A stretch of 64,000 nt of DNA. Origin: an uncultured Methylophaga sp. (GTDB taxonomy: Bacteria > Pseudomonadota > Gammaproteobacteria > GCF-002020875). The notes under the pieces are model-generated. The model was not told where the DNA came from and made no database searches. It saw only the letters and a list, made by a program, of their open reading frames with translations. Location: the NCBI GenBank assembly GCA_937877715.1, contig CALEHW010000059.1, positions 1-64,000 of the forward strand. Direction: 5' to 3'. The translations under genes were made by a program, and so were the position numbers. The stretch's first letter is position 1; each line of letters opens with the position of its first letter. Shown one piece after another: positions 1 to 64,000 of the stretch.

Positions 1-64
1 AACTTGGCGAATATGTTAGCCATACTGTGAATAATATACACCGATGCCTAGGGAGATGAATCCT
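1..64. other. Left edge, no recognisable gene
   Basis: I see no coding sequence, promoter or repeat here that I can support. The stretch leads into the hairpin array at the end of the IS200-type element. Confidence 0.4.
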
Positions 65-126
65 CCACCGGCTAAAGCCGGTGGTTTCTGGTTACGGCTG
101 AAAGCCGGTCATTTCGCCTAAAGGCG
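65..126. repeat. Three consecutive hairpins at the IS200-type 3' end
   Basis: Palindromes at 65-84, 95-107 and 115-126 share the form NGGCTNAAAGCCN but differ in stem sequence. The first, with an 8-bp perfect stem, is the best candidate for the right-end structure recognised by TnpA. The other two may be relics of nested or earlier ends. Confidence 0.6.
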
Positions 127-128
127 AT

Positions 129-557
129 TTACAGCACACTAAAATCATCATCTGGCTCGTTCGGCTTCTGGTTTTCTATGTACGCTTTCCAGACTTCATC
201 GGTTACATTTCCACTTGAAGCTACCCAATATCCCCTCGCCCATAAATGCTGGCCCCAATACCTCTTCTTTAGTTGCGGAAACTCTGTAAGCATCTTGTGT
301 GAACTCTTTCCTTTCAGAAATTGCACCACCTTGGATACCAACAAACTCGGTGGTATTCCTATCAGCAGATGCACATGGTCCCTGTTGATTGATCCTGCAT
401 AGATGATTAGCTCTTTACTTCGTGCAATCTCTCGCAGCAACTCTCTACACCTCAACCCAACATCACCACTCAACACCGGATAACGATACTTCGTCACCCA
501 GACCAAGTGATATTTGCAATCCCAAATCGTATGACCCCCATGTTTATAATTCTGCAT
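129..557 (-). CDS. tnpA: IS200/IS605-family Y1 transposase TnpA
   Basis: This 142-residue HUH/Y1 single-strand transposase would excise and insert its element as ssDNA through a 5'-phosphotyrosine. The HUH metal site is His61-x-His63 (NRDHVHLL). The family's nucleophile is expected at Tyr126 in AYIENQ near the C-terminus, and an aromatic GYW segment (109-111) precedes it. The length is normal for IS200 TnpA (about 140-155), so the gene looks intact. Hairpins flank it on both sides and no tnpB follows. RAYT-type domesticated transposases are related, and a REP-like repeat lies 120 bp upstream at 678-707, but the paired ends favour an ordinary IS200 element. Confidence 0.9.
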   Translation of the reverse strand: MQNYKHGGHTIWDCKYHLVWVTKYRYPVLSGDVGLRCRELLREIARSKELIIYAGSINRDHVHLLIGIPPSLLVSKVVQFLKGKSSHKMLTEFPQLKKRYWGQHLWARGYWVASSGNVTDEVWKAYIENQKPNEPDDDFSVL

Positions 558-677
558 AACACAACCATACCACCTAACCCTAGCCGCCTGAAGGCGTGGG
601 ATTTACGGATCCCCTATCGGGGACTTTAAAAATAGTTTTACTAATCGGTAATAAATTGTGACGAAATATAACCGCCG

Positions 678-707
678 CTGGATCCCCGCCTACGCGGGGA
701 TGACGGG
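678..707 (+). repeat. REP-like palindrome, copy R1
   Basis: An 8-bp perfect stem (682-689 with 694-701) closes a ctac loop and is followed by gatgacggg. Related copies lie at 37351-37379, 49549-49578, 51446-51472 and 51493-51520. The sequence is the widespread bacterial repeat whose translation, MDPRLRxDD, often contaminates protein predictions. It sits between the IS200 element and the end of the deacylase gene. Confidence 0.85.
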
Positions 708-734
708 CTGCTAATACGAGGGGGAGAGAGGCCG

Positions 735-1745
735 CTACAGTGACAACCTTTCCATCAGATAGCAGAAACAGTCCTGACGAATAACCTCCTCATCCAGTGT
801 CAACATGGAGGGCATGACCGTCCTCTCTGTCCGCAGCTCCCCATCCTCCACCGAGAAAAAGTGATCTCCCACATCCTCTCCGCTCTCATTCCAGACCTCA
901 AAATGGTCAACCCTATCCGAACAGACCTCACCAAAGCTTGTGCCTGCAGGGATCTCCTGAAAATTAAGTTGATCCAGATCCTCCGCAAGGCAGAGATCAA
1001 GGGAGCCATCTGTATGGCCGTAATCCCCGAAACCAAACCTGATATGGTTCGGGATCTTCACCGTCGCTACCGTATGAAAAAGGTCCAGATCGCCATGGGC
1101 AATGGGGTGAGATGGTATTTCCGAGAGATTTAGACAGCTCGCCAGAAACTCCCGTGCATGCTCAACCCCGTGGGGCTCCCCTAGTTTCCCACACTCTACG
1201 GTAACTGCAGGGCATAGTTTTGACATCGCAATCGACTGGACCTCAGATGGCTTGGTAAAATATACCACCATCCTGCTAAATAGCGTTGCCAGATGGAGGT
1301 GTCTAGATTCCAGCACATTGACGCATCCATAATGCGGATTGCGCCCGGTATTATTATGGATGTCAACACTGGCAAAGACCCCTCGCTGGCGCATCTGCCC
1401 CACCACCTCCATCATCATCTTATGTTCCGGACCATCTCCCCCACTCCAGATCCGATTGTAATCCGGTTGACCCGGAAGGTGTCTGACACTATCTGCAGCT
1501 GCAGAGACATTGGCCACAAGAAATGAGAGTGAGCGCGGCAATCCTCTCTGCTGGTACTTTTTCACTGTGTCACGCAGCGCCTGCCAGCCAGTCACCTCAT
1601 TACCGTGCAGCAGTACCGTCACGAAGAGCGGATCCCTGCGACGCCCCTGCAGGTGAATAAGCGTGGGGCCGGACAGCAAAGTATGGAGCTGCTCTGCCTC
1701 CAGCTCCAACAGTCCTTGTGGTATCTGTTCCAGTGTCGTCAACAT
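735..1745 (-). CDS. M14-type zinc carboxypeptidase / AstE-AspA-like deacylase
   Basis: This 336-residue protein belongs to the succinylglutamate desuccinylase/aspartoacylase branch of the M14 metallopeptidases, which hydrolyse N-acyl amino acids or C-terminal peptide bonds. The zinc ligands are visible as His47-x-x-Glu50 (LLHGNE) and His130 (DIHNNTGRNPHYG), with Glu184 (TVECGK) as the likely catalytic base. There is no signal peptide, so it is probably cytoplasmic. It lies 18 bp downstream of the GCS2-type ligase and is last in the amgK-murU-ligase-deacylase run. The substrate is unknown. An amide made or handled by the neighbouring ligase is plausible, but that is inference from position alone. 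Confidence 0.8.
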   Translation of the reverse strand: MLTTLEQIPQGLLELEAEQLHTLLSGPTLIHLQGRRRDPLFVTVLLHGNEVTGWQALRDTVKKYQQRGLPRSLSFLVANVSAAADSVRHLPGQPDYNRIWSGGDGPEHKMMMEVVGQMRQRGVFASVDIHNNTGRNPHYGCVNVLESRHLHLATLFSRMVVYFTKPSEVQSIAMSKLCPAVTVECGKLGEPHGVEHAREFLASCLNLSEIPSHPIAHGDLDLFHTVATVKIPNHIRFGFGDYGHTDGSLDLCLAEDLDQLNFQEIPAGTSFGEVCSDRVDHFEVWNESGEDVGDHFFSVEDGELRTERTVMPSMLTLDEEVIRQDCFCYLMERLSL

Positions 1746-1763
1746 GTTGTTATTACCTTACAA

Positions 1764-3194
1764 TCAGTAGAGCTCCCATTGATGAATCGGATTCCCGGAG
1801 CGTTGTCCCTGTAGATACGCCTCCAGGAGCCCGCTCATGTTACGCCCATTGCCTGCCACCCACCCTCGCTGCCAGGCTGCGCCATTCTGCCCCGTGGCTA
1901 CCCTTCCCCCTATAATCTCCAACCATGGCCCCCACTCCTCCCTGTCAAGCCCCATACTCTGAAACCCCCTCTCCGCCAATGGCAGCAACTCTTCTTGAAG
2001 TAGCTCCTTTACACTAACACTCTTCCCTCCTCCCCATCTCACTACACCATCCATTCCATGGCGGGCTGCCCGGTAAAAATTCTGTTTAGCCTCGGCAAAA
2101 GAGAGATCCGGAACCACCTGCTCCCAGTGATTTACCATCCCCATTACCATTCCCACAAAGAAGACACTATTTGCGGCTACATCCAGTGTGGTGGGACCAG
2201 CTGAGGCCACCCGATGTTCAATTCGCAGATGGGGAGTACCATCCTGATCAAAACCAACCAGAGGTCGATTCCAGCGCCAGATGGTGCCATTGTGGAGCAT
2301 CAGGTTAGCTAGCCTATCAGTGGAATCTGGTTGGGATATCGGCAACATTACCGGGTAGTGGTCAAGGTTCTCCTGAAAGACCTCAAATAGACTCTCTCTG
2401 ACATAGCCGGTACCAAAGCTTACCCGACCCTCTCCCAAACTATGAGCCAGTGGGTCCACATCGACCGCCTGCTCAAACAACGGAATACGGCTATCATCCC
2501 AGAGATCCTGTCCGAACAGGTAGGGGGAGTTGGCACACAACGCAACCATCGGCGCAGAGACCATGATTGCAGCATTGAAAGCCTCCACCGACTGGTGGAA
2601 CGGAACCTGTAGATGGATCTGCAGTGAGGTTGTCCCCGCCTCCATCATCACATCGTGGTGCAGAAGATCCAGCTGCTCTTGTCCATCAATATGGAAATGG
2701 AGTGGTGAGCCACCCCGCATCCGCATCACCTGCTCATTCAGGGCACGATAGCGCTGCATATTGCTCATGTTGGTAAGAGCCAGGTCATCGGCCCTGATGG
2801 TGGGGAGAATTCCGACCATGGCGAGATCCAGATCCATCCCGGCGGCCACCCTCTCGCCCCTGCTCCAAGTCTGCTCCAGCTCACCGGCCAGCATGGTAAA
2901 TGGGGTTCCCGTAAGTGGCTGGGGGGTACCATTGATCTCGATATTGAAACTGGCAAGCTCCGGAACCACCAATGGGTCATCCATTGTCTTGAGGAATCTC
3001 TCATTACAGGATGCCGGTCTCAGCCCGGAATCCAGTAGCCACGCCTCCAGTTCAAACCCAACTACAGGCTCCGTACCCTGAAAACGAGATTCTGCAAACC
3101 ACTCTCCAAGCAGGTCCGTCTCCCTGGAGAGGGCCTGACCAAAGTGATGGAAATCCCGTTTATGGAAATGGTCTGTGGTGATCTCCTGACCCAT
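1764..3194 (-). CDS. GCS2-family carboxylate-amine ligase (glutamate-cysteine ligase-like)
   Basis: This 476-residue protein of the glutamate-cysteine ligase family 2 (GCS2/YbdK-like) would couple ATP hydrolysis to joining an amino acid carboxylate to an amine. Motifs seen are GFELEAW (46-52), with the acidic metal-binding residues, ELASFNIEIN (79-88), and a central SLQIHLQVP strand followed by the SAPMVALCANSPYLFG segment typical of the superfamily. Bona fide glutathione synthesis cannot be inferred, because no gshB is nearby and several GCS2 proteins make other amides. It starts 7 bp after murU and is followed by an M14 deacylase, a pairing that suggests synthesis and breakdown of one amide. 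Confidence 0.8.
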   Translation of the reverse strand: MGQEITTDHFHKRDFHHFGQALSRETDLLGEWFAESRFQGTEPVVGFELEAWLLDSGLRPASCNERFLKTMDDPLVVPELASFNIEINGTPQPLTGTPFTMLAGELEQTWSRGERVAAGMDLDLAMVGILPTIRADDLALTNMSNMQRYRALNEQVMRMRGGSPLHFHIDGQEQLDLLHHDVMMEAGTTSLQIHLQVPFHQSVEAFNAAIMVSAPMVALCANSPYLFGQDLWDDSRIPLFEQAVDVDPLAHSLGEGRVSFGTGYVRESLFEVFQENLDHYPVMLPISQPDSTDRLANLMLHNGTIWRWNRPLVGFDQDGTPHLRIEHRVASAGPTTLDVAANSVFFVGMVMGMVNHWEQVVPDLSFAEAKQNFYRAARHGMDGVVRWGGGKSVSVKELLQEELLPLAERGFQSMGLDREEWGPWLEIIGGRVATGQNGAAWQRGWVAGNGRNMSGLLEAYLQGQRSGNPIHQWELY

Positions 3195-3201
3195 AAAAAG
3201 A

Positions 3202-4841
<1,640 letters not shown>

Positions 4842-4875
4842 TACCTAATAACCTCTCCATTTTTGGTTGTCCGAA

Positions 4876-4906
4876 TTGTACTCTTTGAATGGATGGCATG
4901 TATAAT
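4876..4906 (+). promoter_or_regulatory. Candidate sigma-70 promoter for lptD
   Basis: A perfect TATAAT at 4901-4906 is preceded by TTGTAC at 4876-4881, a long 19-bp spacer. The expected start is near 4913, giving a leader of about 32 nt before the GTG of lptD. I saw no clear sigma-E box, which drives lptD in E. coli. Confidence 0.5.
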
Positions 4907-4944
4907 CTGTAGTCAATTCGCCCTTTTCCAAAAAACCACTCTTT

Positions 4945-7410
4945 GTGAATATACGACTCCGCAAAACAACCGGTTACCTTCTATCAGCACTAACCTGTGC
5001 GCTCTATTCTCAGGTAGAAGCAACCCCATCATTTCACTGTATTACAGGGGATAGCGGTGAATGGCTCTGTAGTAGCCCAAACAATACTCCACTAACCAAA
5101 ACTGGCGCGGTGGCAGACAAAAAAACCAGCCGCGATGTATCCACAGCCAACAATATAGGTGACACCACCAGACAGGCAATAGAAATTGAAACAGCCGCCT
5201 CTCTGAACGCACAACCCAGCCATAAAAAAATCCTGCAATCTCTCATAGAGACTGAACCAGAGATCAATCCTGTCTCAAAAATAGCAATACACTGTTCTAT
5301 AAAAGAGGCATCTACCAATACATCAGCACCGTTCCCCAACCGTAAAAATCAGATCACAACCATCGATGCCGACGAAATGGAGATCCATGAGCGCAATCTA
5401 TTCCATTACAGTGGTAATGTAGTAATGAGCCATGCTGATCAATTACTGAAAGCTGACAATGCAACATACAATCAGAAGAGCGCTGTTTTTGAGGCTGAGG
5501 GCAACGTACTCTACAGCGAGACTGGGATGGAGATCACTGGAGAACGTATCCGGTTTGACTCAGATAGTGATAGCGGGGTCATCCATAATGCAAACTACAA
5601 GATTGATAGAAGCCATGCTAGTGGAGAGGCCGAACGTGCTGAAAAAGCTGGTAGCTACCTCAATCGCTATACCAATGCCAGCTACTCAACCTGTGATCCT
5701 GACAACAGAAGCTGGGAGATGAGGGCTGAAGAGATTGAGATGGATGATCTGGATGGGTGGGGAAGTGCAAAAAATGCTGTAGTACGCTTCAAGGGAGTAC
5801 CGATTCTCTATAGCCCAAACCACACATTCCCAACAGATGAGAGGAGAAAATCAGGTTTTCTCTTTCCCAGCTGGGGCTATACCAACAAAGGTGGAGCAGA
5901 TCTGAGTGCGCCATATTACTGGAATATTGCACCCAACCGTGATGCGATACTCACTCCGCGAGCAATCACAAAACGTGGCGCTCACCTCAGTGGTGATTTT
6001 CGATACCTAAACCCCAACAACTCTGGAGAGATGAGTGCCAGCCTCCTGCCTGATGATGATGTTCGCGGCAACAATCGCTATCAACTGAAAATTGCGCACA
6101 CAGGCAGCTACCAGGAGAGTCTGGATCAGCCACTACGCTATGAGATTAACTACGCATCACTCTCTGACACAGACTACCTGACCGACTTTGGCAATAATCT
6201 CGGCCTTGCCAGCACCAACACCCTGGAACAGACTGCCAAAGTTAGTTACAACGCAACACGGTGGAATCTCTCTGCACTACTTTCTGACCACTACAACGTA
6301 GACAAAAATCTAGCAACAGCAGATGAGCCCTACCGCAAACTCCCCCAGATTGATGCTCAGTGGAGTAGCCAGAAGGGAGACAATCAGCTCAATTACGAAA
6401 TTGAGGGACAGTTCGCCCATTTTGACCATCCAGATCCATCCAAACTGAGTGCAGAACGATACTGGACGAAACCTGCTATTGATTATAACTATACTTTTCT
6501 AAATGAATCGGCCTTCATCAAGCCCGCCCTCTCGGTCTCATATGGCCGCTATGAGCTGGAAGATGGTAGTAGCTCCAACATGACAGTTCCCCACTACACA
6601 TTGGAAACAGGCCTCTTTTTCGAGCGTGATGGAGACAACTATACTGGTCTGCTGGGTAATGATTATCTCCAGACTCTAGAGCCCAAACTCAAGTTCAGCT
6701 ACATCCCTGATGGTAAGTCCTCCGGACAAAATTTTGACAGCCCAATCACGGTTGGCAATACCACTCTTGATCTCAGTGAATTCTATGGCAAGGATAGTGC
6801 TCCCTATACCAAACAGATCACCTGGTCGGTCGATAGTGACTATATCCTGAACAGTGATAACAAGACGATGGTAGCCACGTCATTGGAACAGACCCGTGAT
6901 TTCAAGAACACGAGAACCCGCGACTGGTCTAATCTTGTAGCTAACATCAGCACTGACTTTGGCTCTCACCACACCAGATTGGAGATGGACTGGGATCCCT
7001 ATGACAACTGGAACGATACCCTACGAGCCGACTACCAATTCGATAATCTACAACAACAGGTTTTCAATCTTGGCTATATCTATGAGCGAGACACTAAAAA
7101 ACAGCTTGACCTATCTGCCGCATGGAAGCTGAACCCGCAATGGAGCCTGGTTGGACGCTACAACCATGAATTGCTCTCTTCCAATTCACACCGCCTGGAA
7201 AATCTGCTCGGTTTGAAATATGACACATGTTGCTGGGCTATTCGCTTTATGCGCAGGAACTACTTTACTGGGGCCGGGAGCAGTGTCAATCAGTACGACA
7301 CCACCTGGTTAGTAGCTCTCGAATTGAAGGGGCTTGGTAACATCGGCAAATCAGAGCCACTGGATACGCTGCTTACAGACAGCATCAGGGGATATAGATC
7401 AGAACCATAA
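4945..7410 (+). CDS. lptD: LPS-assembly outer-membrane protein LptD
   Basis: This 821-residue beta-barrel inserts lipopolysaccharide into the outer leaflet together with LptE. A signal peptide (about 1-26, cut after VEA) is followed by Cys32-x9-Cys42 around GEW, a low-complexity stretch, the N-terminal jellyroll (from TTIDADEMEIHE, about residue 138) and a long C-terminal barrel rich in alternating aromatic strands. The disulfide partners conserved in LptD are present: N-terminal Cys, Cys250 (YSTCDP) and the adjacent pair Cys762-Cys763 (DTCCW). The start is GTG with no good Shine-Dalgarno. surA follows 20 bp downstream, the standard order. The Cys-x9-Cys segment recurs in the outer-membrane protein at 24061-25677. 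Confidence 0.95.
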   Translation: MNIRLRKTTGYLLSALTCALYSQVEATPSFHCITGDSGEWLCSSPNNTPLTKTGAVADKKTSRDVSTANNIGDTTRQAIEIETAASLNAQPSHKKILQSLIETEPEINPVSKIAIHCSIKEASTNTSAPFPNRKNQITTIDADEMEIHERNLFHYSGNVVMSHADQLLKADNATYNQKSAVFEAEGNVLYSETGMEITGERIRFDSDSDSGVIHNANYKIDRSHASGEAERAEKAGSYLNRYTNASYSTCDPDNRSWEMRAEEIEMDDLDGWGSAKNAVVRFKGVPILYSPNHTFPTDERRKSGFLFPSWGYTNKGGADLSAPYYWNIAPNRDAILTPRAITKRGAHLSGDFRYLNPNNSGEMSASLLPDDDVRGNNRYQLKIAHTGSYQESLDQPLRYEINYASLSDTDYLTDFGNNLGLASTNTLEQTAKVSYNATRWNLSALLSDHYNVDKNLATADEPYRKLPQIDAQWSSQKGDNQLNYEIEGQFAHFDHPDPSKLSAERYWTKPAIDYNYTFLNESAFIKPALSVSYGRYELEDGSSSNMTVPHYTLETGLFFERDGDNYTGLLGNDYLQTLEPKLKFSYIPDGKSSGQNFDSPITVGNTTLDLSEFYGKDSAPYTKQITWSVDSDYILNSDNKTMVATSLEQTRDFKNTRTRDWSNLVANISTDFGSHHTRLEMDWDPYDNWNDTLRADYQFDNLQQQVFNLGYIYERDTKKQLDLSAAWKLNPQWSLVGRYNHELLSSNSHRLENLLGLKYDTCCWAIRFMRRNYFTGAGSSVNQYDTTWLVALELKGLGNIGKSEPLDTLLTDSIRGYRSEP

Positions 7411-7430
7411 ATATAAATCAGATCAACAAG

Positions 7431-8726
7431 ATGAACTATAAAAAACCACTTTTATTCATTGCCACACTACTCTTCTCTGCTCTCCTTCAGGCTACCACCG
7501 TAACTAGTGTTGACCGCATTCTAGCGGTCGTCAACGGCGACGTCATCCTCAAGAGTGAACTGGAGAACGAACTCTCTACCATTGTGCAGCGTCTCAACAG
7601 CCAGGGGATAAAGCTTCCACCCATGCAGACCCTGGCACAGCAGGTGCTGGAGAAAATGGTTGCCGAGCAGCTGCAGATACAGGCTGCCGAAAAGGCCAGC
7701 ATCATCATTGATGAACCCACCGCTGATCGTGCCCTGCAGCGCATTGCAAAACGCAACAAGCTTAGCCTCGCTGCATTCAAAAAGGCACTGAATGCACAGG
7801 GGATCAACTATCTCAATTTTCGCGAGAATCTAAAAAAAGAGATCGTGCTGGAGAAGCTGAAAATCAAGAAGGTGGAGAACAGGGTCAACGTATCGGATGA
7901 TGAGGCGAAACGGCTAGCACAACAGCTCGCCTCTGACAGCGCAGATGCCATGCGTCAATACAAGCTGGGGCACATTCTGGTCCCCCTGCCGGATGGCGCC
8001 TCCCCCGAGGAGATCAGCAGCGCCAAGCGGAAGGCTGTCGAAATTACCCAAAACCTCAGTGATGGGGCAGACTTCAGCCAGACCGCCATGGAGCAGTCGA
8101 GTGGTGCCAATGCGTTAGAAGGCGGTGTTCTGGATTGGCGCACCACTGCCGAGCTCCCCACCCTCTTTGCAAAACAGATTCCACAGCTGCAACAGCAGAG
8201 ATTCATAGGGCCACTACGCAGTGCCAGTGGATTCCATCTACTCTCCCTTATTGATAGTCGTGAACAACAGACAACACATCTGATTACCCTCAGCCATGCC
8301 CGCCATATTCTATTCAAAAATAGTGAACTCAGCAGTGACGAGAACCTAAAAGCAAAGCTGGAAATTATCCGTGAACGCGCCCTTGGTGGTGAGTCATTTG
8401 AAGATCTGGCCCGCACCAATTCTGAGGATGGATCCGCTAAAGATGGAGGGGATCTCGGGTGGCATAATCCAGAAAACCTGGTGCCCGAATTCGTCAAAGA
8501 GATGGATAAGCTAAAACCTGGGGAGATCAGCCAGGTATTCAAATCACGCTTTGGCTGGCACATCATCCAGCTAATTGAGCGCAAACAAGAAGACAACACA
8601 GAGGAGTTCCTGATGAGCCAGGCCCGCAAGATGATTCGTAAACGTAAAATCAGCGAGGCGACCGAGAGCTGGCTACGAAGGCTGCGGGATGAGGCCTACA
8701 TAGAGTACCGACTGGATGACATCTAG
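7431..8726 (+). CDS. surA: Periplasmic chaperone/peptidyl-prolyl isomerase SurA
   Basis: This 431-residue periplasmic chaperone escorts unfolded outer-membrane proteins, including LptD, to the Bam complex. It has a signal peptide (about 1-22), the N-terminal SurA_N module (VDRILAVVNGDVILKSEL), and two parvulin domains, roughly 170-270 (QYKLGHILV) and 285-385 (SHARHILF ending in FGWHIIQLIERK). The length matches E. coli SurA (428). It is 20 bp downstream of lptD. In E. coli pdxA follows directly; here a Wzz-like gene intervenes. Confidence 0.95.
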   Translation: MNYKKPLLFIATLLFSALLQATTVTSVDRILAVVNGDVILKSELENELSTIVQRLNSQGIKLPPMQTLAQQVLEKMVAEQLQIQAAEKASIIIDEPTADRALQRIAKRNKLSLAAFKKALNAQGINYLNFRENLKKEIVLEKLKIKKVENRVNVSDDEAKRLAQQLASDSADAMRQYKLGHILVPLPDGASPEEISSAKRKAVEITQNLSDGADFSQTAMEQSSGANALEGGVLDWRTTAELPTLFAKQIPQLQQQRFIGPLRSASGFHLLSLIDSREQQTTHLITLSHARHILFKNSELSSDENLKAKLEIIRERALGGESFEDLARTNSEDGSAKDGGDLGWHNPENLVPEFVKEMDKLKPGEISQVFKSRFGWHIIQLIERKQEDNTEEFLMSQARKMIRKRKISEATESWLRRLRDEAYIEYRLDDI

Positions 8727-8839
8727 TGGTGTGATCAGATATACACCCATGCACTGTTACATACCGTAACCTTTAATGTGGCTACATAAGACATAGTAAC
8801 CTCTGAATACATTTTTTCCACCACAGATAACCGAGGGGA

Positions 8840-8860
8840 GCTACTGCACGAATCAGTAGC
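8840..8860 (+). promoter_or_regulatory. Small hairpin in the leader of the Wzz-like gene
   Basis: A 7-bp stem (8840-8846 with 8854-8860, gctactg/cagtagc) sits 13 nt upstream of the ATG at 8874 and has no T-run. It occupies the place of a Shine-Dalgarno sequence, which is otherwise weak (gagggg at 8833), so it could affect initiation. The rest of the 147-bp spacer shows nothing else I can name. Confidence 0.35.
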
Positions 8861-8873
8861 AGATGAAACAATA

Positions 8874-9998
8874 ATGACCAAAGAGGAAAGCGCACAGCCC
8901 CTTCCACCATCTATGTCATATCCACCACCATATGGATACTTTCCCCAAGAGGATGAGATCAGCCTGCTTGATCTCTGGCTGGTGCTGGTAAAAAAGAGAA
9001 AGCTCATCTTTGGGCTAACCACCATCGCCACCATTTGCGCTGTAGCTTATGCACTCTCACTACCACCAACCTACAAGGCAGAGGCAATCCTTCTTCCCCC
9101 CACAGCTAGTGATATTCAGGCACTAAATGTCCAGGGTGTCCAGGGTGTCCAGGGTGTCAGCATAGAATCCATCTACACCATCTTCAAGCGAAATCTTGGA
9201 TCTCGTACGTTACAGAAACAGTTATTCATTGAACAGGGGGTTGCAGAACAGCTGGCACCAACAAGTGGGAAAGAGAATTCCATGGAAAAACTTTTCCAAC
9301 AATTTGCCGAAATGGTTACCATCGTCAGTAACAAAAAAAACAAGGATCGGCTCAGTCTATCGATCGAGCATAATGATCCAGACCATGCATCAGCTCTAGT
9401 CAATCAGCTGGTTGCCGATGCCGACCGTAAAACAATTCATCAGCTTACCTCCAACCTACACGATGCTGTAGACAATCGAATTAAGGGTATCGAATACAAC
9501 ATCAACTCCAAGCTAAAGATGGCAAAACAGCGTCGTAAGGATCAAATTGCCTCTCTGGAAGAAGCTATACAGATCGCCCAAACTCTAAATATAGCCGATC
9601 AGTTAAAGACAAATACCGATATTGCACAGGAAGTCCAATTACCCAGAAATATCTCCGCGAATCTTGCAACAACCCCACTCTATTATAGAGGCACCAGAGC
9701 GCTCCATGCCGAGGCCAATATTTTGAGGCAACGCAGCAATGATGACCATTTTATCTACGGTCTTCGAGACCTCCAGGAAGAGTTAGTCCGCCTCCGTTCT
9801 ATCTCAATCGATGAGGGAAAACTTCATGCAGTTACCGTTGATCAAGCCGCCTATCCACCAGCACAACACATAAAACCCAAACGCATAATGATTGTGGTTC
9901 TCGGTTTTGTCCTAGGACTTATGCTGGGAATCTTCGGTGCCTTATTTAGCAACTTTCTGGAAAATCAGAAAAAAGATGAGGAGGCTGTCGCCGTTTAA
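8874..9998 (+). CDS. Wzz-like polysaccharide chain-length determinant protein
   Basis: This 374-residue inner-membrane protein has the polysaccharide co-polymerase architecture. A proline-rich cytoplasmic N-terminus (PPSMSYPPPYGYFPQ) leads to the Wzz signature EISLLDLWLVL, TM1 (about 44-63), a large periplasmic part with a coiled-coil region (about 200-250), and TM2 (about 338-361) preceded by a PxxP-like AAYPPAQHIKPKR motif. It lacks the Wzc kinase domain. A 9-bp unit, gtccagggt, is repeated three times at about 9130-9156 and encodes VQGVQGVQG. It splits surA from pdxA, an unusual site for such a gene. The partner polymerase is not in the window. Confidence 0.8.
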   Translation: MTKEESAQPLPPSMSYPPPYGYFPQEDEISLLDLWLVLVKKRKLIFGLTTIATICAVAYALSLPPTYKAEAILLPPTASDIQALNVQGVQGVQGVSIESIYTIFKRNLGSRTLQKQLFIEQGVAEQLAPTSGKENSMEKLFQQFAEMVTIVSNKKNKDRLSLSIEHNDPDHASALVNQLVADADRKTIHQLTSNLHDAVDNRIKGIEYNINSKLKMAKQRRKDQIASLEEAIQIAQTLNIADQLKTNTDIAQEVQLPRNISANLATTPLYYRGTRALHAEANILRQRSNDDHFIYGLRDLQEELVRLRSISIDEGKLHAVTVDQAAYPPAQHIKPKRIMIVVLGFVLGLMLGIFGALFSNFLENQKKDEEAVAV

Positions 9999-10104
9999 CG
10001 CCCATCACCGAAGTGAATTGGTGGATAGATGGACTGATTTTACGCTGCGCCTGTTCCCCTTCTTCACTGCCGGAAAAAAAAGCATTCCAGGAGACTGTCA
10101 GAGA

Positions 10105-11175
10105 ATGAGGGAAGCAGAAGACAAGCAGCGTATGAAGTCACATTCTCTACATAGCCATTCCGCTCCTTTGGCCTTAACCCCAGGAGAGCCAGCAGGTATA
10201 GGGCCGGATCTGGCTGTTCAGCTGTCGCAGCAGGATCGGGACTACGATATTGTTGCCTTTGCAGACCAGGAGCTTCTGCTCCAGCGTGCAGATGAGCTTA
10301 ATCTTCCTCTCACTGTCACCACTGTGCCCCCTGCCGTGTTTCGTGACAGCTTCCCCATCAGCAGAGATGCCGGAACCATAACGGTACAAAATGTCCCACT
10401 TGAGGCTACAATCCACCCCGGCACTCTTAACCCCAACAGTGCCTCTTACGTGCTGGAGACCATCCGTCTCGCTACCGAAGGGTGTCTTTCTGGTAACTAT
10501 TCCGCTCTAGTAACCGGCCCTATTCACAAGGGAGCGATTAACCAACAGATCCCCTTTAGCGGCCACACCGAATACCTGCAGGCACTTTGTGGAGTGGATG
10601 AGGTGGTGATGATGCTAGCCATCCTTGGCCAACCCCCTGCGGGCGACCTGATCTCCTCTGCTGGCATGGGGCTTCGGGTGGCGCTGGCCACAACCCACCT
10701 CCCCCTGTCCGGGGTTGCTGCAGCTATAACCAGGGAGAAGCTGGAGGGGGTTATCCAAGTTCTCCACCGTGGGCTTGTTGAACAGTTCAACATTTCAAAT
10801 CCTAAAATTCTGGTTGCCGGGCTTAATCCACACGCCGGAGAGGGTGGCCATTTGGGGAGGGAAGAGATCGAGGTAATCAGCCCGGTTCTGCAACAGCTCC
10901 GCTCTTGCGGGATGGATCTGGTTGGCCCCCTCCCTGCCGACACACTGTTTACAGATAAATATCTACAACAGGCTGATGCGGTACTGGCGATGTACCACGA
11001 CCAGGGGTTGCCGGTACTTAAACATGACGGCTTTGGCCGTTCAGTCAACATCACCCTTGGACTCCCCTTCCTCCGCACCTCGGTAGACCACGGCACTGCC
11101 CTGGATCTGGCCGGAACCGGGAAGGCAGATATGGGAAGTCTGGGGGCAGCTATTCAGGTAGCATTGGGGAGATGA
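10105..11175 (+). CDS. pdxA: 4-hydroxythreonine-4-phosphate dehydrogenase PdxA
   Basis: PdxA makes 3-amino-2-oxopropyl phosphate for pyridoxal phosphate synthesis. The homology region opens at LALTPGEPAGIGPDL. Metal and substrate motifs include GHTEYL, the LNPHAGEGG segment and AMYHDQGLPVLKH. The open frame extends upstream to 9937, but that would overlap the Wzz-like gene with unrelated sequence. I chose the ATG at 10105, which has caggag 11 nt upstream and gives 356 residues; the ATG at 10132 (347) is possible. Either is slightly longer than E. coli PdxA (329). It overlaps rsmA by 4 bp (ATGA). Confidence 0.92.
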   Translation: MREAEDKQRMKSHSLHSHSAPLALTPGEPAGIGPDLAVQLSQQDRDYDIVAFADQELLLQRADELNLPLTVTTVPPAVFRDSFPISRDAGTITVQNVPLEATIHPGTLNPNSASYVLETIRLATEGCLSGNYSALVTGPIHKGAINQQIPFSGHTEYLQALCGVDEVVMMLAILGQPPAGDLISSAGMGLRVALATTHLPLSGVAAAITREKLEGVIQVLHRGLVEQFNISNPKILVAGLNPHAGEGGHLGREEIEVISPVLQQLRSCGMDLVGPLPADTLFTDKYLQQADAVLAMYHDQGLPVLKHDGFGRSVNITLGLPFLRTSVDHGTALDLAGTGKADMGSLGAAIQVALGR

Positions 11176-11972
11176 ATCATACCCCGCGCAAACGTTTTGG
11201 CCAGAATTTTCTCCACGACCAGTCCGTTATCCGGAAGATTGTGGCTGCCATCAACCCCCATCCAAGTGACAATCTGGTAGAGATTGGGCCGGGCCGGGGG
11301 GCACTAACCTGCCAGCTACTGCCGCTGGTGAAGAGCATGCATGCCATTGAACTGGATCGGGATCTGATCCCACTGCTGGAGGCTACGTGTCAGCCGGTTG
11401 GAGAGCTGTCCATCCACAGTAGTGATGTATTGAGATTTGAGTTCTCGGAACTCTACCGGGATGGAAAACCGCTACGGATTGTTGGCAATCTCCCCTACAA
11501 CATCTCCACTCCACTGATCTTTCACCTGCTGCAAAATGCAGGGATCATCAGGGATATGCACTTTATGCTGCAGAAGGAGGTGGTAGACAGAATGGCTGCC
11601 ACACCAGGCAATGGTGCCTACGGACGCCTCTCGGTGATGGTGCAGCGCTACTGCCGGGTAGAACGTGTCCTCACCATTGGACCCGGCGCCTTCAACCCTC
11701 CACCCAAGGTCGACTCCTCTGTGGTGCGGCTCACCCCATGGGAGAGCATTCCGGTAATGATCAATGATGAGGAGCGCTTCCAGGAAGTGGTCAGGGCTGC
11801 ATTCTCACAGCGCAGAAAAACCCTGAGAAATAGTCTAAGATCTCTGGTAGCAAGTGAGCAATTCGAAGCTGTCGGGATTGATCCCGTCCGCCGGGCAGAG
11901 ACTCTGAGCCTGGAGGAGTTTGCAAAACTGAGCAACACGGCATCAAATGGAGACCAAGGAGAGAGCAGATGA
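11172..11972 (+). CDS. rsmA: 16S rRNA dimethyladenosine methyltransferase RsmA (KsgA)
   Basis: This enzyme dimethylates the two adjacent adenines of helix 45 in 16S rRNA during late 30S maturation. It is 266 residues with RFGQNFLHD near the N-terminus, SAM motif I EIGPGRGALT, and the catalytic NLPYNIST. The C-terminal domain ends normally. It overlaps both pdxA and the next gene by ATGA junctions, indicating one operon with tight translational coupling. Confidence 0.96.
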   Translation: MNHTPRKRFGQNFLHDQSVIRKIVAAINPHPSDNLVEIGPGRGALTCQLLPLVKSMHAIELDRDLIPLLEATCQPVGELSIHSSDVLRFEFSELYRDGKPLRIVGNLPYNISTPLIFHLLQNAGIIRDMHFMLQKEVVDRMAATPGNGAYGRLSVMVQRYCRVERVLTIGPGAFNPPPKVDSSVVRLTPWESIPVMINDEERFQEVVRAAFSQRRKTLRNSLRSLVASEQFEAVGIDPVRRAETLSLEEFAKLSNTASNGDQGESR

Positions 11973-12403
11973 GCCACTACAGAAAGATCCTTTTGGCGGT
12001 TGATTTTTCCCAGACCTCAGACCATGTCATTGATAGGGCATCCGAGATATCTATCGACTGTGATGCGGAAATTACGCTGGTTCACGTGGCTGAGTATTAT
12101 CAGCATGAATTCAATGTGGGTGTCTATATTCCAGAACTCAATATTGAGGAAGAGCTTATCGAACAATCCAGGAAGAAGCTGCAGAATATTGCGGAGAAGA
12201 TGGATGTTCCAGAGGCTAGGCAGTTAATCGAGGTTGGTTCCCCAAAGGGAGAGATCATAAGGATCGCCGAGGAGCAGGAGTGTGATCTGATTATTATTGG
12301 CAGCCATGGCCGTCACGGCTTGGGGCTAATGATGGGATCAACCGCCAATGGGGTGCTGCACCATGCCCCGTGTGATGTATTGGCCGTACGTATTAAGGAA
12401 TAG
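11969..12403 (+). CDS. Universal stress protein, UspA family
   Basis: This 144-residue single-domain Usp protein begins RKILLAVDFSQTSDHV and carries the ATP-binding C-terminal motif GSHGRHGLGLMMGS, the G-2x-G-9x-G(S/T) form that binds ATP in UspFG-like members. It is probably cytoplasmic and dimeric. It starts inside the rsmA stop (ATGA) and ends one base before the apaH start region. In most gammaproteobacteria this slot holds apaG (a CorD-like protein of about 125 residues); no apaG is present here. Confidence 0.9.
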   Translation: MSHYRKILLAVDFSQTSDHVIDRASEISIDCDAEITLVHVAEYYQHEFNVGVYIPELNIEEELIEQSRKKLQNIAEKMDVPEARQLIEVGSPKGEIIRIAEEQECDLIIIGSHGRHGLGLMMGSTANGVLHHAPCDVLAVRIKE

Positions 12404-12404
12404 T

Positions 12405-13238
12405 ATGTCCATCTATGCGATTGGAGATATCCAGGGATGTCTTGATCAGCTCCTGCGACTTCTCGATAAGGTCCAGTTTAATCCGGATATCGACCAACTC
12501 TGGTTTACCGGTGACCTGGTTAACCGTGGACCGAAATCACTTGAGACTCTACAGTTTGTGCGCTCGCTGGGCAGCGCTGCCGTTACAGTTTTGGGCAACC
12601 ACGATCTCCACCTATTGGCGCTGGCTGAGGGTGACAAGCGTTACACAAATAAATTTGACACCCTGCTCCCAATTATAGAGTCCAATCAAAGAGACGAGCT
12701 GCTGAATTGGCTACGACACCGCCCTCTACTCCACCGTGATAAGGAGTTGGGGTACACATTAATCCATGCCGGACTCCCTCCACAATGGTCTATGGATGAG
12801 GCAATGGTCTATGCAAGAGAGCTGGAGTCGACACTTCAAAGCAGTGATTACCGCAATTTTCTGAGTCAGATGTATGGCAATGAACCGGCGCAGTGGGATG
12901 ATAATCTCAAGGGGATTGATCGTCTGCGTTTTATTACCAACTGCTTTACCCGTCTCCGTTTCTGTTCCGATGATGGTGTGCTAAATCTGAAGAGCAAGGG
13001 CAAAATAGGGTCACAACCTGATGGGTTTTCTCCCTGGTTTCGTATCGCAGAGCGCAAAAGTCGCTCGGAGCGAATCCTGTTTGGTCATTGGTCTACACTT
13101 GGGATTCATAGTGAGGACAATGTCTACCCACTGGACAGCGGCTGCCTCTGGGGCGGGGAGCTGACTGCACTACAGATCGACTGCAATCCGCCAAAGAGGC
13201 GCCAGATCAGCTGCGGGGAGAGTCTGGCTCCGTGGTAG
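12405..13238 (+). CDS. apaH: Diadenosine tetraphosphatase ApaH (symmetrical)
   Basis: ApaH hydrolyses Ap4A to two ADP and can remove Np4 caps from RNA. This 277-residue calcineurin-like phosphoesterase has GDIQGC (7-12), GDLVNRG (36-42) and GNHD (64-67), the metal-binding signature. An open frame reaches upstream to 12348 within the Usp gene, but homology begins MSIYAIGDIQG, so the ATG at 12405, one base after the Usp stop, is the start. Its 3' end overlaps the convergent folA 3' end by 32 bp. Confidence 0.95.
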   Translation: MSIYAIGDIQGCLDQLLRLLDKVQFNPDIDQLWFTGDLVNRGPKSLETLQFVRSLGSAAVTVLGNHDLHLLALAEGDKRYTNKFDTLLPIIESNQRDELLNWLRHRPLLHRDKELGYTLIHAGLPPQWSMDEAMVYARELESTLQSSDYRNFLSQMYGNEPAQWDDNLKGIDRLRFITNCFTRLRFCSDDGVLNLKSKGKIGSQPDGFSPWFRIAERKSRSERILFGHWSTLGIHSEDNVYPLDSGCLWGGELTALQIDCNPPKRRQISCGESLAPW

Positions 13239-13731
13239 CACGCTCCATGGTGATGAAGCTGTAGGGCCAGCGGTTTTTCTCATCTGCCGGGTGATCCTCA
13301 CGCCCCACCTCTTGCCACTCTGACTCAGCCCACTCTGGAAACCAGGCATCCCCATCTATCTCCAGATCTATCATGGTAAGCAATAGTCGATCAGCCTCTG
13401 GCAACAGCTGCCGGTAGAAGGATTCCCCTCCCATTACCATCACTTCTGTAGCCTCTCCAGCCACCTGTATCGCATCCTCAATGGAGTGAACCACATCACA
13501 ACCATCAATAGTTGCTGAACTATCTCTAGTCACCACAATATTCTGTCTGCCGGGAAGAGGTCTACCAATTGAGTCATAGGTCTTGCGCCCCATAAGGATT
13601 GGTTTGCCCATGGTCTGCTCACGGAAGTGCCTCATGTCCGCAGGAAGATCCCACGGCAGGGTGTTGTTGATACCGATCACCCGGTTGTGGGCCATTGCGA
13701 CAATCAGGGTTATGAGTGGCGAACTGCTCAA
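13207..13731 (-). CDS. folA: Dihydrofolate reductase FolA
   Basis: This 174-residue NADPH-dependent enzyme regenerates tetrahydrofolate consumed by the neighbouring ThyA. It shows the N-terminal strand [21 protein letters not shown] with Trp27 and the catalytic Asp32, and the cofactor segment [16 protein letters not shown]. Its start overlaps the thyA stop by 4 bp, giving coupled expression. The 3' end overlaps the opposing apaH by 32 bp, so the C-terminal tails are encoded on both strands. Confidence 0.95.
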
Positions 13732-14522
13732 ACCGCAACAGCCCCCTTGATATGGGGATGCGCCTCATAACCGAGCAGCTCGAAGTCCTCGAATTTGAAG
13801 TCAAAAATGGAGCTCACATCAGGATTTATCTTCATTGTTGGCATAGGATATGTATCTCTACTCAGCTGCAAATCAGTCTGCTCCAGATGGTTTGAGTATA
13901 GATGGGCATCACCCAGGGTATGGACAAAATCCCCCAACTGGAGCCCACACACCTGAGCCATCATCATGGTAAGCAGTGCATATGAGGCGATATTAAACGG
14001 GACGCCCAAAAAGATATCTGCACTGCGCTGGTAGAGCTGGCATGAGAGCTTGCCATCAGCCACATAGAACTGGAAAAAAGCATGGCATGGTGGAAGTGCC
14101 ATATTCTCGATCTCTCCAACATTCCAGGCGGATACAATAATTCTGCGTGAGTCAGGGTTGTTCTTGATCTGCTCCACTACCTGGCTGATCTGGTCAATAT
14201 GCTCCCCACTGGCGGCCGGCCAGGAGCGCCACTGGGAGCCATAGACTGGCCCAAGGTTGCCTTCCCCATCGGCCCACTCATTCCAGATCCTCACCCCGTT
14301 CTCCTGCAGGTAGTGGATATTGGTCTCTCCTGTGAGGAACCAGAGCAGTTCGTGAATGATTGATTTCAGATGTAGTTTCTTGGTGGTTACCAGAGGAAAC
14401 CCCTCTGACAGATCAAAGCGCATCTGATATCCAAAAACGCTCTTGGTGCCGGTTCCGGTACGATCCTCCTTGATAGCACCATGGTCTCGAACATGGCGCA
14501 TTAGATCCAGATACTGCTTCAT
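13728..14522 (-). CDS. thyA: Thymidylate synthase ThyA
   Basis: ThyA methylates dUMP to dTMP using methylene-tetrahydrofolate. It is 264 residues, the same as E. coli. Catalytic Cys146 lies in [12 protein letters not shown], the phosphate-binding arginines 126-127 in [10 protein letters not shown], and the [12 protein letters not shown] segment is intact. A strong Shine-Dalgarno (aggggtgag on the minus strand) precedes the ATG. It leads the thyA-folA pair. Confidence 0.97.
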
Positions 14523-14619
14523 CTCACCCCTTTTTATGGAAATTATCTGAGAGGGAAATTTACCATATAGGGGAGGCAGAACACAGGGCAGAATTTGGTT
14601 TGGGTGCTACTGAACTGCG

Positions 14620-14883
14620 TCACTCATAATGAGTCCATAATCGGATAACCTTTACGGTCTTTTTTTCCTCAATGACCTGATAAACCAATCTGTGTTGAAT
14701 ATTGATTCTACGAGAGTATAAACCTGCAAGATCTCCCACCAATTTCTCATAAGGTGGTGGATTTTTAAATGGATCAGATTGAATTATGGCCAGAAGTTTT
14801 TTTGCCTTCTCTTTCAATCCCGATGCCAGTTTTTTTGCATCCTTCTGCGCCTGTTTGGTATAAACCAGTCGCCAACTCACCAA
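14620..14883 (-). CDS. yoeB: YoeB/Txe-family mRNA interferase toxin
   Basis: This 87-residue RelE-superfamily toxin would cleave mRNA in the ribosomal A site. Residues matching the YoeB active site are Glu46, Arg65 and a penultimate His85 (LWTHYE). The spacing is nearly that of E. coli YoeB (E46, R65, H83). It overlaps the antitoxin gene by 7 bp, which is typical of coupled type II toxin-antitoxin pairs. The gene looks intact. Confidence 0.92.
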   Translation of the reverse strand: MVSWRLVYTKQAQKDAKKLASGLKEKAKKLLAIIQSDPFKNPPPYEKLVGDLAGLYSRRINIQHRLVYQVIEEKKTVKVIRLWTHYE

Positions 14884-15119
14884 TCTAGTTCCGTTGCACA
14901 GTCAGAAACACTCTCCTCCATCCCCTCTCGAATGGATTCTCTCATTCCTGGAATAGATAGCAGATAGAGTGTCTCATTGATGTCATTCCAGTCACCCTCG
15001 GAGACCAGAACCGCATTATTTCTTTTCCCTGTAATAAAAATAGGCTGATGTGACTGCTCTGCATCATCCATCAGGGTATAGAGTTTTGATCTCGCCTCTG
15101 TAACACTAAGTGTCGTCAT
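14877..15119 (-). CDS. yefM: YefM/Phd-family antitoxin
   Basis: This 80-residue antitoxin begins TTLSVTEARSKLYTLMDDAEQSHQPIFITGKRN, the Phd/YefM DNA-binding fold in which the N-terminal half binds the operator. The acidic C-terminal tail (EGMEESVSDCATELDW) is the likely toxin-neutralising segment. It is first in the operon and probably autoregulates through the palindrome at 15159-15174. Confidence 0.92.
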   Translation of the reverse strand: MTTLSVTEARSKLYTLMDDAEQSHQPIFITGKRNNAVLVSEGDWNDINETLYLLSIPGMRESIREGMEESVSDCATELDW

Positions 15120-15158
15120 AATATCTGGTCTCCAATTCAGCTATCTGATGCCTCTATT

Positions 15159-15174
15159 GTACGGTATAGCGTAC
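15159..15174 (-). promoter_or_regulatory. Candidate YefM operator overlapping the toxin-antitoxin promoter
   Basis: An imperfect palindrome with GTAC at both ends (15159-15162 and 15171-15174) lies 40 bp upstream of the antitoxin start. On the minus strand its centre reads TATACC, a possible -10 box. E. coli YefM binds palindromes with a TGTACA core, so the position and GTAC core fit autoregulation. This is inferred, not shown. Confidence 0.45.
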
Positions 15175-15215
15175 GTAAAGCGCAACAAGGAAAGCCTGAC
15201 TCCATCTATCTTCAT

Positions 15216-15983
15216 CTATCTACGTTTTAGTAGGACTACTCCCAATATCACCATTGGCAGGGAGAGCAGCTGCCCCATGGTGAGCCAGTCGAATGCCAGA
15301 TAGCCGATATGGGCATCCGGGACTCTGGCAAACTCTACTAAAATCCTGAAACTTCCGTAAAAAATCAGGAACATTGCCGAAACAGACATGATCGGGCGCG
15401 GTTTCCCTGAGTATAGCCAAAGAATCAAAAACAGTACAACACCCTCAAGAAAGGCTTCGTAGAGTTGTGAGGGGTGACGAACCAACAACAGTGGATCGGT
15501 ATAGGGAAAGATCATCCCCCACGGCAGATCAGTCTCACACCCCCAGAGCTCGCCGTTGATAAAGTTTCCAATGCGTCCGGTGCCCAACCCAATGGGTACC
15601 AATGGGGCCACAAAATCAGCAATCTGGAAGAATGACTGGCCTATCTTGCGTCCAAACAGCCAGAGCGCAAGCAGCACCCCAAGCAGACCACCATGGAAGG
15701 ACATCCCTCCCTGCCAGATCTTCAGGATATCGAGTGGGTTCTGCAGATATGCGGTCAGGTCGTAGAACAGTATATAGCCGATCCTGCCACCCAGAATCAC
15801 CCCAAGTGCCGCGTAGAAGATGAGGTCACCCACCTGATCACTGCTCCAGATGGAGCCCGGCTGTTTCGCCCTGTAGGACCCTAACCCCCAGGCTGCCAAA
15901 AATCCTATCAGATACATTACCCCATACCAGTAGACCCGTAGTGGGCCAAGATCAAAATATGGTTGAATCTCTGGGGCAATCAT
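15216..15983 (-). CDS. lgt: Prolipoprotein diacylglyceryl transferase Lgt
   Basis: Lgt transfers diacylglycerol from phosphatidylglycerol to the lipobox cysteine of prolipoproteins, the first step before LspA (50928-51428). This 255-residue inner-membrane protein has about seven hydrophobic segments, the essential His97 in SFHGGLLG and Arg137 in the [13 protein letters not shown] signature. Its start overlaps the rlmI stop (TGATG), so the two are cotranscribed. Pal, the small lipoprotein at 29014, and Wza in this window are among its expected substrates. Confidence 0.95.
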
Positions 15984-17182
15984 CAGCTAGCTGGCAGCAA
16001 CCGTCCGGTAAAACATTTAATGTACTCCGTCTCCGGAATCGCCGGATGAACCGGATGGTCCGGCCCCTGATGCCCCTCCTCCAACAGGGTCAGATTGCGG
16101 TCAATATGGCGGCTGGACTGCAGCAACATACTCTTCAACTGGGAGCGCTGCAGGTGGTGAGAGCATGAGGCAGTGATGAGGATTCCATCCCGATTCAGTA
16201 GGCGCATCGCTAGCTCATTCACCCTGCGGTAGGCCTGCAATCCGTTTTTCTGATCCTTCTTGCGCTTGATAAAGGCTGGGGGGTCAACAATCACCAGATC
16301 AAACTGCTCTCTGGCTGCCCGTAGCTCCTTGAGTGCGGCAAACACATCCCCGTGCAGGGTCGCCACCCGATCCGTAACCCCATTCAGTGAGGCATTATGG
16401 TGGACCTGCTCCAGGAATTTCTCGGAGCCATCCACACAGAGTACCTCACTGGCCCCAGCAGTTGCTGCCTGCACCCCCCAGCCCCCGATATAGCTGAAGA
16501 GATCCAGCGCCCGCTGCCCCTTTACGTATGATTTCATCCGTTGGCGATTCATCCGATGGTCATAGTACCACCCTGTCTTCTGTCCGGAGCTCAGGGGCAC
16601 CTCAAACTGCACCCCGTTCTCCTCCAGCAGCGCTCGCTCTGGAACCTCCCCCATCACACTCTCAACTATTTGCTCCAGACCCTCAACCTCCCGAGACGAG
16701 GTATCATTCTTCAACAGAATTGCTGCCGGACGGAGCACCTTCTCCAGTGCTGCGATCATTGAGTCCCGAACCCGCTCCATTCCCGCCGTGGTTATCTGTA
16801 CCGAAAGTATCTCTCCAAAGCGGTCCACCACCAGCCCAGGCAAGCCATCTGCCTCACCATGAACCAGGCGATAGTGGGGGGTAGGGAATAGTCGCTCCCG
16901 GATGGAGAGCGCCACCTTCAGGCGGTGGGTAATCAGTGACTGATCCAGGCGATAGGAGGGGTTACGACTCACCAGCCGCGCACAGATCAGGGTGTTGGGG
17001 TTTATATAGCCGTTACCCACAACCTTGCCGTTAGAGGCCTGAATCTCAATCTGATCCCCAGCCCCAAAACCGCTCAGTGGTGTCGCCTTGACATCCACCT
17101 CATTGCTGTAGACCCAGAGATGCCCGCCGCGCAGACGGCGCTCTTCACCTTTTTTTAATTTTAGCGGAGGCAGTTTATTCAT
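15983..17182 (-). CDS. rlmI: 23S rRNA m5C1962 methyltransferase RlmI
   Basis: This 399-residue class I methyltransferase has an N-terminal PUA domain (about 1-80) and a Rossmann domain with motif [22 protein letters not shown] (catalytic motif) and SCSHHL. E. coli RlmI (396 residues) has the same layout. It is upstream of and translationally coupled to lgt. The related RlmK/RlmL proteins have different architectures, so RlmI is the best fit. Confidence 0.9.
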
Positions 17183-17228
17183 AGCTCATCAAAACCTAAG
17201 TTAAGTGTGGTCAAACCTTCAGTCGATC

Positions 17229-17254
17229 AAAAAAGGCGCCCGAAGGACGCCTTT
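17229..17254 (-). terminator. Rho-independent terminator of the dsrE2 gene
   Basis: The stem aaaggcg/cgccttt (17232-17238 with 17248-17254) is followed on the minus strand by a run of six T. It starts 27 bp beyond the dsrE2 stop and separates it from rlmI-lgt. Confidence 0.85.
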
Positions 17255-17280
17255 CCCACCATTATCAATAGTTGATTCGG

Positions 17281-17805
17281 TTAGAGATAGAGTGTCATCG
17301 TATTGGACGCATCACCCGCCTCATCAAAGAAGGTAGCCGCGCCTACAAATTCAACTCCGTCAATGAAGTCACTCTGCTCATAACCGAACAGTTCCACTGT
17401 CATCTGACAAGCCAGAATTTTAACATCAAACTCCTGACACATGGCGCGCAACTCCTCAATCGAGGCAACACCATGATTCTTGGTGCTCTGCAGCATCATC
17501 TTCGATGCGGCCCACTCAAAACCTGGCATGTTGTTCATGAAGATGTTTGGCAGCTTGGGTGCCCAGTCAATCTTGCGTAGCCAATCTGGCCCATAAGGCA
17601 TCTTCATCGGCATTGCCGGATTGCCGGCAGGAGAGACCCGCAGCTTGCTGGTATCTTTCAACAGCAGGTTCAGGCCATAGAAGGTGAAAAACATGGAGAC
17701 CTCTTTGCCCAGCGCAACAGCGGTGCTGCCCAAGATAAAGGGAGGGTAAGCCCAGTCAAGGGTTCCCTTGGTGCAGATCATTGCAACTTTTTCGGTGCCA
17801 GCCAT
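17281..17805 (-). CDS. dsrE2: DsrE2-type sulfurtransferase (DsrE/DsrF-like family)
   Basis: This 174-residue DsrE/F/H-like protein would take part in persulfide relay between sulfur carriers. It has Cys11 near the N-terminus, Cys123 and Cys133; the latter, in KILACQMTVELFGY, is the family's candidate persulfide cysteine. Hydrophobic stretches (about 22-48 and 155-162) fit the membrane-associated DsrE2 type known next to tusA in sulfur oxidisers. It is 96 bp downstream of tusA on the same strand and ends at a strong terminator. No dsrAB, sox or hdr genes are in the window, so the role in sulfur oxidation is inferred from the pair. Confidence 0.82.
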   Translation of the reverse strand: MAGTEKVAMICTKGTLDWAYPPFILGSTAVALGKEVSMFFTFYGLNLLLKDTSKLRVSPAGNPAMPMKMPYGPDWLRKIDWAPKLPNIFMNNMPGFEWAASKMMLQSTKNHGVASIEELRAMCQEFDVKILACQMTVELFGYEQSDFIDGVEFVGAATFFDEAGDASNTMTLYL

Positions 17806-17901
17806 TTTTCATTCCTCTCGCTATCTATACACAAAAACAGCCCAAGAATATCTGAAAGTCCCTAAATATTTCCTAGCCGCTCTTTAACTTACAACCTCAG
17901 A

Positions 17902-18132
17902 TCAAGACTTCTTGATCATGAATACAAACTTGCCGCCCTCTTCACCAGAGGAGATCAGCTCATTACCAGTCTGGTTACAGAATGCCTCGATATCCTTGAC
18001 TGAACCTGGATCAGTTGCAACAACACGCAGAACCTGTCCGGCATCCATGGTATTAATTGTTTTCTTGGTGCGCAAAATTGGTAGTGGACAGTTCAGTCCT
18101 GATGCGTCCAGTTCTTGATCGAAATCAGCCAT
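17902..18132 (-). CDS. tusA: Sulfur carrier protein TusA
   Basis: This 76-residue TusA carries sulfur as a cysteine persulfide on Cys15 of the CPLPIL motif (CPxP). TusA serves tRNA thiolation in E. coli and, in sulfur oxidisers, passes sulfane sulfur to DsrEFH or the Hdr-like system. It has a good Shine-Dalgarno (ggagat, 7 nt before ATG). Its neighbour is dsrE2, the usual partner in sulfur-oxidising bacteria. A rhodanese gene, often third in this set, is absent. Confidence 0.9.
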   Translation of the reverse strand: MADFDQELDASGLNCPLPILRTKKTINTMDAGQVLRVVATDPGSVKDIEAFCNQTGNELISSGEEGGKFVFMIKKS

Positions 18133-18218
18133 TCTTTATCTCCATTGGTCTGTTAAGCTAAATAAAAAAGAGATTATGCACCAAAACGGGGTTGAGATAC
18201 ATAACCAACACTAAAAAT

Positions 18219-19715
18219 ATGAGGCGATACTTATATTGCATTGCGCCACCCATGACAAGCGTTAGGGCCATCTTTTGCATCACACTATTGATCTGGCTCA
18301 CATCTACCCCACCCCTGCAGGCTGGAGAGATTCGACTTCCATCACTGGGTGGTGACCCTTCCGACTCTATTCTCTCACCAGAGCAGGAGCAGCTCCTGGG
18401 GGATGCCTTCATGCGCTCCCTGCGCGAACAGCTCACCATCATTGAGCAGCCGGAGATTGAACACTACATCCAGACCATGGGCAGACGGCTGGCGCTCCAG
18501 AGCAGTGGAGGGACAAGAAGTTTTGAGTTCTTTGTGGTCGACAACCGATCCATCAACGCCTTTGCCGGCCCCGCCGGAGTAATCGGGATCCATAGTGGAT
18601 TAATCGAGATGGCAGAAAGCGAGGGTGAGCTGGCAGCTGTGCTTGCGCATGAGATCGCCCATGTCTCTCAGCGCCATCTTATGCGCAGACTGGAGAGCCA
18701 GCAGAACCTCCCCATACCCGCCATTGCCACCATCCTGGCAACCGTGGTTGCCGCCTCAGCCAGTCCGCAAGCGGGAGAGGCTGTCGCCGCCACCGCAACC
18801 GGGCTCTCACTGCAGAGGCAGATCAACTTCACCCGCAGTAATGAGCGGGAGGCGGATCGCATCGGGATGCAGATTCTCCACAGTGCCGGTTACGACCCAT
18901 CCAACATGCCGGCCTTCTTCAGGCGACTGCAGCAGGCAAATCGCCACAGCGGGGAAAGCCTCCCGGAGTATCTGCGTACCCACCCCCTGACCCTCTCAAG
19001 AGTGGCTGATGCAGAGAGTCGTGCCGCCCAGTTCCCCCCTCAACAGGAGCTCGATAGCGGTGAATTTTTTCTGATTCGCCAAATCCTCCATATCAACCGC
19101 ATGAGGAACCCGGAGCTCACTATTCGCAACTACCGCACCCAGCTCGAGGAGAACAGAAATCCAGCAACCCAGGAGAGGCTGCAGTTTGGCTATGGGCTTG
19201 CACTACTAAAAGCAGATCTGCCAAAGCAGGCCCTGAGAGAGCTACTGCCACTGCAGCAACGCCACCCTGACCAACCAACCCTGGCCATTGCCACAGCAAG
19301 AGCCAGAGCCGCGACAGGGGCCATGGATGAGGCCCTGTATCTTGTCCAGCAGCTCCATAACCTCTACCCCTCGCACCTCCCCCTTATCCTAAGCCACGCA
19401 GATCTGCTACTGCAGAACGGCCAACCTGGGGCTGCCGCCCACCTGCTGGAGCAGGGGATCGCCACCCTCCCCGATTCACCGGAACTCTACAAAAAACAGG
19501 CAACCGCATACGCAATGGCCAACCACCAGGCCCGTTCCCACCTTGCCCAGGCGCACTACCACTTCCTGATGACGGAGACAAAAAGCGCCCTTAGTCAGCT
19601 TGACTATGCTGAACGTGCCGCCCGGGAGAACCGCAGCAATTTTATAATCTTCTCCACCATTGATGCCCGCCGGCTCAGTTATGAGAAGATGGAGGAGAGA
19701 GAGAAGGCGCTGTAG
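18219..19715 (+). CDS. bepA: BepA/YfgC-type periplasmic M48 metalloprotease
   Basis: This 498-residue protease/chaperone degrades or assists stalled outer-membrane proteins such as LptD at the Bam complex. It has a signal peptide ending near LQAGEI, an M48 domain with His144-Glu145-x-x-His148 (AHEIAHVSQRH) and the third ligand in NEREADRIG, then a C-terminal TPR-like region (about 300-480). An open frame begins with TTG at 18192. I prefer the ATG at 18219, which puts the signal peptide closer to the N-terminus, though neither start has a clear Shine-Dalgarno. The gene stands alone, divergent from tusA. Confidence 0.88.
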   Translation: MRRYLYCIAPPMTSVRAIFCITLLIWLTSTPPLQAGEIRLPSLGGDPSDSILSPEQEQLLGDAFMRSLREQLTIIEQPEIEHYIQTMGRRLALQSSGGTRSFEFFVVDNRSINAFAGPAGVIGIHSGLIEMAESEGELAAVLAHEIAHVSQRHLMRRLESQQNLPIPAIATILATVVAASASPQAGEAVAATATGLSLQRQINFTRSNEREADRIGMQILHSAGYDPSNMPAFFRRLQQANRHSGESLPEYLRTHPLTLSRVADAESRAAQFPPQQELDSGEFFLIRQILHINRMRNPELTIRNYRTQLEENRNPATQERLQFGYGLALLKADLPKQALRELLPLQQRHPDQPTLAIATARARAATGAMDEALYLVQQLHNLYPSHLPLILSHADLLLQNGQPGAAAHLLEQGIATLPDSPELYKKQATAYAMANHQARSHLAQAHYHFLMTETKSALSQLDYAERAARENRSNFIIFSTIDARRLSYEKMEEREKAL

Positions 19716-19940
19716 TTACCTGCAGCTCATTTTTTGCCCACAACCTTCCCAATTAACCAAACCTGTGCAACAGGTTGATCAATATCAAAAAATATAACAG
19801 ATATTATATTTGTATAACGTTTTCTATAGGCAGTATCATTGCTTACTGATATGCTCAGGACTATTATTACAGGAATGTAATAATTTATGTATACCTTATC
19901 ACCCACCTTCTAATAGCACCAGCTTACCAAACAACCATCC
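19716..19940 (+). promoter_or_regulatory. AT-rich upstream region of the unknown gene
   Basis: This spacer is markedly richer in A and T than its neighbours. Besides the FNR-type site it holds a small hairpin (aacctgt/aggtt, about 19760-19775) and a second palindrome, ATTATTAC/GTAATAAT, near 19862-19884 in the presumed leader. I see no ORF here. Confidence 0.45.
19775..19788 (+). promoter_or_regulatory. Perfect FNR/Anr-type binding site
   Basis: The sequence matches the palindromic consensus TTGATNNNNATCAA exactly (TTGAT 19775-19779, ATCAA 19784-19788). A -10-like TATAAC at 19813-19818 would place the transcription start near 19825, with the site centred about 43 bp upstream, close to the class II activating position (-41.5). 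The target would be the unknown gene at 19941. Confidence 0.65.
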
Positions 19941-20513
19941 ATGTTCAGCCTGCTAAGAAAATTTCGCAAAAATAGCTCGCTATCCAACCACAGTAAGGAT
20001 GACTACTACTCGCGTTTTTGTGGAATGATTAACAGCAGCACCTTGGCGCACCTAACCGAGGTCAGAGATAGTATTATAGAGGTTGAGGGATTGACAGATC
20101 ATGGAATAACCCTTGGGGATTCCAGAAAGAAGGTTCTATCAAAACTGGGAAGCCCCGACCATGCGATGGTAGGTGGGGAGACAGGTCGCTACCACACACT
20201 CTTCTACAAGGTTCCAGGATCATCAACACACGATCTGCTCGAGGTTCACCTGTTTGATGACAAGGTCTTCCATATCGTAGCAATCAACAGAATCTACTCC
20301 TCGATAGATTTAGAGAGACACCAAAGATTACTGACCACCGCCATGGATATTGCGGGCAGTGTTATTTTAAGTGATACCACAATTGTTGACCCCTCAGGCA
20401 ACAGACTCAATATCTACTGTGGTGTCAATGTGATAGAGAAACAGAGTTCCACTGATAGTGAGTTGATTAATCAGCTGACGGCAACAATCACCCCCCCGAT
20501 TATATCCAGCTGA
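19941..20513 (+). CDS. Protein of unknown function, possibly oxygen-regulated
   Basis: I do not recognise this 190-residue protein. The N-terminus is basic (LLRKFRKN), with no signal peptide and no convincing membrane segment. The central part, GITLGDSRKKVLSKLGSPDHAM followed by a strand-rich segment (LFYKVPG, LLEVHLFDDKVFHIV), resembles in pattern the SmpA/BamE-like fold, where a G-x(4)-V-x(2)-LG-P motif precedes beta strands, but I cannot claim homology. It sits alone between bepA and the convergent wzc gene, behind an FNR-type site. Confidence 0.7.
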   Translation: MFSLLRKFRKNSSLSNHSKDDYYSRFCGMINSSTLAHLTEVRDSIIEVEGLTDHGITLGDSRKKVLSKLGSPDHAMVGGETGRYHTLFYKVPGSSTHDLLEVHLFDDKVFHIVAINRIYSSIDLERHQRLLTTAMDIAGSVILSDTTIVDPSGNRLNIYCGVNVIEKQSSTDSELINQLTATITPPIISS

Positions 20514-20594
20514 TTGCCTGAAACCGGAACTAGCTCTGTCGAGGGCCGGTATCTACAGTAATGTACGTATGGTGCCCAACGTCACTACATCAGG

Positions 20595-22814
20595 CTATTT
20601 GTACTCATAGCCGTAGTGGCCATATTTACCATAACCGTATTTGCCATAGCCATATCTCCTCCTGGGCTCCAGCGCATTGAGGATAAATCCTCGTGGCTCG
20701 ATACCATTCTGCTGCAGCCGTTTGGTTACCGTCTGTATCTCCTTCATTGGGTGGACCCCTGCACGCAACAGGATAAAGGTGGTGCCGGCCAGTCGGCCCA
20801 CCACTGCACTATCGGTAACCGCAAGTAGTGGCGGGGTATCAACAAGAACAAGATCGTACTCACTGGAGAACTGCTCCATATAGCTCCCAAAGTTCTCATG
20901 CATCAGCAGCTCTGAGGGGTTTGGTGGAATAGTGCCAGTTGCCAACAGATCAACCCCCTCAAAGCCGGTTGAGCGTACCGCCTGCTCCCTGGTGGCATCA
21001 CCCACAATCAGCTCACTCAGACCAGGAGAACGAGCCATCCCATACTCCTTATTGATATGCCCCTTACGCATATCTGCATCCACCAACAGCACCCGCATCC
21101 CAGCATGTGCGGCAATATGGGCAAAATTGGTGGAGACAAAACTCTTACCAACCCCAGGTGCCGGGCCGGTAATCATCACAATCCTGTTCTTTGCCTCGAG
21201 CAGGGCAAAGTGGAGGTTGGTGCGCAGACTTCTTAGCCCCTCAATTGCCTGATCCTTCTTATCATGTTCGCTGAGGATTGCATTTTTTATCTTTTTCGCT
21301 CTGATATCTTTCTCAAGAAGCAACTGCTTTGGAGAGAGCGGGACCGTGGCATAGACCGGGATCCCCATCTGCTTCTCAAGCAGATCCGGATCCTCCACCC
21401 CCTTGTGCATTGCCCTGCGAACAAAGGCGATACCGATCCCGAGGAAGAACCCCAATACCAGACTGAGCAGGGCAATCATCCTCTTCTTGGGCTTGACCGG
21501 GTTGTCGGAGACCACCGCCCGATCGATAATCCTCACATTACCTACTGTCCCCGCCTTGACCACCTTGAGCTCCTGGGCCCGGTTGAGTAACTGAGTATAG
21601 ATGGTGGTTGCCACCTCCACATCACGGGAGAGACGCAGAATCTCCTGCTGTGTCTCTGGCAGGGTCTGGGCCCGACCAGAAATCTCGCCAAGACGCTCAT
21701 TCAGCCCTCCAGCCTGGTCCCCCAGAGCCACCATCAGAGGATGGCGCTCGGTATATTTTTTTGACATCTCGGAACGCCTGAGATCAATCTCCGCCAGACG
21801 ACGTTCCAGCTCCACCATCTGGTCCAGCATAGACTGGGTCTCCAGTGTCAGATCAACCGAGCTCCTGCTGGAACGGTAGTTATTCAGCTTGGCCTCTGCC
21901 AGCTCCATCTCCTTCTTGATGATTGGTAGCTGCTCCTCTAGAAAAGCGAGACTACGCTCAGCCTCCTCCGATATCCGCTCTACATTTTGCCGCAGATAGA
22001 GGTTGGCAATGGTGTCCACAACCCTGGTGACCTGTTCTTTATCTGCACCATCGAGGCGTATTTCGAGAATTCCAGTCTTTCTTCCCCGCTCGGAGATTTT
22101 CAGCCCCGACTGAAGACCACGGATGGTGCCAATTCTACTGCTACGCGAGATGATAAATTCTGTGCCAGGGCGGGAGACCAGCTCGGGCACAAAGATCTCA
22201 ACCCCGCTGCCCTCTGCTGCCTCACCAACCTTGCCGCTCAGTAGCAGTACTTCCTCTTCCGTGAACAACTGATAGTTATCATCACGCTCGGCAACCAGCA
22301 GTAGCGACTCCCCCTTCAGGTGATCGGGGACCGAGAGGCGTCCAAGCTGAATACGCTCCCCGCCCCAAGCATACTCCTCCAGCCCATCAACAGGCTCTGC
22401 CAGTGCAGCACCGCGATGATAGCGGGCCATGGCTGCACCAACCCTGGGGAAATAGTGTGGGGATGCATGGAGGGTCAGATCCAGCTTGTCGACAGCCTTG
22501 CCAATAATGTTCCTTGATTTGATGATCTCGATCTCGGTAGAGGCCTCTGTATCAGCAGGAAATATCTCCGTAAGATCACCCAGACCGGACAGACCGCCCG
22601 ACTTCTCCTCAACCTGCAGTACCGCATCAGCCTGATAGATTGGGGTCGAGACCAGCGCATAGAAGATGCCGCCAGCAAAAAAGAGGGCAGATACCAGCGC
22701 AATCAGCCATTTTGCATCGAGCAGTGTCCCAAGCAGTTCGGAGAGATCAATCTCATCCTCACTCTCCATCCCTCCTCCCATAGAATCCTGATGCATCTGC
22801 GGTGACTGTTCCAT
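20595..22814 (-). CDS. wzc: Wzc-type polysaccharide tyrosine autokinase / co-polymerase
   Basis: This 739-residue bacterial tyrosine kinase controls capsule or exopolysaccharide chain length and export. It has TM1 (about 36-54), a large periplasmic Wzz domain with a coiled coil (about 285-420), TM2 (about 446-465), and a cytoplasmic BY-kinase domain with Walker A GPAPGVGKS (550-558) and Walker A' VLLVDADMR (575-583). The extreme C-terminus is a glycine/tyrosine cluster with eight tyrosines, the autophosphorylation tail. It is last in the run wzb-OMP-wza-wzc; Wzb (25696-26154) would dephosphorylate it. Confidence 0.93.
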   Translation of the reverse strand: MEQSPQMHQDSMGGGMESEDEIDLSELLGTLLDAKWLIALVSALFFAGGIFYALVSTPIYQADAVLQVEEKSGGLSGLGDLTEIFPADTEASTEIEIIKSRNIIGKAVDKLDLTLHASPHYFPRVGAAMARYHRGAALAEPVDGLEEYAWGGERIQLGRLSVPDHLKGESLLLVAERDDNYQLFTEEEVLLLSGKVGEAAEGSGVEIFVPELVSRPGTEFIISRSSRIGTIRGLQSGLKISERGRKTGILEIRLDGADKEQVTRVVDTIANLYLRQNVERISEEAERSLAFLEEQLPIIKKEMELAEAKLNNYRSSRSSVDLTLETQSMLDQMVELERRLAEIDLRRSEMSKKYTERHPLMVALGDQAGGLNERLGEISGRAQTLPETQQEILRLSRDVEVATTIYTQLLNRAQELKVVKAGTVGNVRIIDRAVVSDNPVKPKKRMIALLSLVLGFFLGIGIAFVRRAMHKGVEDPDLLEKQMGIPVYATVPLSPKQLLLEKDIRAKKIKNAILSEHDKKDQAIEGLRSLRTNLHFALLEAKNRIVMITGPAPGVGKSFVSTNFAHIAAHAGMRVLLVDADMRKGHINKEYGMARSPGLSELIVGDATREQAVRSTGFEGVDLLATGTIPPNPSELLMHENFGSYMEQFSSEYDLVLVDTPPLLAVTDSAVVGRLAGTTFILLRAGVHPMKEIQTVTKRLQQNGIEPRGFILNALEPRRRYGYGKYGYGKYGHYGYEYK

Positions 22815-22858
22815 ATCTTCCCCCGTTATCCCTGTTCCTGAATTAACCTTTAATAAAT

Positions 22859-24007
22859 CTAATTGCGATCAAGAAAATCATCTACCTTCCAGACCAGCTC
22901 AATTGATGGCAGAATCTGGCTCATTACACGGTTCCAGGATACGACACCTGCTGGTGCCACAAAGACCACATCATGTGGCCGCATCTGGAACTGGTCTGCA
23001 AGCACCATTGATGCTGCCGACTTGCCATTAAAGCGATATACGGCCGGCTTGCTCGCAACAGTTGTCTCACCCTGCATTGGACGGGCTCCACGAATAATAT
23101 AGATACGCTCCGGATCGGAGGTTGCATTGTTCAGCCCTCCGGCATCACCCAGCGCCTCAGCAAGGGTCATCCCGGCATGGTGGATCAGCTGTGTCTTGAC
23201 ACTGGAGACCTCACCCAAGACCCACACCTTGTTGATCTGGTTATCCTGAAAATGGACGGTATCACCATCCTGAAGAAGTACATTCTGTGACAAATCCCCC
23301 TCACCCAGAAGAGCCTGCAAGTCAATCTGCTGCACATCTCCATCTCTTGTCCAGAGGATATGGCGCACATCAGCCGACACCCCCTTGACCCCTCCTGCCA
23401 ATGTGGTGGCATCCAGGACAGTTAATGGCACATCAGTTACCGGATAGACACCAGGACGTATCACCTCTCCTGTAATATATACCTTCTGACTACGGAACTC
23501 GGCAACCTGTACATTCACCTGTGGGTCATTGATATATCTCCCCAGCTCCCTGGTCAATGTTGACCTTACCTCCTCAATGGTCTTTCCCGCCACACCAAGA
23601 ACACCCACATATGGGAAGAAGATGGTGCCATCACTGCGCACAATAAGGCCGCTCGCTTTCCCCTTTGCGCTCTTTAGCCCGGAGGTTGTGGTGAGCTCAG
23701 GATGCTCCCACACCATTACTCCCAGAATATCTCGTGGCCCAACTCTGTAGGTGTAGTCATCCATCTGGACAGAGAGGTTGTTGACCCTCATCCTGCTTGA
23801 CAGCTTCTGTAGCTGATCCCGATTCATCTGTGCTATCAGTGCCGGAGTAATAGGCTCAACATTAACCTCAGGCTCCTTCTCTTTGGTGCTAAAAACACCT
23901 CTCAGATGACTTTTCTCATCCATCTGCATCCCCGGTGACATGGCACAACCAGATAGTGCCCCAGCCAATAGAATGACCGCTGTTGTTGCTAGTTTGTTAC
24001 TCATCAT
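22859..24007 (-). CDS. wza: Wza-type outer-membrane polysaccharide export lipoprotein
   Basis: This 382-residue export channel protein has a lipoprotein signal (lipobox LSGC, Cys21), a Poly_export domain from YRVGPRDILGVMVWEHPEL, and two SLBB-like segments (KVYITGEVIRPGVYPV and KVWVLGEVSSVKTQ), the ring domains of Wza. The C-terminal helix crosses the outer membrane in E. coli Wza and a comparable amphipathic tail is present. It lies 53 bp downstream of the outer-membrane protein gene and 44 bp upstream of wzc. Confidence 0.93.
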   Translation of the reverse strand: MMSNKLATTAVILLAGALSGCAMSPGMQMDEKSHLRGVFSTKEKEPEVNVEPITPALIAQMNRDQLQKLSSRMRVNNLSVQMDDYTYRVGPRDILGVMVWEHPELTTTSGLKSAKGKASGLIVRSDGTIFFPYVGVLGVAGKTIEEVRSTLTRELGRYINDPQVNVQVAEFRSQKVYITGEVIRPGVYPVTDVPLTVLDATTLAGGVKGVSADVRHILWTRDGDVQQIDLQALLGEGDLSQNVLLQDGDTVHFQDNQINKVWVLGEVSSVKTQLIHHAGMTLAEALGDAGGLNNATSDPERIYIIRGARPMQGETTVASKPAVYRFNGKSAASMVLADQFQMRPHDVVFVAPAGVVSWNRVMSQILPSIELVWKVDDFLDRN

Positions 24008-24060
24008 CAGATACCCATTATCCTCTCTGTAAAATTACCATGCCTGCATATTAAGATGCA

Positions 24061-25677
24061 CTACCAGGTTAACCCTAACTGAAGCAGTGTAGCATCAAAT
24101 GTTCCGCCATCCATCCCCTGCATGACACCTATATCTGCCGTAGCATCAAGCTTATTGGTGAGTGGCAACTCTGCCCCCAGCGACCACTGGTGAATCAGCC
24201 CCTCACCCACATCCATACCTCCACCACCACCGACACCAGCCTCATACCTCATCAGTAGTGGCCAACCGAATGGTTGAATCTCAACTCCAAACAACCCCTC
24301 TGCATATGCACCAACCCCACCACCCCATGCACCATAGGCACTACCAGAAATGGCTGTCCATTCATTAACCTGCTTGCTCAGGACAATGCCCAGAAGGTGA
24401 ATGCTGTCAGCATACTCTCCTCCGCTCTTTGTAAGGGCGCTACTGGTTGGGAAGTAGGTCTTGTGACGCAAGGAATAATCTGTCTCTGACTCCCTCACCT
24501 CCCAGCTAATCGCCACCTCAGCTGTTGTTGATGAGAAGTTGCCATTGGGTGCGTAGGTCTTGCCAACCATGGATTTGAGTGACCAGCGCTCACCAAGTTC
24601 AAGCTCCAGCCCAACCATTGGCTGAATAATCAGTCCACCGCCAGTATCGATACCACCACCACCTGCCATCCCGGCAGAGATTTTGGCATCCCAGTTCAGC
24701 AGTCCTGGAATTAACGACCTGTTGACTCCAATACCGCCCAGTACCTTGGCATACCCATCTGTTCCCCCCTGCCCCGCCCCATAGACCTCAAAGGTGCGAT
24801 AGAGAGAGCTGCTAATTGCATGATAGTGTTGAAAACCGACAAGGGTGACATCCTCTGTCAAACTACTGCCACTCCTCTTTTTGGCGTCACTATCAGGAGA
24901 GTAGACAGCGATAACCGGGGTAATCTTTGTTACCCCTGCACCTCTGTAATCTGATATCCCGGGTATCCCAAGGGAGTTCCCTGCAAGATTATGGGTTGGC
25001 AGGGAGAGCCCTGCTGTCAGGTGGGTATCACTCTCATACGCTGTATTGGAGGTGTTTGGAAAGGCTATTCTGGCAACCCCAAAACGGAGGGTAAATGGGC
25101 TCAACTCTTTCTCCACCATCAGATGAGAGCGCAACATCAGGCCACCACCAGGAAATGCTCCAGCACCACCGCCACCACCAGCGAAGAGACCAGCATCAAT
25201 TGCCAAATCCTCTGCCAGCAGTGGAACATCCAGATAGTGGTGCCACCCCAGTGTTGCACCACCAACAAAGAAACCACCGTAATCCCCTGTCATCGCACCA
25301 TATCCACCAACCCCCAGGTAGAGATCAGGCAGCAGGTCAAATGGTTTGATATCGTAATGTATCCCCACCGTCCCCATATTTTCGGTTGAGGAGACCGGGA
25401 TATCATCAAAAGAGAAGCGGTAACGGGCAGAGTCCAACTCCGTCTCCTCTGTTTTTGTTAACTCCCTCTCTACAACTGGTGCAGCTACCGATACTGGAGC
25501 TACAGATCTATAACTCGTTTCTACAGCTTTTGTCTCAACAACCGGCAGTGTCTCTGATGATTCACCACTGCATATCCAGCCACCATCACTACCCACAACA
25601 CAGCTATATGGCACCGCTGCAGCAACATCAATCGCAAGCAGAATGAGTGGTAGTGAGGTTAGAAAACGGTGAGCCAT
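24061..25677 (-). CDS. Outer-membrane beta-barrel protein with three glycine-rich modules
   Basis: This 538-residue secreted protein has a signal peptide (about 1-21) and then Cys26-x9-Cys36 around GGW, the same N-terminal pattern as LptD in this window. The rest is beta-rich with aromatic strand ends and stops at LLQLGLTW, an outer-membrane-type C-terminal residue pattern. Three modules can be aligned by eye, each with a YGA-GG segment, an AG-GGGG turn followed by GGGL or EGL, and a closing strand pair. I do not recognise the family. Its place between wzb and wza suggests a part in polysaccharide passage or modification at the outer membrane (inference). Confidence 0.75.
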   Translation of the reverse strand: MAHRFLTSLPLILLAIDVAAAVPYSCVVGSDGGWICSGESSETLPVVETKAVETSYRSVAPVSVAAPVVERELTKTEETELDSARYRFSFDDIPVSSTENMGTVGIHYDIKPFDLLPDLYLGVGGYGAMTGDYGGFFVGGATLGWHHYLDVPLLAEDLAIDAGLFAGGGGGAGAFPGGGLMLRSHLMVEKELSPFTLRFGVARIAFPNTSNTAYESDTHLTAGLSLPTHNLAGNSLGIPGISDYRGAGVTKITPVIAVYSPDSDAKKRSGSSLTEDVTLVGFQHYHAISSSLYRTFEVYGAGQGGTDGYAKVLGGIGVNRSLIPGLLNWDAKISAGMAGGGGIDTGGGLIIQPMVGLELELGERWSLKSMVGKTYAPNGNFSSTTAEVAISWEVRESETDYSLRHKTYFPTSSALTKSGGEYADSIHLLGIVLSKQVNEWTAISGSAYGAWGGGVGAYAEGLFGVEIQPFGWPLLMRYEAGVGGGGGMDVGEGLIHQWSLGAELPLTNKLDATADIGVMQGMDGGTFDATLLQLGLTW

Positions 25678-25695
25678 TCAGGGGGTACTGTTGCC

Positions 25696-26154
25696 TTATT
25701 CTGGCCAGAATCGTTGCTGCCACTCACCCACTGCCCGCTCAATCAACTCTAGCGCTGATTCGAACTCTTGGCGTGGCTGCCGGTAGGGGTCAGGGATCTC
25801 AAAATCACTCCACTTCCCAAGCAGGTGCACCCTTCCTCTGGCTGCAGGGAGAATATCATGTACTGCCTGAATGTGATCCTCCTCCATAACCAAAACCAGG
25901 TCATACTCAGAGAGCAGCTCACTAGAAAGTTGCTGGGCCCGATGGGACGCAAGATCAATACCCATCTCCTCCATAAGCTCCTGGGCGGTCTGATCAGCCT
26001 GATGGTTAACAAGTGCCCCCACCCCGGCAGAGGCAATCTTCAGCTGCGGATAGGATTCTGAGACCCTCTCTGCCAACATTGCCTCGGCCATTGGACTGCG
26101 GCAGATATTTCCTACGCAGACCATCAACACACTATTTGCCAGAGCTGATTTCAT
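25696..26154 (-). CDS. wzb: Low-molecular-weight protein-tyrosine phosphatase Wzb
   Basis: This 152-residue LMW-PTP removes phosphate from the tyrosine tail of Wzc, a cycle required for polysaccharide export. The CX5R loop is Cys13 to Arg19 (CVGNICRSP), and the general acid is in the conserved DPYRQ segment near the C-terminus. It is the first gene of the wzb-OMP-wza-wzc run, followed by the outer-membrane protein gene 18 bp on. In E. coli the order is wza-wzb-wzc, so the order is rearranged here. Confidence 0.93.
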   Translation of the reverse strand: MKSALANSVLMVCVGNICRSPMAEAMLAERVSESYPQLKIASAGVGALVNHQADQTAQELMEEMGIDLASHRAQQLSSELLSEYDLVLVMEEDHIQAVHDILPAARGRVHLLGKWSDFEIPDPYRQPRQEFESALELIERAVGEWQQRFWPE

Positions 26155-26267
26155 GGCTGCAAACTATGACAGCAACAACAGAGTGATTCAACTACTGAGC
26201 CTTCTTAAACTCCGTTTCTGAGAGCTGCTCTCCAGTCCTGCCAAAACGGCGCTGTCGCCAAAAAGAG

Positions 26268-26299
26268 AAGGAGCTGCAGTTACCTGCAGCTCCTTTTTT
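26268..26299. terminator. Strong 12-bp hairpin downstream of tRNA-Lys
   Basis: A perfect 12-bp stem (26268-26279 with 26284-26295) has a ttac loop and TTTTTT on the plus strand. On the minus strand, where tRNA-Lys is transcribed, it is followed by the weaker run cttctcttttt. It probably ends the tRNA transcript and may act in both directions. The inner cagttacctgcagctc recurs in a degraded form after bepA (19713-19733). Confidence 0.7.
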
Positions 26300-26302
26300 A
26301 TA

Positions 26303-26378
26303 TGGTGGGTCGTGAGCGATTCGAACGCTCGACCATCGGCTTAAAAGGCCGGTGCTCTACCAACTGAGCTAACGACCC
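26303..26378 (-). tRNA. tRNA-Lys (anticodon TTT)
   Basis: This 76-nt cloverleaf has a 7-bp acceptor stem (gggtcgt/acgaccc), D-arm agctcagttggtagagc, anticodon loop cttttaa with TTT, a T-arm with ttcgaat, and an encoded CCA end at 26303-26305. It closely matches E. coli tRNA-Lys. It lies downstream of queC on the same strand. A -10-like TATGAT (26396-26401) followed by a GC-rich start region suggests its own stringently controlled promoter. Confidence 0.97.
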
Positions 26379-26395
26379 TCAGTTCGGAGGTGCGC

Positions 26396-26401
26396 ATCAT
26401 A
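26396..26401 (-). promoter_or_regulatory. Candidate -10 box of the tRNA-Lys promoter
   Basis: TATGAT on the minus strand lies 18 bp before the mature tRNA 5' end and is followed by gcgcacc, a GC-rich discriminator typical of stable-RNA promoters. The -35 (ATGATT at a 17-bp spacer) is weak. Confidence 0.4.
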
Positions 26402-26459
26402 CACATTTCCGGCAGAAAAATCATCTGGGAAATAGTGAGCTATACAAGCTCTGGCACCA

Positions 26460-27158
26460 TCAAAGATATCTGGTCGGGTCTGCAATCTCTGCTGCAGCAA
26501 ATCCTGCACGACGCAGACTACAGGAGTCACACTCCCCACACGCCCTACCCTGCCCATCCGCCTGGTAACAGGATACCGTAGCCGAGTAGTCCACCCCCAG
26601 TCTGTTCCCCTGCTGGATGATCTCAGCCTTGGTCAACTCAATTAGTGGGGTATGGATAGTGGATGGCTCCCCCTCGGTGCCAGCCCTGGTTGCCAGATTG
26701 GCTGTCTGCTGGAATGATTCAATAAATTCAGGACGACAGTCCGGGTATCCAGAGTAGTCCACTGCATTGACCCCGATAAAGATATCCCTCGCCCCCAGCA
26801 CCTCTGCCCACCCCTGGGCAAAAGAGAGAAAGAGCAGATTTCTTGCAGGTACGTAGGTTACCGGAATCTCATTATCAGCCCCCTTCAGCTCTCGCTGCTC
26901 TGGAACCGCAATGGATGGATCGGTCAGTGCGGACCCCCCAAACTCCCCAAGCCCGATGCGGATGATCTTATGCTCCACTACAGCTGCACTCTCTGCCACC
27001 AGTTTGGCCGCATCCAGTTCGGAACAGTGGCGCTGCCCATAGTCGAAACTAAGTGCGTAACAACTGTACCCTTGCTCTTTTGCCAGGGCCAGGATTGTGG
27101 CCGAATCGAGGCCGCCAGATAGTAGTATGACCGCCTTTTTCTCTCCCTGTTGGCTCAT
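26460..27158 (-). CDS. queC: 7-cyano-7-deazaguanine synthase QueC
   Basis: QueC converts 7-carboxy-7-deazaguanine to preQ0 using ATP and ammonia in queuosine synthesis. This 232-residue protein has the PP-loop [12 protein letters not shown] and a C-terminal zinc site of four cysteines in [14 protein letters not shown] and the following CSL. The frame is open to 27236, but the ATG at 27158 overlaps the queE stop by 4 bp and starts the homology, so I use it. Confidence 0.95.
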
Positions 27159-27808
27159 CGTCCCGGCTCCCCTCCCCAGAGAATCTTGTGCAACTGCAAC
27201 TGAAACCTGACATTGAGATGGTCCTGCAGAATCCACCCGGCCAGTTGTGCAGGGTCCAGTGCCCCCGCCACTGGTGAGAGCAGAACCTCACAACGCTGCT
27301 CCAATTGGTGTTCACGTAGAATTGGGAGGAACCACTCGTAGTCATCCCGATCCACCATCACCACCTTAAGCTGATCTTTTGTTGTCAGCTGCTGCAGATT
27401 ATCCCAGTAGTTGCTCTCCACCTCACCAGAGCCCGGGGTCTTCAGATCCACCACCCGACTGACCCGTGGATCCACCCCGAAGATATCCACCATACCCCCG
27501 GTCTCCAGCGAGACTTGGTAGCCCTCGTCACAGAGCCTCTCCAGCAGTTGATGAGCCCCCTTCTGTGCCAGTGGCTCACCACCGGTTACCGTGACATGTC
27601 TCACCTGGTGATCTCTGACCTGCTGCAGAATGGCCTCAATATCGATACGCTCACCCCCATGGAAGGCGTACTCGGTGTCGCAGTAGCTGCAGCGTAACGG
27701 ACAGCCGGTCAGACGGATAAAGGTGGTGGGCCAGCCTGCTGTTCGGCTCTCTCCCTGAAGTGAGAGAAAAATTTCCGTCACCCTCAGGGTTGTCTGACTC
27801 TCTCTCAC
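27155..27808 (-). CDS. queE: 7-carboxy-7-deazaguanine synthase QueE
   Basis: This 217-residue radical SAM enzyme contracts carboxytetrahydropterin to CDG, the substrate of QueC. Its CX3CX2C cluster motif is Cys36, Cys40 and Cys43 ([18 protein letters not shown]), followed by [10 protein letters not shown]. It overlaps cpoB by 4 bp upstream and queC by 4 bp downstream, so the tol-pal and queuosine genes form one transcription unit, as in many gammaproteobacteria. Confidence 0.95.
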
Positions 27809-28407
27809 TTGGTGATCTTTTTCAGCTTGAGCGCAGCACGCTCAGCCTGGGGGGTTCCCGGCATCTCTTTCACAATACCTTTAAGGATCGATCTAGCCTG
27901 TGCATACGCCTTGATGGCCTTGCTCTTGTCGCCATTGACGGTATGGAGACGGCCAATCCAGTACCATGCATCTCCGCTGTAATTCCCCTTGGGGAACATC
28001 TTGACCAGACTATTGAAAGCATCAAGTGCCTCCTTGGTGCGATTTTCCCGCACCATGGCAAAGGCACTGTTGTAGCTCTCCACCTCCTGGTTGTCACTGC
28101 GCTCTGTTATCGATGGCTGTGGTTTTTTTGGCCTGCTACTGCCACTCTCCAGCCTCTTGATACGCTGCTGCAGGTCAAGATAGCTACTACTCTGCTCCCT
28201 CTTCAGTTGATCCAACTTGTGTACCATCTCCTCAACAGCACCATAATTTTGCTGCAGATCTGTTCGCAGATCCTGCATCTCCATCATCAACACGGTAAGC
28301 CGACTCATCTGGCGCTCCACCTTCTCCAGACGCTGTTCCACCGTACCTGCTGCAGATACAGAGAGAGAGACCAACCCTGAAATCAGGGCTGGAAAAAGAT
28401 ACTTCAT
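27805..28407 (-). CDS. cpoB: Cell division coordinator CpoB (YbgF), short form
   Basis: CpoB links Tol energy to septal peptidoglycan synthesis by PBP1B in the periplasm. It has a signal peptide (about 1-19), an N-terminal trimeric coiled coil (about 22-105, QRLEKVERQMSRL and onward) and a TPR region beginning SYNSAFAMVRENRTKEALDAF. At 200 residues it is shorter than the usual 245-280. The TPR part ends after about two repeats, and the junction near QARSILKGIVKEMPGTPQAER suggests loss of one repeat. Confidence 0.9.
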   Translation of the reverse strand: MKYLFPALISGLVSLSVSAAGTVEQRLEKVERQMSRLTVLMMEMQDLRTDLQQNYGAVEEMVHKLDQLKREQSSSYLDLQQRIKRLESGSSRPKKPQPSITERSDNQEVESYNSAFAMVRENRTKEALDAFNSLVKMFPKGNYSGDAWYWIGRLHTVNGDKSKAIKAYAQARSILKGIVKEMPGTPQAERAALKLKKITK

Positions 28408-28417
28408 CAGAAAACTC

Positions 28418-29017
28418 CTACTGTGGATAGGTCAACTCAACCCGTCGATTCTGGGCCCAGAAGAGCTCCTCCGCTCCTGTCTCCAGCGGATTCTCTTCCC
28501 CATAGCTGATGATCTCGATCTGTCCGGAGTTGACCCCTTCGGCAATCAGCAGATCACTCATGGTCTGTGCCCTGCGCTCACCCAGTGACAGATTGTACTC
28601 ACGGGATCCGCGCTCATCCGCATGCCCCTCCAGACGTACAATCATTACAGGATTGTTGATTAGATAGGCTGCATGAGCCTGAATTACCGAGAGATCTTCC
28701 GCACTTACAGCGCTGCTGTCATAGTCAAAGAAGAAGAGACGCTGGGCAGGTGCCGTCAGAGTGGGAACCAGTGACTCAACAACCTGCTCTACCTCTTGAA
28801 TCTCTATGGACTGCTGTTCCACAATCCCACCCTCTACAGTAACTGGATAATCTGCACTACTTGCGCTAACAGGGTCATACTGGTCAATCTCAACCACCTC
28901 CACAATGGTTACCTCTCCATCCGTTGATGAATCGAAAGACCCATTCAATGGATTATCGAGGGTACCACACCCTGTCAGAGAGAGCCCCAGGAATATGACT
29001 AACCAGAGAGCTCTCAT
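28418..29017 (-). CDS. pal: Peptidoglycan-associated lipoprotein Pal
   Basis: Pal anchors the outer membrane to peptidoglycan within Tol-Pal. It is 199 residues with lipobox LTGC (Cys17), a long acidic linker (about 20-85), and an OmpA-like domain opening at RLFFFDYDSSAVS with the diaminopimelate-binding segment LEGHADERGSREYNLSLGERRA. It is about 25 residues longer than E. coli Pal (173), all in the linker. Its ATG overlaps the stop of the small lipoprotein gene upstream. Confidence 0.95.
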   Translation of the reverse strand: MRALWLVIFLGLSLTGCGTLDNPLNGSFDSSTDGEVTIVEVVEIDQYDPVSASSADYPVTVEGGIVEQQSIEIQEVEQVVESLVPTLTAPAQRLFFFDYDSSAVSAEDLSVIQAHAAYLINNPVMIVRLEGHADERGSREYNLSLGERRAQTMSDLLIAEGVNSGQIEIISYGEENPLETGAEELFWAQNRRVELTYPQ

Positions 29018-29148
29018 TTCTTGGCCTCTCCAGCTGCCTCACTTTCTGTTGGAATCAAGACATCAGAGACATCATCGATAAACTCATTAATTGTGCTACA
29101 TCCACCCAAAAACAGCCCCATCAACAAAATAACAGCAAAACGTCTCAT
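29014..29148 (-). CDS. Small 44-residue lipoprotein between tolB and pal
   Basis: This short ORF encodes 44 residues: a basic start (MRRF), a hydrophobic segment and the lipobox LGGC (Cys17), then a short acidic tail (STINEFIDDVSDVLIPTESE). A strong Shine-Dalgarno, aggagat, lies 6 nt before the ATG. Its stop overlaps the pal start by 4 bp (ATGA), so it is translationally coupled to pal. The mature peptide would have only about 28 residues. I do not recognise it. The position suggests a Tol-Pal accessory or a translational leader for pal. Confidence 0.8.
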   Translation of the reverse strand: MRRFAVILLMGLFLGGCSTINEFIDDVSDVLIPTESEAAGEAKK

Positions 29149-29206
29149 ATTTCTATCTCCTGTTTACCAATTTCCTTTTACCAATATGCCTGCACAACTC
29201 TGTAAC

Positions 29207-30481
29207 TCAATGCACAAATGGAGACCATGCCGGCTCTCTTACATCTTTCCCCCTCAGACTAAGCTGCTGTACGCTACCCCCGCCTACTGAGGCAATCTCC
29301 AGAACACCACGCCCCCCTATCTGGGTAGCATACACGATCATCTGCCCGTTTGGGGCGAAACTGGGGGACTCATCCTGGTGATTATCTGTCAGTAGCCGCA
29401 CTACTCCACTCTCTCTATCCATCATCGCAATCCGGTAGCGCCCCCCCTCACCATTGAGCATGGCAAGCTGACTGCCATCAGCAGACCAGTCCGGGCTAGT
29501 GTTGTAACGCCCCTTGAAGGTGACACGCTGCGCCTTGCCACCGGCAATATTGAGCTGATAGATCTGCGGGCGACCGCTACGGTCAGAGAGAAAGGCGATA
29601 CTCTCCCCATCCGGGGACCAGACCGGTTCTGTATCTGCCCCACGATTCCGGGTCACTCTGGTGATTTTTCTGGTTTTCAGCTCAAATAGATAGATTTCGG
29701 AATTCCCATCCCGAGAGAGAGAGAGAGCAAGCCGTTTTCCATCCGGGGACCAGGCAGGGGCACTGTTCTTCCCCTTGAAGCTGGCCACCAGTGACCGCTT
29801 CCCACTGTAGACCCCCTGCACCCAGACCTCCGAGCGGCCATTCTCAAACGACACATAGGCCAGCTGTCTCCCATCCGGGGACCAGCTTGGGGAGAGCAGC
29901 GGGGCAGATGAGGTGAGTAGCACCTGTACATTCTCCCCATCCACATCTGCCAGTTCGAGGGTATAGGTTCGTCTGCCGTTTTCAGCTCTCTCCAACGAGA
30001 TATAGGTGATGTGGGTACTGAAAGCACCACGAACCCCTGTCAATTTCCTGTAGATCAGATCACTGACAGCGTGGGCAGTTCGACGAATACTCTTGCTGCT
30101 GTTATCAGCAATGGGAAAACGGTAGTGAGCCAGCAGCTTCTTGCGGTAGACATCAATTAGCTGCACTTCGAGTTGCTCTCTGTCGTCACTGCCGGCAACT
30201 ATCCTGCCAACCACCAGGGTGGGGATTTCAAGCAGGCGCCAGTCGGTGAAGTTGACCTCATCCAGACTGGATGGCCGGGAGATCATCTGCTCCTCTGCCA
30301 GCGGGGCAAATTCACCGCTCAGCCTGAGGTCGCTGGAGACGATAGTGGAACCGGGAAACGGTGCCACCGCAATCGGCAGTGCCGACTCACTGCCCCGGGT
30401 GATTACAATCTCCAGTGCACAGACCGAGCTTGAGAGCAGGGCCAAGCAGCCAACCCAGAGGAGCAGTAAAATATTTTTCAC
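29207..30481 (-). CDS. tolB: Tol-Pal periplasmic protein TolB
   Basis: This 424-residue periplasmic protein has a signal peptide (about 1-22), an N-terminal alpha/beta domain (about 25-160) and a six-bladed beta-propeller with repeated [14 protein letters not shown]-type blade motifs (at least five copies of the WSPDG form). TolB switches Pal between peptidoglycan-bound and free states. It lies 6 bp downstream of tolA. The length is normal (E. coli 430). Confidence 0.95.
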
Positions 30482-30487
30482 GACATA

Positions 30488-31384
30488 TTATTCCTGATGC
30501 ACAAAGGTCATCTCCAGTTCACGAACCTGTGAGCGCAATTCTACAGAATTTGGGAGAGGAAATGGGGCAGCCTCATGGACAGCACGCTCGACAGAGAGGT
30601 CAAACGGCTGGCTGCCGCTACTGGAGACTATGGTAACCCTGCCAACTCCGCCATCAGGGAGCAGATCAACCATTACCTTGCATGATCGACCTGTTGGCGT
30701 ACCTTTTGGCTTTCTCCAGACCCGCTCGATCTGTTGCCGGATGGTCATGCGGATCTGTGACAATTCCATGCTCTCCGCCCTCCCCTGCTGCTCTCTACTC
30801 AGTATCTGCTGCTCAAGCTCCATCTCCGCCTCTAGCAGTAGCTGCTGTTGCAGTCTCTTCTGTTGACGAATCCTCTCATTCTCCGAACGCCTCTTTTCAG
30901 CCGCTCTCTTTTCAGCTCTGCGCTTCTCGGCCTTTCTCTTCTCCTCCCGCTGTTTGGCCTTCTCCCGCTCTTTTTTCTGCTTCAGACTCTTCTGCTTATC
31001 TCTGCTCTTCTGCTCTGCAGCCTTGCGTTTTTTCTCCTCTTTTTTGGCCTGCTCTTTGGCCCTCCTCTGTTTCAGCTTCCTGGCCTTCTCCTGCTCTTTC
31101 TTATGCTTCAGCGCCTCTCGCTTCTCTCTCTTTTTTCTCTCGGCCTGCTCTTTTTTTCGCTGTTTTCTCTCCTCTTGCGCCCTCAGCACCTTACCGTCCA
31201 CCGCATGGGCACGGATAACCGGAGCAGACTGTTTTGCCGGTCTCTCCTGAAAGGAGCTAACTCCGGCCAACAAGATAGCAAATAGGAGTAACAGGTGAAG
31301 CAGCAGTGAGATCCCAAGCGGAGGAACCCTGCGATTCAGCACCCTCCAGAATCGGAATGCCCTTCTCAGGTAGGGTTCAATCAT
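30488..31384 (-). CDS. tolA: Tol-Pal envelope-spanning protein TolA
   Basis: This 298-residue protein has one N-terminal membrane helix (about 22-43), a very long Lys/Glu/Arg-rich helix (about 65-190, with repeated AEKRRAEK and KKEKEQ-type motifs) and a C-terminal TonB-like domain (about 205-298) that contacts Pal and TolB. It is shorter than E. coli TolA (421), mainly in the periplasmic helix. The charge-rich repeats create long antisense open frames that are not genes. Its ATG overlaps tolR by 4 bp. Confidence 0.93.
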   Translation of the reverse strand: MIEPYLRRAFRFWRVLNRRVPPLGISLLLHLLLLFAILLAGVSSFQERPAKQSAPVIRAHAVDGKVLRAQEERKQRKKEQAERKKREKREALKHKKEQEKARKLKQRRAKEQAKKEEKKRKAAEQKSRDKQKSLKQKKEREKAKQREEKRKAEKRRAEKRAAEKRRSENERIRQQKRLQQQLLLEAEMELEQQILSREQQGRAESMELSQIRMTIRQQIERVWRKPKGTPTGRSCKVMVDLLPDGGVGRVTIVSSSGSQPFDLSVERAVHEAAPFPLPNSVELRSQVRELEMTFVHQE

Positions 31385-31809
31385 CGACCCACGGGAGGAT
31401 CGGTGATCAACCCGACACTGGGGACTCCGGACTGCTGTAACAGTGCCATTACCGAGACTACAGTGCCGTAATCCACCTGATGGTCTCCACGTACCAGCAC
31501 CTCGGTCCCCGGTTTGCGATTCAGCAGCACCGAGACCCGCTTCTGCAGTATCTGTTGCTCAACAGGCTCCTCGGTATGGTCTCCAATATTGATGTAGAGG
31601 GAGCGGTCCCTGCGCACAGTTACAACTACCGGCTCCTGCTGGCTGTTCTCTACCAGCTCTGCATCTACTTTTGGCAGATCAACCTTGACCCCCTGGGTCA
31701 GCAGTGGTGCTGTCACCATAAAGATGATCAACAACACCAACATCACATCGATATAGGGGACCACATTGATTGAGGCGATGGGCTGTTTACGGACGCGTTG
31801 GCGACTCAT
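31381..31809 (-). CDS. tolR: Tol-Pal proton-channel subunit TolR
   Basis: TolR is an ExbD-like protein of 142 residues with one membrane helix, NVVPYIDVMLVLLIIFMV, in which the Asp is the conserved proton-path residue. The periplasmic domain follows with the typical VLVRGDHQVDYGTVVSVMALLQQSG segment, split here by normal loops. Its start overlaps the tolQ stop by 1 bp, and its stop overlaps tolA. Confidence 0.95.
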   Translation of the reverse strand: MSRQRVRKQPIASINVVPYIDVMLVLLIIFMVTAPLLTQGVKVDLPKVDAELVENSQQEPVVVTVRRDRSLYINIGDHTEEPVEQQILQKRVSVLLNRKPGTEVLVRGDHQVDYGTVVSVMALLQQSGVPSVGLITDPPVGR

Positions 31810-32507
31810 TATGAGTTCGCCTCTCCAACAGATTCATCCTCACGATGTGATTGACGACGCAGGATACTGGAGAACTCCTCCAGAAAAATATCGTAACGGT
31901 TATTGAGGCGCTCGATCTCGGTGGAGAAGCGGTTATAGAAGATTACCCCGGGGATCGCCGCAAACAGGCCAACAGCTGTTGCCACCAGCGCCTCCGAGAT
32001 ACCTGGAGCCACCATCGCAAGGGTTGCGTTACTGGTGGCGCCGATGGCGCTGAAGGCATTCATGATCCCCCAGACTGTTCCAAAGAGACCGATATAGGGG
32101 CTGGTAGAGCCCACTGTTGCCAGGAAAGATAGGCGCACCTCCAGCTGATCCAGATCCCGGTTCAGCGCCACCCGCATGGCACGGCCTGAGCCATCAACCA
32201 CATCCGATGGGGTCATGCCGGAGCGCTTGCGCAGGCGGACAAACTCCCGAAACCCGGCGACAAAGATCCCCGCCATCCCCTTCGGATTTATGTTCTCAAA
32301 TTTGCGGAACAGCTCGGTAAGGTTACTGCCCTGCCAGAAGAGCTCCTCAAAGTGGTCTGCCGCCTCCACCGCCTGGCGGAAATCCTGCAGTTTGCGGAAG
32401 ATAATATTCCAGGACCAGATTGATGCGGCGACAAGTAGCAGCAGGATCAATTGTACTACCAAGCTGGCATCAAGGATAAGTGCGGTGATGGAGAGTTCAT
32501 GATTCAT
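31809..32507 (-). CDS. tolQ: Tol-Pal proton-channel subunit TolQ
   Basis: TolQ is an ExbB/MotA-like inner-membrane protein of 232 residues with three membrane helices (about 15-38, 130-155 and 170-195) and the conserved GLFGTVWGIMNAF and GLFAAIPGVIFYN segments. The frame is open to 32597, which would run into ybgC. Homology begins at MNHELSITALILDASLVVQ, so I start at 32507, 17 bp after the ybgC stop. Confidence 0.95.
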   Translation of the reverse strand: MNHELSITALILDASLVVQLILLLLVAASIWSWNIIFRKLQDFRQAVEAADHFEELFWQGSNLTELFRKFENINPKGMAGIFVAGFREFVRLRKRSGMTPSDVVDGSGRAMRVALNRDLDQLEVRLSFLATVGSTSPYIGLFGTVWGIMNAFSAIGATSNATLAMVAPGISEALVATAVGLFAAIPGVIFYNRFSTEIERLNNRYDIFLEEFSSILRRQSHREDESVGEANS

Positions 32508-32523
32508 AACAAAAATTCCTGGC

Positions 32524-32934
32524 TTAACTGCCCAGCAGTTGAAAAAGAGATTCCGGCATCGCCACTGGACGGAAGGTCTCCGCATCCAGAGCAGCAATCT
32601 TTACAGCTCCCCCGCAGAGCAGAGCATCATCCCCCCTGCGTCGTATATCTTGTGATAGTGAAATGCTCGCCCTACCCAGCTTCTCCAGCACGGTTGTCAC
32701 CTCCAGCTGGTCGTTGAAACGGGCTGGAGAGCTGTAGTCCAGCGCAACCGAACGTACCGCAAAGATTACCCCATCCTCCTCTACCATCCGGTCCTGTTCA
32801 AAACCCAGTGAGCGCAACCACTCTGTTCGAGCACGCTCCATATACTTCAGGTAGTTGGCGTAGTAGACCACTCCACCGGAGTCGGTGTCCTCATAGTAGA
32901 TTCGTACTGGAAAACGGAAAGTGGTCATATTCAT
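32524..32934 (-). CDS. ybgC: Acyl-CoA thioesterase YbgC
   Basis: This 136-residue hotdog-fold thioesterase of the Tol-Pal cluster acts on acyl-CoA or acyl-ACP and is thought to link lipid metabolism to Tol-Pal. The active-site segment is YEDTDSGGVVYYANYLKYMERAR, here from residue 14, with the catalytic Asp18. The open frame extends to 32976, but the added residues are encoded by the arm of the inverted-repeat element B1, so a start at 32934 (or the ATG at 32928) is more likely. Neither has a strong Shine-Dalgarno. Confidence 0.9.
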   Translation of the reverse strand: MNMTTFRFPVRIYYEDTDSGGVVYYANYLKYMERARTEWLRSLGFEQDRMVEEDGVIFAVRSVALDYSSPARFNDQLEVTTVLEKLGRASISLSQDIRRRGDDALLCGGAVKIAALDAETFRPVAMPESLFQLLGS

Positions 32935-32945
32935 CTTGGGATTAG

Positions 32946-33073
32946 TCGTCTCGCAAGTGGCGGCTCTCTCCTCCATGCAGTGCGTTCAAGTGCATCCCTG
33001 TATCGCTCGGCTGTGACCATCCCTGGCCACAGACGACTGCCTGCAGAAGAGAGTCGCCGCTTGTGAGACAGCC
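32946..33073 (+). repeat. Inverted-repeat element, family B, copy B1
   Basis: Arms of about 39 nt (32946-32984 and 33034-33073) pair with mismatches that are mostly transitions and so keep G-U pairing in RNA. The conserved head (32985-33033) contains catccctgtatcgctcg and an inner hairpin, ctgtgacc/ggccacag. It fills the ruvB-ybgC spacer. The arm sequence is unrelated to those of copies B2-B4. Confidence 0.85.
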
Positions 33074-33077
33074 ATTA

Positions 33078-34106
33078 TCAGAAGAGATCACCACTTCGCT
33101 CCTCTCGGCGCGGTGTCAGTCCAAAGTGGAGATAGCCATTTTTGGTAACTACCCGCCCTCTTGGGGTGCGCATCATGTACCCTTGCTGGATGAGATAGGG
33201 TTCCAGCACATCTTCGATGGTGCCCCGCTCCTCACCTATAGCAGCTGCGATACTGTCGATTCCAACTGGACCGCCATCAAACTTCTCGATCATCGCCAGC
33301 AGCAGTTTCCTGTCCATATTGTCGAACCCCTTCACATCCACATCCAGCAGATCCAGTGCACGCTCTGCAACTGTTTTAGTGATGGTACCGTCCGCCTTCA
33401 CCTCGGAGTAATCACGCACCCTACGCAGTAGCCTATTGGCAATTCTTGGGGTGCCACGGGAGCGTTTCGCAATCTCTACGGCACCTCCCTTCTCTGTTGG
33501 AACAGACTGAATAGAGGCGGCCCGCATCACGATGGAGGTGAGATCTCTCTCATTGTAGAACTCCAGCCGCTGCACAATACCAAAACGGTCACGTAGTGGA
33601 GAGGTGAGCAGCCCTGCACGGGTGGTGGCCCCAACCAGGGTAAATGGGGGCAGATCAAGTTTGATGGAGCGGGCGGCAGGCCCCTCCCCGATCATGATAT
33701 CGAGCTGAAAGTCCTCCATCGCCGGATAGAGCACCTCCTCTACTACCGGACTGAGCCTATGAATCTCGTCAACAAAGAGGACATCATGGGGCTCCAGATT
33801 TGTGAGTAGTGCAGCCAGATCGCCCGGCTTTTCCAGTACGGGGCCGGAGGTGTGGCGCATACCAACCCCCATCTCATTGGCTATGACATGGGCCAGGGTA
33901 GTCTTACCGAGTCCTGGAGGACCAAATATCAGGGTGTGGTCCAACGGCTCACCTCGCCCACGCGCTGCAGGGATAAAGATATCCATCTGCTCACGTACCA
34001 CCGGCTGCCCCTCATACTCCTTGAGAAGCCTGGGACGAATCGCACGATCCAGCCGCTCCTCATTGGGGGTGGTGGCTGAGGATATGGTACGTATATGGTC
34101 GCTCAT
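33078..34106 (-). CDS. ruvB: Holliday junction branch-migration helicase RuvB
   Basis: This 342-residue AAA+ motor drives branch migration with RuvA. It has Walker [12 protein letters not shown], Walker [12 protein letters not shown], sensor 1 GATTRAG, and a C-terminal winged helix with the MRTPRGRV segment. It overlaps ruvA by 4 bp. The 3' end lies 5 bp from inverted-repeat element B1. Confidence 0.97.
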
Positions 34107-34711
34107 GGTTTTACACTCTGCCTAAGGGCTCGGCGAATGGTCTCCTCACTGCTTAGCCCATCCTCCTCTACCGCACTAACCAGTTTTGAGGCCTGTTGTG
34201 GCTTGTATCCCAGTGAGACCAGGGCATGAACCGCCTCGCTGTGTGGATCAGCCGCTGCTACAGGGTTGCCATTTGCCATCTGGCCAACCCTGGCACCAAA
34301 AGTATCCCACTCCGTCAGGCGATCTCGCATCTCGATAATCAGACGCTCTGCAGTCTTTTTTCCAACCCCGGGAAGTCGCACCAGGGCCGTGGTGTTCTCT
34401 TCATTGATGCAGCAGACAAAATCTTCTGCACTCATCCCGGAGAGTATTGCCAGTGCCAGCTTGGCCCCCACTCCACGGACCCGGATCAGTGCCCGGAACA
34501 TCCGGCGCTCACTCTCGTTGGCAAACCCATAGAGTAGTTGTGCATCCTCACGCACCACCAAATGGGTATGGAGTGTCACCTCTGTACCGGTTTCGGGCAG
34601 TGCATAGAAGGTCGACATTGAGGCCTCTAGCTCATAGCCAACCCCATTTACATCCAGTAGCAATTCTGGCGGTTTACGCTCCAACAGTATCCCCCTCAGC
34701 CGTCCAATCAC
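34103..34711 (-). CDS. ruvA: Holliday junction DNA-binding protein RuvA
   Basis: This 202-residue RuvA tetramer subunit begins [20 protein letters not shown] and has two helix-hairpin-helix motifs ([15 protein letters not shown] and [15 protein letters not shown]) and a C-terminal domain III (PQQASKLV) that contacts RuvB. The open frame extends to 34813 inside ruvC, but the GTG at 34711 matches the family start and overlaps the ruvC stop (GTGA). Confidence 0.95.
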
Positions 34712-35247
34712 CGCGGTCGCCTCCCCTTCCAGCCTGTTACACAACCTCGTTCCTCGGTTGAAAGCCCCATTCGATCCATGCTGTGAGAACGGTTGCCGTG
34801 GCAGATCGCACAAGCCAGCGCATCGGCCTCATCTGCCTGTGGGTTACTCTGCAGATTGAGCAGTGCTCGCACCATCATCTGTACCTGCTGCTTGGCTGCA
34901 TTGCCACGCCCAACCACCGCCTGTTTTATCTCTGCAGGCGTATACTCATACACCGTTAGATCACGATTTGCAGCTGTACAGATCGCGGCCCCCCGAGCCT
35001 GTCCCAACTTAAGTGCAGAGTCCGCATTACGGTGCATGAATACATTCTCAATCGCAAACTCATCTGGTTGGCAGCGATCCAGAACCTCGCTCACTGCCTC
35101 AAAGATGGCATGAAGCCTCTCCGGCAGGGTCTCCCCCCTGATTCTCAATGCGCCACTTTCAATATGGCGATACCCCCCCTTCTCAATCTCGATCACCCCA
35201 TAACCGGTGGTACGAGAACCTGGGTCTATGCCGAGGATTATTGTCAT
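34708..35247 (-). CDS. ruvC: Holliday junction resolvase RuvC
   Basis: This 179-residue RNase H-fold endonuclease cuts Holliday junctions symmetrically. Catalytic acidic residues are visible at Asp8 (ILGIDPGSRTTGYG), Glu in EFAIENVFM, and the C-terminal DEADALACAICH pair. It is first of ruvC-ruvA-ruvB, 18 bp downstream of yebC. The length is normal (E. coli 173). Confidence 0.96.
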   Translation of the reverse strand: MTIILGIDPGSRTTGYGVIEIEKGGYRHIESGALRIRGETLPERLHAIFEAVSEVLDRCQPDEFAIENVFMHRNADSALKLGQARGAAICTAANRDLTVYEYTPAEIKQAVVGRGNAAKQQVQMMVRALLNLQSNPQADEADALACAICHGNRSHSMDRMGLSTEERGCVTGWKGRRPR

Positions 35248-35265
35248 GGATCTATTGGCTAAGCG

Positions 35266-36015
35266 CTACTGAGTGAGCGCAGCCATCACCTCTTCCGAGA
35301 TATCCGCGTTACTGTAGACATTTTGGACGTCATCCAGATCCTCCAAACGATCCACCAGTTTAAGAAGTTTCTCTGCACTTTCCTGGTCAAGCTCAGTCAT
35401 GGTTGAAGCACGCTGAGTAAGGTCTGCGGAGGCTGGTTCCAGACCACCATCAACCATAGCCTGTTTCACATCAAGATAGCTTCCCTCATCGGTAAGCACC
35501 TCAACTGAACCATCATCCTCTGTCACCACATCCTCAGCCCCAGCCTCCAGGGCGGCATCCATGATTGCATCCTCATCACTTCCTGGAGGATAGATCAGCA
35601 CTCCGGTCTTGGTGAAGAGGTAGGAGACCGAGCCATCGGTCCCCAGATTACCGCCATGCTTGGTAAAGGCATGACGTACCTCGGATACCGTACGGTTACG
35701 ATTATCAGTTAGACAATCAACCATCACCGCTACCCCATTTGGTCCATATCCCTCGTAACGAATCTCATCAAAGTTTTCACCATCGACATCACCACTACCA
35801 CGCTTTACCGCACGCTCAATGGTATCCCGTGTCATATTGGCGCCCAGCGCCTTGTCCACTGCAGCACGCAGGCGTGGATTATCCGCCACATTGCCGCCAC
35901 CCATTTTTGCTGCCACCGTAATCTCACGGATCAACTTGGTGAAAATTTTCCCACGCTTTGCATCCTGTGCGCCCTTGCGGTGCTGGATGTTGTGCCATTT
36001 ACTGTGTCCTGCCAT
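35266..36015 (-). CDS. yebC: YebC/PmpR-family protein
   Basis: This 249-residue YebC begins [21 protein letters not shown], the family signature. YebC proteins have been described as transcriptional regulators and, more recently, as factors that relieve ribosome stalling; which applies here cannot be told. It precedes ruvCAB as in most proteobacteria. Element A1 lies 35 bp upstream of the start. Confidence 0.95.
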
Positions 36016-36049
36016 CTCTTTTCCTATGCCACGTAGTTATATATTTGCT

Positions 36050-36215
36050 AATTCTTGTATGAAAAAATCTGTAATTCAAACTGTCCCGCAAAAATTGGCC
36101 TTAAAAGGAAAAAAGCATCTGAGTGTCTGAGCGAAGCGAGTTTTCAGATGCGTCATTTTAAGATCCATTTTTATGGTAGCAGGCAGTTTATGGAAGATTT
36201 TCTCATATAAGAATT
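36050..36215 (+). repeat. Inverted-repeat element, family A, copy A1
   Basis: Imperfect arms of about 72 nt (36050-36122 and 36144-36215) surround the conserved loop (36123-36143, tgagcgaagcgagttt). The innermost 8 bp pair perfectly (gcatctga/tcagatgc) and the outermost 21 nt match at 19 positions; the middle is decayed. It fills the nadA-yebC spacer. Confidence 0.85.
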
Positions 36216-36223
36216 CCTTTTTA

Positions 36224-37333
36224 TCAGGGAGATACCTTCAACATCCTCTCCAGCGCCAACCTTGCATATTCTGCTACACCCTCCTCAACCCTGATCTGAT
36301 TAACCACATTGCCATCGAGCAAGTTCTCCAGCGTCCAGAGAAGATGCGGTGGATCAATCCTGAACATTGTAGAACACATACAGACTGTTGGGGACATGAA
36401 GTGGACAGATTTTCCCTCTCCCTTGAACTGCTCATGAAGACGGTTTACCAGATTCAGCTCCGTCCCCACCAACCAACGCGTGCCGGGCTCCGCCTCTGCA
36501 ATTGTCTTGATGATATATTCAGTTGAACCGACGTAGTCTGACTTCTGGCAGACCTCATAGGAGGATTCTGGATGGGAGATAATTTTTGTCTCAGGATGCA
36601 TCTCTTTGAAGCGGTCAATCTGTTCCGGCTTGAACATCTGGTGTACTGAACAGAACCCCTTCCAGAGAATAATTTTCGCATTGTGGATCTCATCCTCGGT
36701 CAGACCACCCATTGGCAGGTCATAATCCCATACCACCATCTGATCGAGCGGGATCCCCATGGTGGCTCCAGTATTTCTGCCGAGATGCTGGTCCGGAAAG
36801 AAGAGCACCTTCTCTCTTTGACTGAATGACCACTCCAGCACATGACGTGCGTTGGTAGAGGTACAGACAATTCCACCATGACGTCCGCAAAAACCCTTCA
36901 GATCAGCGGCAGAATTGATATAGGTGACCGGGGTTATGGTCTCGTCAGGATTTAATATGGTTGATAGCTCCTGCCACGCCTTTTCCACTTTTGGAAGATC
37001 AGCCATATCAGCCATGGAGCAGCCTGCGTTCATGTCGGGAATAACCGAAATCTGATCTGGACGGGAGAGGATATCGGCCACCTCTGCCATAAAGTGAACC
37101 CCACAGAAGACAATGTACTCTGCCTTTGAGTTGGCTGCCTGACGAGAGAGCTTCAGAGAGTCGCCAGAAAAATCGGCATGCCTGAACACCTCCTCCCGCT
37201 GGTAGTGGTGCCCCAGGATAACCAGACGCTCACCTAGTTCCTCTTTGGCCGCAAGGATGCGCTGTTGACACTCCTCATCATCCTGAATGGAGAATGGGTC
37301 TTCTATCTTACGAACTGCTGAGTTTGTAATCAT
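36224..37333 (-). CDS. nadA: Quinolinate synthase NadA
   Basis: NadA condenses iminoaspartate with dihydroxyacetone phosphate to quinolinate for NAD synthesis, using an oxygen-sensitive 4Fe-4S cluster. This 369-residue protein has the three-fold repeated architecture with cluster cysteines in VFCGVHFMAEVA, IVCTSTNARH and TVCMCSTMFR, and the HPESSYEV segment. It lies between aspS and yebC, which are usually adjacent or separated by other genes. No nadB or nadC is nearby. Confidence 0.95.
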   Translation of the reverse strand: MITNSAVRKIEDPFSIQDDEECQQRILAAKEELGERLVILGHHYQREEVFRHADFSGDSLKLSRQAANSKAEYIVFCGVHFMAEVADILSRPDQISVIPDMNAGCSMADMADLPKVEKAWQELSTILNPDETITPVTYINSAADLKGFCGRHGGIVCTSTNARHVLEWSFSQREKVLFFPDQHLGRNTGATMGIPLDQMVVWDYDLPMGGLTEDEIHNAKIILWKGFCSVHQMFKPEQIDRFKEMHPETKIISHPESSYEVCQKSDYVGSTEYIIKTIAEAEPGTRWLVGTELNLVNRLHEQFKGEGKSVHFMSPTVCMCSTMFRIDPPHLLWTLENLLDGNVVNQIRVEEGVAEYARLALERMLKVSP

Positions 37334-37350
37334 CTATTTTTGTATTGTTA

Positions 37351-37379
37351 TGGATCTCCGCCTGCGCGGAGATGACGGT
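37351..37379 (+). repeat. REP-like palindrome, copy R2
   Basis: A variant of the R1 repeat with a perfect 8-bp stem, atctccgc/gcggagat (37354-37361 with 37366-37373), followed by gacggt. Relative to R1 both stem halves have changed (cccc to ctcc, with the matching base in the other half), a compensatory difference. It lies between nadA and aspS. Confidence 0.85.
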
Positions 37380-37410
37380 AATTATATGGAGGTGATGGTT
37401 ATCCCAAACC

Positions 37411-39192
37411 CTATTCCTCAGCCTTTTGCACCTTGCGCAGACGGATATTGAGCTCACGCAGTTGGCGGTCACTTACATGATCCGGTGCTCCCGTTAGCAA
37501 ACAATTGGCTGACTGGGTCTTGGGGAATGCCATCACGTCACGAATAGAGTCCGCGCCCACCATCAGCATAACCAGACGATCTAGACCGAAGGCCATACCG
37601 CCATGCGGAGGGCAGCCATATTTCAGGGCATCAAGCAGGAAACCAAATTTATCCTGTGCCTCTTCATCATCAATTCCCAGCACTTTCAGTACACTCTCTT
37701 GTGTTTCCGGATCATGGATACGGATAGATCCACCACCAATCTCGCTACCGTTGAGAATCATGTCGTAGGCTCGTGAATAGACCTTGCCGGGCTCACCCTC
37801 CAGTAGCTCCAGATGTTCATCATTCGGGGCAGTGAAGGGGTGGTGGATGGAGTTCCAGCGATCAGATTTCTCATCCCACTCGAACATCGGGAAGTCTACC
37901 ACCCAAAGTGGTTTCCACTCATCCGACATAAGGCCACGATCCTCACCCACCTTGACCCGCAGTGCTCCCAGCGCCTCATTGACCACCTTGGCCTTATCTG
38001 CACCAAAGAAGATGAGGTCACCACTGTTGGCACCAGTACGCTCCAGAATACCGGCAATGGTATCGTCCGGTAGGAATTTTACGATTGGGGACTGCAATCC
38101 GTCACGACCACCATCAACATCATTGACCTTAATATAGGCAAGACCACGGGCACCGTAGATACTGACAAATTTAGTGTAGCCATCGATATCCTTGCGACTC
38201 AGGTTGTTACCACCGGGCACGCGGAGTGCAGCAACACGGCCATGCGGATCATTGGCCGGGCCGGAGAAGACCTTGAACTCTACCTCACTCATAAGGTCAG
38301 CTACATCGACCAGCTCCAGCGAGACCCGCAGATCGGGGCGATCCGAGCCATAACGGTGCATCGCCTCGTCATAACTCATCTGCGGGAATTGATCTGGCAA
38401 CTCTGTATCCAGTACATCCTTAAAGAGACCACGAATCATGTTCTCCATCAGCTCCATGATCTGCTCCTCACTGAGGAAGGCGGTCTCGATATCGAGCTGG
38501 GTAAATTCAGGCTGACGGTCAGCACGCAGATCCTCATCACGGAAACAACGGACCACCTGGTAGTAGCGATCCATTCCTGAGACCATCAACAGCTGCTTGA
38601 AGAGCTGAGGAGATTGCGGAAGCGCAAAGAACTCACCAGGGTGGGTACGACTTGGGACCAGATAATCACGCGCGCCCTCGGGGGTGGCACGGGTCAGCAT
38701 TGGGGTCTCAATATCGAGAAAACCATTACTATCCAGGTAATTACGAATGTGACGAGTTGCCGCTGCTCTAAGCCTCATCCGCTGTTGCATCATCGGACGA
38801 CGCAGATCAATATAACGGTAACGCAGGCGAATATCCTCTCCCATACCATCGTCATCAATCATGAATGGCGGGGTGTCAGCACGATTCAGCACCTCAATCT
38901 CGGACACCAGTACCTCTACCTTGCCGGTTGGCATATCCTTGTTGATGGTCCCCTCAGGACGCTCTCTGACCAACCCCTTGATACCCAACACATACTCAGA
39001 ACGCACATGCTCTGCAATCTCAAATGGTTCAGCACGGTCTGGATCAAATACAATTTGTGCCAACCCCTCACGATCACGCAGATCGATAAAAATGACACCA
39101 CCATGGTCCCGACGGCGATTAACCCATCCAGCCAACTGAATCTCCTGACCAATCAGGGACTCATTTAATTCTCCACAATAGTGGCTTCGCAT
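37411..39192 (-). CDS. aspS: Aspartyl-tRNA synthetase AspS
   Basis: This 593-residue class IIb synthetase has an N-terminal OB-fold anticodon-binding domain (about 1-105), motif 2 ([18 protein letters not shown]), the bacterial GAD insertion (about 290-410) and motif 3 ([15 protein letters not shown]). The bacterial-type length matches E. coli (590). It may charge only tRNA-Asp or also tRNA-Asn; no gatCAB is visible to decide. Upstream lies fmdB after the B2 element. Confidence 0.97.
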
Positions 39193-39269
39193 ATTTTTTT
39201 CCTTGTTACTCTATTTCAACAATTCTCGATGCAACCAGAATCGATACTACTAAAAAACCTGACAAGTTC

Positions 39270-39367
39270 GTCTGTTTCTGTTCTGAGACCATCAGTAGCC
39301 AGGAATGGCTACCGCTGGGTGTACATGGATGTATTTACAGCATGTCTCAGAATAGAGATAGACAGAC
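39270..39367 (-). repeat. Inverted-repeat element, family B, copy B2 (decayed, reverse orientation)
   Basis: On the minus strand this contains a diverged copy of the family B head (agccaggaatggct and tgtacatggatgta on the plus strand match the reverse complement of the others). It is flanked by arms of about 22 nt that share ttctgagac/gtctcagaa and gtctgt/acagac. It occupies the 198-bp spacer between fmdB and aspS, otherwise empty. Confidence 0.7.
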
Positions 39368-39389
39368 CTGCTATACTAAGTGCCCCTAA

Positions 39390-39659
39390 TCAATCACCAC
39401 AACAACAGCTACCGCCCCCACAGGATGATCCTGATGCCGGTTCACTCTTCCCAGAGTCAGTCATGTTTTTCTTCTCTCCGGTCTTGAAGTCACTCTCATA
39501 CCAACCTCCTCCAGAGAGACGGAAACCAGCTGCAGAGATCTGTTTTTTTAGGGCAGATTTTCCACAAGCTGGGCACTCCGTCAGTGGTGCATCACTCATC
39601 TTCTGGAGTTTCTCCATATGGTGACCGCAACCGCCACAAACATACTCATAAATTGGCAT
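39390..39659 (-). CDS. FmdB-family zinc-ribbon protein
   Basis: This 89-residue putative regulatory protein begins MPIYEYVCGGCGHHMEKLQKM and has two CxxC knuckles, Cys8/Cys11 and Cys29/Cys32, forming a single zinc ribbon. The tail is low complexity and ends in a Gly/Cys cluster (SCGGGSCCCGD) that could bind more metal. It is upstream of aspS, its standard neighbour in gammaproteobacteria. The function is not established. Confidence 0.92.
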   Translation of the reverse strand: MPIYEYVCGGCGHHMEKLQKMSDAPLTECPACGKSALKKQISAAGFRLSGGGWYESDFKTGEKKNMTDSGKSEPASGSSCGGGSCCCGD

Positions 39660-39729
39660 TTATCTAATCCTTCAAACGCAATTGGACTATTATACCAATC
39701 TCTCAATAAACAGGGCACAAAACTAAATA

Positions 39730-41514
39730 ATGCACAGCTCCTTTACCCGCATGCCCTCCTCCTCCCGGCAAGACTGGAGAACAATTAGGTCTCTACTCCC
39801 CTATCTGTGGGAATACCGTTATCGGGCTGGGCTTGCTATCGGCTCACTAATTCTGGCTAAACTGGCAAATGTTGCTGTCCCACTACTACTCAAGGAGATT
39901 GTAGACACCTTTGACCAGAGTCGTGAAGTCGTTCTGATACTGCCACTTGCCCTCTTGATCGGGTATGGGTTAATGCGTGCAGGCAGCGCTTTCTTCAATG
40001 AGTTACGGGATGCAATTTTTGCCAAGGTGCGGCACGGTATTGTGAGAGAGATCTCCATTAGCTTTATGGCTCACCTCCATAACCTCTCACTGCGCTTCCA
40101 TTTGGATCGCAAGACCGGTGGCATTACCCGAGAAATGGAACGTGGTACCCGCTCCATCAGCTCACTCTTCAACATGCTGCTCTTCAATATCATCCCTACT
40201 CTGGTGGAGGTTGGGCTGATTGCGATCATCCTGCTTGCAAACTACAACCCCTGGTTTGCCATCATTACCTTCGCCACAGTTGCCATCTATATCACTGTCA
40301 CCTTTGCAATTACCAACTGGCGGATGAAATTTCGGGTTGCGATGAACAAGCGAGACTCCGAAGCCAGTATCCAGGCGGTCGACAGCCTGATCAACTATGA
40401 GACGGTAAAATACTTTGGAAATGAGAGGTATGAGCTAGATCAGTACGACAGACAGATGCGCAGCTGGGAAGTGGCGGCAGTAAAGAGCCAGACTTCAATG
40501 TCAGCACTTAACTTTATACAGGCCTTCATTATCGCCATCGGTGTCACCATAATCATGGTAATGGCTGGACAGGGGGTTGTGGATGGTGAAATGACAATTG
40601 GTGATCTGGTACTGGTCAACACCTTTCTACTCCAGCTCTTTATCCCACTTGGTTTTCTGGGAATGGTATATAGCCAAATAAAACACGCCCTCTCCGATAT
40701 CGACATGATGTTTCAGCTACTGGAGAAGAAGCCGGAGATTGAGGATCACCCAGGTGCCACAACCCTGAACCCCGGTGATGGTGAAATTGAGTTTAACAAT
40801 GTCAGCTTTAGCTATAACCCTGATCGCCCTATCCTCCACAACATCAGCTTCCGTCTGCCTGCAGGAAAGAAGGTAGCAGTGGTGGGGCAGAGTGGTTCCG
40901 GAAAATCAACTCTGGCACGCCTACTGTTTCGCTTCTACGATGTTGATAGCGGCCAAATCACCATTAATGGGACTGATATCAGAGACGTTACCCAACGCAG
41001 TTTACGATCAGCGGTAGGTATCGTCCCCCAGGATACGGTCCTCTTCAACCATACGATCCACTACAACATTGAGTATGCAAAACCAGAGGCATCCCAGGCT
41101 GATATTGAGCATGCAGCCAGAATGGCCAATATCCATGACTTTATTGTCTCACTGCCACAAGGGTATGAATCCACTGTTGGGGAGCGTGGCCTAAAACTCT
41201 CAGGTGGTGAAAAACAGCGCATTGCCATCACTCGCGCCATCCTCAAGAACCCACCAATTATGGTCTTTGATGAGGCCACATCCTCTCTTGATTCAGCTGC
41301 GGAAAGGATAATCAACAGCTCACTTAGAGAGATCAGCACCCACCACACAACCCTGGTAATTGCCCACCGCCTCTCCACCATTGCCGATGCTGATGAAATT
41401 CTAGTGATGGATACAGGACGCATTATTGAACATGGCACCCATAATGAGCTGATTGATATGGATGGGAATTATGCCAACATGTGGCGCCTACAGCAGGAGC
41501 AAAGGGAGAGATAA
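39730..41514 (+). CDS. Atm1/HMT1-type ABC exporter (fused TMD-NBD)
   Basis: This 594-residue half-transporter has six membrane helices (about 35-310) and a C-terminal ATPase with Walker A GQSGSGKST (about 386-394), signature LSGGEKQR (about 490-497), Walker B IMVFDEAT and H-loop IAHRLS. The N-terminal segment LLPYLWEYRYRAGLAI, and GVTIIMVMAGQGVVDGEMTIGDLV, resemble the Atm1/HMT1 (AarA-like) group that exports glutathione-linked or metal/persulfide cargo. The substrate is not evident. It stands alone, followed by rfaH. Confidence 0.88.
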   Translation: MHSSFTRMPSSSRQDWRTIRSLLPYLWEYRYRAGLAIGSLILAKLANVAVPLLLKEIVDTFDQSREVVLILPLALLIGYGLMRAGSAFFNELRDAIFAKVRHGIVREISISFMAHLHNLSLRFHLDRKTGGITREMERGTRSISSLFNMLLFNIIPTLVEVGLIAIILLANYNPWFAIITFATVAIYITVTFAITNWRMKFRVAMNKRDSEASIQAVDSLINYETVKYFGNERYELDQYDRQMRSWEVAAVKSQTSMSALNFIQAFIIAIGVTIIMVMAGQGVVDGEMTIGDLVLVNTFLLQLFIPLGFLGMVYSQIKHALSDIDMMFQLLEKKPEIEDHPGATTLNPGDGEIEFNNVSFSYNPDRPILHNISFRLPAGKKVAVVGQSGSGKSTLARLLFRFYDVDSGQITINGTDIRDVTQRSLRSAVGIVPQDTVLFNHTIHYNIEYAKPEASQADIEHAARMANIHDFIVSLPQGYESTVGERGLKLSGGEKQRIAITRAILKNPPIMVFDEATSSLDSAAERIINSSLREISTHHTTLVIAHRLSTIADADEILVMDTGRIIEHGTHNELIDMDGNYANMWRLQQEQRER

Positions 41515-41525
41515 AGAACCTGAAA

Positions 41526-41545
41526 AATACGTAATAATACGTAAT
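41526..41545 (+). promoter_or_regulatory. Tandem 10-bp repeat upstream of rfaH
   Basis: AATACGTAAT occurs twice without a gap (41526-41535, 41536-41545), and each copy contains the palindrome TACGTA. It ends 6 bp before the candidate -35, the place expected for an activator or repressor site one helical turn apart. The binding protein is unknown. Confidence 0.45.
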
Positions 41546-41551
41546 TCAATC

Positions 41552-41579
41552 TTGATATTAATCTGCCATACTCTATTCT
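41552..41579 (+). promoter_or_regulatory. Candidate rfaH promoter
   Basis: TTGATA (41552-41557) and TATTCT (41574-41579) with a 16-bp spacer would start transcription near 41586, about 28 nt before the GTG start of rfaH. Confidence 0.45.
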
Positions 41580-41613
41580 CACAACATGGACTAAGGAAGA
41601 GCAAGGAGAGAGC

Positions 41614-42162
41614 GTGAGCACGAGCACGAAAGCAAACCACAACGAGTCACCTCGTTGGTATCTTCTCGCCAGCAAACCAAAAGATGAGGAGCGGGCCCGG
41701 CTCAACTTGGAACAGCAGGGCTATACAATCTATCTACCGATGGTAAAACGGGAACGTCGCTGTCGCGGCAAGACTACCGTCAATACCGAGCCCCTATTTC
41801 CCCGTTACCTCTTTATTAAATTAGATCGTGAAAATGACAATTGGGCACCCATCCGCTCTACCTACGGGGTCTCCGGACTAGTTGGATTTGGTTCGACTCG
41901 CACCAACTACATACCCATACCTAGACAGGTTGTTGACTCACTAAAAAGTCATGAGGATGAGTTTGGCATCCATCAGCTAGAGCGTGCCGAGTGGTTCTGT
42001 GAGGGTAATTGCGTACGCATCACAAGCGGGCCATTTGCCGAGATTGAGGGGGTATTCATGATGGATGATGGTCTCCATCGCTCAATGGTTCTGATCGAGA
42101 TGCTCGGCAAACAGCAGCATATTGCTGTTGAGAATAGTCAACTAGCACCCTGCTGCCACTGA
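41614..42162 (+). CDS. rfaH: Transcription antiterminator RfaH
   Basis: This 182-residue NusG paralogue lets RNA polymerase read through long polysaccharide and surface-structure operons. The NGN domain starts PRWYLLASKPKDEERARLNLEQQGY and has the PLFPRYLFIKLD and GLVGFG segments that distinguish RfaH from NusG. A C-terminal KOW domain (about 125-180) follows. It starts with GTG behind a strong Shine-Dalgarno (aaggagaga). A likely client is the wzb-wza-wzc operon, but I found no ops element there. Confidence 0.9.
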   Translation: MSTSTKANHNESPRWYLLASKPKDEERARLNLEQQGYTIYLPMVKRERRCRGKTTVNTEPLFPRYLFIKLDRENDNWAPIRSTYGVSGLVGFGSTRTNYIPIPRQVVDSLKSHEDEFGIHQLERAEWFCEGNCVRITSGPFAEIEGVFMMDDGLHRSMVLIEMLGKQQHIAVENSQLAPCCH

Positions 42163-42177
42163 TACAAGCTATCAATT

Positions 42178-42299
42178 GTTGCATAAGTAGTGGCAGCTCC
42201 TGCGCCTACAGCGCGCTCGAGTACATCCTTGTATCGCTCGACTACGGCCTTCCATGGCCGCAGACGGCTGTAGCTCAGGACTTCCAAAACTTATGCAAC
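42178..42299 (+). repeat. Inverted-repeat element, family B, copy B3
   Basis: Arms of about 34 nt (42178-42212 and 42267-42299) begin with 11 perfect pairs (gttgcataagt) and end with tacagc/gctgta. The head (42213-42266) carries gtacatccttgtatcgctcg and the inner hairpin ctacggcc/ggccgcag. It lies between rfaH and the SDR gene. Confidence 0.85.
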
Positions 42300-42336
42300 G
42301 CTTTATACGAAGTACAAGGTACACGTGATGCTGCGC

Positions 42337-42342
42337 TATACT
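42337..42342 (+). promoter_or_regulatory. -10-like box just before the SDR start
   Basis: TATACT ends 7 nt before the GTG at 42350, so transcription would begin at about the start codon itself. There is no Shine-Dalgarno between them. A -35 is not obvious. A leaderless mRNA is possible. Confidence 0.4.
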
Positions 42343-42349
42343 GCATGGC

Positions 42350-43201
42350 GTGTCTATCTCACCTAAATCAATTCTGATCACCGGCTGCTCCAGTGGTATT
42401 GGTCTGCGCTGTGCTGAAATCTTAAAGGAACGTGGGTGGCGGGTATTTGCAACTGCCCGCAATGTCGAGGATGTCACCACCCTGAAAGAGCATGGATTCG
42501 AATCGGTTCAGCTCGATCTGGACAGATCAGAGAGCATCCACTCAGCCCTTGATTTTGTGTTGCAACAGAGCGGTGGCACTCTGGATGGGCTTTTCAATAA
42601 TGGCGCCTATGGACAACCAGGTGCGGTTGAGGATCTAAGCAGAGAGACCATGCGCAGACAGTTTGAGACCAACCTCTTTGGTACCACCGAACTGACCAAT
42701 GCCGTAATCCCAATTATGCGCAGGCAGGGGCATGGGCGCATCATCTTCAACAGCTCCGTACTGGGGTTTGTGGTGATGCCCTACCGTGGCGCCTACAATG
42801 CCAGTAAATTCGCCCTGGAGGGGCTTGCTGACACAATGCGTCTGGAGCTTGATAGAAGTGGGATTCATGTCTCACTTATTCAGCCGGGACCAATTGAGTC
42901 CAGCTTTCGAAAGAATGCCTACCTGGCCTTTAAAAACAGCATCAACCCAGCCAACAGCCACCACAAGGCCAATTACGAGGCGATGGAGAAACGTCTAAAA
43001 AAACCTGGTCCTGCTGCGCCGTTTACCCTGCCTGCAGATGCAGTTGCAGATAAACTGATCCATGCACTGGAGAGTCACCGACCCAGGACACGCTACCCGG
43101 TAACCTTTCCCACCCATCTGTTCGCAATCCTCAGACGTCTCCTGCCTGACCGCTGGCTAGACAAACTACTGATCAAGGCATCTGGTGACGGCAAGCGATG
43201 A
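42350..43201 (+). CDS. Short-chain dehydrogenase/reductase (classical SDR)
   Basis: This 283-residue classical SDR has the cofactor motif TGCSSGIG near the N-terminus, NNGAYGQPG (NNAG-like), catalytic Ser in NSSVLGFV and the YNASK pair. An Arg-rich segment after the cofactor strand (ATARN) hints at NADP. The C-terminal 30 residues are basic and hydrophobic (HLFAILRRLLPDRWLDKLL), perhaps membrane-associated. The substrate cannot be told. The start is GTG without a ribosome site. Confidence 0.88.
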   Translation: MSISPKSILITGCSSGIGLRCAEILKERGWRVFATARNVEDVTTLKEHGFESVQLDLDRSESIHSALDFVLQQSGGTLDGLFNNGAYGQPGAVEDLSRETMRRQFETNLFGTTELTNAVIPIMRRQGHGRIIFNSSVLGFVVMPYRGAYNASKFALEGLADTMRLELDRSGIHVSLIQPGPIESSFRKNAYLAFKNSINPANSHHKANYEAMEKRLKKPGPAAPFTLPADAVADKLIHALESHRPRTRYPVTFPTHLFAILRRLLPDRWLDKLLIKASGDGKR

Positions 43202-43281
43202 TTGATTTTATTAATCCGCTCATTTAACATGATAATAAATCTATTCCGTACATAATTATCTCCAGGGGAGGAGAGAATCAG

Positions 43282-43725
43282 ATGAGCAAAGAGACGCTGC
43301 CAGTTGCCAAAGCTGCAAAGGAGCTTGGTATAAGCCGTGGAGAGATCCAGCAAAAGATCCGGTCTGGGGAGCTAGAGACCTTTGAGGGGCGGGTGACCAT
43401 GACCCAGCTGCAATCAGTCTTCCCCGCAGCAGAGAAGATGAAGACATCCTCAATTCTTGAGAAGATAAATTTTATCAAGGACAACGCATACCTAAACCGG
43501 GTTCAGACCGCACATATCCCTGATCAATATACCCTTATGGGACAGGTCCAACGGCTGCGGATGGAACTACGGATGGCGCGAGAGGAGAAGATGGCCCACC
43601 TTAGGCTTATCCACGCCCTAGGCAGCAACCTTGAGGCAATGCAAAAGGATTGTGACGATAAGCAGAAGACCCTGGTTAAGAGCCTTCTGAATATGATTGC
43701 TCGAGGTTCAGAACAGCAGAAGTAA
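43282..43725 (+). CDS. Small protein with N-terminal helix-turn-helix and coiled coil
   Basis: I do not recognise this 147-residue protein as a named family. Residues 6-45 (LPVAKAAKELGISRGEIQQKIRSGEL, then FEGRVTMTQLQSVFP) look like the MerR/excisionase-type winged helix-turn-helix used for DNA or protein binding. Residues about 80-140 form a heptad-like, Met- and Arg-rich helix (LRMELRMAREEKMAHLRLIHAL). A strong Shine-Dalgarno (ggggaggaga) precedes it. It is followed by element A2 and faces clpB. A transcription regulator is the simplest reading. Confidence 0.7.
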   Translation: MSKETLPVAKAAKELGISRGEIQQKIRSGELETFEGRVTMTQLQSVFPAAEKMKTSSILEKINFIKDNAYLNRVQTAHIPDQYTLMGQVQRLRMELRMAREEKMAHLRLIHALGSNLEAMQKDCDDKQKTLVKSLLNMIARGSEQQK

Positions 43726-43736
43726 CTATCTGTATA

Positions 43737-43926
43737 TCCATTACTCACCCCATGCCAGAGATATCTTTATCTCCTCGAAGACTGCTTCCCTCCATGCTTT
43801 TTGACTATTTCTCAGCGCCTGTCAAAACTCGCTGCGCTCAGACCTCTATCTGAAAAATAGTTAAAAAATTATGGCGCAGTCAACTTGTCGATAAAGATAT
43901 CTCTGGCACGGGGCAAGCAGTTACGA
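43737..43926 (-). repeat. Inverted-repeat element, family A, copy A2 (reverse orientation)
   Basis: Arms of about 85 nt include a perfect 19-bp block (43753-43771 with 43890-43908). The loop on the minus strand (43825-43844) is tgagcgcagcgagttt. The sequence after the loop (gacaggcgctgagaaatagtcaaaaag, read in two parts) and the outer actcaccccatg are shared with copy A4. It fills the convergent spacer before the clpB 3' end. Confidence 0.88.
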
Positions 43927-43928
43927 TA

Positions 43929-46505
43929 CTAGCTGAAAATCAGCTCTTCCCCGCTGAGATCCACCTTTACCACATCTCCTTGCAGATACTCCCCAGCCAA
44001 GATCTTCTGTGCCAGCGGGTTCTCAATTTGGTTCTGGATTGCCCGTTTGAGTGGACGCGCCCCGTAGACAGGATCAAATCCTGCATCGCCCAGACGGTCC
44101 AGAGCAGCCTCACTGATCTCCAATCCGATCTCGCGATCGGCGAGACGCTGGTGAAGGTACTCCACCTGAATTTTAGCGATGGCTCGAATCTCATCCTTAC
44201 CAAGAGGATGAAAGACCACTGACTCATCAACCCGATTAATGAACTCGGGACGGAAGTGAGAGCCGACAATCTCCATAACAGCCTCTTTCATCACATCATA
44301 ATTTTCCGAGCCAGAGAGTTGCTGAATCTGCTGTGACCCCAGATTAGAGGTCATCACAATAACGGTATTACGAAAATCAACCGTACGCCCCTGGCCATCA
44401 GTAAGGCGTCCATCATCCAGCACCTGGAGCAGCACATTGAATACATCAGGGTGCGCCTTCTCCACCTCATCCATCAAAATAACAGAATATGGTTTTCTCC
44501 GTACCGCCTCAGTCAGGTATCCACCCTCCTCATAACCTACATATCCAGGGGGGGCGCCAATCAGACGTGCTACCGAGTGCTTTTCCATAAACTCCGACAT
44601 ATCAATGCGCACCATTGCCTCCTCGGTATCGAAGAGGAATTGTGCCAGAGCCTTGGTAAGCTCGGTCTTACCGACCCCAGTTGGACCAAGAAAGAGGAAA
44701 GATCCGTTGGGGCGGTTAGGATCAGAGAGCCCTGCTCGGGAGCGACGAATCGCGTTTGAGACCGCCTCTACCGCCTCATTCTGGCCAATTACCCGCTGCT
44801 TAATCACATCCTCCATCCGCAACAGTTTGTCCCTCTCCCCCTCCAACATCTTGGAGACAGGAATCCCTGTCCACTTGGAAACCACCTCGGCAACCTCCTC
44901 ATCGGTCACCTTGTTGCGAAGCAGTTGATTCTCTTTCTGCTCTACTTCTGCCTCCGCAGCTGCAGCCAATTGCTGCTCCAGCTCAGGAATCTTTCCATAC
45001 TGCAACTCCGACATCCGCGCCAGATCACCGGCACGATGCGCTGTCTCTAGCTCGATTCTGGACTGTTCAAGTTCCTCCTTAATATGAGTTGTGCCCTGTA
45101 CCGCAGACTTCTCCGCCTTCCATATCTCCTCTAGATCGGAGTATTCACGCTCCAAACGATCCAACTCCTCCTGTAGATCATCCAGTCGCTTTTTCGATGC
45201 CTCGTCACTCTCTTTTTTCAGCGCCTCACGTTCAATCTTGAGCTGAATCACCCGACGGTCAAGCTTGTCCATCTCCTCCGGCATGGAGTCGATCTCCATA
45301 CGGATCTTGGATCCAGCCTCATCCATCAAATCAATCGCCTTATCCGGTAGCTGGCGGTCGGTAATATAGCGGTGTGACAAAGTTGCAGCTGCAACAATTG
45401 CAGGATCTGTAATATCGATACCGTGATGAACCTCATAACGCTCCTTAAGACCACGCAAGATCGCGATGGTATCCTCTACAGAGGGCTCATCCACCAAAAC
45501 CTTCTGGAATCTTCTCTCAAGAGCTGCATCCTTCTCCACGTACTTACGATACTCATCAATCGTAGTTGCTCCCACACAGTGAAGCTCACCTCGCGCCAGC
45601 GCAGGCTTAAGCATATTTCCAGCATCCATTGAACCTTCAGCCTTACCCGCCCCTACCATGGTGTGAATCTCATCAATAAAGAGAATCACCTGACCCTCCT
45701 GCTTGCTGAGATCATTGAGTACCCCCTTGAGGCGCTCCTCAAATTCACCACGGAATTTTGCCCCTGCAATCAGTGCGCCCATATCGAGCGAGAGTAGCCG
45801 CTTTCCCTTTATTCCCTCAGGGACCTCACCATTTACAATGCGCTGTGCCAGCCCCTCAACAATTGCAGTCTTTCCAACCCCGGGCTCACCAATCAGCACG
45901 GGGTTATTTTTGGTGCGACGCTGCAGGACCTGGATGGCTCTGCGGATCTCATCATCACGACCAATTACCGGATCAAGCTTTCCCTGTTCGGCTCTTTCAG
46001 TTAAATCAATCGTATATTTTTCAAGTGCTTGCCTTTGCTCCTCAGCGTTTGGATCATCCACACTCTCGCCCCCACGCAGTTGCTCCACCGCCTGCTCCAG
46101 GGAGCCCTTGGCAGCCCCAGCTTTTCTCAACAACTCCCCCAAACCCCCTTTGTCATCCACAGCAGCCAATACAAAAAGCTCTGAGGAGATATACTGATCA
46201 CCCCGTTTTTGAGCGAGTTTATCTGTTAAATTCAACAGCTTACCAGTGTCATTGGATAACTGGACATCACCTCCCACACTTTCTACTGAGGCGAGACGAT
46301 CCATCGCCTCCCCCAGCTGGGAACGTAGTGGATTGACCTGAACTCCAGCCAGAGTCAAAAGATGACGAACTGTTCCACCCTCCTGATCCAGCAGTGCTAG
46401 CATCAGGTGAATCGGCTCAATAAACTGATGATCCCTACCTACAGCCAGTGACTGTGCATCTGATAGTGCAGCCTGAAATTTTGTTGTTAGCTTATCCATT
46501 CTCAT
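43929..46505 (-). CDS. clpB: Protein disaggregase ClpB
   Basis: This 858-residue Hsp100 chaperone resolves aggregates with DnaK. It has an N-terminal repeat domain (1-145), NBD1 with Walker A GEPGVGKT (about 206), the ClpB-specific coiled-coil middle domain (about 405-525), and NBD2 with GPTGVGKTE (about 606). The frame is open to 46568, but [18 protein letters not shown] at 46505 matches the family start and has ttggagc upstream. A heat-shock-type promoter lies at 46542-46568. Confidence 0.97.
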
Positions 46506-46541
46506 GAGTATGTTGCTCCAATAATTTTTGATCTCCCCTTT

Positions 46542-46568
46542 TAATGGGGGCATTTTTTCACTTTTCAA
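46542..46568 (-). promoter_or_regulatory. Sigma-32-type promoter of clpB
   Basis: On the minus strand, TTGAAA (46563-46568) and CCCCATTA (46542-46549) are separated by 13 bp, matching the heat-shock sigma consensus (CTTGAA, 13-14 bp, CCCCAT-T) at nearly every position. The start would be near 46535, 30 nt before the ATG. The element abuts repeat B4. Confidence 0.85.
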
Positions 46569-46573
46569 TATCT

Positions 46574-46708
46574 ATCAATCCTTGCGAAAGTAATGGCGCG
46601 CTCGCCCATGTGGCACGCTCAAGCACATCCCTGTGTTGCTCGTCTGTGGCCTTCCTGGCCACAGACGGCCACTCGTGCGAGCGCGCCATTACTTTCGCAA
46701 GGATTGAT
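46574..46708 (+). repeat. Inverted-repeat element, family B, copy B4 (32-bp perfect arms)
   Basis: The arms 46574-46605 and 46677-46708 are perfect reverse complements over 32 bp. The head (46606-46676) contains cacatccctgtgttgctcg and the perfect inner hairpin ctgtggcc/ggccacag. It lies in the divergent clpB-rimO spacer, 5 bp from the clpB -35 box and 24 bp before the rimO TATAAT. Confidence 0.92.
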
Positions 46709-46732
46709 GCTTAATCAACCCCGTTGAAACGG

Positions 46733-46738
46733 TATAAT
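46733..46738 (+). promoter_or_regulatory. Consensus -10 box of rimO, leaderless arrangement
   Basis: TATAAT is followed after six bases by the ATG of rimO at 46745, so the expected start point is the A of the ATG. No Shine-Dalgarno fits in the gap. No good -35 is seen, as the candidate TTGATG at 46704 is 23 bp away. Confidence 0.55.
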
Positions 46739-46744
46739 CTCACG

Positions 46745-48058
46745 ATGAATTTAATCCCCACCATCGGCTTTGTCAGCCTAGGCTGTCCCAAGGCAACCGT
46801 TGACTCCGAACGAATCCTTAGCCAGATTCGTGCCGATGGGTACAGGCTTGCAAACAGCTACAGTGAATCAGACCTTGTAGTGGTCAATACCTGTGGGTTT
46901 ATTGATGCCGCCATTGAGGAGTCACTGGATACCATTGGTGAGGCGATGGAGCAGAATGGCCAAGTTATTGTGACCGGCTGCCTGGGTGGCGATCGAGAGA
47001 AGATTCTCTCAAACTACCCAAACGTGCTGGCAGTGACCGGACCAAATTCAACTAAAGAGGTTATGGAATCTATCCACGCCACAGTGTCACCACCCCAAGA
47101 CCCGCTGACCAAACTACTACCAGATCGGGAGGTGCGGTTGACCCCAGACCACTACGCCTACCTCAAGATCTCCGAGGGGTGTAATCAGCACTGCAGCTTT
47201 TGCATTATTCCATCTCTACGTGGAAAGCTGGTGAGCCGGCCGATTGGTGAGGTTTTGGGTGAGGCCGAGCGGCTAGTGGAGAGCGGCGTAAAGGAGTTGC
47301 TTGTAGTATCTCAGGACAGTGCAGCCTACGGTGCCGACCTGCGCTACCGTAGTGAGATCACCAGCAACGGAGTTCTATCTACACGTATTACAACCCTAGC
47401 AGAAGAGCTTAGCAAGCTGGGGGTATGGATCCGTCTCCACTATCTCTATCCATACCCTGTCATTGACCAACTGATACCAATGATGGCAGAGGGGAAGATC
47501 CTCCCCTACCTTGATGTGCCGCTACAGCACGCCTCCCCCGCCATTCTGAAGACAATGAAACGTCCGGCAGATAGTGAGAATGCACTGCGACGAATAGAGA
47601 AGTGGCGTGAGATCTGCCCGGATATCACCATTCGCAGCACCTTTATTGTCGGCTTTCCGGGGGAGAGTGAGGCTGAATTCGGGGAGCTGCTCGATTTTCT
47701 GGAGGATGCAGAACTGGATCGTGCCGGGGCCTTTACCTACTCACCAGTTGAGGGGGCTGCCGCCAACCAGCTACCAAACCAGATTGATCCAGATATTCAG
47801 CAGGAGCGGTTAGAGCAGTTTATGCGTGTACAGAGTGAGATCAGTGCCCGCAAGCTACAGAACAGAATAGGCGAAACGGAGACAATTATCATCGATAGTG
47901 CAACGAGTGAAGGAGCTGTTGGACGTAGCCGAGGGGATGCGCCGGAGATTGATGGAGAAATTCATCTGCCTGATGCCACTAATCTGAGTTGTGGTGACAT
48001 GGTGAATGTCAGGATTGTGGCTGCCGATGAGCATGATCTTGAAGGAGAGTTGATATGA
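46745..48058 (+). CDS. rimO: Ribosomal protein S12 methylthiotransferase RimO
   Basis: RimO adds a methylthio group to Asp89 of ribosomal protein S12. This 437-residue radical SAM protein has an N-terminal UPF0004 domain (GFVSLGCPKATVDSE, VVNTCGFID, VTGCLGG cysteines), the radical SAM motif CNQHCSFCIIPSLRG and a C-terminal TRAM domain (about 370-437). The frame is open to 46724, but the ATG at 46745 is the family start. E. coli RimO has 441 residues. Confidence 0.95.
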   Translation: MNLIPTIGFVSLGCPKATVDSERILSQIRADGYRLANSYSESDLVVVNTCGFIDAAIEESLDTIGEAMEQNGQVIVTGCLGGDREKILSNYPNVLAVTGPNSTKEVMESIHATVSPPQDPLTKLLPDREVRLTPDHYAYLKISEGCNQHCSFCIIPSLRGKLVSRPIGEVLGEAERLVESGVKELLVVSQDSAAYGADLRYRSEITSNGVLSTRITTLAEELSKLGVWIRLHYLYPYPVIDQLIPMMAEGKILPYLDVPLQHASPAILKTMKRPADSENALRRIEKWREICPDITIRSTFIVGFPGESEAEFGELLDFLEDAELDRAGAFTYSPVEGAAANQLPNQIDPDIQQERLEQFMRVQSEISARKLQNRIGETETIIIDSATSEGAVGRSRGDAPEIDGEIHLPDATNLSCGDMVNVRIVAADEHDLEGELI

Positions 48059-48101
48059 GGGTGCAGTTAGAACAGTATCAAGATTTTTTGGGGCAACAAC
48101 A

Positions 48102-48785
48102 GTGCTGCTAGCAATCCTTGGAGTTTTACTGCTGGCCGTCATAACCCTCCCCCAAATGTGGGTCAAACGGGTGATGAGACAGTACAGCACCCCGGATGAT
48201 CGATATGAGATTAGTGGTAGCGAGCTGGCACGTATTATTCTCAACCGCTATGGACTTAACCATGTAGGGGTTGAGATAACCAAAGAGGGGGATCACTACG
48301 ACCCGGAGGATAGAACTGTTCGACTGAGCGAGGCCTATTTCTCCGGACGTTCTCTTGCAGCCATAACAATTGCCGCCCATGAGGTTGGTCATGCGATCCA
48401 GCACGACACCGATTACAGACCAATGGCACTGCGCTCGAGACTGGTAGGCAAGACCCGTGGTGCCGAGAAGCTGGGGGCAATGGTTTTGATGGTCTCACCA
48501 CTGTTTGCTGTCATCTCCAGAAGACCTCTTCCCGCATTGATCCTCTTTCTAGCCGGATTGGCCAGTATGGGGATGCCTGCGCTAGTCCACCTCGCCACCC
48601 TGCCGGTTGAATTTGATGCCAGCTTCAATCGGGCACTACCACTACTAAAGGCAGGGGACCATCTACATGATGGCGATGAACATGCTGCCAAAAAATTGCT
48701 GAAGGCGGCAGCTCTTACCTATGTTGCGGGGTCACTTAGTAGTCTGCTCAATTTCTGGAAGTGGCTACGGGTTCTCCGTCGATAG
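48102..48785 (+). CDS. YugP-type membrane zinc metallopeptidase
   Basis: This 227-residue putative neutral zinc metallopeptidase (YugP-like) has an N-terminal membrane helix (about 2-17), the zinc motif His93-Glu94-x-x-His97 (AAHEVGHAIQH), and two further hydrophobic segments (about 118-160). The start is GTG at 48102, with an in-frame TTG at 48090. The function is unknown; membrane protein turnover is the usual guess. Its end overlaps rsmJ by 21 bp tail to tail. Confidence 0.85.
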   Translation: MLLAILGVLLLAVITLPQMWVKRVMRQYSTPDDRYEISGSELARIILNRYGLNHVGVEITKEGDHYDPEDRTVRLSEAYFSGRSLAAITIAAHEVGHAIQHDTDYRPMALRSRLVGKTRGAEKLGAMVLMVSPLFAVISRRPLPALILFLAGLASMGMPALVHLATLPVEFDASFNRALPLLKAGDHLHDGDEHAAKKLLKAAALTYVAGSLSSLLNFWKWLRVLRR

Positions 48786-49535
48786 ATAGATATCGTAGCG
48801 CGTGCTCTTTCCTGTGATCTGAAAGTCTGGCTCTGGGTGACCAAGAGGTGGGGCCTTGCGGGGGCGCTTCACTACCACCCGTCCCCTGGCTGCCTCTCTG
48901 GCTGCATCCAGTAGCTCTTCTGTATCTTGATCCTCTCCAACCACCTCTCGGAAGAGCATCATCTCCTTTCCCGGTAGTGCACTTTTTTTCGAATGAGGGT
49001 ACATCGGATCGAGATAACAGACATCCGGTCGCCCCCCCTCAGTAAGAGATTGCAGGTAGTTGACCCCCTCCTGTTCAAGCAGTGAGGCCCTCTCTATAAC
49101 CTCCATGATCTCCGGAACAGCCACTACTCGTTCCAGACCGTCCCGCAGTAGTGCAGCTACTATTGGGGAGCGCTCCACCATGGTGACCTCACACCCCATT
49201 GATGCCAACACGAAACCATCTCTTCCAAGTCCTGCCGTCAGATCCAGTATCGATGGGGTTTTGCCATTTTTGAGACCAACCGCCTTTGCAATCAATTGCC
49301 CCCTACCGCCACCATAGCGAAAACGATGGCCCACCTTGCCTGAGACAAAATCAGCATAGACCCCGCCAATTTTGGAGTTGGTTTTCTGGAGCTCAAGGCG
49401 AGCTTCCGTGTAGGTGAGGAGAAAATCGAAACCTGCACTACTCTCTGACAGAGGGAGTTTGAGCCTCTCTGCCAGCTGCTCAGCTTTGGGTTGATCCCGT
49501 AAATTCTGAGAAACAACTGCAATAGCAACACTCAT
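48765..49535 (-). CDS. rsmJ: 16S rRNA m2G1516 methyltransferase RsmJ
   Basis: This 256-residue methyltransferase is recognised by FRYGGGRGQLIAKAVGLK, motif I ILDLTAGLGRDGFVLASMG, and the catalytic YLDPMYPHSKKSAL. E. coli RsmJ (250) is close in length. It converges with the YugP-type gene and overlaps it by 21 bp. REP-like repeat R3 lies just upstream. Confidence 0.93.
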   Translation of the reverse strand: MSVAIAVVSQNLRDQPKAEQLAERLKLPLSESSAGFDFLLTYTEARLELQKTNSKIGGVYADFVSGKVGHRFRYGGGRGQLIAKAVGLKNGKTPSILDLTAGLGRDGFVLASMGCEVTMVERSPIVAALLRDGLERVVAVPEIMEVIERASLLEQEGVNYLQSLTEGGRPDVCYLDPMYPHSKKSALPGKEMMLFREVVGEDQDTEELLDAAREAARGRVVVKRPRKAPPLGHPEPDFQITGKSTRYDIYLSTENP

Positions 49536-49548
49536 ATTGCTTCTATTG

Positions 49549-49578
49549 CTGGATCTCCGCTTACGCAGAGATGACGAT
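49549..49578 (+). repeat. REP-like palindrome, copy R3
   Basis: A ggatctccgcttacgcagag-type copy whose 8-bp stem has one mismatch (atctccgc against gcagagat). It lies in the 48-bp spacer between rsmJ and the monooxygenase gene and fills most of it. Confidence 0.8.
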
Positions 49579-49583
49579 AAACA

Positions 49584-50846
49584 CTACTCTGGTTTCTTGA
49601 TCTCATCGTGGGTACTAAACTGGTAGTCCTTGAAAAGGTGCTCCGCAGTTGGCTCCTGGTAGCTGCCATCCTCATTCTGGTTGGCAGTATCTTTCAGGCG
49701 ATAGGTGTAGTGGCCACAGGTCCAGACCTTGTACTTGCGCATATGGGTGCAGAGACAGATCTTCTCCTCAACCGAAATCTTCCTCTCATCCGGATGTGCC
49801 GCTACCGCCTCATTATAGGCATCGATGTAGCTACAGTGCCCATTGCCATCAAGCACATAACCGTAGGACTCACAGTTGGGGCGAATGCCGGAACCAATTG
49901 CCGGGGTATTTTTCAGCATCCGCATTGGATAACCGGTTGGAGAGAGGGTGTTTACCTCGATATCCTCCTCATTGGCCCCAAAATATGCCTGTTTTGCATC
50001 TGCCGGCAGCCCACACTCCTGGGCGATGGTGAAGCGGGTAGAGACTTGTATAGCCGATGCACCCTGATCAAGCAGCTTGGCACCATCTGTACCGGTAAAT
50101 ATTCCACCAGCTGGAATCACCGGAATAGTCAGATCTGACTCTCTAAGGTAGGCAAGCACCTCCTGGGTGATGGTAGCCAGATCAAACTTAGCCCAATCCA
50201 TCCCAAAACCTAGATGGCCACCCGCCAGTGGACCCTCAACCACGATAAAATCGGGCAGTCTATCCAGGCGCGCCGCCCGCTTCAGAAAGAGCTTAAGGGC
50301 ACGTACTGAGGAGACGATAATCCCGATATGGGCATCCCGAAAACGGGGATTTTCCTTGATAAGCTCAAGCGACCCAAGATGGAGTCCTGCACTGAGGGTG
50401 ATGCCGTCAATCCCCGCATCGAGTGCAGCGTTGAGGCGAACCCGCAGGGTCTCCTTGGGGTTATTCATGGTGAGTTTTTCCATACAGTTGATAAAAACTC
50501 CACCATCCCCTCGCTTGGCCGACATCGCCTCATCAACATGACGGGTCTGTGCCTCACGCAGCTCACCCAGGTCAAACTGGGCAATTGACTTGTCGGGATT
50601 GCCGACGTTGAACTTGTACTGTTTCAGTCGGTCACCAACGTATCTGGTCTTGAAATCCTTGTCGATAACTGTGGGAATCATCGCATCCGAAAGGTGGCCA
50701 ATACCACCCTGCTCCGCAAATACCAGCGCCAGATCACGGGTTGAGATATCAACCCCCATTCCACCCAACATCAGTGGGACAAACTCCTTGTTACCCAGAA
50801 TCAGGCGGTGATCATCAATGCGTTTGGAGAGGATTGAATCGGTCAT
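49584..50846 (-). CDS. Nitronate monooxygenase-like flavoprotein
   Basis: This 420-residue TIM-barrel FMN protein of the nitronate monooxygenase/2-nitropropane dioxygenase family has GGMGVDIS near the N-terminus, VEGPLAGGHLGFG (flavin phosphate loop) and PVIPAGGIFTG and GASAIQVSTRF segments. The C-terminal 80 residues are cysteine-rich (CESYGYV, EKICLCTHMRKYKVWTCGHY), which is longer than classical enzymes and could bind metal or a cluster. The physiological substrate is not evident. Confidence 0.85.
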   Translation of the reverse strand: MTDSILSKRIDDHRLILGNKEFVPLMLGGMGVDISTRDLALVFAEQGGIGHLSDAMIPTVIDKDFKTRYVGDRLKQYKFNVGNPDKSIAQFDLGELREAQTRHVDEAMSAKRGDGGVFINCMEKLTMNNPKETLRVRLNAALDAGIDGITLSAGLHLGSLELIKENPRFRDAHIGIIVSSVRALKLFLKRAARLDRLPDFIVVEGPLAGGHLGFGMDWAKFDLATITQEVLAYLRESDLTIPVIPAGGIFTGTDGAKLLDQGASAIQVSTRFTIAQECGLPADAKQAYFGANEEDIEVNTLSPTGYPMRMLKNTPAIGSGIRPNCESYGYVLDGNGHCSYIDAYNEAVAAHPDERKISVEEKICLCTHMRKYKVWTCGHYTYRLKDTANQNEDGSYQEPTAEHLFKDYQFSTHDEIKKPE

Positions 50847-50927
50847 GCAAGCACTCTATATATGGTTATTCCGGTTATCGGCAATATAATGTTTTTATCA
50901 TACAACATTCTAATGTTTAGTAACGCA

Positions 50928-51428
50928 CTACTTCCCATCACCACCAAAAATAGAATCCCAAACTATAATGATGGCACCAATGAAGATAGCGCTATCCGCA
51001 ATATTGAATGCAGGCCAGTGCCAACCCATGGCGTGCAGATCCAGAAAATCGATCACATAGCCATACTGAACCCGATCAATCAGATTACCAATTGCCCCGC
51101 CAATAATCAGTGCAATTGCAATCGCCAACCACCGCTCATCCTCACTTAGTGAACGTAGCCAACGCAATAGAAATACCGTAATTACTATAGTCACCACCAC
51201 AAAGAACCAGCGCTGCCAGCCACCTGCATCAGCCAGAAAACTGAATGCGGCTCCCTCATTCTGCATCAGTGTCAGATTCATGAATGGGATGATCTCTACC
51301 TGCCGATAGAGCTCAAGATAGTACTCAGCCAGGATCTTGGTACCCTGATCCAGAAAAAGGACCAGCGCCGAGAGGCGTAGCCACTTCAGTCCATATTTAT
51401 TAGATTCTCGATCTATACCCATAACCAT
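50928..51428 (-). CDS. lspA: Lipoprotein signal peptidase LspA
   Basis: LspA removes signal peptides from prolipoproteins after Lgt. This 166-residue protein has four membrane helices and the aspartyl pair in GNLIDRVQYGYVIDF and FNIADSAI. The frame is open to 51473, but the extra N-terminus (MDPRLREDD) is translation of REP-like repeat R4, so the start is the ATG at 51428 or 51422. It is downstream of ileS, its usual partner. Confidence 0.94.
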   Translation of the reverse strand: MVMGIDRESNKYGLKWLRLSALVLFLDQGTKILAEYYLELYRQVEIIPFMNLTLMQNEGAAFSFLADAGGWQRWFFVVVTIVITVFLLRWLRSLSEDERWLAIAIALIIGGAIGNLIDRVQYGYVIDFLDLHAMGWHWPAFNIADSAIFIGAIIIVWDSIFGGDGK

Positions 51429-51445
51429 CAAAAAACCTTTAGTTA

Positions 51446-51472
51446 CGTCATCCTCGCGAAGGCGGGGATCCA
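51446..51472 (-). repeat. REP-like palindrome, copy R4
   Basis: A minus-strand copy of the GGATCCCCGCC repeat, 18 bp upstream of the lspA start. Together with R5 it forms an inverted pair separated by 20 bp, able to fold into a long hairpin in the ileS-lspA transcript. Confidence 0.85.
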
Positions 51473-51492
51473 TAGTAGCTGAGTTATATTTT

Positions 51493-51520
51493 CTGGATCC
51501 CCGCCTTCGCAGGAATGACT
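51493..51520 (+). repeat. REP-like palindrome, copy R5
   Basis: A plus-strand copy facing R4, 43 bp from the ileS stop. The inner stem is weakened (ccgccttcgcagg), so the pairing with R4 is stronger than its own hairpin. Confidence 0.85.
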
Positions 51521-51562
51521 AAAATTTTAGAAATAACAACAGGAAAACAGGCCGTATCCATA

Positions 51563-54427
51563 TTAGGCATAAAGGCGCTGCTCACCAGCGCCGGTTACAT
51601 TATCCACGCAGCGCCCACAGAGCTCTGGATGGTCGCTGTTGCTGCCCACATCCTCTCGATGATGCCAGCAACGGACACACTTCTCATGCTCAGAGGCGGT
51701 TACCTGTAGCTGCAGACCATCAATCTCGGTTGCCCGACCTCGTGCCTCGGTTACCCGACCTCGTGCCTCGGTTGCTGCAGCACCCTCGGGAGATTCTGCC
51801 AGTGGATGAATTCGAGCATACGAGGTGATAAGTACAAAACGGAGCTCATCCTCAAGCTTTCCAAGCAGTGAGATAAGTGAACCGTCACAGTAGAGATCAA
51901 CCTCTGCATCCAACCCAGAGCCAATACCACCATCCTTGCGCAACAGCTCCAGAGATCTTGCCACCTCTGTACGAACAGCCATAATCTGCTCCCAATCAGC
52001 AGCACTCAGGGCTGTGTCAGAGGAGTCATCACCAACTCTGAACAGTCCCTGGTAGAACTCCTCCAAGAAAACGCTCTCACTACGCTCACCCGGCAGGAAG
52101 CTCCAGACCTCATCAGCAGTGAAACTGGTGATTGGTGCAAGCCAACGGACCATCGCCTCGACAATATGGTACATCGCTGTCTGAGTTGAGCGTCTGGCCT
52201 GGCTTTCGGCCTGCGTGGTGTACTGACGATCCTTGATGATGTCGAGATAGAACCCACCCATCTCAACCGAGCAGAAATTGTGAATCTTCTGGAAGACCTG
52301 ATGGAAGTTGTACTCCTCATAGGCCTCAATAATCTCTTCCTGCAGGCGGGCCGCGTGGTCAACTACCCAGCGATCCAGTGACAACATCTCCTCTGATTGC
52401 AGGAGATCGGCCGAGGGATCAAACCCATTCAGGTTGGACAACAGAAAACGGGTAGTATTACGGATACGTCGATATGCATCTGCCATCCGGCGCAGAATCT
52501 CGTCAGAGACCGTCATCTCCCCACGGTAATCGGTGGATGAGACCCATAGTCGGATGATGTCAGCACCCAGCTCATTGATTACCTTCTGTGGGGCAATCAC
52601 ATTACCGAGCGACTTGGACATCTTCTTACCATCCTTGTCGACAGTAAAGCCGTGGGTGAGGACCTCTCTGTATGGCGGCTCTCCATGCATTGCCACGGAT
52701 GTCAGCAATGATGACTGAAACCAGCCACGGTGCTGATCCGACCCCTCAAGATAGAGGTCTGCCGGACGTGAGAGGTTGTCTCTGCGATCCAGCACCGCAT
52801 GGTGGGTAACTCCAGAGTCAAACCAGACATCCAGGGTATCCATGACCTTCTGGTACCTCTCCGCATCATCACCAAGAAGTTCAGCCGGATCAAGACCAAA
52901 CCAGCCATCAATGCCAGACTTCTCAACCAGCTGTGCCACCTCTTCGATTAGACGTACAGTCTCTGGATGTGGGTCACCTGTCTCCTTGTTGATAAAGAGG
53001 GCAATTGGGACACCCCAGGTACGTTGACGTGAGATACACCAATCTGGGCGATTCTCAACCATCCCCTCAATACGCGCTTGGCCCCAGTCCGGCATCCAGC
53101 GCACACCCTTAATAGCCTCCATTGCACTACTACGCAGGCCAGCTTGATCCATACTGATAAACCATTGCGGGGTTGCACGGAAGATAATCGGGGTCTTGTG
53201 GCGCCAGCAGTGGGGATAGCTGTGACGAATCTTCTCCATACAGAGAAGTGCCCCACGCTCCTCAAGCACCTCCAACACATGGTCATTAGCCTTGAATACA
53301 TGCTCCCCTGCAAAGATCTCTGTACTGTCGAGGAAGCAGCCATTGCCACCAACCGGGTTATGAACCGGCAGGCTATATTTCATCCCAACCACGTAATCTT
53401 CCTGACCATGGCCAGGGGCAGTATGGACTGCTCCGGTACCTGCATCCAAGGTGACGTGGTCACCAACAATTACCGGCACCTGGCGGTCATAAAATGGGTG
53501 GTTAAGCTCTACCCCCTCCAGGTCAGCACCATGACAACGTCCAAGAATGGTGTAGTCGCTGATTTCTGCACGCTCCAACACAGCGGCATGAAGTGCCTCC
53601 GCCAACAATAGGCGACTATCCCCGGTCTGAATCAACAGATATTCAAAATCCGGATGGAGTGAGACCGCCTGGTTGGCTGGCAGGGTCCATGGAGTTGTGG
53701 TCCAGATAACTACCGAGATTGCACCGCTACCATTCGACTCCAGATTGCAGCGCCCAAGAAAACCGGCCTCATCCACCACATTGAAACGGACATCAATAGC
53801 TGGAGATGTCTTATCCTCGTGCTCCACCTCAGCCTCCGCCAAGGCAGAACCGCAATCGGTGCACCAGTGGACCGGTTTTTCTCCCTTATGAAGATGACCC
53901 TTCTCAACAATCCCGCCAAGGGCACGAATAATATCCGCCTCAAACTGGAAGTCCATAGTCAGATACGGGTTCTCCCAGTCACCCAATACTCCGAGACGCT
54001 GGAAATCCTTTTTCTGCCCCTCTACCTGACGGGCCGCATACTCCCGGGCTTTCTGCCGAAAAGCCTCGGCATCCAGCTTGCGTCCAGGTTTACCCCACTT
54101 TTTCTCCACATTGAGTTCAATGGGAAGACCATGGCAATCCCACCCAGGGATATACGGGGTATCAAACCCCATCTGGGCACGGGACTTGAGGATCATATCC
54201 TTCAGAATCTTGTTTACCGCATGGCCAATGTGGATATCACCATTCGCATATGGAGGGCCGTCATGGAGGATAAATTGTGGCTTTCCACTATTCTGCTCAC
54301 GCATCTTGCCGTACAGATCGATCTTCTCCCAATTCTTCAGATAATTGGGTTCACGATTGGCCAGATTAGCCTTCATCGGAAATCCGGTTTTTGGAAGATT
54401 GAGGGTCTCTTTGTAATTGTTTGCCAC
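51563..54427 (-). CDS. ileS: Isoleucyl-tRNA synthetase IleS
   Basis: This 954-residue class I synthetase has the HIGH motif ([13 protein letters not shown]), a CP1 editing domain ([16 protein letters not shown]), KMSKS ([11 protein letters not shown]) and a C-terminal zinc finger with [10 protein letters not shown] and LCGRC. It is somewhat longer than E. coli IleS (938). Just before the zinc finger a 21-bp direct repeat (51725-51745, 51746-51766) encodes TEARGR twice. It is upstream of lspA, and element A3 lies before its start. Confidence 0.97.
51725..51766 (-). repeat. 21-bp tandem repeat inside ileS
   Basis: Two copies of a 21-bp unit differ at one base, with a partial third from 51767. 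Each unit adds seven residues (ARGR-VTE / ARGR-ATE) in a linker ahead of the C-terminal zinc finger, keeping frame. Confidence 0.85.
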
Positions 54428-54476
54428 TTTGTTATCCGTAACTATTTTCTAAAAACAATACTGAATGGGTGATTCT

Positions 54477-54642
54477 GGTTTTGTATTGTTCATCGACTGA
54501 ATTCAGTTGCCCCGGAGATTTTCCCATTAATCCAGACTAAAGTGTCCTAGTGTCTGAGCAGAGCGAGTTTTAGGACACGCTGGTTTAATGGGAAAATCTC
54601 CGGATAGAGGCAACTGCTGAAGAAGATGTACAATCCAAAACC
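54477..54642 (+). repeat. Inverted-repeat element, family A, copy A3
   Basis: Arms of about 72 nt contain a perfect 19-bp block (54512-54530 with 54585-54603), an inner perfect 8-bp block (gtgtccta/taggacac) and decayed outer ends (ggttttg-attgt/acaat-caaaacc). The loop is 54550-54570 (tgagcagagcgagttt). It fills the ribF-ileS spacer. Confidence 0.9.
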
Positions 54643-54663
54643 CTATTAAAAATTGTGTTAATT

Positions 54664-55602
54664 CTACAGTGAATAGCGCTCTTTGAAATAGTTTCTTGCC
54701 TGGTCCGCATCTCTCAGAATCTGCTCCTTCAACAGATCAAAGGAGTCAAACTTCTGCTCGTCCCTAATCTTTGTCAGAAAATCTACCGACACATGACGGC
54801 CGTAGATATCCTCCGCGAAATCTAACAGATGGACCTCCAGAATGGTTCTTGTTCCATTGACCGTTGGCCTGGTTCCTACGTTTGCTACCCCAGCAACCGG
54901 CTCCCCCTCAATCCCAAACATCTCCACTGCAAAGACCCCGTCAATGGGAGATATCTTGCGATGAAGGTGAATATTTGCGGTGGGAAAACCGATCAGGCGA
55001 CCACGTTTGTGGCCATGCGCCACTCTGCCACACATCCGGTAGGGGCGCCCCAACAGCTTCTCAGCCTCATTGAGATCGCCATCACATAGCGCCTTACGCA
55101 CCCGTGTACTACTGACCCGCTCCCCATCGATCTGGAAGGTGTGCATATTGACCACCTGGAAACCGTGATCACGGCCTGCGGCCTGCAACATTGAAAAATT
55201 TCCCCTACGCGCCTTGCCAAAACAGAAGTCATCCCCGACCACCAGATATCGAATCCCCAACCCATCGACCAGTATCCTCTGGATAAACTCCTCCGGCTCC
55301 ATCTCCGCCAGCGCTCTGGTGAAGTGGATGGTGAAGATGCGATCCACCGCCAACCGTCGCAGAGCTTTCATCTTCTCGCGGAAGCGGGTCAGACGCCCCG
55401 GGCATCGGTCCGGGGCAAAAAACTCCTGTGGTTGCGGCTCAAACGTTATGACTACCGCAGGCAGACCTATCTCATCAGCCTTATCTGCCAACTCTCCCAG
55501 AACATGCTGATGGCCAAGGTGAACCCCATCAAAATTGCCGATGGTAGCAACAGAGCCGTGATGCTCTGGCTTTAGGTTATGAATTCCTCGAATCAGCTTC
55601 AT
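54664..55602 (-). CDS. ribF: Bifunctional riboflavin kinase/FAD synthetase RibF
   Basis: RibF makes FMN and then FAD. It is 312 residues with the N-terminal adenylyltransferase motif GNFDGVHLGHQ and STRVRKAL, and the C-terminal kinase with IGFPTANIHL and GTRPTVNGTRT. The frame is open to 55647, but MKLIRGIHNLKPEHHGSV at 55602 is the family start. It lies between murJ and ileS as in most gammaproteobacteria. Confidence 0.95.
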   Translation of the reverse strand: MKLIRGIHNLKPEHHGSVATIGNFDGVHLGHQHVLGELADKADEIGLPAVVITFEPQPQEFFAPDRCPGRLTRFREKMKALRRLAVDRIFTIHFTRALAEMEPEEFIQRILVDGLGIRYLVVGDDFCFGKARRGNFSMLQAAGRDHGFQVVNMHTFQIDGERVSSTRVRKALCDGDLNEAEKLLGRPYRMCGRVAHGHKRGRLIGFPTANIHLHRKISPIDGVFAVEMFGIEGEPVAGVANVGTRPTVNGTRTILEVHLLDFAEDIYGRHVSVDFLTKIRDEQKFDSFDLLKEQILRDADQARNYFKERYSL

Positions 55603-55676
55603 CCAGGAGCCCGTCCGAGAGTAGAAGTCATATCGAGAGAAAGCCAATTTGAGGCAGATTTTCTCATCTGGCTATT

Positions 55677-57233
55677 CTACCGTCTCTGGAACTGGGTTGG
55701 TCTGATACCAAGAAGAAAAAGTGTGGAGAAGTAGAGCAGTGCTGCCCCCACAACCTCTCCCCCCAACACCCCAATCCGGGTCCACAGTGGCGCATCCTGC
55801 CAGAATCCCACCTGAGGGGCGACCATGTAGAGAAAGAGAACCATAATCGAGAGCGCTACGGTAATCTGCATAATCAATCGTCCCCAACCGCTGAGTGGGT
55901 TATAGACTCCACGTTGACGCAGTCCCCGATAGAGTAGCCATCCATTCAGCAGGGAAGAGATGGCAGTGGCCAGCGCAAGCCCAGCATGTGGCGCATGGTA
56001 ACCACCCATAATCATCGCACCCACAAAGATCAGATTCATCCCCATATTGGCAACCATCGCAATCACCCCGAACTTGACTGGAGTTCTGGTGTTCTGTTGG
56101 GAGAAGTAGCCGGTGACCAGCACCTTGACAAGAATGAAGCCGACCAGCCCAAGCGCATAGGCCATCAGGCTGACAGAGGCCATCTCCACATCAAACAGAG
56201 TGAACTCACCACGCTGAAACAGCAGCGACAACAGTGGCTCTGCCAGAATAAAGAGGCCTGCACTGGCCGGGATAGCGATTAGCAACACCAGACGGAGTGC
56301 CCAATCTAGTGTCTGGTTAAAAGCATGGTGCTCCTTGGCTGCAAACTGTCCCGAAAGCCTGGGCAGGATCACGGTTGATAGAGCAATTCCGAAGACCCCC
56401 AGTGGAAACTCCATCAGGCGATCAGAGTAGTAAAGCCACGACATGCTGCCGGCAGTAATCAGTGAGGCTATCACCAGATCCAGCAGAAGATTGATCTGGG
56501 CAACCGAGGCTCCAAACAGGGTGGGCAACATAAGTCTGAGGATCTTCCGCACTCCGGAATCCCCCCAACGGAAGCGGGGACGAGGAAGCATGCCCAGTTT
56601 TAGTAGAGGCGGGATCTGGAACAGCAGCTGAACCACCCCACCGATCAGAACTCCCCAGGCCAGAGCCGTTACCGGCACCTCCATAAGTGGGGCGAGCCAG
56701 ATTGCTGCACCAATTAGCGAGAGATTGAGAAAGACCGGAGTGAAAGCAGGGATGGCAAAACGTCCGTAGGTATTAAGAATTCCACCTGCAAAGGCTGTCA
56801 GTGAAATCAATAGCAGATATGGGAAAGTAATACGCAACATCCCGGAGGCGAGCTCAAAACGGTCTGTCTCACCGACAAATCCTGGGGCAAACAACATGAT
56901 AAACAGTGGAGCAGCAACTACACCGATAGTGGTCACCAGCAGTAAAATACTACCCAGTGTACCGGCCACCGCATCGGTCAGCTGGCGAACCTCACTCTGC
57001 TCCCCTGTTGACCGCTTCTCCGAAAGAACCGGAACAAATGCTTGAGAGAAGGCACCCTCTGCAAAGAGCCTGCGCAGAAAATTGGGGATCTTGAAGGCCA
57101 CCACAAAGGCATCCATAATCCCGCCCGCGCCAAAGTAACGGGCAAAGACAATATCGCGCACCAACCCGAGAACACGGGATATTGTGGTCATCATCCCCAC
57201 AACCATGGTGGATTTCAGGAGTTTATGGCTCAA
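55677..57233 (-). CDS. murJ: Lipid II flippase MurJ
   Basis: This 518-residue MOP-superfamily inner-membrane protein with about 14 helices flips lipid II outward. The N-terminal signature TTISRVLGLVRDIVFARYFGAG contains the essential cavity arginines, and FAEGAFSQAFVPVLSE follows. The length is the same as E. coli MurJ (511) within a few residues. It is divergent from rpsT and upstream of ribF. Confidence 0.96.
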   Translation of the reverse strand: MSHKLLKSTMVVGMMTTISRVLGLVRDIVFARYFGAGGIMDAFVVAFKIPNFLRRLFAEGAFSQAFVPVLSEKRSTGEQSEVRQLTDAVAGTLGSILLLVTTIGVVAAPLFIMLFAPGFVGETDRFELASGMLRITFPYLLLISLTAFAGGILNTYGRFAIPAFTPVFLNLSLIGAAIWLAPLMEVPVTALAWGVLIGGVVQLLFQIPPLLKLGMLPRPRFRWGDSGVRKILRLMLPTLFGASVAQINLLLDLVIASLITAGSMSWLYYSDRLMEFPLGVFGIALSTVILPRLSGQFAAKEHHAFNQTLDWALRLVLLIAIPASAGLFILAEPLLSLLFQRGEFTLFDVEMASVSLMAYALGLVGFILVKVLVTGYFSQQNTRTPVKFGVIAMVANMGMNLIFVGAMIMGGYHAPHAGLALATAISSLLNGWLLYRGLRQRGVYNPLSGWGRLIMQITVALSIMVLFLYMVAPQVGFWQDAPLWTRIGVLGGEVVGAALLYFSTLFLLGIRPTQFQRR

Positions 57234-57278
57234 AATGTGCTTTTATACGAAAAAATTGAATCATACCAGTGATAACAA

Positions 57279-57307
57279 TTGACAGTTAAAGAGAAAACGA
57301 AGAAAAT
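57279..57307 (+). promoter_or_regulatory. Candidate rpsT promoter
   Basis: A perfect TTGACA (57279-57284) is followed after 17 bp by GAAAAT (57302-57307) and a GC-rich discriminator (acgcggctc), the pattern of stringently controlled ribosomal-protein promoters. The leader would be about 36 nt. Confidence 0.55.
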
Positions 57308-57349
57308 ACGCGGCTCAATTTTTAAACACTTTTCTCAGGAGAGAAAACT

Positions 57350-57610
57350 TTGGCAAATTCACCTCAAGCTCGCAAGCGTGCTCGTCAAGCTGACAAAAAA
57401 CGCAACCACAATCAGGGTCGCCGCTCCATGATGCGCACCTCACTCAAGAAGGCAACAGCTGCCATCGAGTCTGGTAATCGTGAAGAGGCCGAGGCACTTT
57501 ACAAGAGCGCTGTCTCTGCACTGGATATTGCCGCCAAGAATGGACTGATCCATCGCAACAAGGCTGCCCGTCACAAGAGCCGCCTGAATACACATATTCG
57601 TGCGATGTAA
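57350..57610 (+). CDS. rpsT: 30S ribosomal protein S20
   Basis: This 86-residue basic protein begins ANSPQARKRARQADKKRNHNQ and binds 16S rRNA near helix 44. The start codon is TTG with a good Shine-Dalgarno (aggaga, 8 nt). E. coli rpsT also starts with UUG, where the weak codon is part of autogenous control, so the choice is likely conserved by function. It ends at a strong terminator. Confidence 0.97.
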   Translation: MANSPQARKRARQADKKRNHNQGRRSMMRTSLKKATAAIESGNREEAEALYKSAVSALDIAAKNGLIHRNKAARHKSRLNTHIRAM

Positions 57611-57640
57611 CCAATTCTTATTCCTCTGGGATCTGTATGA

Positions 57641-57667
57641 AAAACCGGCTAAACAGCCGGTTTTTTT
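57641..57667 (+). terminator. Rho-independent terminator of rpsT
   Basis: A 10-bp stem (57641-57650 with 57655-57664) with an aaac loop runs into seven T. It begins 30 nt after the stop and ends 8 bp before the opposing proB stop. The A-rich left side could also terminate proB on the other strand. Confidence 0.92.
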
Positions 57668-57674
57668 GTGGCTA

Positions 57675-58823
57675 CTACAGCAGCACCATATTATCCCGGT
57701 GGACCATCTCCTCCTCATCCACATAACCGAGCAGCGCCTCAATCCGATCACTAGGCTGCCCCATAACCTTGCACACATCATCCGCAGAGTAGTTAACCAA
57801 CCCACGGGCAACCTCCTCTCCAGACTCACTCTGCAGGGATACCAGGTCACCACGCTTAAATTCACCCCTGACGCTCTTGATACCGACCGCCAACAGACTC
57901 CGTCCAGAGTCACGCAATACACGAACCGCACCCTCATCCATAATCAACTCTCCGCACCTCTGCAGATGACCAATTAACCAGCGCTTGCGGGCATCCAGCT
58001 GCTGAGCACCCGGCAGGAAGAGGGTTCCAATCTGTGCTCCCTGAAAAAGTCTTATCAACACCTGATCATCACGCCCTGAAGCCACCACAGTTGCAGTCCC
58101 TGAACGCGCTGCCAGCCTGGCTGCTGCCAGTTTGGTAGCCATTCCTCCCCTGCCAAGTTGACCACCAGAGCCGCCAGCCATCTCATCCAGACCTTGCTCA
58201 TCAGCAACCACCACATCCAGTAGCTCTGCCTCCGGATTGGTGCGTGGATCACTCTCATACATCCCCTGTTGATCAGTCAGAATCACCAGTAGATCAGCCT
58301 CTATCAGATTTGCCACCAGCGCCGCCAGGGTATCGTTATCTCCAAGTCTGATCTCGTCAATCGCCACTGTATCGTTCTCGTTAACGATTGGCACCACACC
58401 CATCTCCAGCAGGGTACGGATTGAGCTTCTCGCGTTGAGGTAGCGCTGACGGTTGGAGAGGTCATCATGAGTCAGGAGAATCTGTGCAGTGTGAATTCCA
58501 TGTCTGGAGAAACATGACTCATAAGCCTGTACCAACCCCATCTGCCCCACAGCGGCGGCAGCTTGCTGCTCATGGATTGCGTGTGGACGACTGGACATCC
58601 CCAGACGCTTCATCCCCTCAGCAACTGCCCCGGATGAGACCAGTACCAGCTGAATACCATCTTTTTGCAGCGCGACAATCTGCTCTACCCACTCCTGAAT
58701 GGCATCCAGCGCCAGCCCCTGGCCATCATTGGTCAGAATGGCACTGCCGAGCTTGACCACACAGAGCCTCGAGCTGGAGATGATCTTTCTGCTCTTGTCA
58801 ATTATCTGGCTGTTACTGCTCAT
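57675..58823 (-). CDS. proB: Glutamate 5-kinase ProB
   Basis: ProB phosphorylates glutamate in the first step of proline synthesis. This 382-residue protein has an N-terminal amino-acid-kinase domain ([47 protein letters not shown]) and a C-terminal PUA domain (about 280-382). It follows obgE, the common order rplU-rpmA-obgE-proB. proA is not in the window. Confidence 0.96.
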
Positions 58824-58875
58824 AGCTACTCAATATTCTATCTTCTCTAACTGCGCTAGAGTCAATCGACGAACT

Positions 58876-59898
<1,023 letters not shown>

Positions 59899-59997
59899 TT
59901 AGGATACCTTAATTTATCATTTGCCATTTGTTTTACAGGGTAGGCAAACCGACAGTTGCCGGCAACATTCATAACTCAAACAAGATACAGCATTCAC

Positions 59998-60026
59998 AAA
60001 AAAGGCCCCGCATAACGGAGCCTTTT
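59998..60026 (-). terminator. Rho-independent terminator after rpmA
   Basis: On the minus strand the stem aaaaggc/gcctttt, with an inner ccg/cgg, is followed by a T-run (59996-60003 read as A on the plus strand). It lies 22 bp after the rpmA stop and separates rplU-rpmA from obgE-proB. Confidence 0.8.
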
Positions 60027-60047
60027 CAGTAAATCAGCCTACCTGGT

Positions 60048-60305
60048 TTATGCGGGATATACACTCACAAACTTGCGGCTTCTCGGCCCCTTGACCTCGA
60101 AAGTGACCACGCCGTCTGCCTTGGCAAACAGGGTGTCGTCCTTGCCGCGTCCAACATTTACCCCAGGATGAAAATGGGTGCCACGCTGACGAACCAGGAC
60201 GTTCCCGGAGATCACATCCTCACCACCAAAACGCTTAACACCTAACCGTTTGGATTCCGAATCGCGACCATTTCTGGTACTACCGCCTGCTTTTTTATGT
60301 GCCAT
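60048..60305 (-). CDS. rpmA: 50S ribosomal protein L27
   Basis: This 85-residue L27 begins [21 protein letters not shown] and lines the peptidyl-transferase centre with its N-terminal tail. The length equals that of E. coli. It is second in the rplU-rpmA operon, 41 bp after rplU, and is followed by a terminator. Confidence 0.98.
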
Positions 60306-60346
60306 GCTACTCTACTTCCTTAACTATTAAATTGATGGGCTCAGTG

Positions 60347-60658
60347 CTATGCGCTGATGCTATCGATCTGAATCTCGGTATAGGACTGACGGTGTCCCAT
60401 CTGCTTACGGTGATGTTTACGGCGACGGAACTTGATAATCTTGACCTTCTTGCCACGACCATTCGCTACTACCGTTGCAGTAACCTTGCCACCTTCAACC
60501 AGAGGAGTGCCAATTTTTATATCGTCGCCATCAGCAACCATCAACACCTGATCAAACTCAACGCTACCACCCTCTTCAGCACCAAGCTTCTCTACCTTGA
60601 GAGTCTCACCCTCACTTACACGATACTGCTTTCCGCCGGTCTTGATTACTGCGTACAT
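60347..60658 (-). CDS. rplU: 50S ribosomal protein L21
   Basis: This 103-residue L21 begins [20 protein letters not shown] and has the basic [19 protein letters not shown] loop. The length equals that of E. coli. A strong promoter lies at 60737-60765, giving a leader of about 72 nt, long enough for leader-based control, though I see no clear mimic of 23S rRNA in it. Confidence 0.98.
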
Positions 60659-60736
60659 CCTAAAACTCCAAAAATTCTGTAGAGACGAGACTGCCTAGAC
60701 AATGTCCGGAATCTGCCTATCCATGAAAGAGGCGCG

Positions 60737-60765
60737 ATTTTACACGGATGTCTGAAAAGGGTCAA
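60737..60765 (-). promoter_or_regulatory. Promoter of rplU-rpmA
   Basis: On the minus strand TTGACC (60760-60765) and TAAAAT (60737-60742) are spaced by 17 bp and followed by a GC-rich discriminator (cgcgcc). This is a good sigma-70 match for a ribosomal-protein operon. Confidence 0.75.
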
Positions 60766-60796
60766 ACGCATTTCTGCAAAAACAGCTGCTAAAAAC

Positions 60797-60825
60797 TTGA
60801 CCCGCCGAACTATAGACCATACGAT
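60797..60825 (+). promoter_or_regulatory. Candidate ispB promoter
   Basis: TTGACC (60797-60802), 17 bp, TACGAT (60820-60825). The start would be near 60832, about 47 nt before the GTG of ispB. It is back-to-back with the rplU promoter. Confidence 0.55.
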
Positions 60826-60878
60826 TTGCAAGTTTTTCCCTGTAACAAATTATTTCGACCGATACCCGACCAGACACT

Positions 60879-61859
60879 GTGGCAAAACTTTCCACCTTTG
60901 AAGATATCCAGACCCTGATCCGTGACGATCTTGATGCTGTCGATGACCTTATTATCAGGCGATTACAATCTGATGTCGTACTGATAAACCAGCTGGGGCA
61001 CTATATTATTAGTGGTGGAGGGAAACGGGTACGTCCAATGGTGGTTCTTCTAGCCGCCCGTGCCTGCGGTGCAACTAGTGATGATGCAGTCCAGCTGGCT
61101 GCTGTTATTGAATTTATTCATACCGCAACCCTGCTCCATGATGATGTGGTTGATACCTCAGAGTTGCGTCGTGGCAAGGAGACCGCCAACGCCGTTTTTG
61201 GCAACCAGGCTGCAGTACTGACTGGAGATTTTCTCTACTCTCGCGCCTTCCAGATGATGGTCGAGGTACAACAGATGCGAGTGATGGAGATTCTTGCCGA
61301 AACCACCAATGTAATCGCGGAAGGTGAGGTACTGCAGCTACTCAACTGTAACGACCCTGACACCACAGAGAAGCGTTATTACGATGTTATCTACAGAAAG
61401 ACCGCAAAACTATTTGAAGCCGGCGGCCAGCTGGGGGCGGTAGTTGCCAACCAGCCAGAGGAGATCGAGATTGCCATGGTTGATTATGGCAGGCATCTTG
61501 GTAATGCCTTCCAACTGATTGATGACGCGCTAGATTACAGTGCATCTGCTGAAGAGATGGGAAAAAACGCCGGTGATGACCTTGCGGAGGGTAAACCGAC
61601 ACTCCCCTTAATCCATGCAATGGAGAATGGCAGCGAAGAGGAGCAAGCAGTAATCCGCCATGCCATAGAGAACGGTGGTGGTGATCAGTTTGATGCAATT
61701 ATGGAGACAATCCGTTCCACAGAGGCAATCGAATACACACTACGTGCTGCAAAAGAGGCAGTCAACCAGACCACAGAAGCGGCTATGGTACTACCAGAAT
61801 CACCATACCGAGATGCATTGATCTCCCTGGCCGAGTTCACACTTAACCGCACTCATTAG
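60879..61859 (+). CDS. ispB: Octaprenyl diphosphate synthase IspB
   Basis: This 326-residue trans-prenyltransferase makes the ubiquinone side chain. It has the first aspartate-rich motif LLHDDVVDTSELRRGK, the second QLIDDALDY and the GDFLYSRAF segment. The start is GTG without an obvious Shine-Dalgarno. It is divergent from rplU, the usual arrangement. The chain length (C40 or other) cannot be read from sequence alone. Confidence 0.94.
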   Translation: MAKLSTFEDIQTLIRDDLDAVDDLIIRRLQSDVVLINQLGHYIISGGGKRVRPMVVLLAARACGATSDDAVQLAAVIEFIHTATLLHDDVVDTSELRRGKETANAVFGNQAAVLTGDFLYSRAFQMMVEVQQMRVMEILAETTNVIAEGEVLQLLNCNDPDTTEKRYYDVIYRKTAKLFEAGGQLGAVVANQPEEIEIAMVDYGRHLGNAFQLIDDALDYSASAEEMGKNAGDDLAEGKPTLPLIHAMENGSEEEQAVIRHAIENGGGDQFDAIMETIRSTEAIEYTLRAAKEAVNQTTEAAMVLPESPYRDALISLAEFTLNRTH

Positions 61860-61965
61860 CATCTAACATACGGTTTTACGTAATATTTTGTAACGCAATA
61901 ATCCTTTTCACGCACTATTTATGTGGTCTATTATCAGGCTACCACAACTTGCGAGAAGAGAGATC

Positions 61966-62382
61966 ATGAGAGAGAGTACCAACCAATCCGGCTTTACCCT
62001 GATAGAGCTGATAATTGCCATTGCAATCATCGCCATCCTGGCGGCTATTGCCATCCCCTCATACACCCAATACACCACCAAGGCACGCTACTCTGAGGTA
62101 GTTCTTGCTGCGCAGCCTGTCAAAATAGGTGTTGAACAGTGTTATCAGGTACGTAGCGCACTTGCTGACTGCGACGGAGGGAGCTATGGAGTGCCTGCCA
62201 ATGTATCTGGCGCAGCAGGAGCAGTAAATACTATCTCCACCGCAGATGGAGTTATTACTGTTACCCCGGATGCCACCAACGGGATTGTTGCAGGTGACAC
62301 CTATATCCTGACCCCGACCGCCGCCTCACCCATGACCTGGGTTGCGAGCGGTGGTGGCGTGACTAACGGATATACGCAGTAA
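61966..62382 (+). CDS. Type IV pilin (PilA/PilE-like)
   Basis: This 138-residue prepilin has leader MRESTNQSG and the class IVa cleavage site before FTLIELIIAIAIIAILAAIAIPSY, with Glu5 of the mature form, and a hydrophobic N-terminal helix. Two cysteines (EQCYQ and LADC) are 11 residues apart, too close for a typical C-terminal D-loop. The open frame reaches 61921, but the ATG at 61966 gives the canonical short leader. The size fits a major or minor pilin; no other pilus gene is in the window. The stop codon lies inside the arm of element A4. Confidence 0.88.
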   Translation: MRESTNQSGFTLIELIIAIAIIAILAAIAIPSYTQYTTKARYSEVVLAAQPVKIGVEQCYQVRSALADCDGGSYGVPANVSGAAGAVNTISTADGVITVTPDATNGIVAGDTYILTPTAASPMTWVASGGGVTNGYTQ

Positions 62383-62578
62383 CTACTCACCCCATGACTG
62401 AGATCTTTTTTTCGACAAATTGGCCGTACCCCACTTTTTGGCTCTTTTTCAGAAAAGAGCCCGCCAGTGTTTGAGCATAGCGAGTTTTGGCAGGCGCTGA
62501 AAAATGGTCAAAAAGTGGGGGGGGGAAATGGCCTCTGAGGAGATAAAAGTATCTTGGTCATGGGGTGAGTAGTTACTG
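62377..62578 (+). repeat. Inverted-repeat element, family A, copy A4
   Basis: Arms of about 90 nt end in a perfect 20-bp terminal block (62379-62398 with 62557-62576). The loop (gtgtttgagcatagcgag, about 62467-62484) and the following ggcaggcgctgaaaaat match A2. An inner hairpin (ggctctttt/aaaagagcc) lies on the left arm. It fills the convergent pilin-peroxiredoxin spacer and starts within the last codon of the pilin gene. Confidence 0.9.
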
Positions 62579-62588
62579 TTACAGTTTA

Positions 62589-63194
62589 TTAAAGATCACC
62601 CTCATGTGATGCCAGGTAGGAGGCAACACCATCTGGGGTTGGCTTCATACCCTCCTCACCCTCCTGCCAACCTGCAGGACAGACCTCACCATGCTCCTCG
62701 GTAAACTGCAGTGCATCGACCATACGTAGCATCTCATCAATATTTCTACCGAGAGAGAGGTTGTTGACCACCTGATGCTGAACCACATTATCCTTGTCGA
62801 TCAGGAATGAGGCGCGCAGCGCAGGGGCCCCGCCAGGAACCTGTACCCCGTAATCCTTGGTGATTGCCTGGGTCATATCCCCAACCATGGTGTAACCAAC
62901 CGCACCGATACCACCATCATTGACTGGGGTATTTCTCCAGGCATTGTGGGTCCAGTGAGAATCGATAGAGACCCCGATCACCTCAACATTGCGCTTGTCA
63001 AATTCAGTCAGACGATGGTCAAACGCCAGCAGCTCTGAGGGACATACAAAAGTAAAATCAAGGGGATAGAAGAAGACAACAGCATATTTGCCAGCCTTTG
63101 CCTCATGCAGATTGAAATCTGCCTTGATCTCTCCACTACCCAATACTGATGGGGCTGTAAAATCTGGTGCTTCACTTCCGACTAGTACACTCAT
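62589..63194 (-). CDS. Typical 2-Cys peroxiredoxin (Prx1/AhpC family)
   Basis: This 201-residue thiol peroxidase reduces H2O2 and organic peroxides. The peroxidatic Cys51 is in FTFVCPSE, the resolving Cys172 in GEVCPAGWQ, and a GGxG-like loop and extended C-terminus (YLASHEGDL) suggest the overoxidation-sensitive Prx1 form rather than classical AhpC. No ahpF follows, so thioredoxin is the likely reductant. It has a near-consensus promoter (63245-63272) and Shine-Dalgarno aaggag. Confidence 0.92.
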   Translation of the reverse strand: MSVLVGSEAPDFTAPSVLGSGEIKADFNLHEAKAGKYAVVFFYPLDFTFVCPSELLAFDHRLTEFDKRNVEVIGVSIDSHWTHNAWRNTPVNDGGIGAVGYTMVGDMTQAITKDYGVQVPGGAPALRASFLIDKDNVVQHQVVNNLSLGRNIDEMLRMVDALQFTEEHGEVCPAGWQEGEEGMKPTPDGVASYLASHEGDL

Positions 63195-63244
63195 TCTGGA
63201 ACTCCTTTTCTTTTGAGATAAATCATTTAATCTGAGTAGGGGAA

Positions 63245-63272
63245 ATCATAACGCATAAAAACCCATTGTCAA
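63245..63272 (-). promoter_or_regulatory. Promoter of the peroxiredoxin gene
   Basis: On the minus strand TTGACA (63267-63272) and TATGAT (63245-63250) have a 16-bp spacer. The start near 63238 gives a leader of about 44 nt. Expression is probably high and constitutive; I saw no OxyR site I can support. Confidence 0.75.
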
Positions 63273-63287
63273 GCCCCAGCAAATTAA

Positions 63288-64000
63288 TCAGGTATTAAAT
63301 TTATTCAGTGGGAGAGAAAATTCTTCCGGAAACGAACCTGCAGAGAAGCCATCCTCTGGAATCCAGGCGTGACCATAGACCACCTCCCAGGTTGCCGAGA
63401 TTCGATCTGCTCCACCCTGTAGCTCCCTATAAGCTCGCTCCAAACGACGGATCTTCTCTTTTCCGGTGAGGCCACGCGACCTCCCCTCATTTGTGTTGGT
63501 AGCCCCCAGCCCCTTCAGATCTCTCATCAAGGCCATCACATCCGGATATGTCAGCTCGAAGCGGTCAACACTGGTCACTGGCTCCTCGAACCCCGAGTAG
63601 AGCAGCAGGTCCCCAACATCATGAAGATCGACAAAATGGTTTACATGTATCTGGCCATCAACTTCTGCCCAACTCTGACGTAGCTCAGTCAGGGTATCTG
63701 TCCCCAGGGTGGAAAATGTAAGCAGCCCTCCTGGTCGCAATACCCTACGGAATTCATGAAATAGTGCCTGGAGATCCTGACACCACTGCAGGGTAAAGTT
63801 GGAAAAGATAAGATCAATACTCTGGTCCGCCAGCGGCAACTGCATTGTATCGGCGCAGAGAAAGTGGTGGCTGGATGAACCAGGCTTGAGCTTTTGAAAC
63901 CAACGGCTCTTGCTCTCTGCCTGCCGCCTGGCCTCCCCCAACATGCTCTGAGCCAGATCCAGTGCGATAACGGAGCTCTTGTTGAAGCGGGACTCCAGCC
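63288..64000 (-). CDS. bioC: Malonyl-ACP O-methyltransferase BioC, 5' end beyond the window
   Basis: BioC methylates malonyl-ACP to start pimelate synthesis for biotin. The visible 237 residues lack the N-terminus and SAM motif I, which lie past the right edge; the frame reads through the edge as VIALDLAQSML. Later motifs are visible: SFDLIFSNFTLQWC-like (LIFSNFTLQWCQDL), RPGGLLTFSTLGTDTL and LKGLGATNTNEGR. The last is specific to BioC among class I methyltransferases. No other bio gene is in view. Confidence 0.88.
   Translation of the reverse strand, partial: LESRFNKSSVIALDLAQSMLGEARRQAESKSRWFQKLKPGSSSHHFLCADTMQLPLADQSIDLIFSNFTLQWCQDLQALFHEFRRVLRPGGLLTFSTLGTDTLTELRQSWAEVDGQIHVNHFVDLHDVGDLLLYSGFEEPVTSVDRFELTYPDVMALMRDLKGLGATNTNEGRSRGLTGKEKIRRLERAYRELQGGADRISATWEVVYGHAWIPEDGFSAGSFPEEFSLPLNKFNT

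Follow-up and report, generated by a model that had tools for sequence, protein, structure and literature searches.

A small lipoprotein-like ORF overlapping pal at the tolB-pal junction of an uncultured Methylophaga sp., and its likeness to the start of Pal

Entericidins are small outer-membrane lipoproteins, tiny and equipped with a lipobox. LptM, as presented in the consulted parts of PMC10567701, is likewise a tiny lipoprotein with a lipobox. The ORF analysed here shares these traits but, in contrast to LptM and the entericidins, it matches no family and occurs in one genome only. A second group of related systems comprises short upstream ORFs coupled to the following gene. The consulted excerpts of PMC6728339 treat ATGA overlaps and short upstream ORFs which deliver ribosomes, and those of the review PMC12548453 describe coupling through RNA unfolding or re-initiation, with short upstream ORFs again delivering the ribosomes. 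Our locus has the ATGA, the short ORF, a downstream Shine-Dalgarno sequence internal to it and some occlusion of the ribosome binding site in common with what these excerpts report; it differs in that the product of the ORF has an entire lipoprotein signal, one related to pal, and in that the coupling is putative. Lastly, the signal peptide, the lipobox and the first mature residues of the ORF resemble those of Pal (TIGR02802) from congeners, whereas the ORF lacks the OmpA-like peptidoglycan-binding domain and has 44 residues against 199. In kind, it belongs to a known sort of small, lineage-specific ORF: a probable partial gene-start copy in a coupling position.

The tol-pal genes follow the order tolQ, tolR, tolA, tolB, pal, called highly conserved in the consulted sections of the review PMC7391070. 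This order agrees with the remark of the initial annotation that E. coli has no gene at the site. The parts consulted of PMC12204202 also present the order as conserved in Proteobacteria and name no gene between tolB and pal, and no description of such a gene was found in the titles and abstract openings returned by searches of open-access literature.

The tolB-pal junction and evidence for coding

The window, i.e. the whole 64,000-nt stretch of DNA that was analysed, carries the following features at this junction:

29207 to 30481, minus strand: tolB, 424 aa
29149 to 29206, minus strand: gap from the tolB stop to the ORF, 58 nt
29157 to 29161, minus strand: Shine-Dalgarno sequence AGGAG of the ORF, 8 nt upstream of its ATG, read from the sequence
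29014 to 29148, minus strand: the ORF, 44 codons, with signal peptide, lipobox LGGC and likeness to the Pal N-terminus
29025 to 29031, minus strand: Shine-Dalgarno sequence GGAGAGG of pal, 7 nt upstream of its ATG, inside the final ORF codons
29014 to 29017, minus strand: ATGA overlap, formed by the ORF stop TGA (29016-29014) and the pal start ATG (29017-29015)
29001 to 29035, minus strand: predicted hairpin with arms 29035-29026 and 29010-29001, the pal Shine-Dalgarno in the stem and the AUG in the loop
28418 to 29017, minus strand: pal, 199 aa, with its own signal peptide and an OmpA domain (PF00691)

Read along the minus strand, tolB is followed by the 58-nt gap, then by the ORF and pal. 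Both neighbours are recognised above cut-off by curated models, TolB by TIGR02800 and Pal by TIGR02802. A search of the gap on its minus strand found neither promoter-like nor terminator-like sites. No separate pal promoter of simple type was found on that strand and no Rfam family at the ORF site.

The 44-residue translation is MRRFAVILLMGLFLGGCSTINEFIDDVSDVLIPTESEAAGEAKK. It follows the lipoprotein pattern, judged by motif and hydropathy: a positively charged start, a hydrophobic core (score 3.1) and L-x-G-C. The predicted mature lipopeptide has 28 residues and begins C-S-T-I-N, its start reading GCSTINEFIDDVSD. Serine at position +2 of a lipoprotein follows the rule for outer-membrane sorting, and the ORF has serine there; its product, if lipidated, would be expected in the outer membrane. 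A 44-residue lipoprotein gene with a strong Shine-Dalgarno sequence and an ATGA overlap with pal, as initially annotated, is present in the sequence.

Codon statistics support coding by the ORF. Codon frequencies were taken from 153 long ORFs in 256 kb of the same genome, a mechanical pick in which false ORFs are possible. The in-frame log-odds of the ORF is 10.1, a value reached by none of 2000 stop-free shuffles (-2.3 +/- 3.7), and the five other frames of the region score between -3.7 and 0.9. Synonymous codon choice also beats random (p 0.0015), and third-position G+C is lower than the training mean (0.39 vs 0.53). Small ORFs with signal and lipobox proved to be few across these 256 kb. 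Together with the uniqueness of the ORF among the 124 junctions described below, the codon scores led us to reject a chance ORF, and the frame is probably translated.

Family searches returned no significant relationship. Pfam gave no family at E<=1 and showed no OmpA-like C-terminal domain in the ORF, PF00691 being present in the adjacent Pal. The best NCBIfam match, RcsF, was sub-threshold (E 0.14; 12.3 bits against a cut-off of 140), the best PHROGs match (E 0.057) lay far below significance, and a plasmid search produced one match, not meaningful at E 1. These results bear on the proposal that the ORF encodes a functional small lipoprotein, either a competitor or helper in Pal lipidation and sorting or an LptM-like envelope factor. 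The complete signal peptide with lipobox and the codon use, which is like that of real genes, speak for it; the missing family matches, a mature part too short for any known domain and the absence of the ORF from congeners (next section) speak against it, and we regard it as improbable.

Distribution among relatives

We examined 127 tolB-pal regions: 100 chosen by hand from listed genomes and 27 loci which include the genome itself and four congeners. A tolB match was seen in 171 genomes, which were sampled in part. Pal lies downstream of tolB in 124 of the regions, the exceptions being G099 (contig end), G181 and G162. Loci L013, L022 and L023, in which tolB was not found, and L031 were left out of the junction set, as was congener G003, whose assembly breaks at the junction.

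A lipoprotein-like ORF in the spacer is present in one of these 124 gammaproteobacterial junctions, that of the genome itself. The nearest approach, a 20-codon string in the spacer of L008, is borderline and passes the filter at its lowest hydrophobic score. All four readable congeners (G001, G002, G004 and G005) lack the ORF, with spacers of 35, 38, 10 and 57 nt, respectively. The initial annotation had suggested a new Tol-Pal accessory peptide, to be sought in the spacers of related genomes. That search leaves the suggestion unsupported, since it gave the very outcome that the initial annotation had named as refuting, loss in close relatives: we reject a conserved accessory gene, and a new conserved Tol-Pal subunit is not supported. 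A contig scan with TolB led to one distant Prevotellaceae locus, which was uninformative.

The median spacer is 42.5 nt, and six of the 124, our genome included, measure at least 138 nt. The remaining long spacers hold ORFs without a lipobox or no ORF of at least 25 codons. Two of the spacers, L120 (G144) and L123 (G167), extend to 340 and 356 nt and carry ORFs of 97-115 codons without a lipobox.

Likeness to Pal and origin of the ORF

The relatives of the ORF point to pal. Within the genus, its best non-self protein match is the start of Pal from congener G004 (E 8e-5; 54% over 26 residues), and among 274 genomes of the class this start is the sole non-self match at E<=5e-4; a sample of 398 genomes of the phylum gave no non-self match. 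A DNA search with flanks in six genomes also found the G004 pal start as best non-self match (75% over 53 nt, E 0.0012). In the signal segment, 38 of 51 nt are identical to G004 pal, a DNA likeness greater than the shared amino acids would account for (codon model, p 0.0006-0.0052). The resemblance covers the first ~26 codons.

Profiles agree with the pairwise searches. A profile of five Pal N-termini of the genus, own Pal included, retrieves from the genome pal (1.9e-25), then the ORF (1.3e-5), the third hit being at 0.0021. When both own Pal and the ORF are excluded, the profile of the four congeners places the ORF at the top of 131 N-termini with 23.2 bits, against 17.1 for the best other and 15.0 for the start of own Pal. 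In both profiles the ORF is placed with the genus-type Pal N-terminus, comprising signal, lipobox and mature start.

In view of these protein, DNA and profile matches to Pal starts, we interpret the ORF as a truncated relative of the pal 5′ end. The full reading, in which it arose most simply by partial tandem duplication, is probably translated and acts mainly in cis on pal, we consider slightly more probable than its negation. The duplication would have occurred in this lineage and copied the part of pal that encodes the signal peptide, the lipobox and ~10 residues of the mature start, after which ORF and pal would have diverged. Translation of the ORF would then yield a 28-residue lipopeptide devoid of the OmpA domain. 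The gene model of the initial annotation holds, its accessory-peptide reading is not supported, and a likely origin from the Pal start had been missed. More generally, such an event would offer a route for the birth of small lipoprotein genes, in which a modular 5′ end (signal and lipobox) is copied ahead of its gene and left coupled to it. It also advises caution, as a tiny lipoprotein ORF that adjoins a lipoprotein gene may have been copied from it.

Several observations speak against a simple duplication. The ORF is not clearly close to the neighbouring pal, since of the 51 nt of the signal segment 29 are identical and 22 differ; no direct repeat links the starts of the two genes, and a duplicated ribosome site or spacer left no trace (score 7.0, matched by 36 of 49 other gene starts). 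A rival reading makes the ORF the decaying remnant of such a partial duplication of pal, open by chance, its peptide and coupling being immaterial. The restriction to a single genome fits such a relic. In neutral-decay runs, moreover, an intact frame with lipobox is left in 2-16% of cases when 0.2 substitutions per site have accumulated and in 13-39% at 0.1, the spread depending on the indel rate. The ATGA is no obstacle either: pal begins ATGAGA, where a neighbouring frame must stop, so that the overlap arises whenever an adjacent frame enters pal and constitutes weak evidence of selection. Against this stands what has been retained, namely the start, a strong Shine-Dalgarno sequence, the lipobox, an open frame and codon choice of its own genome (p 0.0015), all kept despite the 22 differences from own pal. 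The decay runs lean to retention without proving it, because the event could be of any age. We hold a relic to be unlikely, if still a serious contender.

A different history is suggested by the composition of G004 Pal. Its signal segment is nearer the ORF than own pal (38 against 28 of 51 nt), whereas its first mature codons are nearer own pal (22 of 30 nt, against 16 for the ORF). Together with the 10-nt tolB-pal gap of G004, this could reflect an ancestral two-gene state in which a small lipoprotein gene preceded pal and its start was fused to the pal body in G004-like congeners. Such a history requires loss in every other congener, and two lipoprotein genes occur in none of the 119 junctions outside the genus; it appears quite improbable.

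One stretch of the ORF's mature start (CSTINxxxDxVSD) is nearer a BamB-like protein of the same genome, GCSTINGWVDGVSD (E 0.005), than Pal. The protein in question, L067 from 9917 (G000:C24), is a lipoprotein of ~385 aa which begins with this sequence and which we take to be BamB-like from its start and size. As GCST starts recur among the lipoprotein starts compared, the likeness to Pal might be convergence, the ORF stemming from elsewhere, e.g. from the bamB start with which it has GCSTIN..D.VSD in common. However, upstream of the cysteine codon the ORF is matched by the bamB-like gene in 14 of 48 nt and by G004 pal in 32 of 45, which disfavours bamB as source, and the best match by protein, DNA and profile is the pal locus itself. 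Convergence is accordingly the least credible of the origins considered and would be highly surprising.

Coupling to pal and RNA structure

For a truncated pal relative in this position, feeding ribosomes to pal is the likeliest use. Ribosomes terminating at the ORF TGA would sit on the pal ATG, and they could open, or re-use, the partly folded ribosome site of pal. The initial annotation had proposed, as one option, a coupling device that sets the Pal level; this is the part of its functional reading that the ATGA overlap favours, with weak structural support from the modelled folds. A separate peptide function is not supported. If the coupling is real, it may represent a lineage-specific upkeep of Pal dosage after a longer spacer had parted pal from tolB.

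The calculated opening energy of the ribosome site is 9.3 kcal/mol for pal, the fourth highest of 124 (median 5.3), and 4.1 for the ORF start. Comparable occlusion is seen in three of ten gene starts of the window, pal probably being among the three. The 48-nt stretch with the modest pal hairpin folds better than most shuffles (z -1.61), being equalled by 14 of 200; stretches of 80 nt (z 0.50) and 237 nt (z 1.10) fold no better than shuffles, and a strong regulatory RNA structure was not found. Coupling is also opposed by the fact that pal keeps its own Shine-Dalgarno sequence.

The pal start of G004, after its 10-nt spacer, is the second most closed of the 124 (12.2 kcal/mol). The pal starts of the three other readable congeners are open. 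The modelled closure in G004 suggests that pal may be coupled to tolB there. A closed start would fit coupling to tolB in G004 and to the ORF here, but the fit is only a hint, because occlusion does not track the gap over the 124 junctions (rho 0.03, p 0.75).

Two further modes of action were considered. The ORF product might serve as a cis-acting decoy for Pal, a duplicate of its head made with every synthesis of Pal and occupying lipoprotein maturation and the Lol route. A truncated paralogue would in that case limit and dose Pal and set its level; we regard this as very improbable. A frameshift fusion of ORF and Pal was set aside, because its product would contain a second signal peptide internally.

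Elsewhere in the window, a 382-aa lipoprotein-like ORF (minus strand, start at 24007) lies directly downstream of a 538-aa ORF (24061-25677, minus strand), which is glycine-rich and has a signal-like start.

Follow-up and report, generated by a model that had tools for sequence, protein, structure and literature searches.

The TwoAYGGAY RNA motif (Rfam RF01731; Weinberg 2010, PMC2864571) is a gammaproteobacterial RNA with two hairpins that carry AYGGAY or ANGGAN loops. Tandem G-A has been reported for it, its outer stem has been described as poorly conserved, and Gardner and Eldai predicted that it binds CsrA (PMC4333381). GGA in hairpin loops is likewise predicted to sequester CsrA in the sponge sRNAs CsrB/CsrC/RsmX/Y/Z. 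MITEs, ERIC, Correia/NEMIS and REP elements are short, non-coding, intergenic, palindromic repeats that are dispersed and present or absent between relatives. Template switching between the inverted repeats of quasipalindromes is documented to homogenise arms, with multi-base compensatory changes, and to invert the spacer between them (PMC8604942, PMC8794818).

The elements described here have likenesses to each of these systems. They share with TwoAYGGAY the two hairpins, a tandem-GA-like internal loop, a poorly conserved external stem and a gammaproteobacterial host. Unlike it, they are scattered in ~18 copies, whose arms are near-perfect and long (22-46 bp) and whose outer ends resemble those of MITEs. 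Most of these copies fall under the Rfam cut-off, and the orientation of the head is not conserved at shared loci. In contrast to the CsrA sponges, they have only two GGA loops per unit and are mobile, in many dispersed copies. Compared with MITEs, ERIC, Correia and REP elements, they keep their loops while the arms drift with compensation. Compared with quasipalindromes, the repeat is dispersed and RNA-bearing and its inverted spacer measures ~55 bp or more; here, the arms may also recombine with each other.

Elements in the window and their structured strand

We analysed a stretch of 64,000 nucleotides (the window). The element at 46571-46711 lies between a leftward gene that we take to be ClpB-like and a presumably rimO-like gene, and its RNA strand is the minus strand. 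An inverted-repeat search recovered its left arm (46574-46614) and right arm (46668-46708), which are 41 nt long, 93% complementary and without a strand of their own. On the minus strand, GGA occupies hairpin loop 1 (GGCC-AGGAA-GGCC) at 46653-46655 and hairpin loop 2 (ACAGGGAUGU) at 46628-46630. Two further minus-strand elements have the same parts. That at 32938-33079 (GGA at 33020-33022 and 32995-32997) has neighbours that we take to be ruvB-like and ybgC-like genes. That at 42168-42309 (GGA at 42251-42253 and 42226-42228) is placed between two co-directional plus-strand genes, and its arms are at 42170-42196 and 42281-42307 (inverted-repeat search).

On the plus strand the head reads catccctgtatcgctcg, at 32993-33009, 42224-42240 (one mismatch) and 46626-46642. 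Inverted arms are visible around all three heads, and two of these pairs, at 42170 and 46574, were picked up by the repeat finder. A diverged copy at 39246-39383 has its RNA strand on plus, with GGA at 39302-39304 and 39327-39329. Within it (39263-39370), catccctgtatcgctcg as written is absent, and the reverse complement retains catccatgta and a GGA-loop hairpin. A preliminary description of this DNA had four spacers sharing one head on inverted arms; this holds at three of them, and the fourth is this diverged copy with its head on the opposite strand. The head as read there is real, but the structure lies on the complementary strand.

The reverse complement of the head runs GCC-ANGGAN-GGC, then CGAGCG-ACANGGAUGU-...-UUGAGCG. 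Judged by eye from the sequence, CGAG opposite UGAG could form tandem G-A pairs. The loop GGA is kept in 34/36 copies in loop 1 and in 35/36 in loop 2, mostly at a spacing of 24-25 nt, and the surrounding stems vary.

Other palindromes were seen as well. A second family, built in the same way, is present at 43735-43925, 54490-54625 and 62370-62590, with the head gtctgagc-nn-agcgagttttgrcagg (e.g., gtgtctgagcagagcgagttttaggacac) on differing inverted arms of 24-56 nt (inverted-repeat search); it had no Rfam match at Rfam cut-offs. A very long, near-perfect hairpin elsewhere in the genome (L099, G000:C42:2034-2125; ~45 bp stem, ttgagcgaagcgaa in the loop) looks related to this second family rather than to TwoAYGGAY. 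The palindrome gtcatcctcgcgaaggcggggatcca...tggatccccgccttcgcaggaatgac at 51447-51519 is presumably a REP-like repeat, a type that we take to be widespread in proteobacteria.

Copy number, TwoAYGGAY membership and the predicted link to CsrA

We found that the elements are not chance arrangements, since copies occur beyond those used for training and covariation exceeds that of shuffled and slid controls (below). The preliminary description had proposed a covariance-model search of the genome and its relatives. A model built from ten copies of the own genome (R1) gave ~18 matches in that genome (G000, 1.89 Mb), several of them outside the training set, and ~18-19 copies in a congeneric sister species (G004). 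Matches in G002, G013 and G017 and the hairpin at G000:C42:2034 were left out of these counts, as the model may have picked up other kinds of long hairpin there from their structure only. The R1 score of the element at 46571-46711 (148.9 bits, E 1.2e-31) is a match by construction, as this is a training sequence. R1 gave E 4.9e-27 at 32938-33079, 1.2e-25 at 42168-42309 and 1.9e-6 (42.9 bits) at the diverged copy, 39246-39383, which was outside the training set.

At the Rfam gathering threshold, the whole window gave tRNA only. The Rfam scan of the single element gave only chance matches, for example Clostridiales-1 (16.5 bits), and these were rejected. Using cmscan in sensitive mode, we found RF01731 on the predicted strand in 3/15 loci: L035 (45.2 bits) exceeded the cut-off of 43, and L025 (36.9) and L026 (34.2) did not. 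Copies in the window were below the cut-off, and the 46574 element was unmatched to RF01731 even at E<=10. The reverse comparison was stronger. R1 recognised RF01731 loci in other genomes: L117 (E 5.5e-14), L111 (5.4e-12), L187 (5.7e-11), L107 (1.5e-10), L112 (2.5e-10) and L178 (<1e-8). It also matched loci in other genera, among them Marinobacter, Reinekea and Salinibius; the loci of these named genera had been collected by a head-pattern search, whose matches include Marinobacter spp. and Reinekea marinisedimentorum.

Based mainly on this recognition of RF01731 loci elsewhere, we file the elements as a putative divergent member of TwoAYGGAY, the connection of the window copies to RF01731 being made by other copies and by the model they share. 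The preliminary description knew of no named repeat family with this pattern and held that a head matching a known Rfam family would count against its reading. The core does have a name, RF01731, as L035 and the reverse comparison indicate; the match comes through these other copies, those in the window being below threshold. In the part of the literature that our search covered, we found no paper describing TwoAYGGAY as a repeat, and its occurrence at the heart of a palindromic repeat that is dispersed and mobile looks new.

RF01731 copies are also numerous elsewhere in gammaproteobacteria, with at least 54 in G294, 30 in G091 and 29 in G014. Those in G294 sit inside a homogeneous repeat with the ends GTCCCGTTAAC...GTTAACGGGAC, and the flanks of those examined are unrelated. 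The 30 copies in G091 are mostly divergent pairs ~100 bp apart. Such pairs (L198-L208 in G091; L210-L215 in G272, G365 and G162) lie in repeats of ~400 bp that contain additional GGA-loop hairpins (e.g., AACAAACAGGATGTTTGTTT).

Loop 2 (RYACANGGAUGU) resembles RUACARGGAUGU, a string found in published papers and the CsrA SELEX consensus. The own genome has one csrA, which is intact and canonical in sequence. CsrA was present in 24/24 RF01731-positive genomes that were at least 90% complete, compared with 83/96 in a sample of the class. This co-occurrence is consistent with a link, weakly so because CsrA is common in the class.

Covarying arms, empty sites and inverted heads

We found that the stem drifts while its pairing is kept. 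RNAalifold predicted 46 pairs in a sequence-only alignment of eleven copies, and 32/46 had changed on both sides; the outer helix accounted for 31 pairs, 27 with changes on both sides. Pairing was retained in 91.2% of alignment cells, compared with 73.8% after shuffling and at most 39.4% when the pairing was slid. The covariation score was 0.523, compared with 0.192 (shuffled) and at most 0.139 (slid).

Mismatches on the GGA strand were also informative. In the arms of both sister genomes there were 42 G-U and 22 A-C mismatches (p 0.017, from copies that are not independent), and in the G294 arms 30 G-U and 1 A-C. In hairpin 1, the difference (8 G-U, 4 A-C) was not significant (p=0.39). An earlier impression that all hairpin-1 mismatches were G-U on the GGA strand was dropped when more copies gave this 8:4 count. 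The G-U excess is modest in this genus and, judged from these mismatch counts, may be the trace of selection on an RNA.

These results bear on two proposals in the preliminary description, that a stem is under selection even as its sequence drifts and that the arms share no sequence between loci. The former is well supported by the covariation, the G-U excess and the compensated double changes (below). The latter was overstated: the pairing of the arms stands, but degenerate outer ends of the type TATSAATNNTTGCNNAAGTNNTGG recur in many copies, though not in others (e.g., L092 and L093), and G004 has a subfamily with nearly identical arms.

Insertion sites are mostly not shared between the own genome and G004; only three copies, all inside the window, are at shared sites. 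We found one clean empty site. The own genome has ATATCACT-element-ATAGTG at L089, and G004 has ATATCACTCATAGTG at the corresponding L072, which contains neither arm. The target duplication at this site may be ACT or TA; the 3-bp ACT fits better than TA, the reading first made from the ends of copies. Other site pairs were not clean. Opposite G4.C19.4832, for example, the own genome retains a piece resembling an arm end. In four congeners (G001, G002, G003 and G005), the spacers at the window loci are short or unrelated and lack the element (71-80% identity; loss is possible). The G003 spacer matching the 42168-42309 locus is short and element-free.

The preliminary description had also considered that the element spreads by duplicating flanking DNA in inverted orientation, so that one arm alone might be found as ancestral sequence at orthologous spacers. 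We rejected this because of the empty sites: neither arm is ancestral at L089/L072, and neither is present in the window spacers of the four congeners.

The elements are non-coding, dispersed, and present or absent at orthologous sites, as MITEs are. A search of the own genome and G004 for a parent insertion sequence with the ends of the window family gave only short elements and solo ends, with no end pair at insertion-sequence spacing; a parent need not share the genome. No similar element was found on a plasmid or phage at blastn sensitivity. At G004:C34:102056-102129, two inverted element ends are separated by only ~55 bp; this may be a deletion derivative that has lost the head.

At two of the three shared loci, 32946 and 46574, the two species have collinear flanks but an inverted head. 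At the third, 39263 (39246-39383), head orientation is the same. A head flip between sister species at shared loci looks new for TwoAYGGAY. Between the species, the arms at 46574 differ by three compensated double changes (C>T, G>A and G>A) and four one-sided changes (hypergeometric p 0.015). In the 32946 stem, one T-A pair has turned into A-T, a change with no route through a G-U intermediate. In a separate observation, the near-identical repeats L178-L197 (G294) differ in a mid-arm block, which varies as a compensated multi-base unit (e.g., TAAGCCTG, ACTGGCCGG, CATAGCCAA); this is suggestive of template switching.

Proposed function and alternative explanations

We consider it probable that the elements are ~140-bp palindromic, non-coding, MITE-like mobile repeats with a TwoAYGGAY RNA core, and that the scattered copies would serve as CsrA-binding sites or decoys. 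The element would be transcribed, probably by read-through from neighbouring genes, and moved by a putative transposition enzyme. In the predicted fold of its RNA, two short hairpins, each with an ANGGA loop and ~25 nt apart, close a long outer stem, and the pair of GGA loops would hold one CsrA dimer. Selection for pairing on the GGA strand would keep the arms complementary. In addition, one arm is probably copied onto the other when the inverted arms recombine or the template is switched between them, and the same process would flip the head. We think that selection on the RNA stem and template switching or recombination both act; their shares are not separable from these data.

The mobility and empty sites would also be expected of a selfish DNA palindrome, in which template switching alone matches the arms, a transposase recognises the folded single-stranded head, and the RNA has no role. 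Such a palindrome would account for the head inversions with concerted arm changes and for the lack of any preferred orientation relative to genes, and the strand bias could act on single-stranded DNA as well. However, the bases that are conserved belong to the GGA loops and to a possible tandem-GA internal loop, the signature of CsrA-site RNAs, and the same core is found in distant gammaproteobacteria within very different outer repeats, which transposase recognition would not predict. We regard this alternative as unlikely. An assembly artefact or chance is the least credible alternative: these are draft assemblies and long palindromes are prone to misassembly, but many independent copies across several genomes, the covariation statistics and the empty sites speak against it.

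Control of the adjacent gene through CsrA, as a cis-regulatory leader, would fit the Rfam type of RF01731 (Cis-reg) and the copies that are directly upstream of genes. By crude gene calls, however, the downstream gene is sense to the RNA strand in only 16/36 copies and antisense in 20/36. These counts and the head flips at 32946 and 46574 disfavour a fixed leader, which we consider very improbable, and favour a role in trans as CsrA decoy, or no role; the mostly non-shared insertion sites also argue against a leader. The inverted heads at two orthologous loci might instead reflect a switch, with a dedicated recombinase flipping the head between the arms and so toggling an antisense or 5' RNA. 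Against this, the arms differ among loci and thus offer no common recombination site, flips were observed only between species, and template switching between arms requires no dedicated enzyme. We give this switch even less credence than the leader.

Beyond the reading that we prefer, mobile repeats with CsrA-binding sites or decoys, it is possible, and we suggest it only tentatively, that the elements are transposable riboregulators. A mobile family with a pair of CsrA sites as cargo would have spread independently in several gammaproteobacterial lineages, adding decoys, with template-switch flips of the head that reverse sense and antisense at the individual sites. This picture would take in the TwoAYGGAY cores found within outer repeats unrelated to one another, among them the divergent pairs.

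For TwoAYGGAY, whose function is unknown, this supplies a genomic context: the motif belongs to a repeat that is dispersed and mobile, and not to a fixed cis-regulator or one lone sRNA gene. The flipped heads and compensated arms at shared loci are a natural test of selection versus template switching for RNA stems. Should the copies bind CsrA, a global post-transcriptional regulon would be seeded by mobile DNA.
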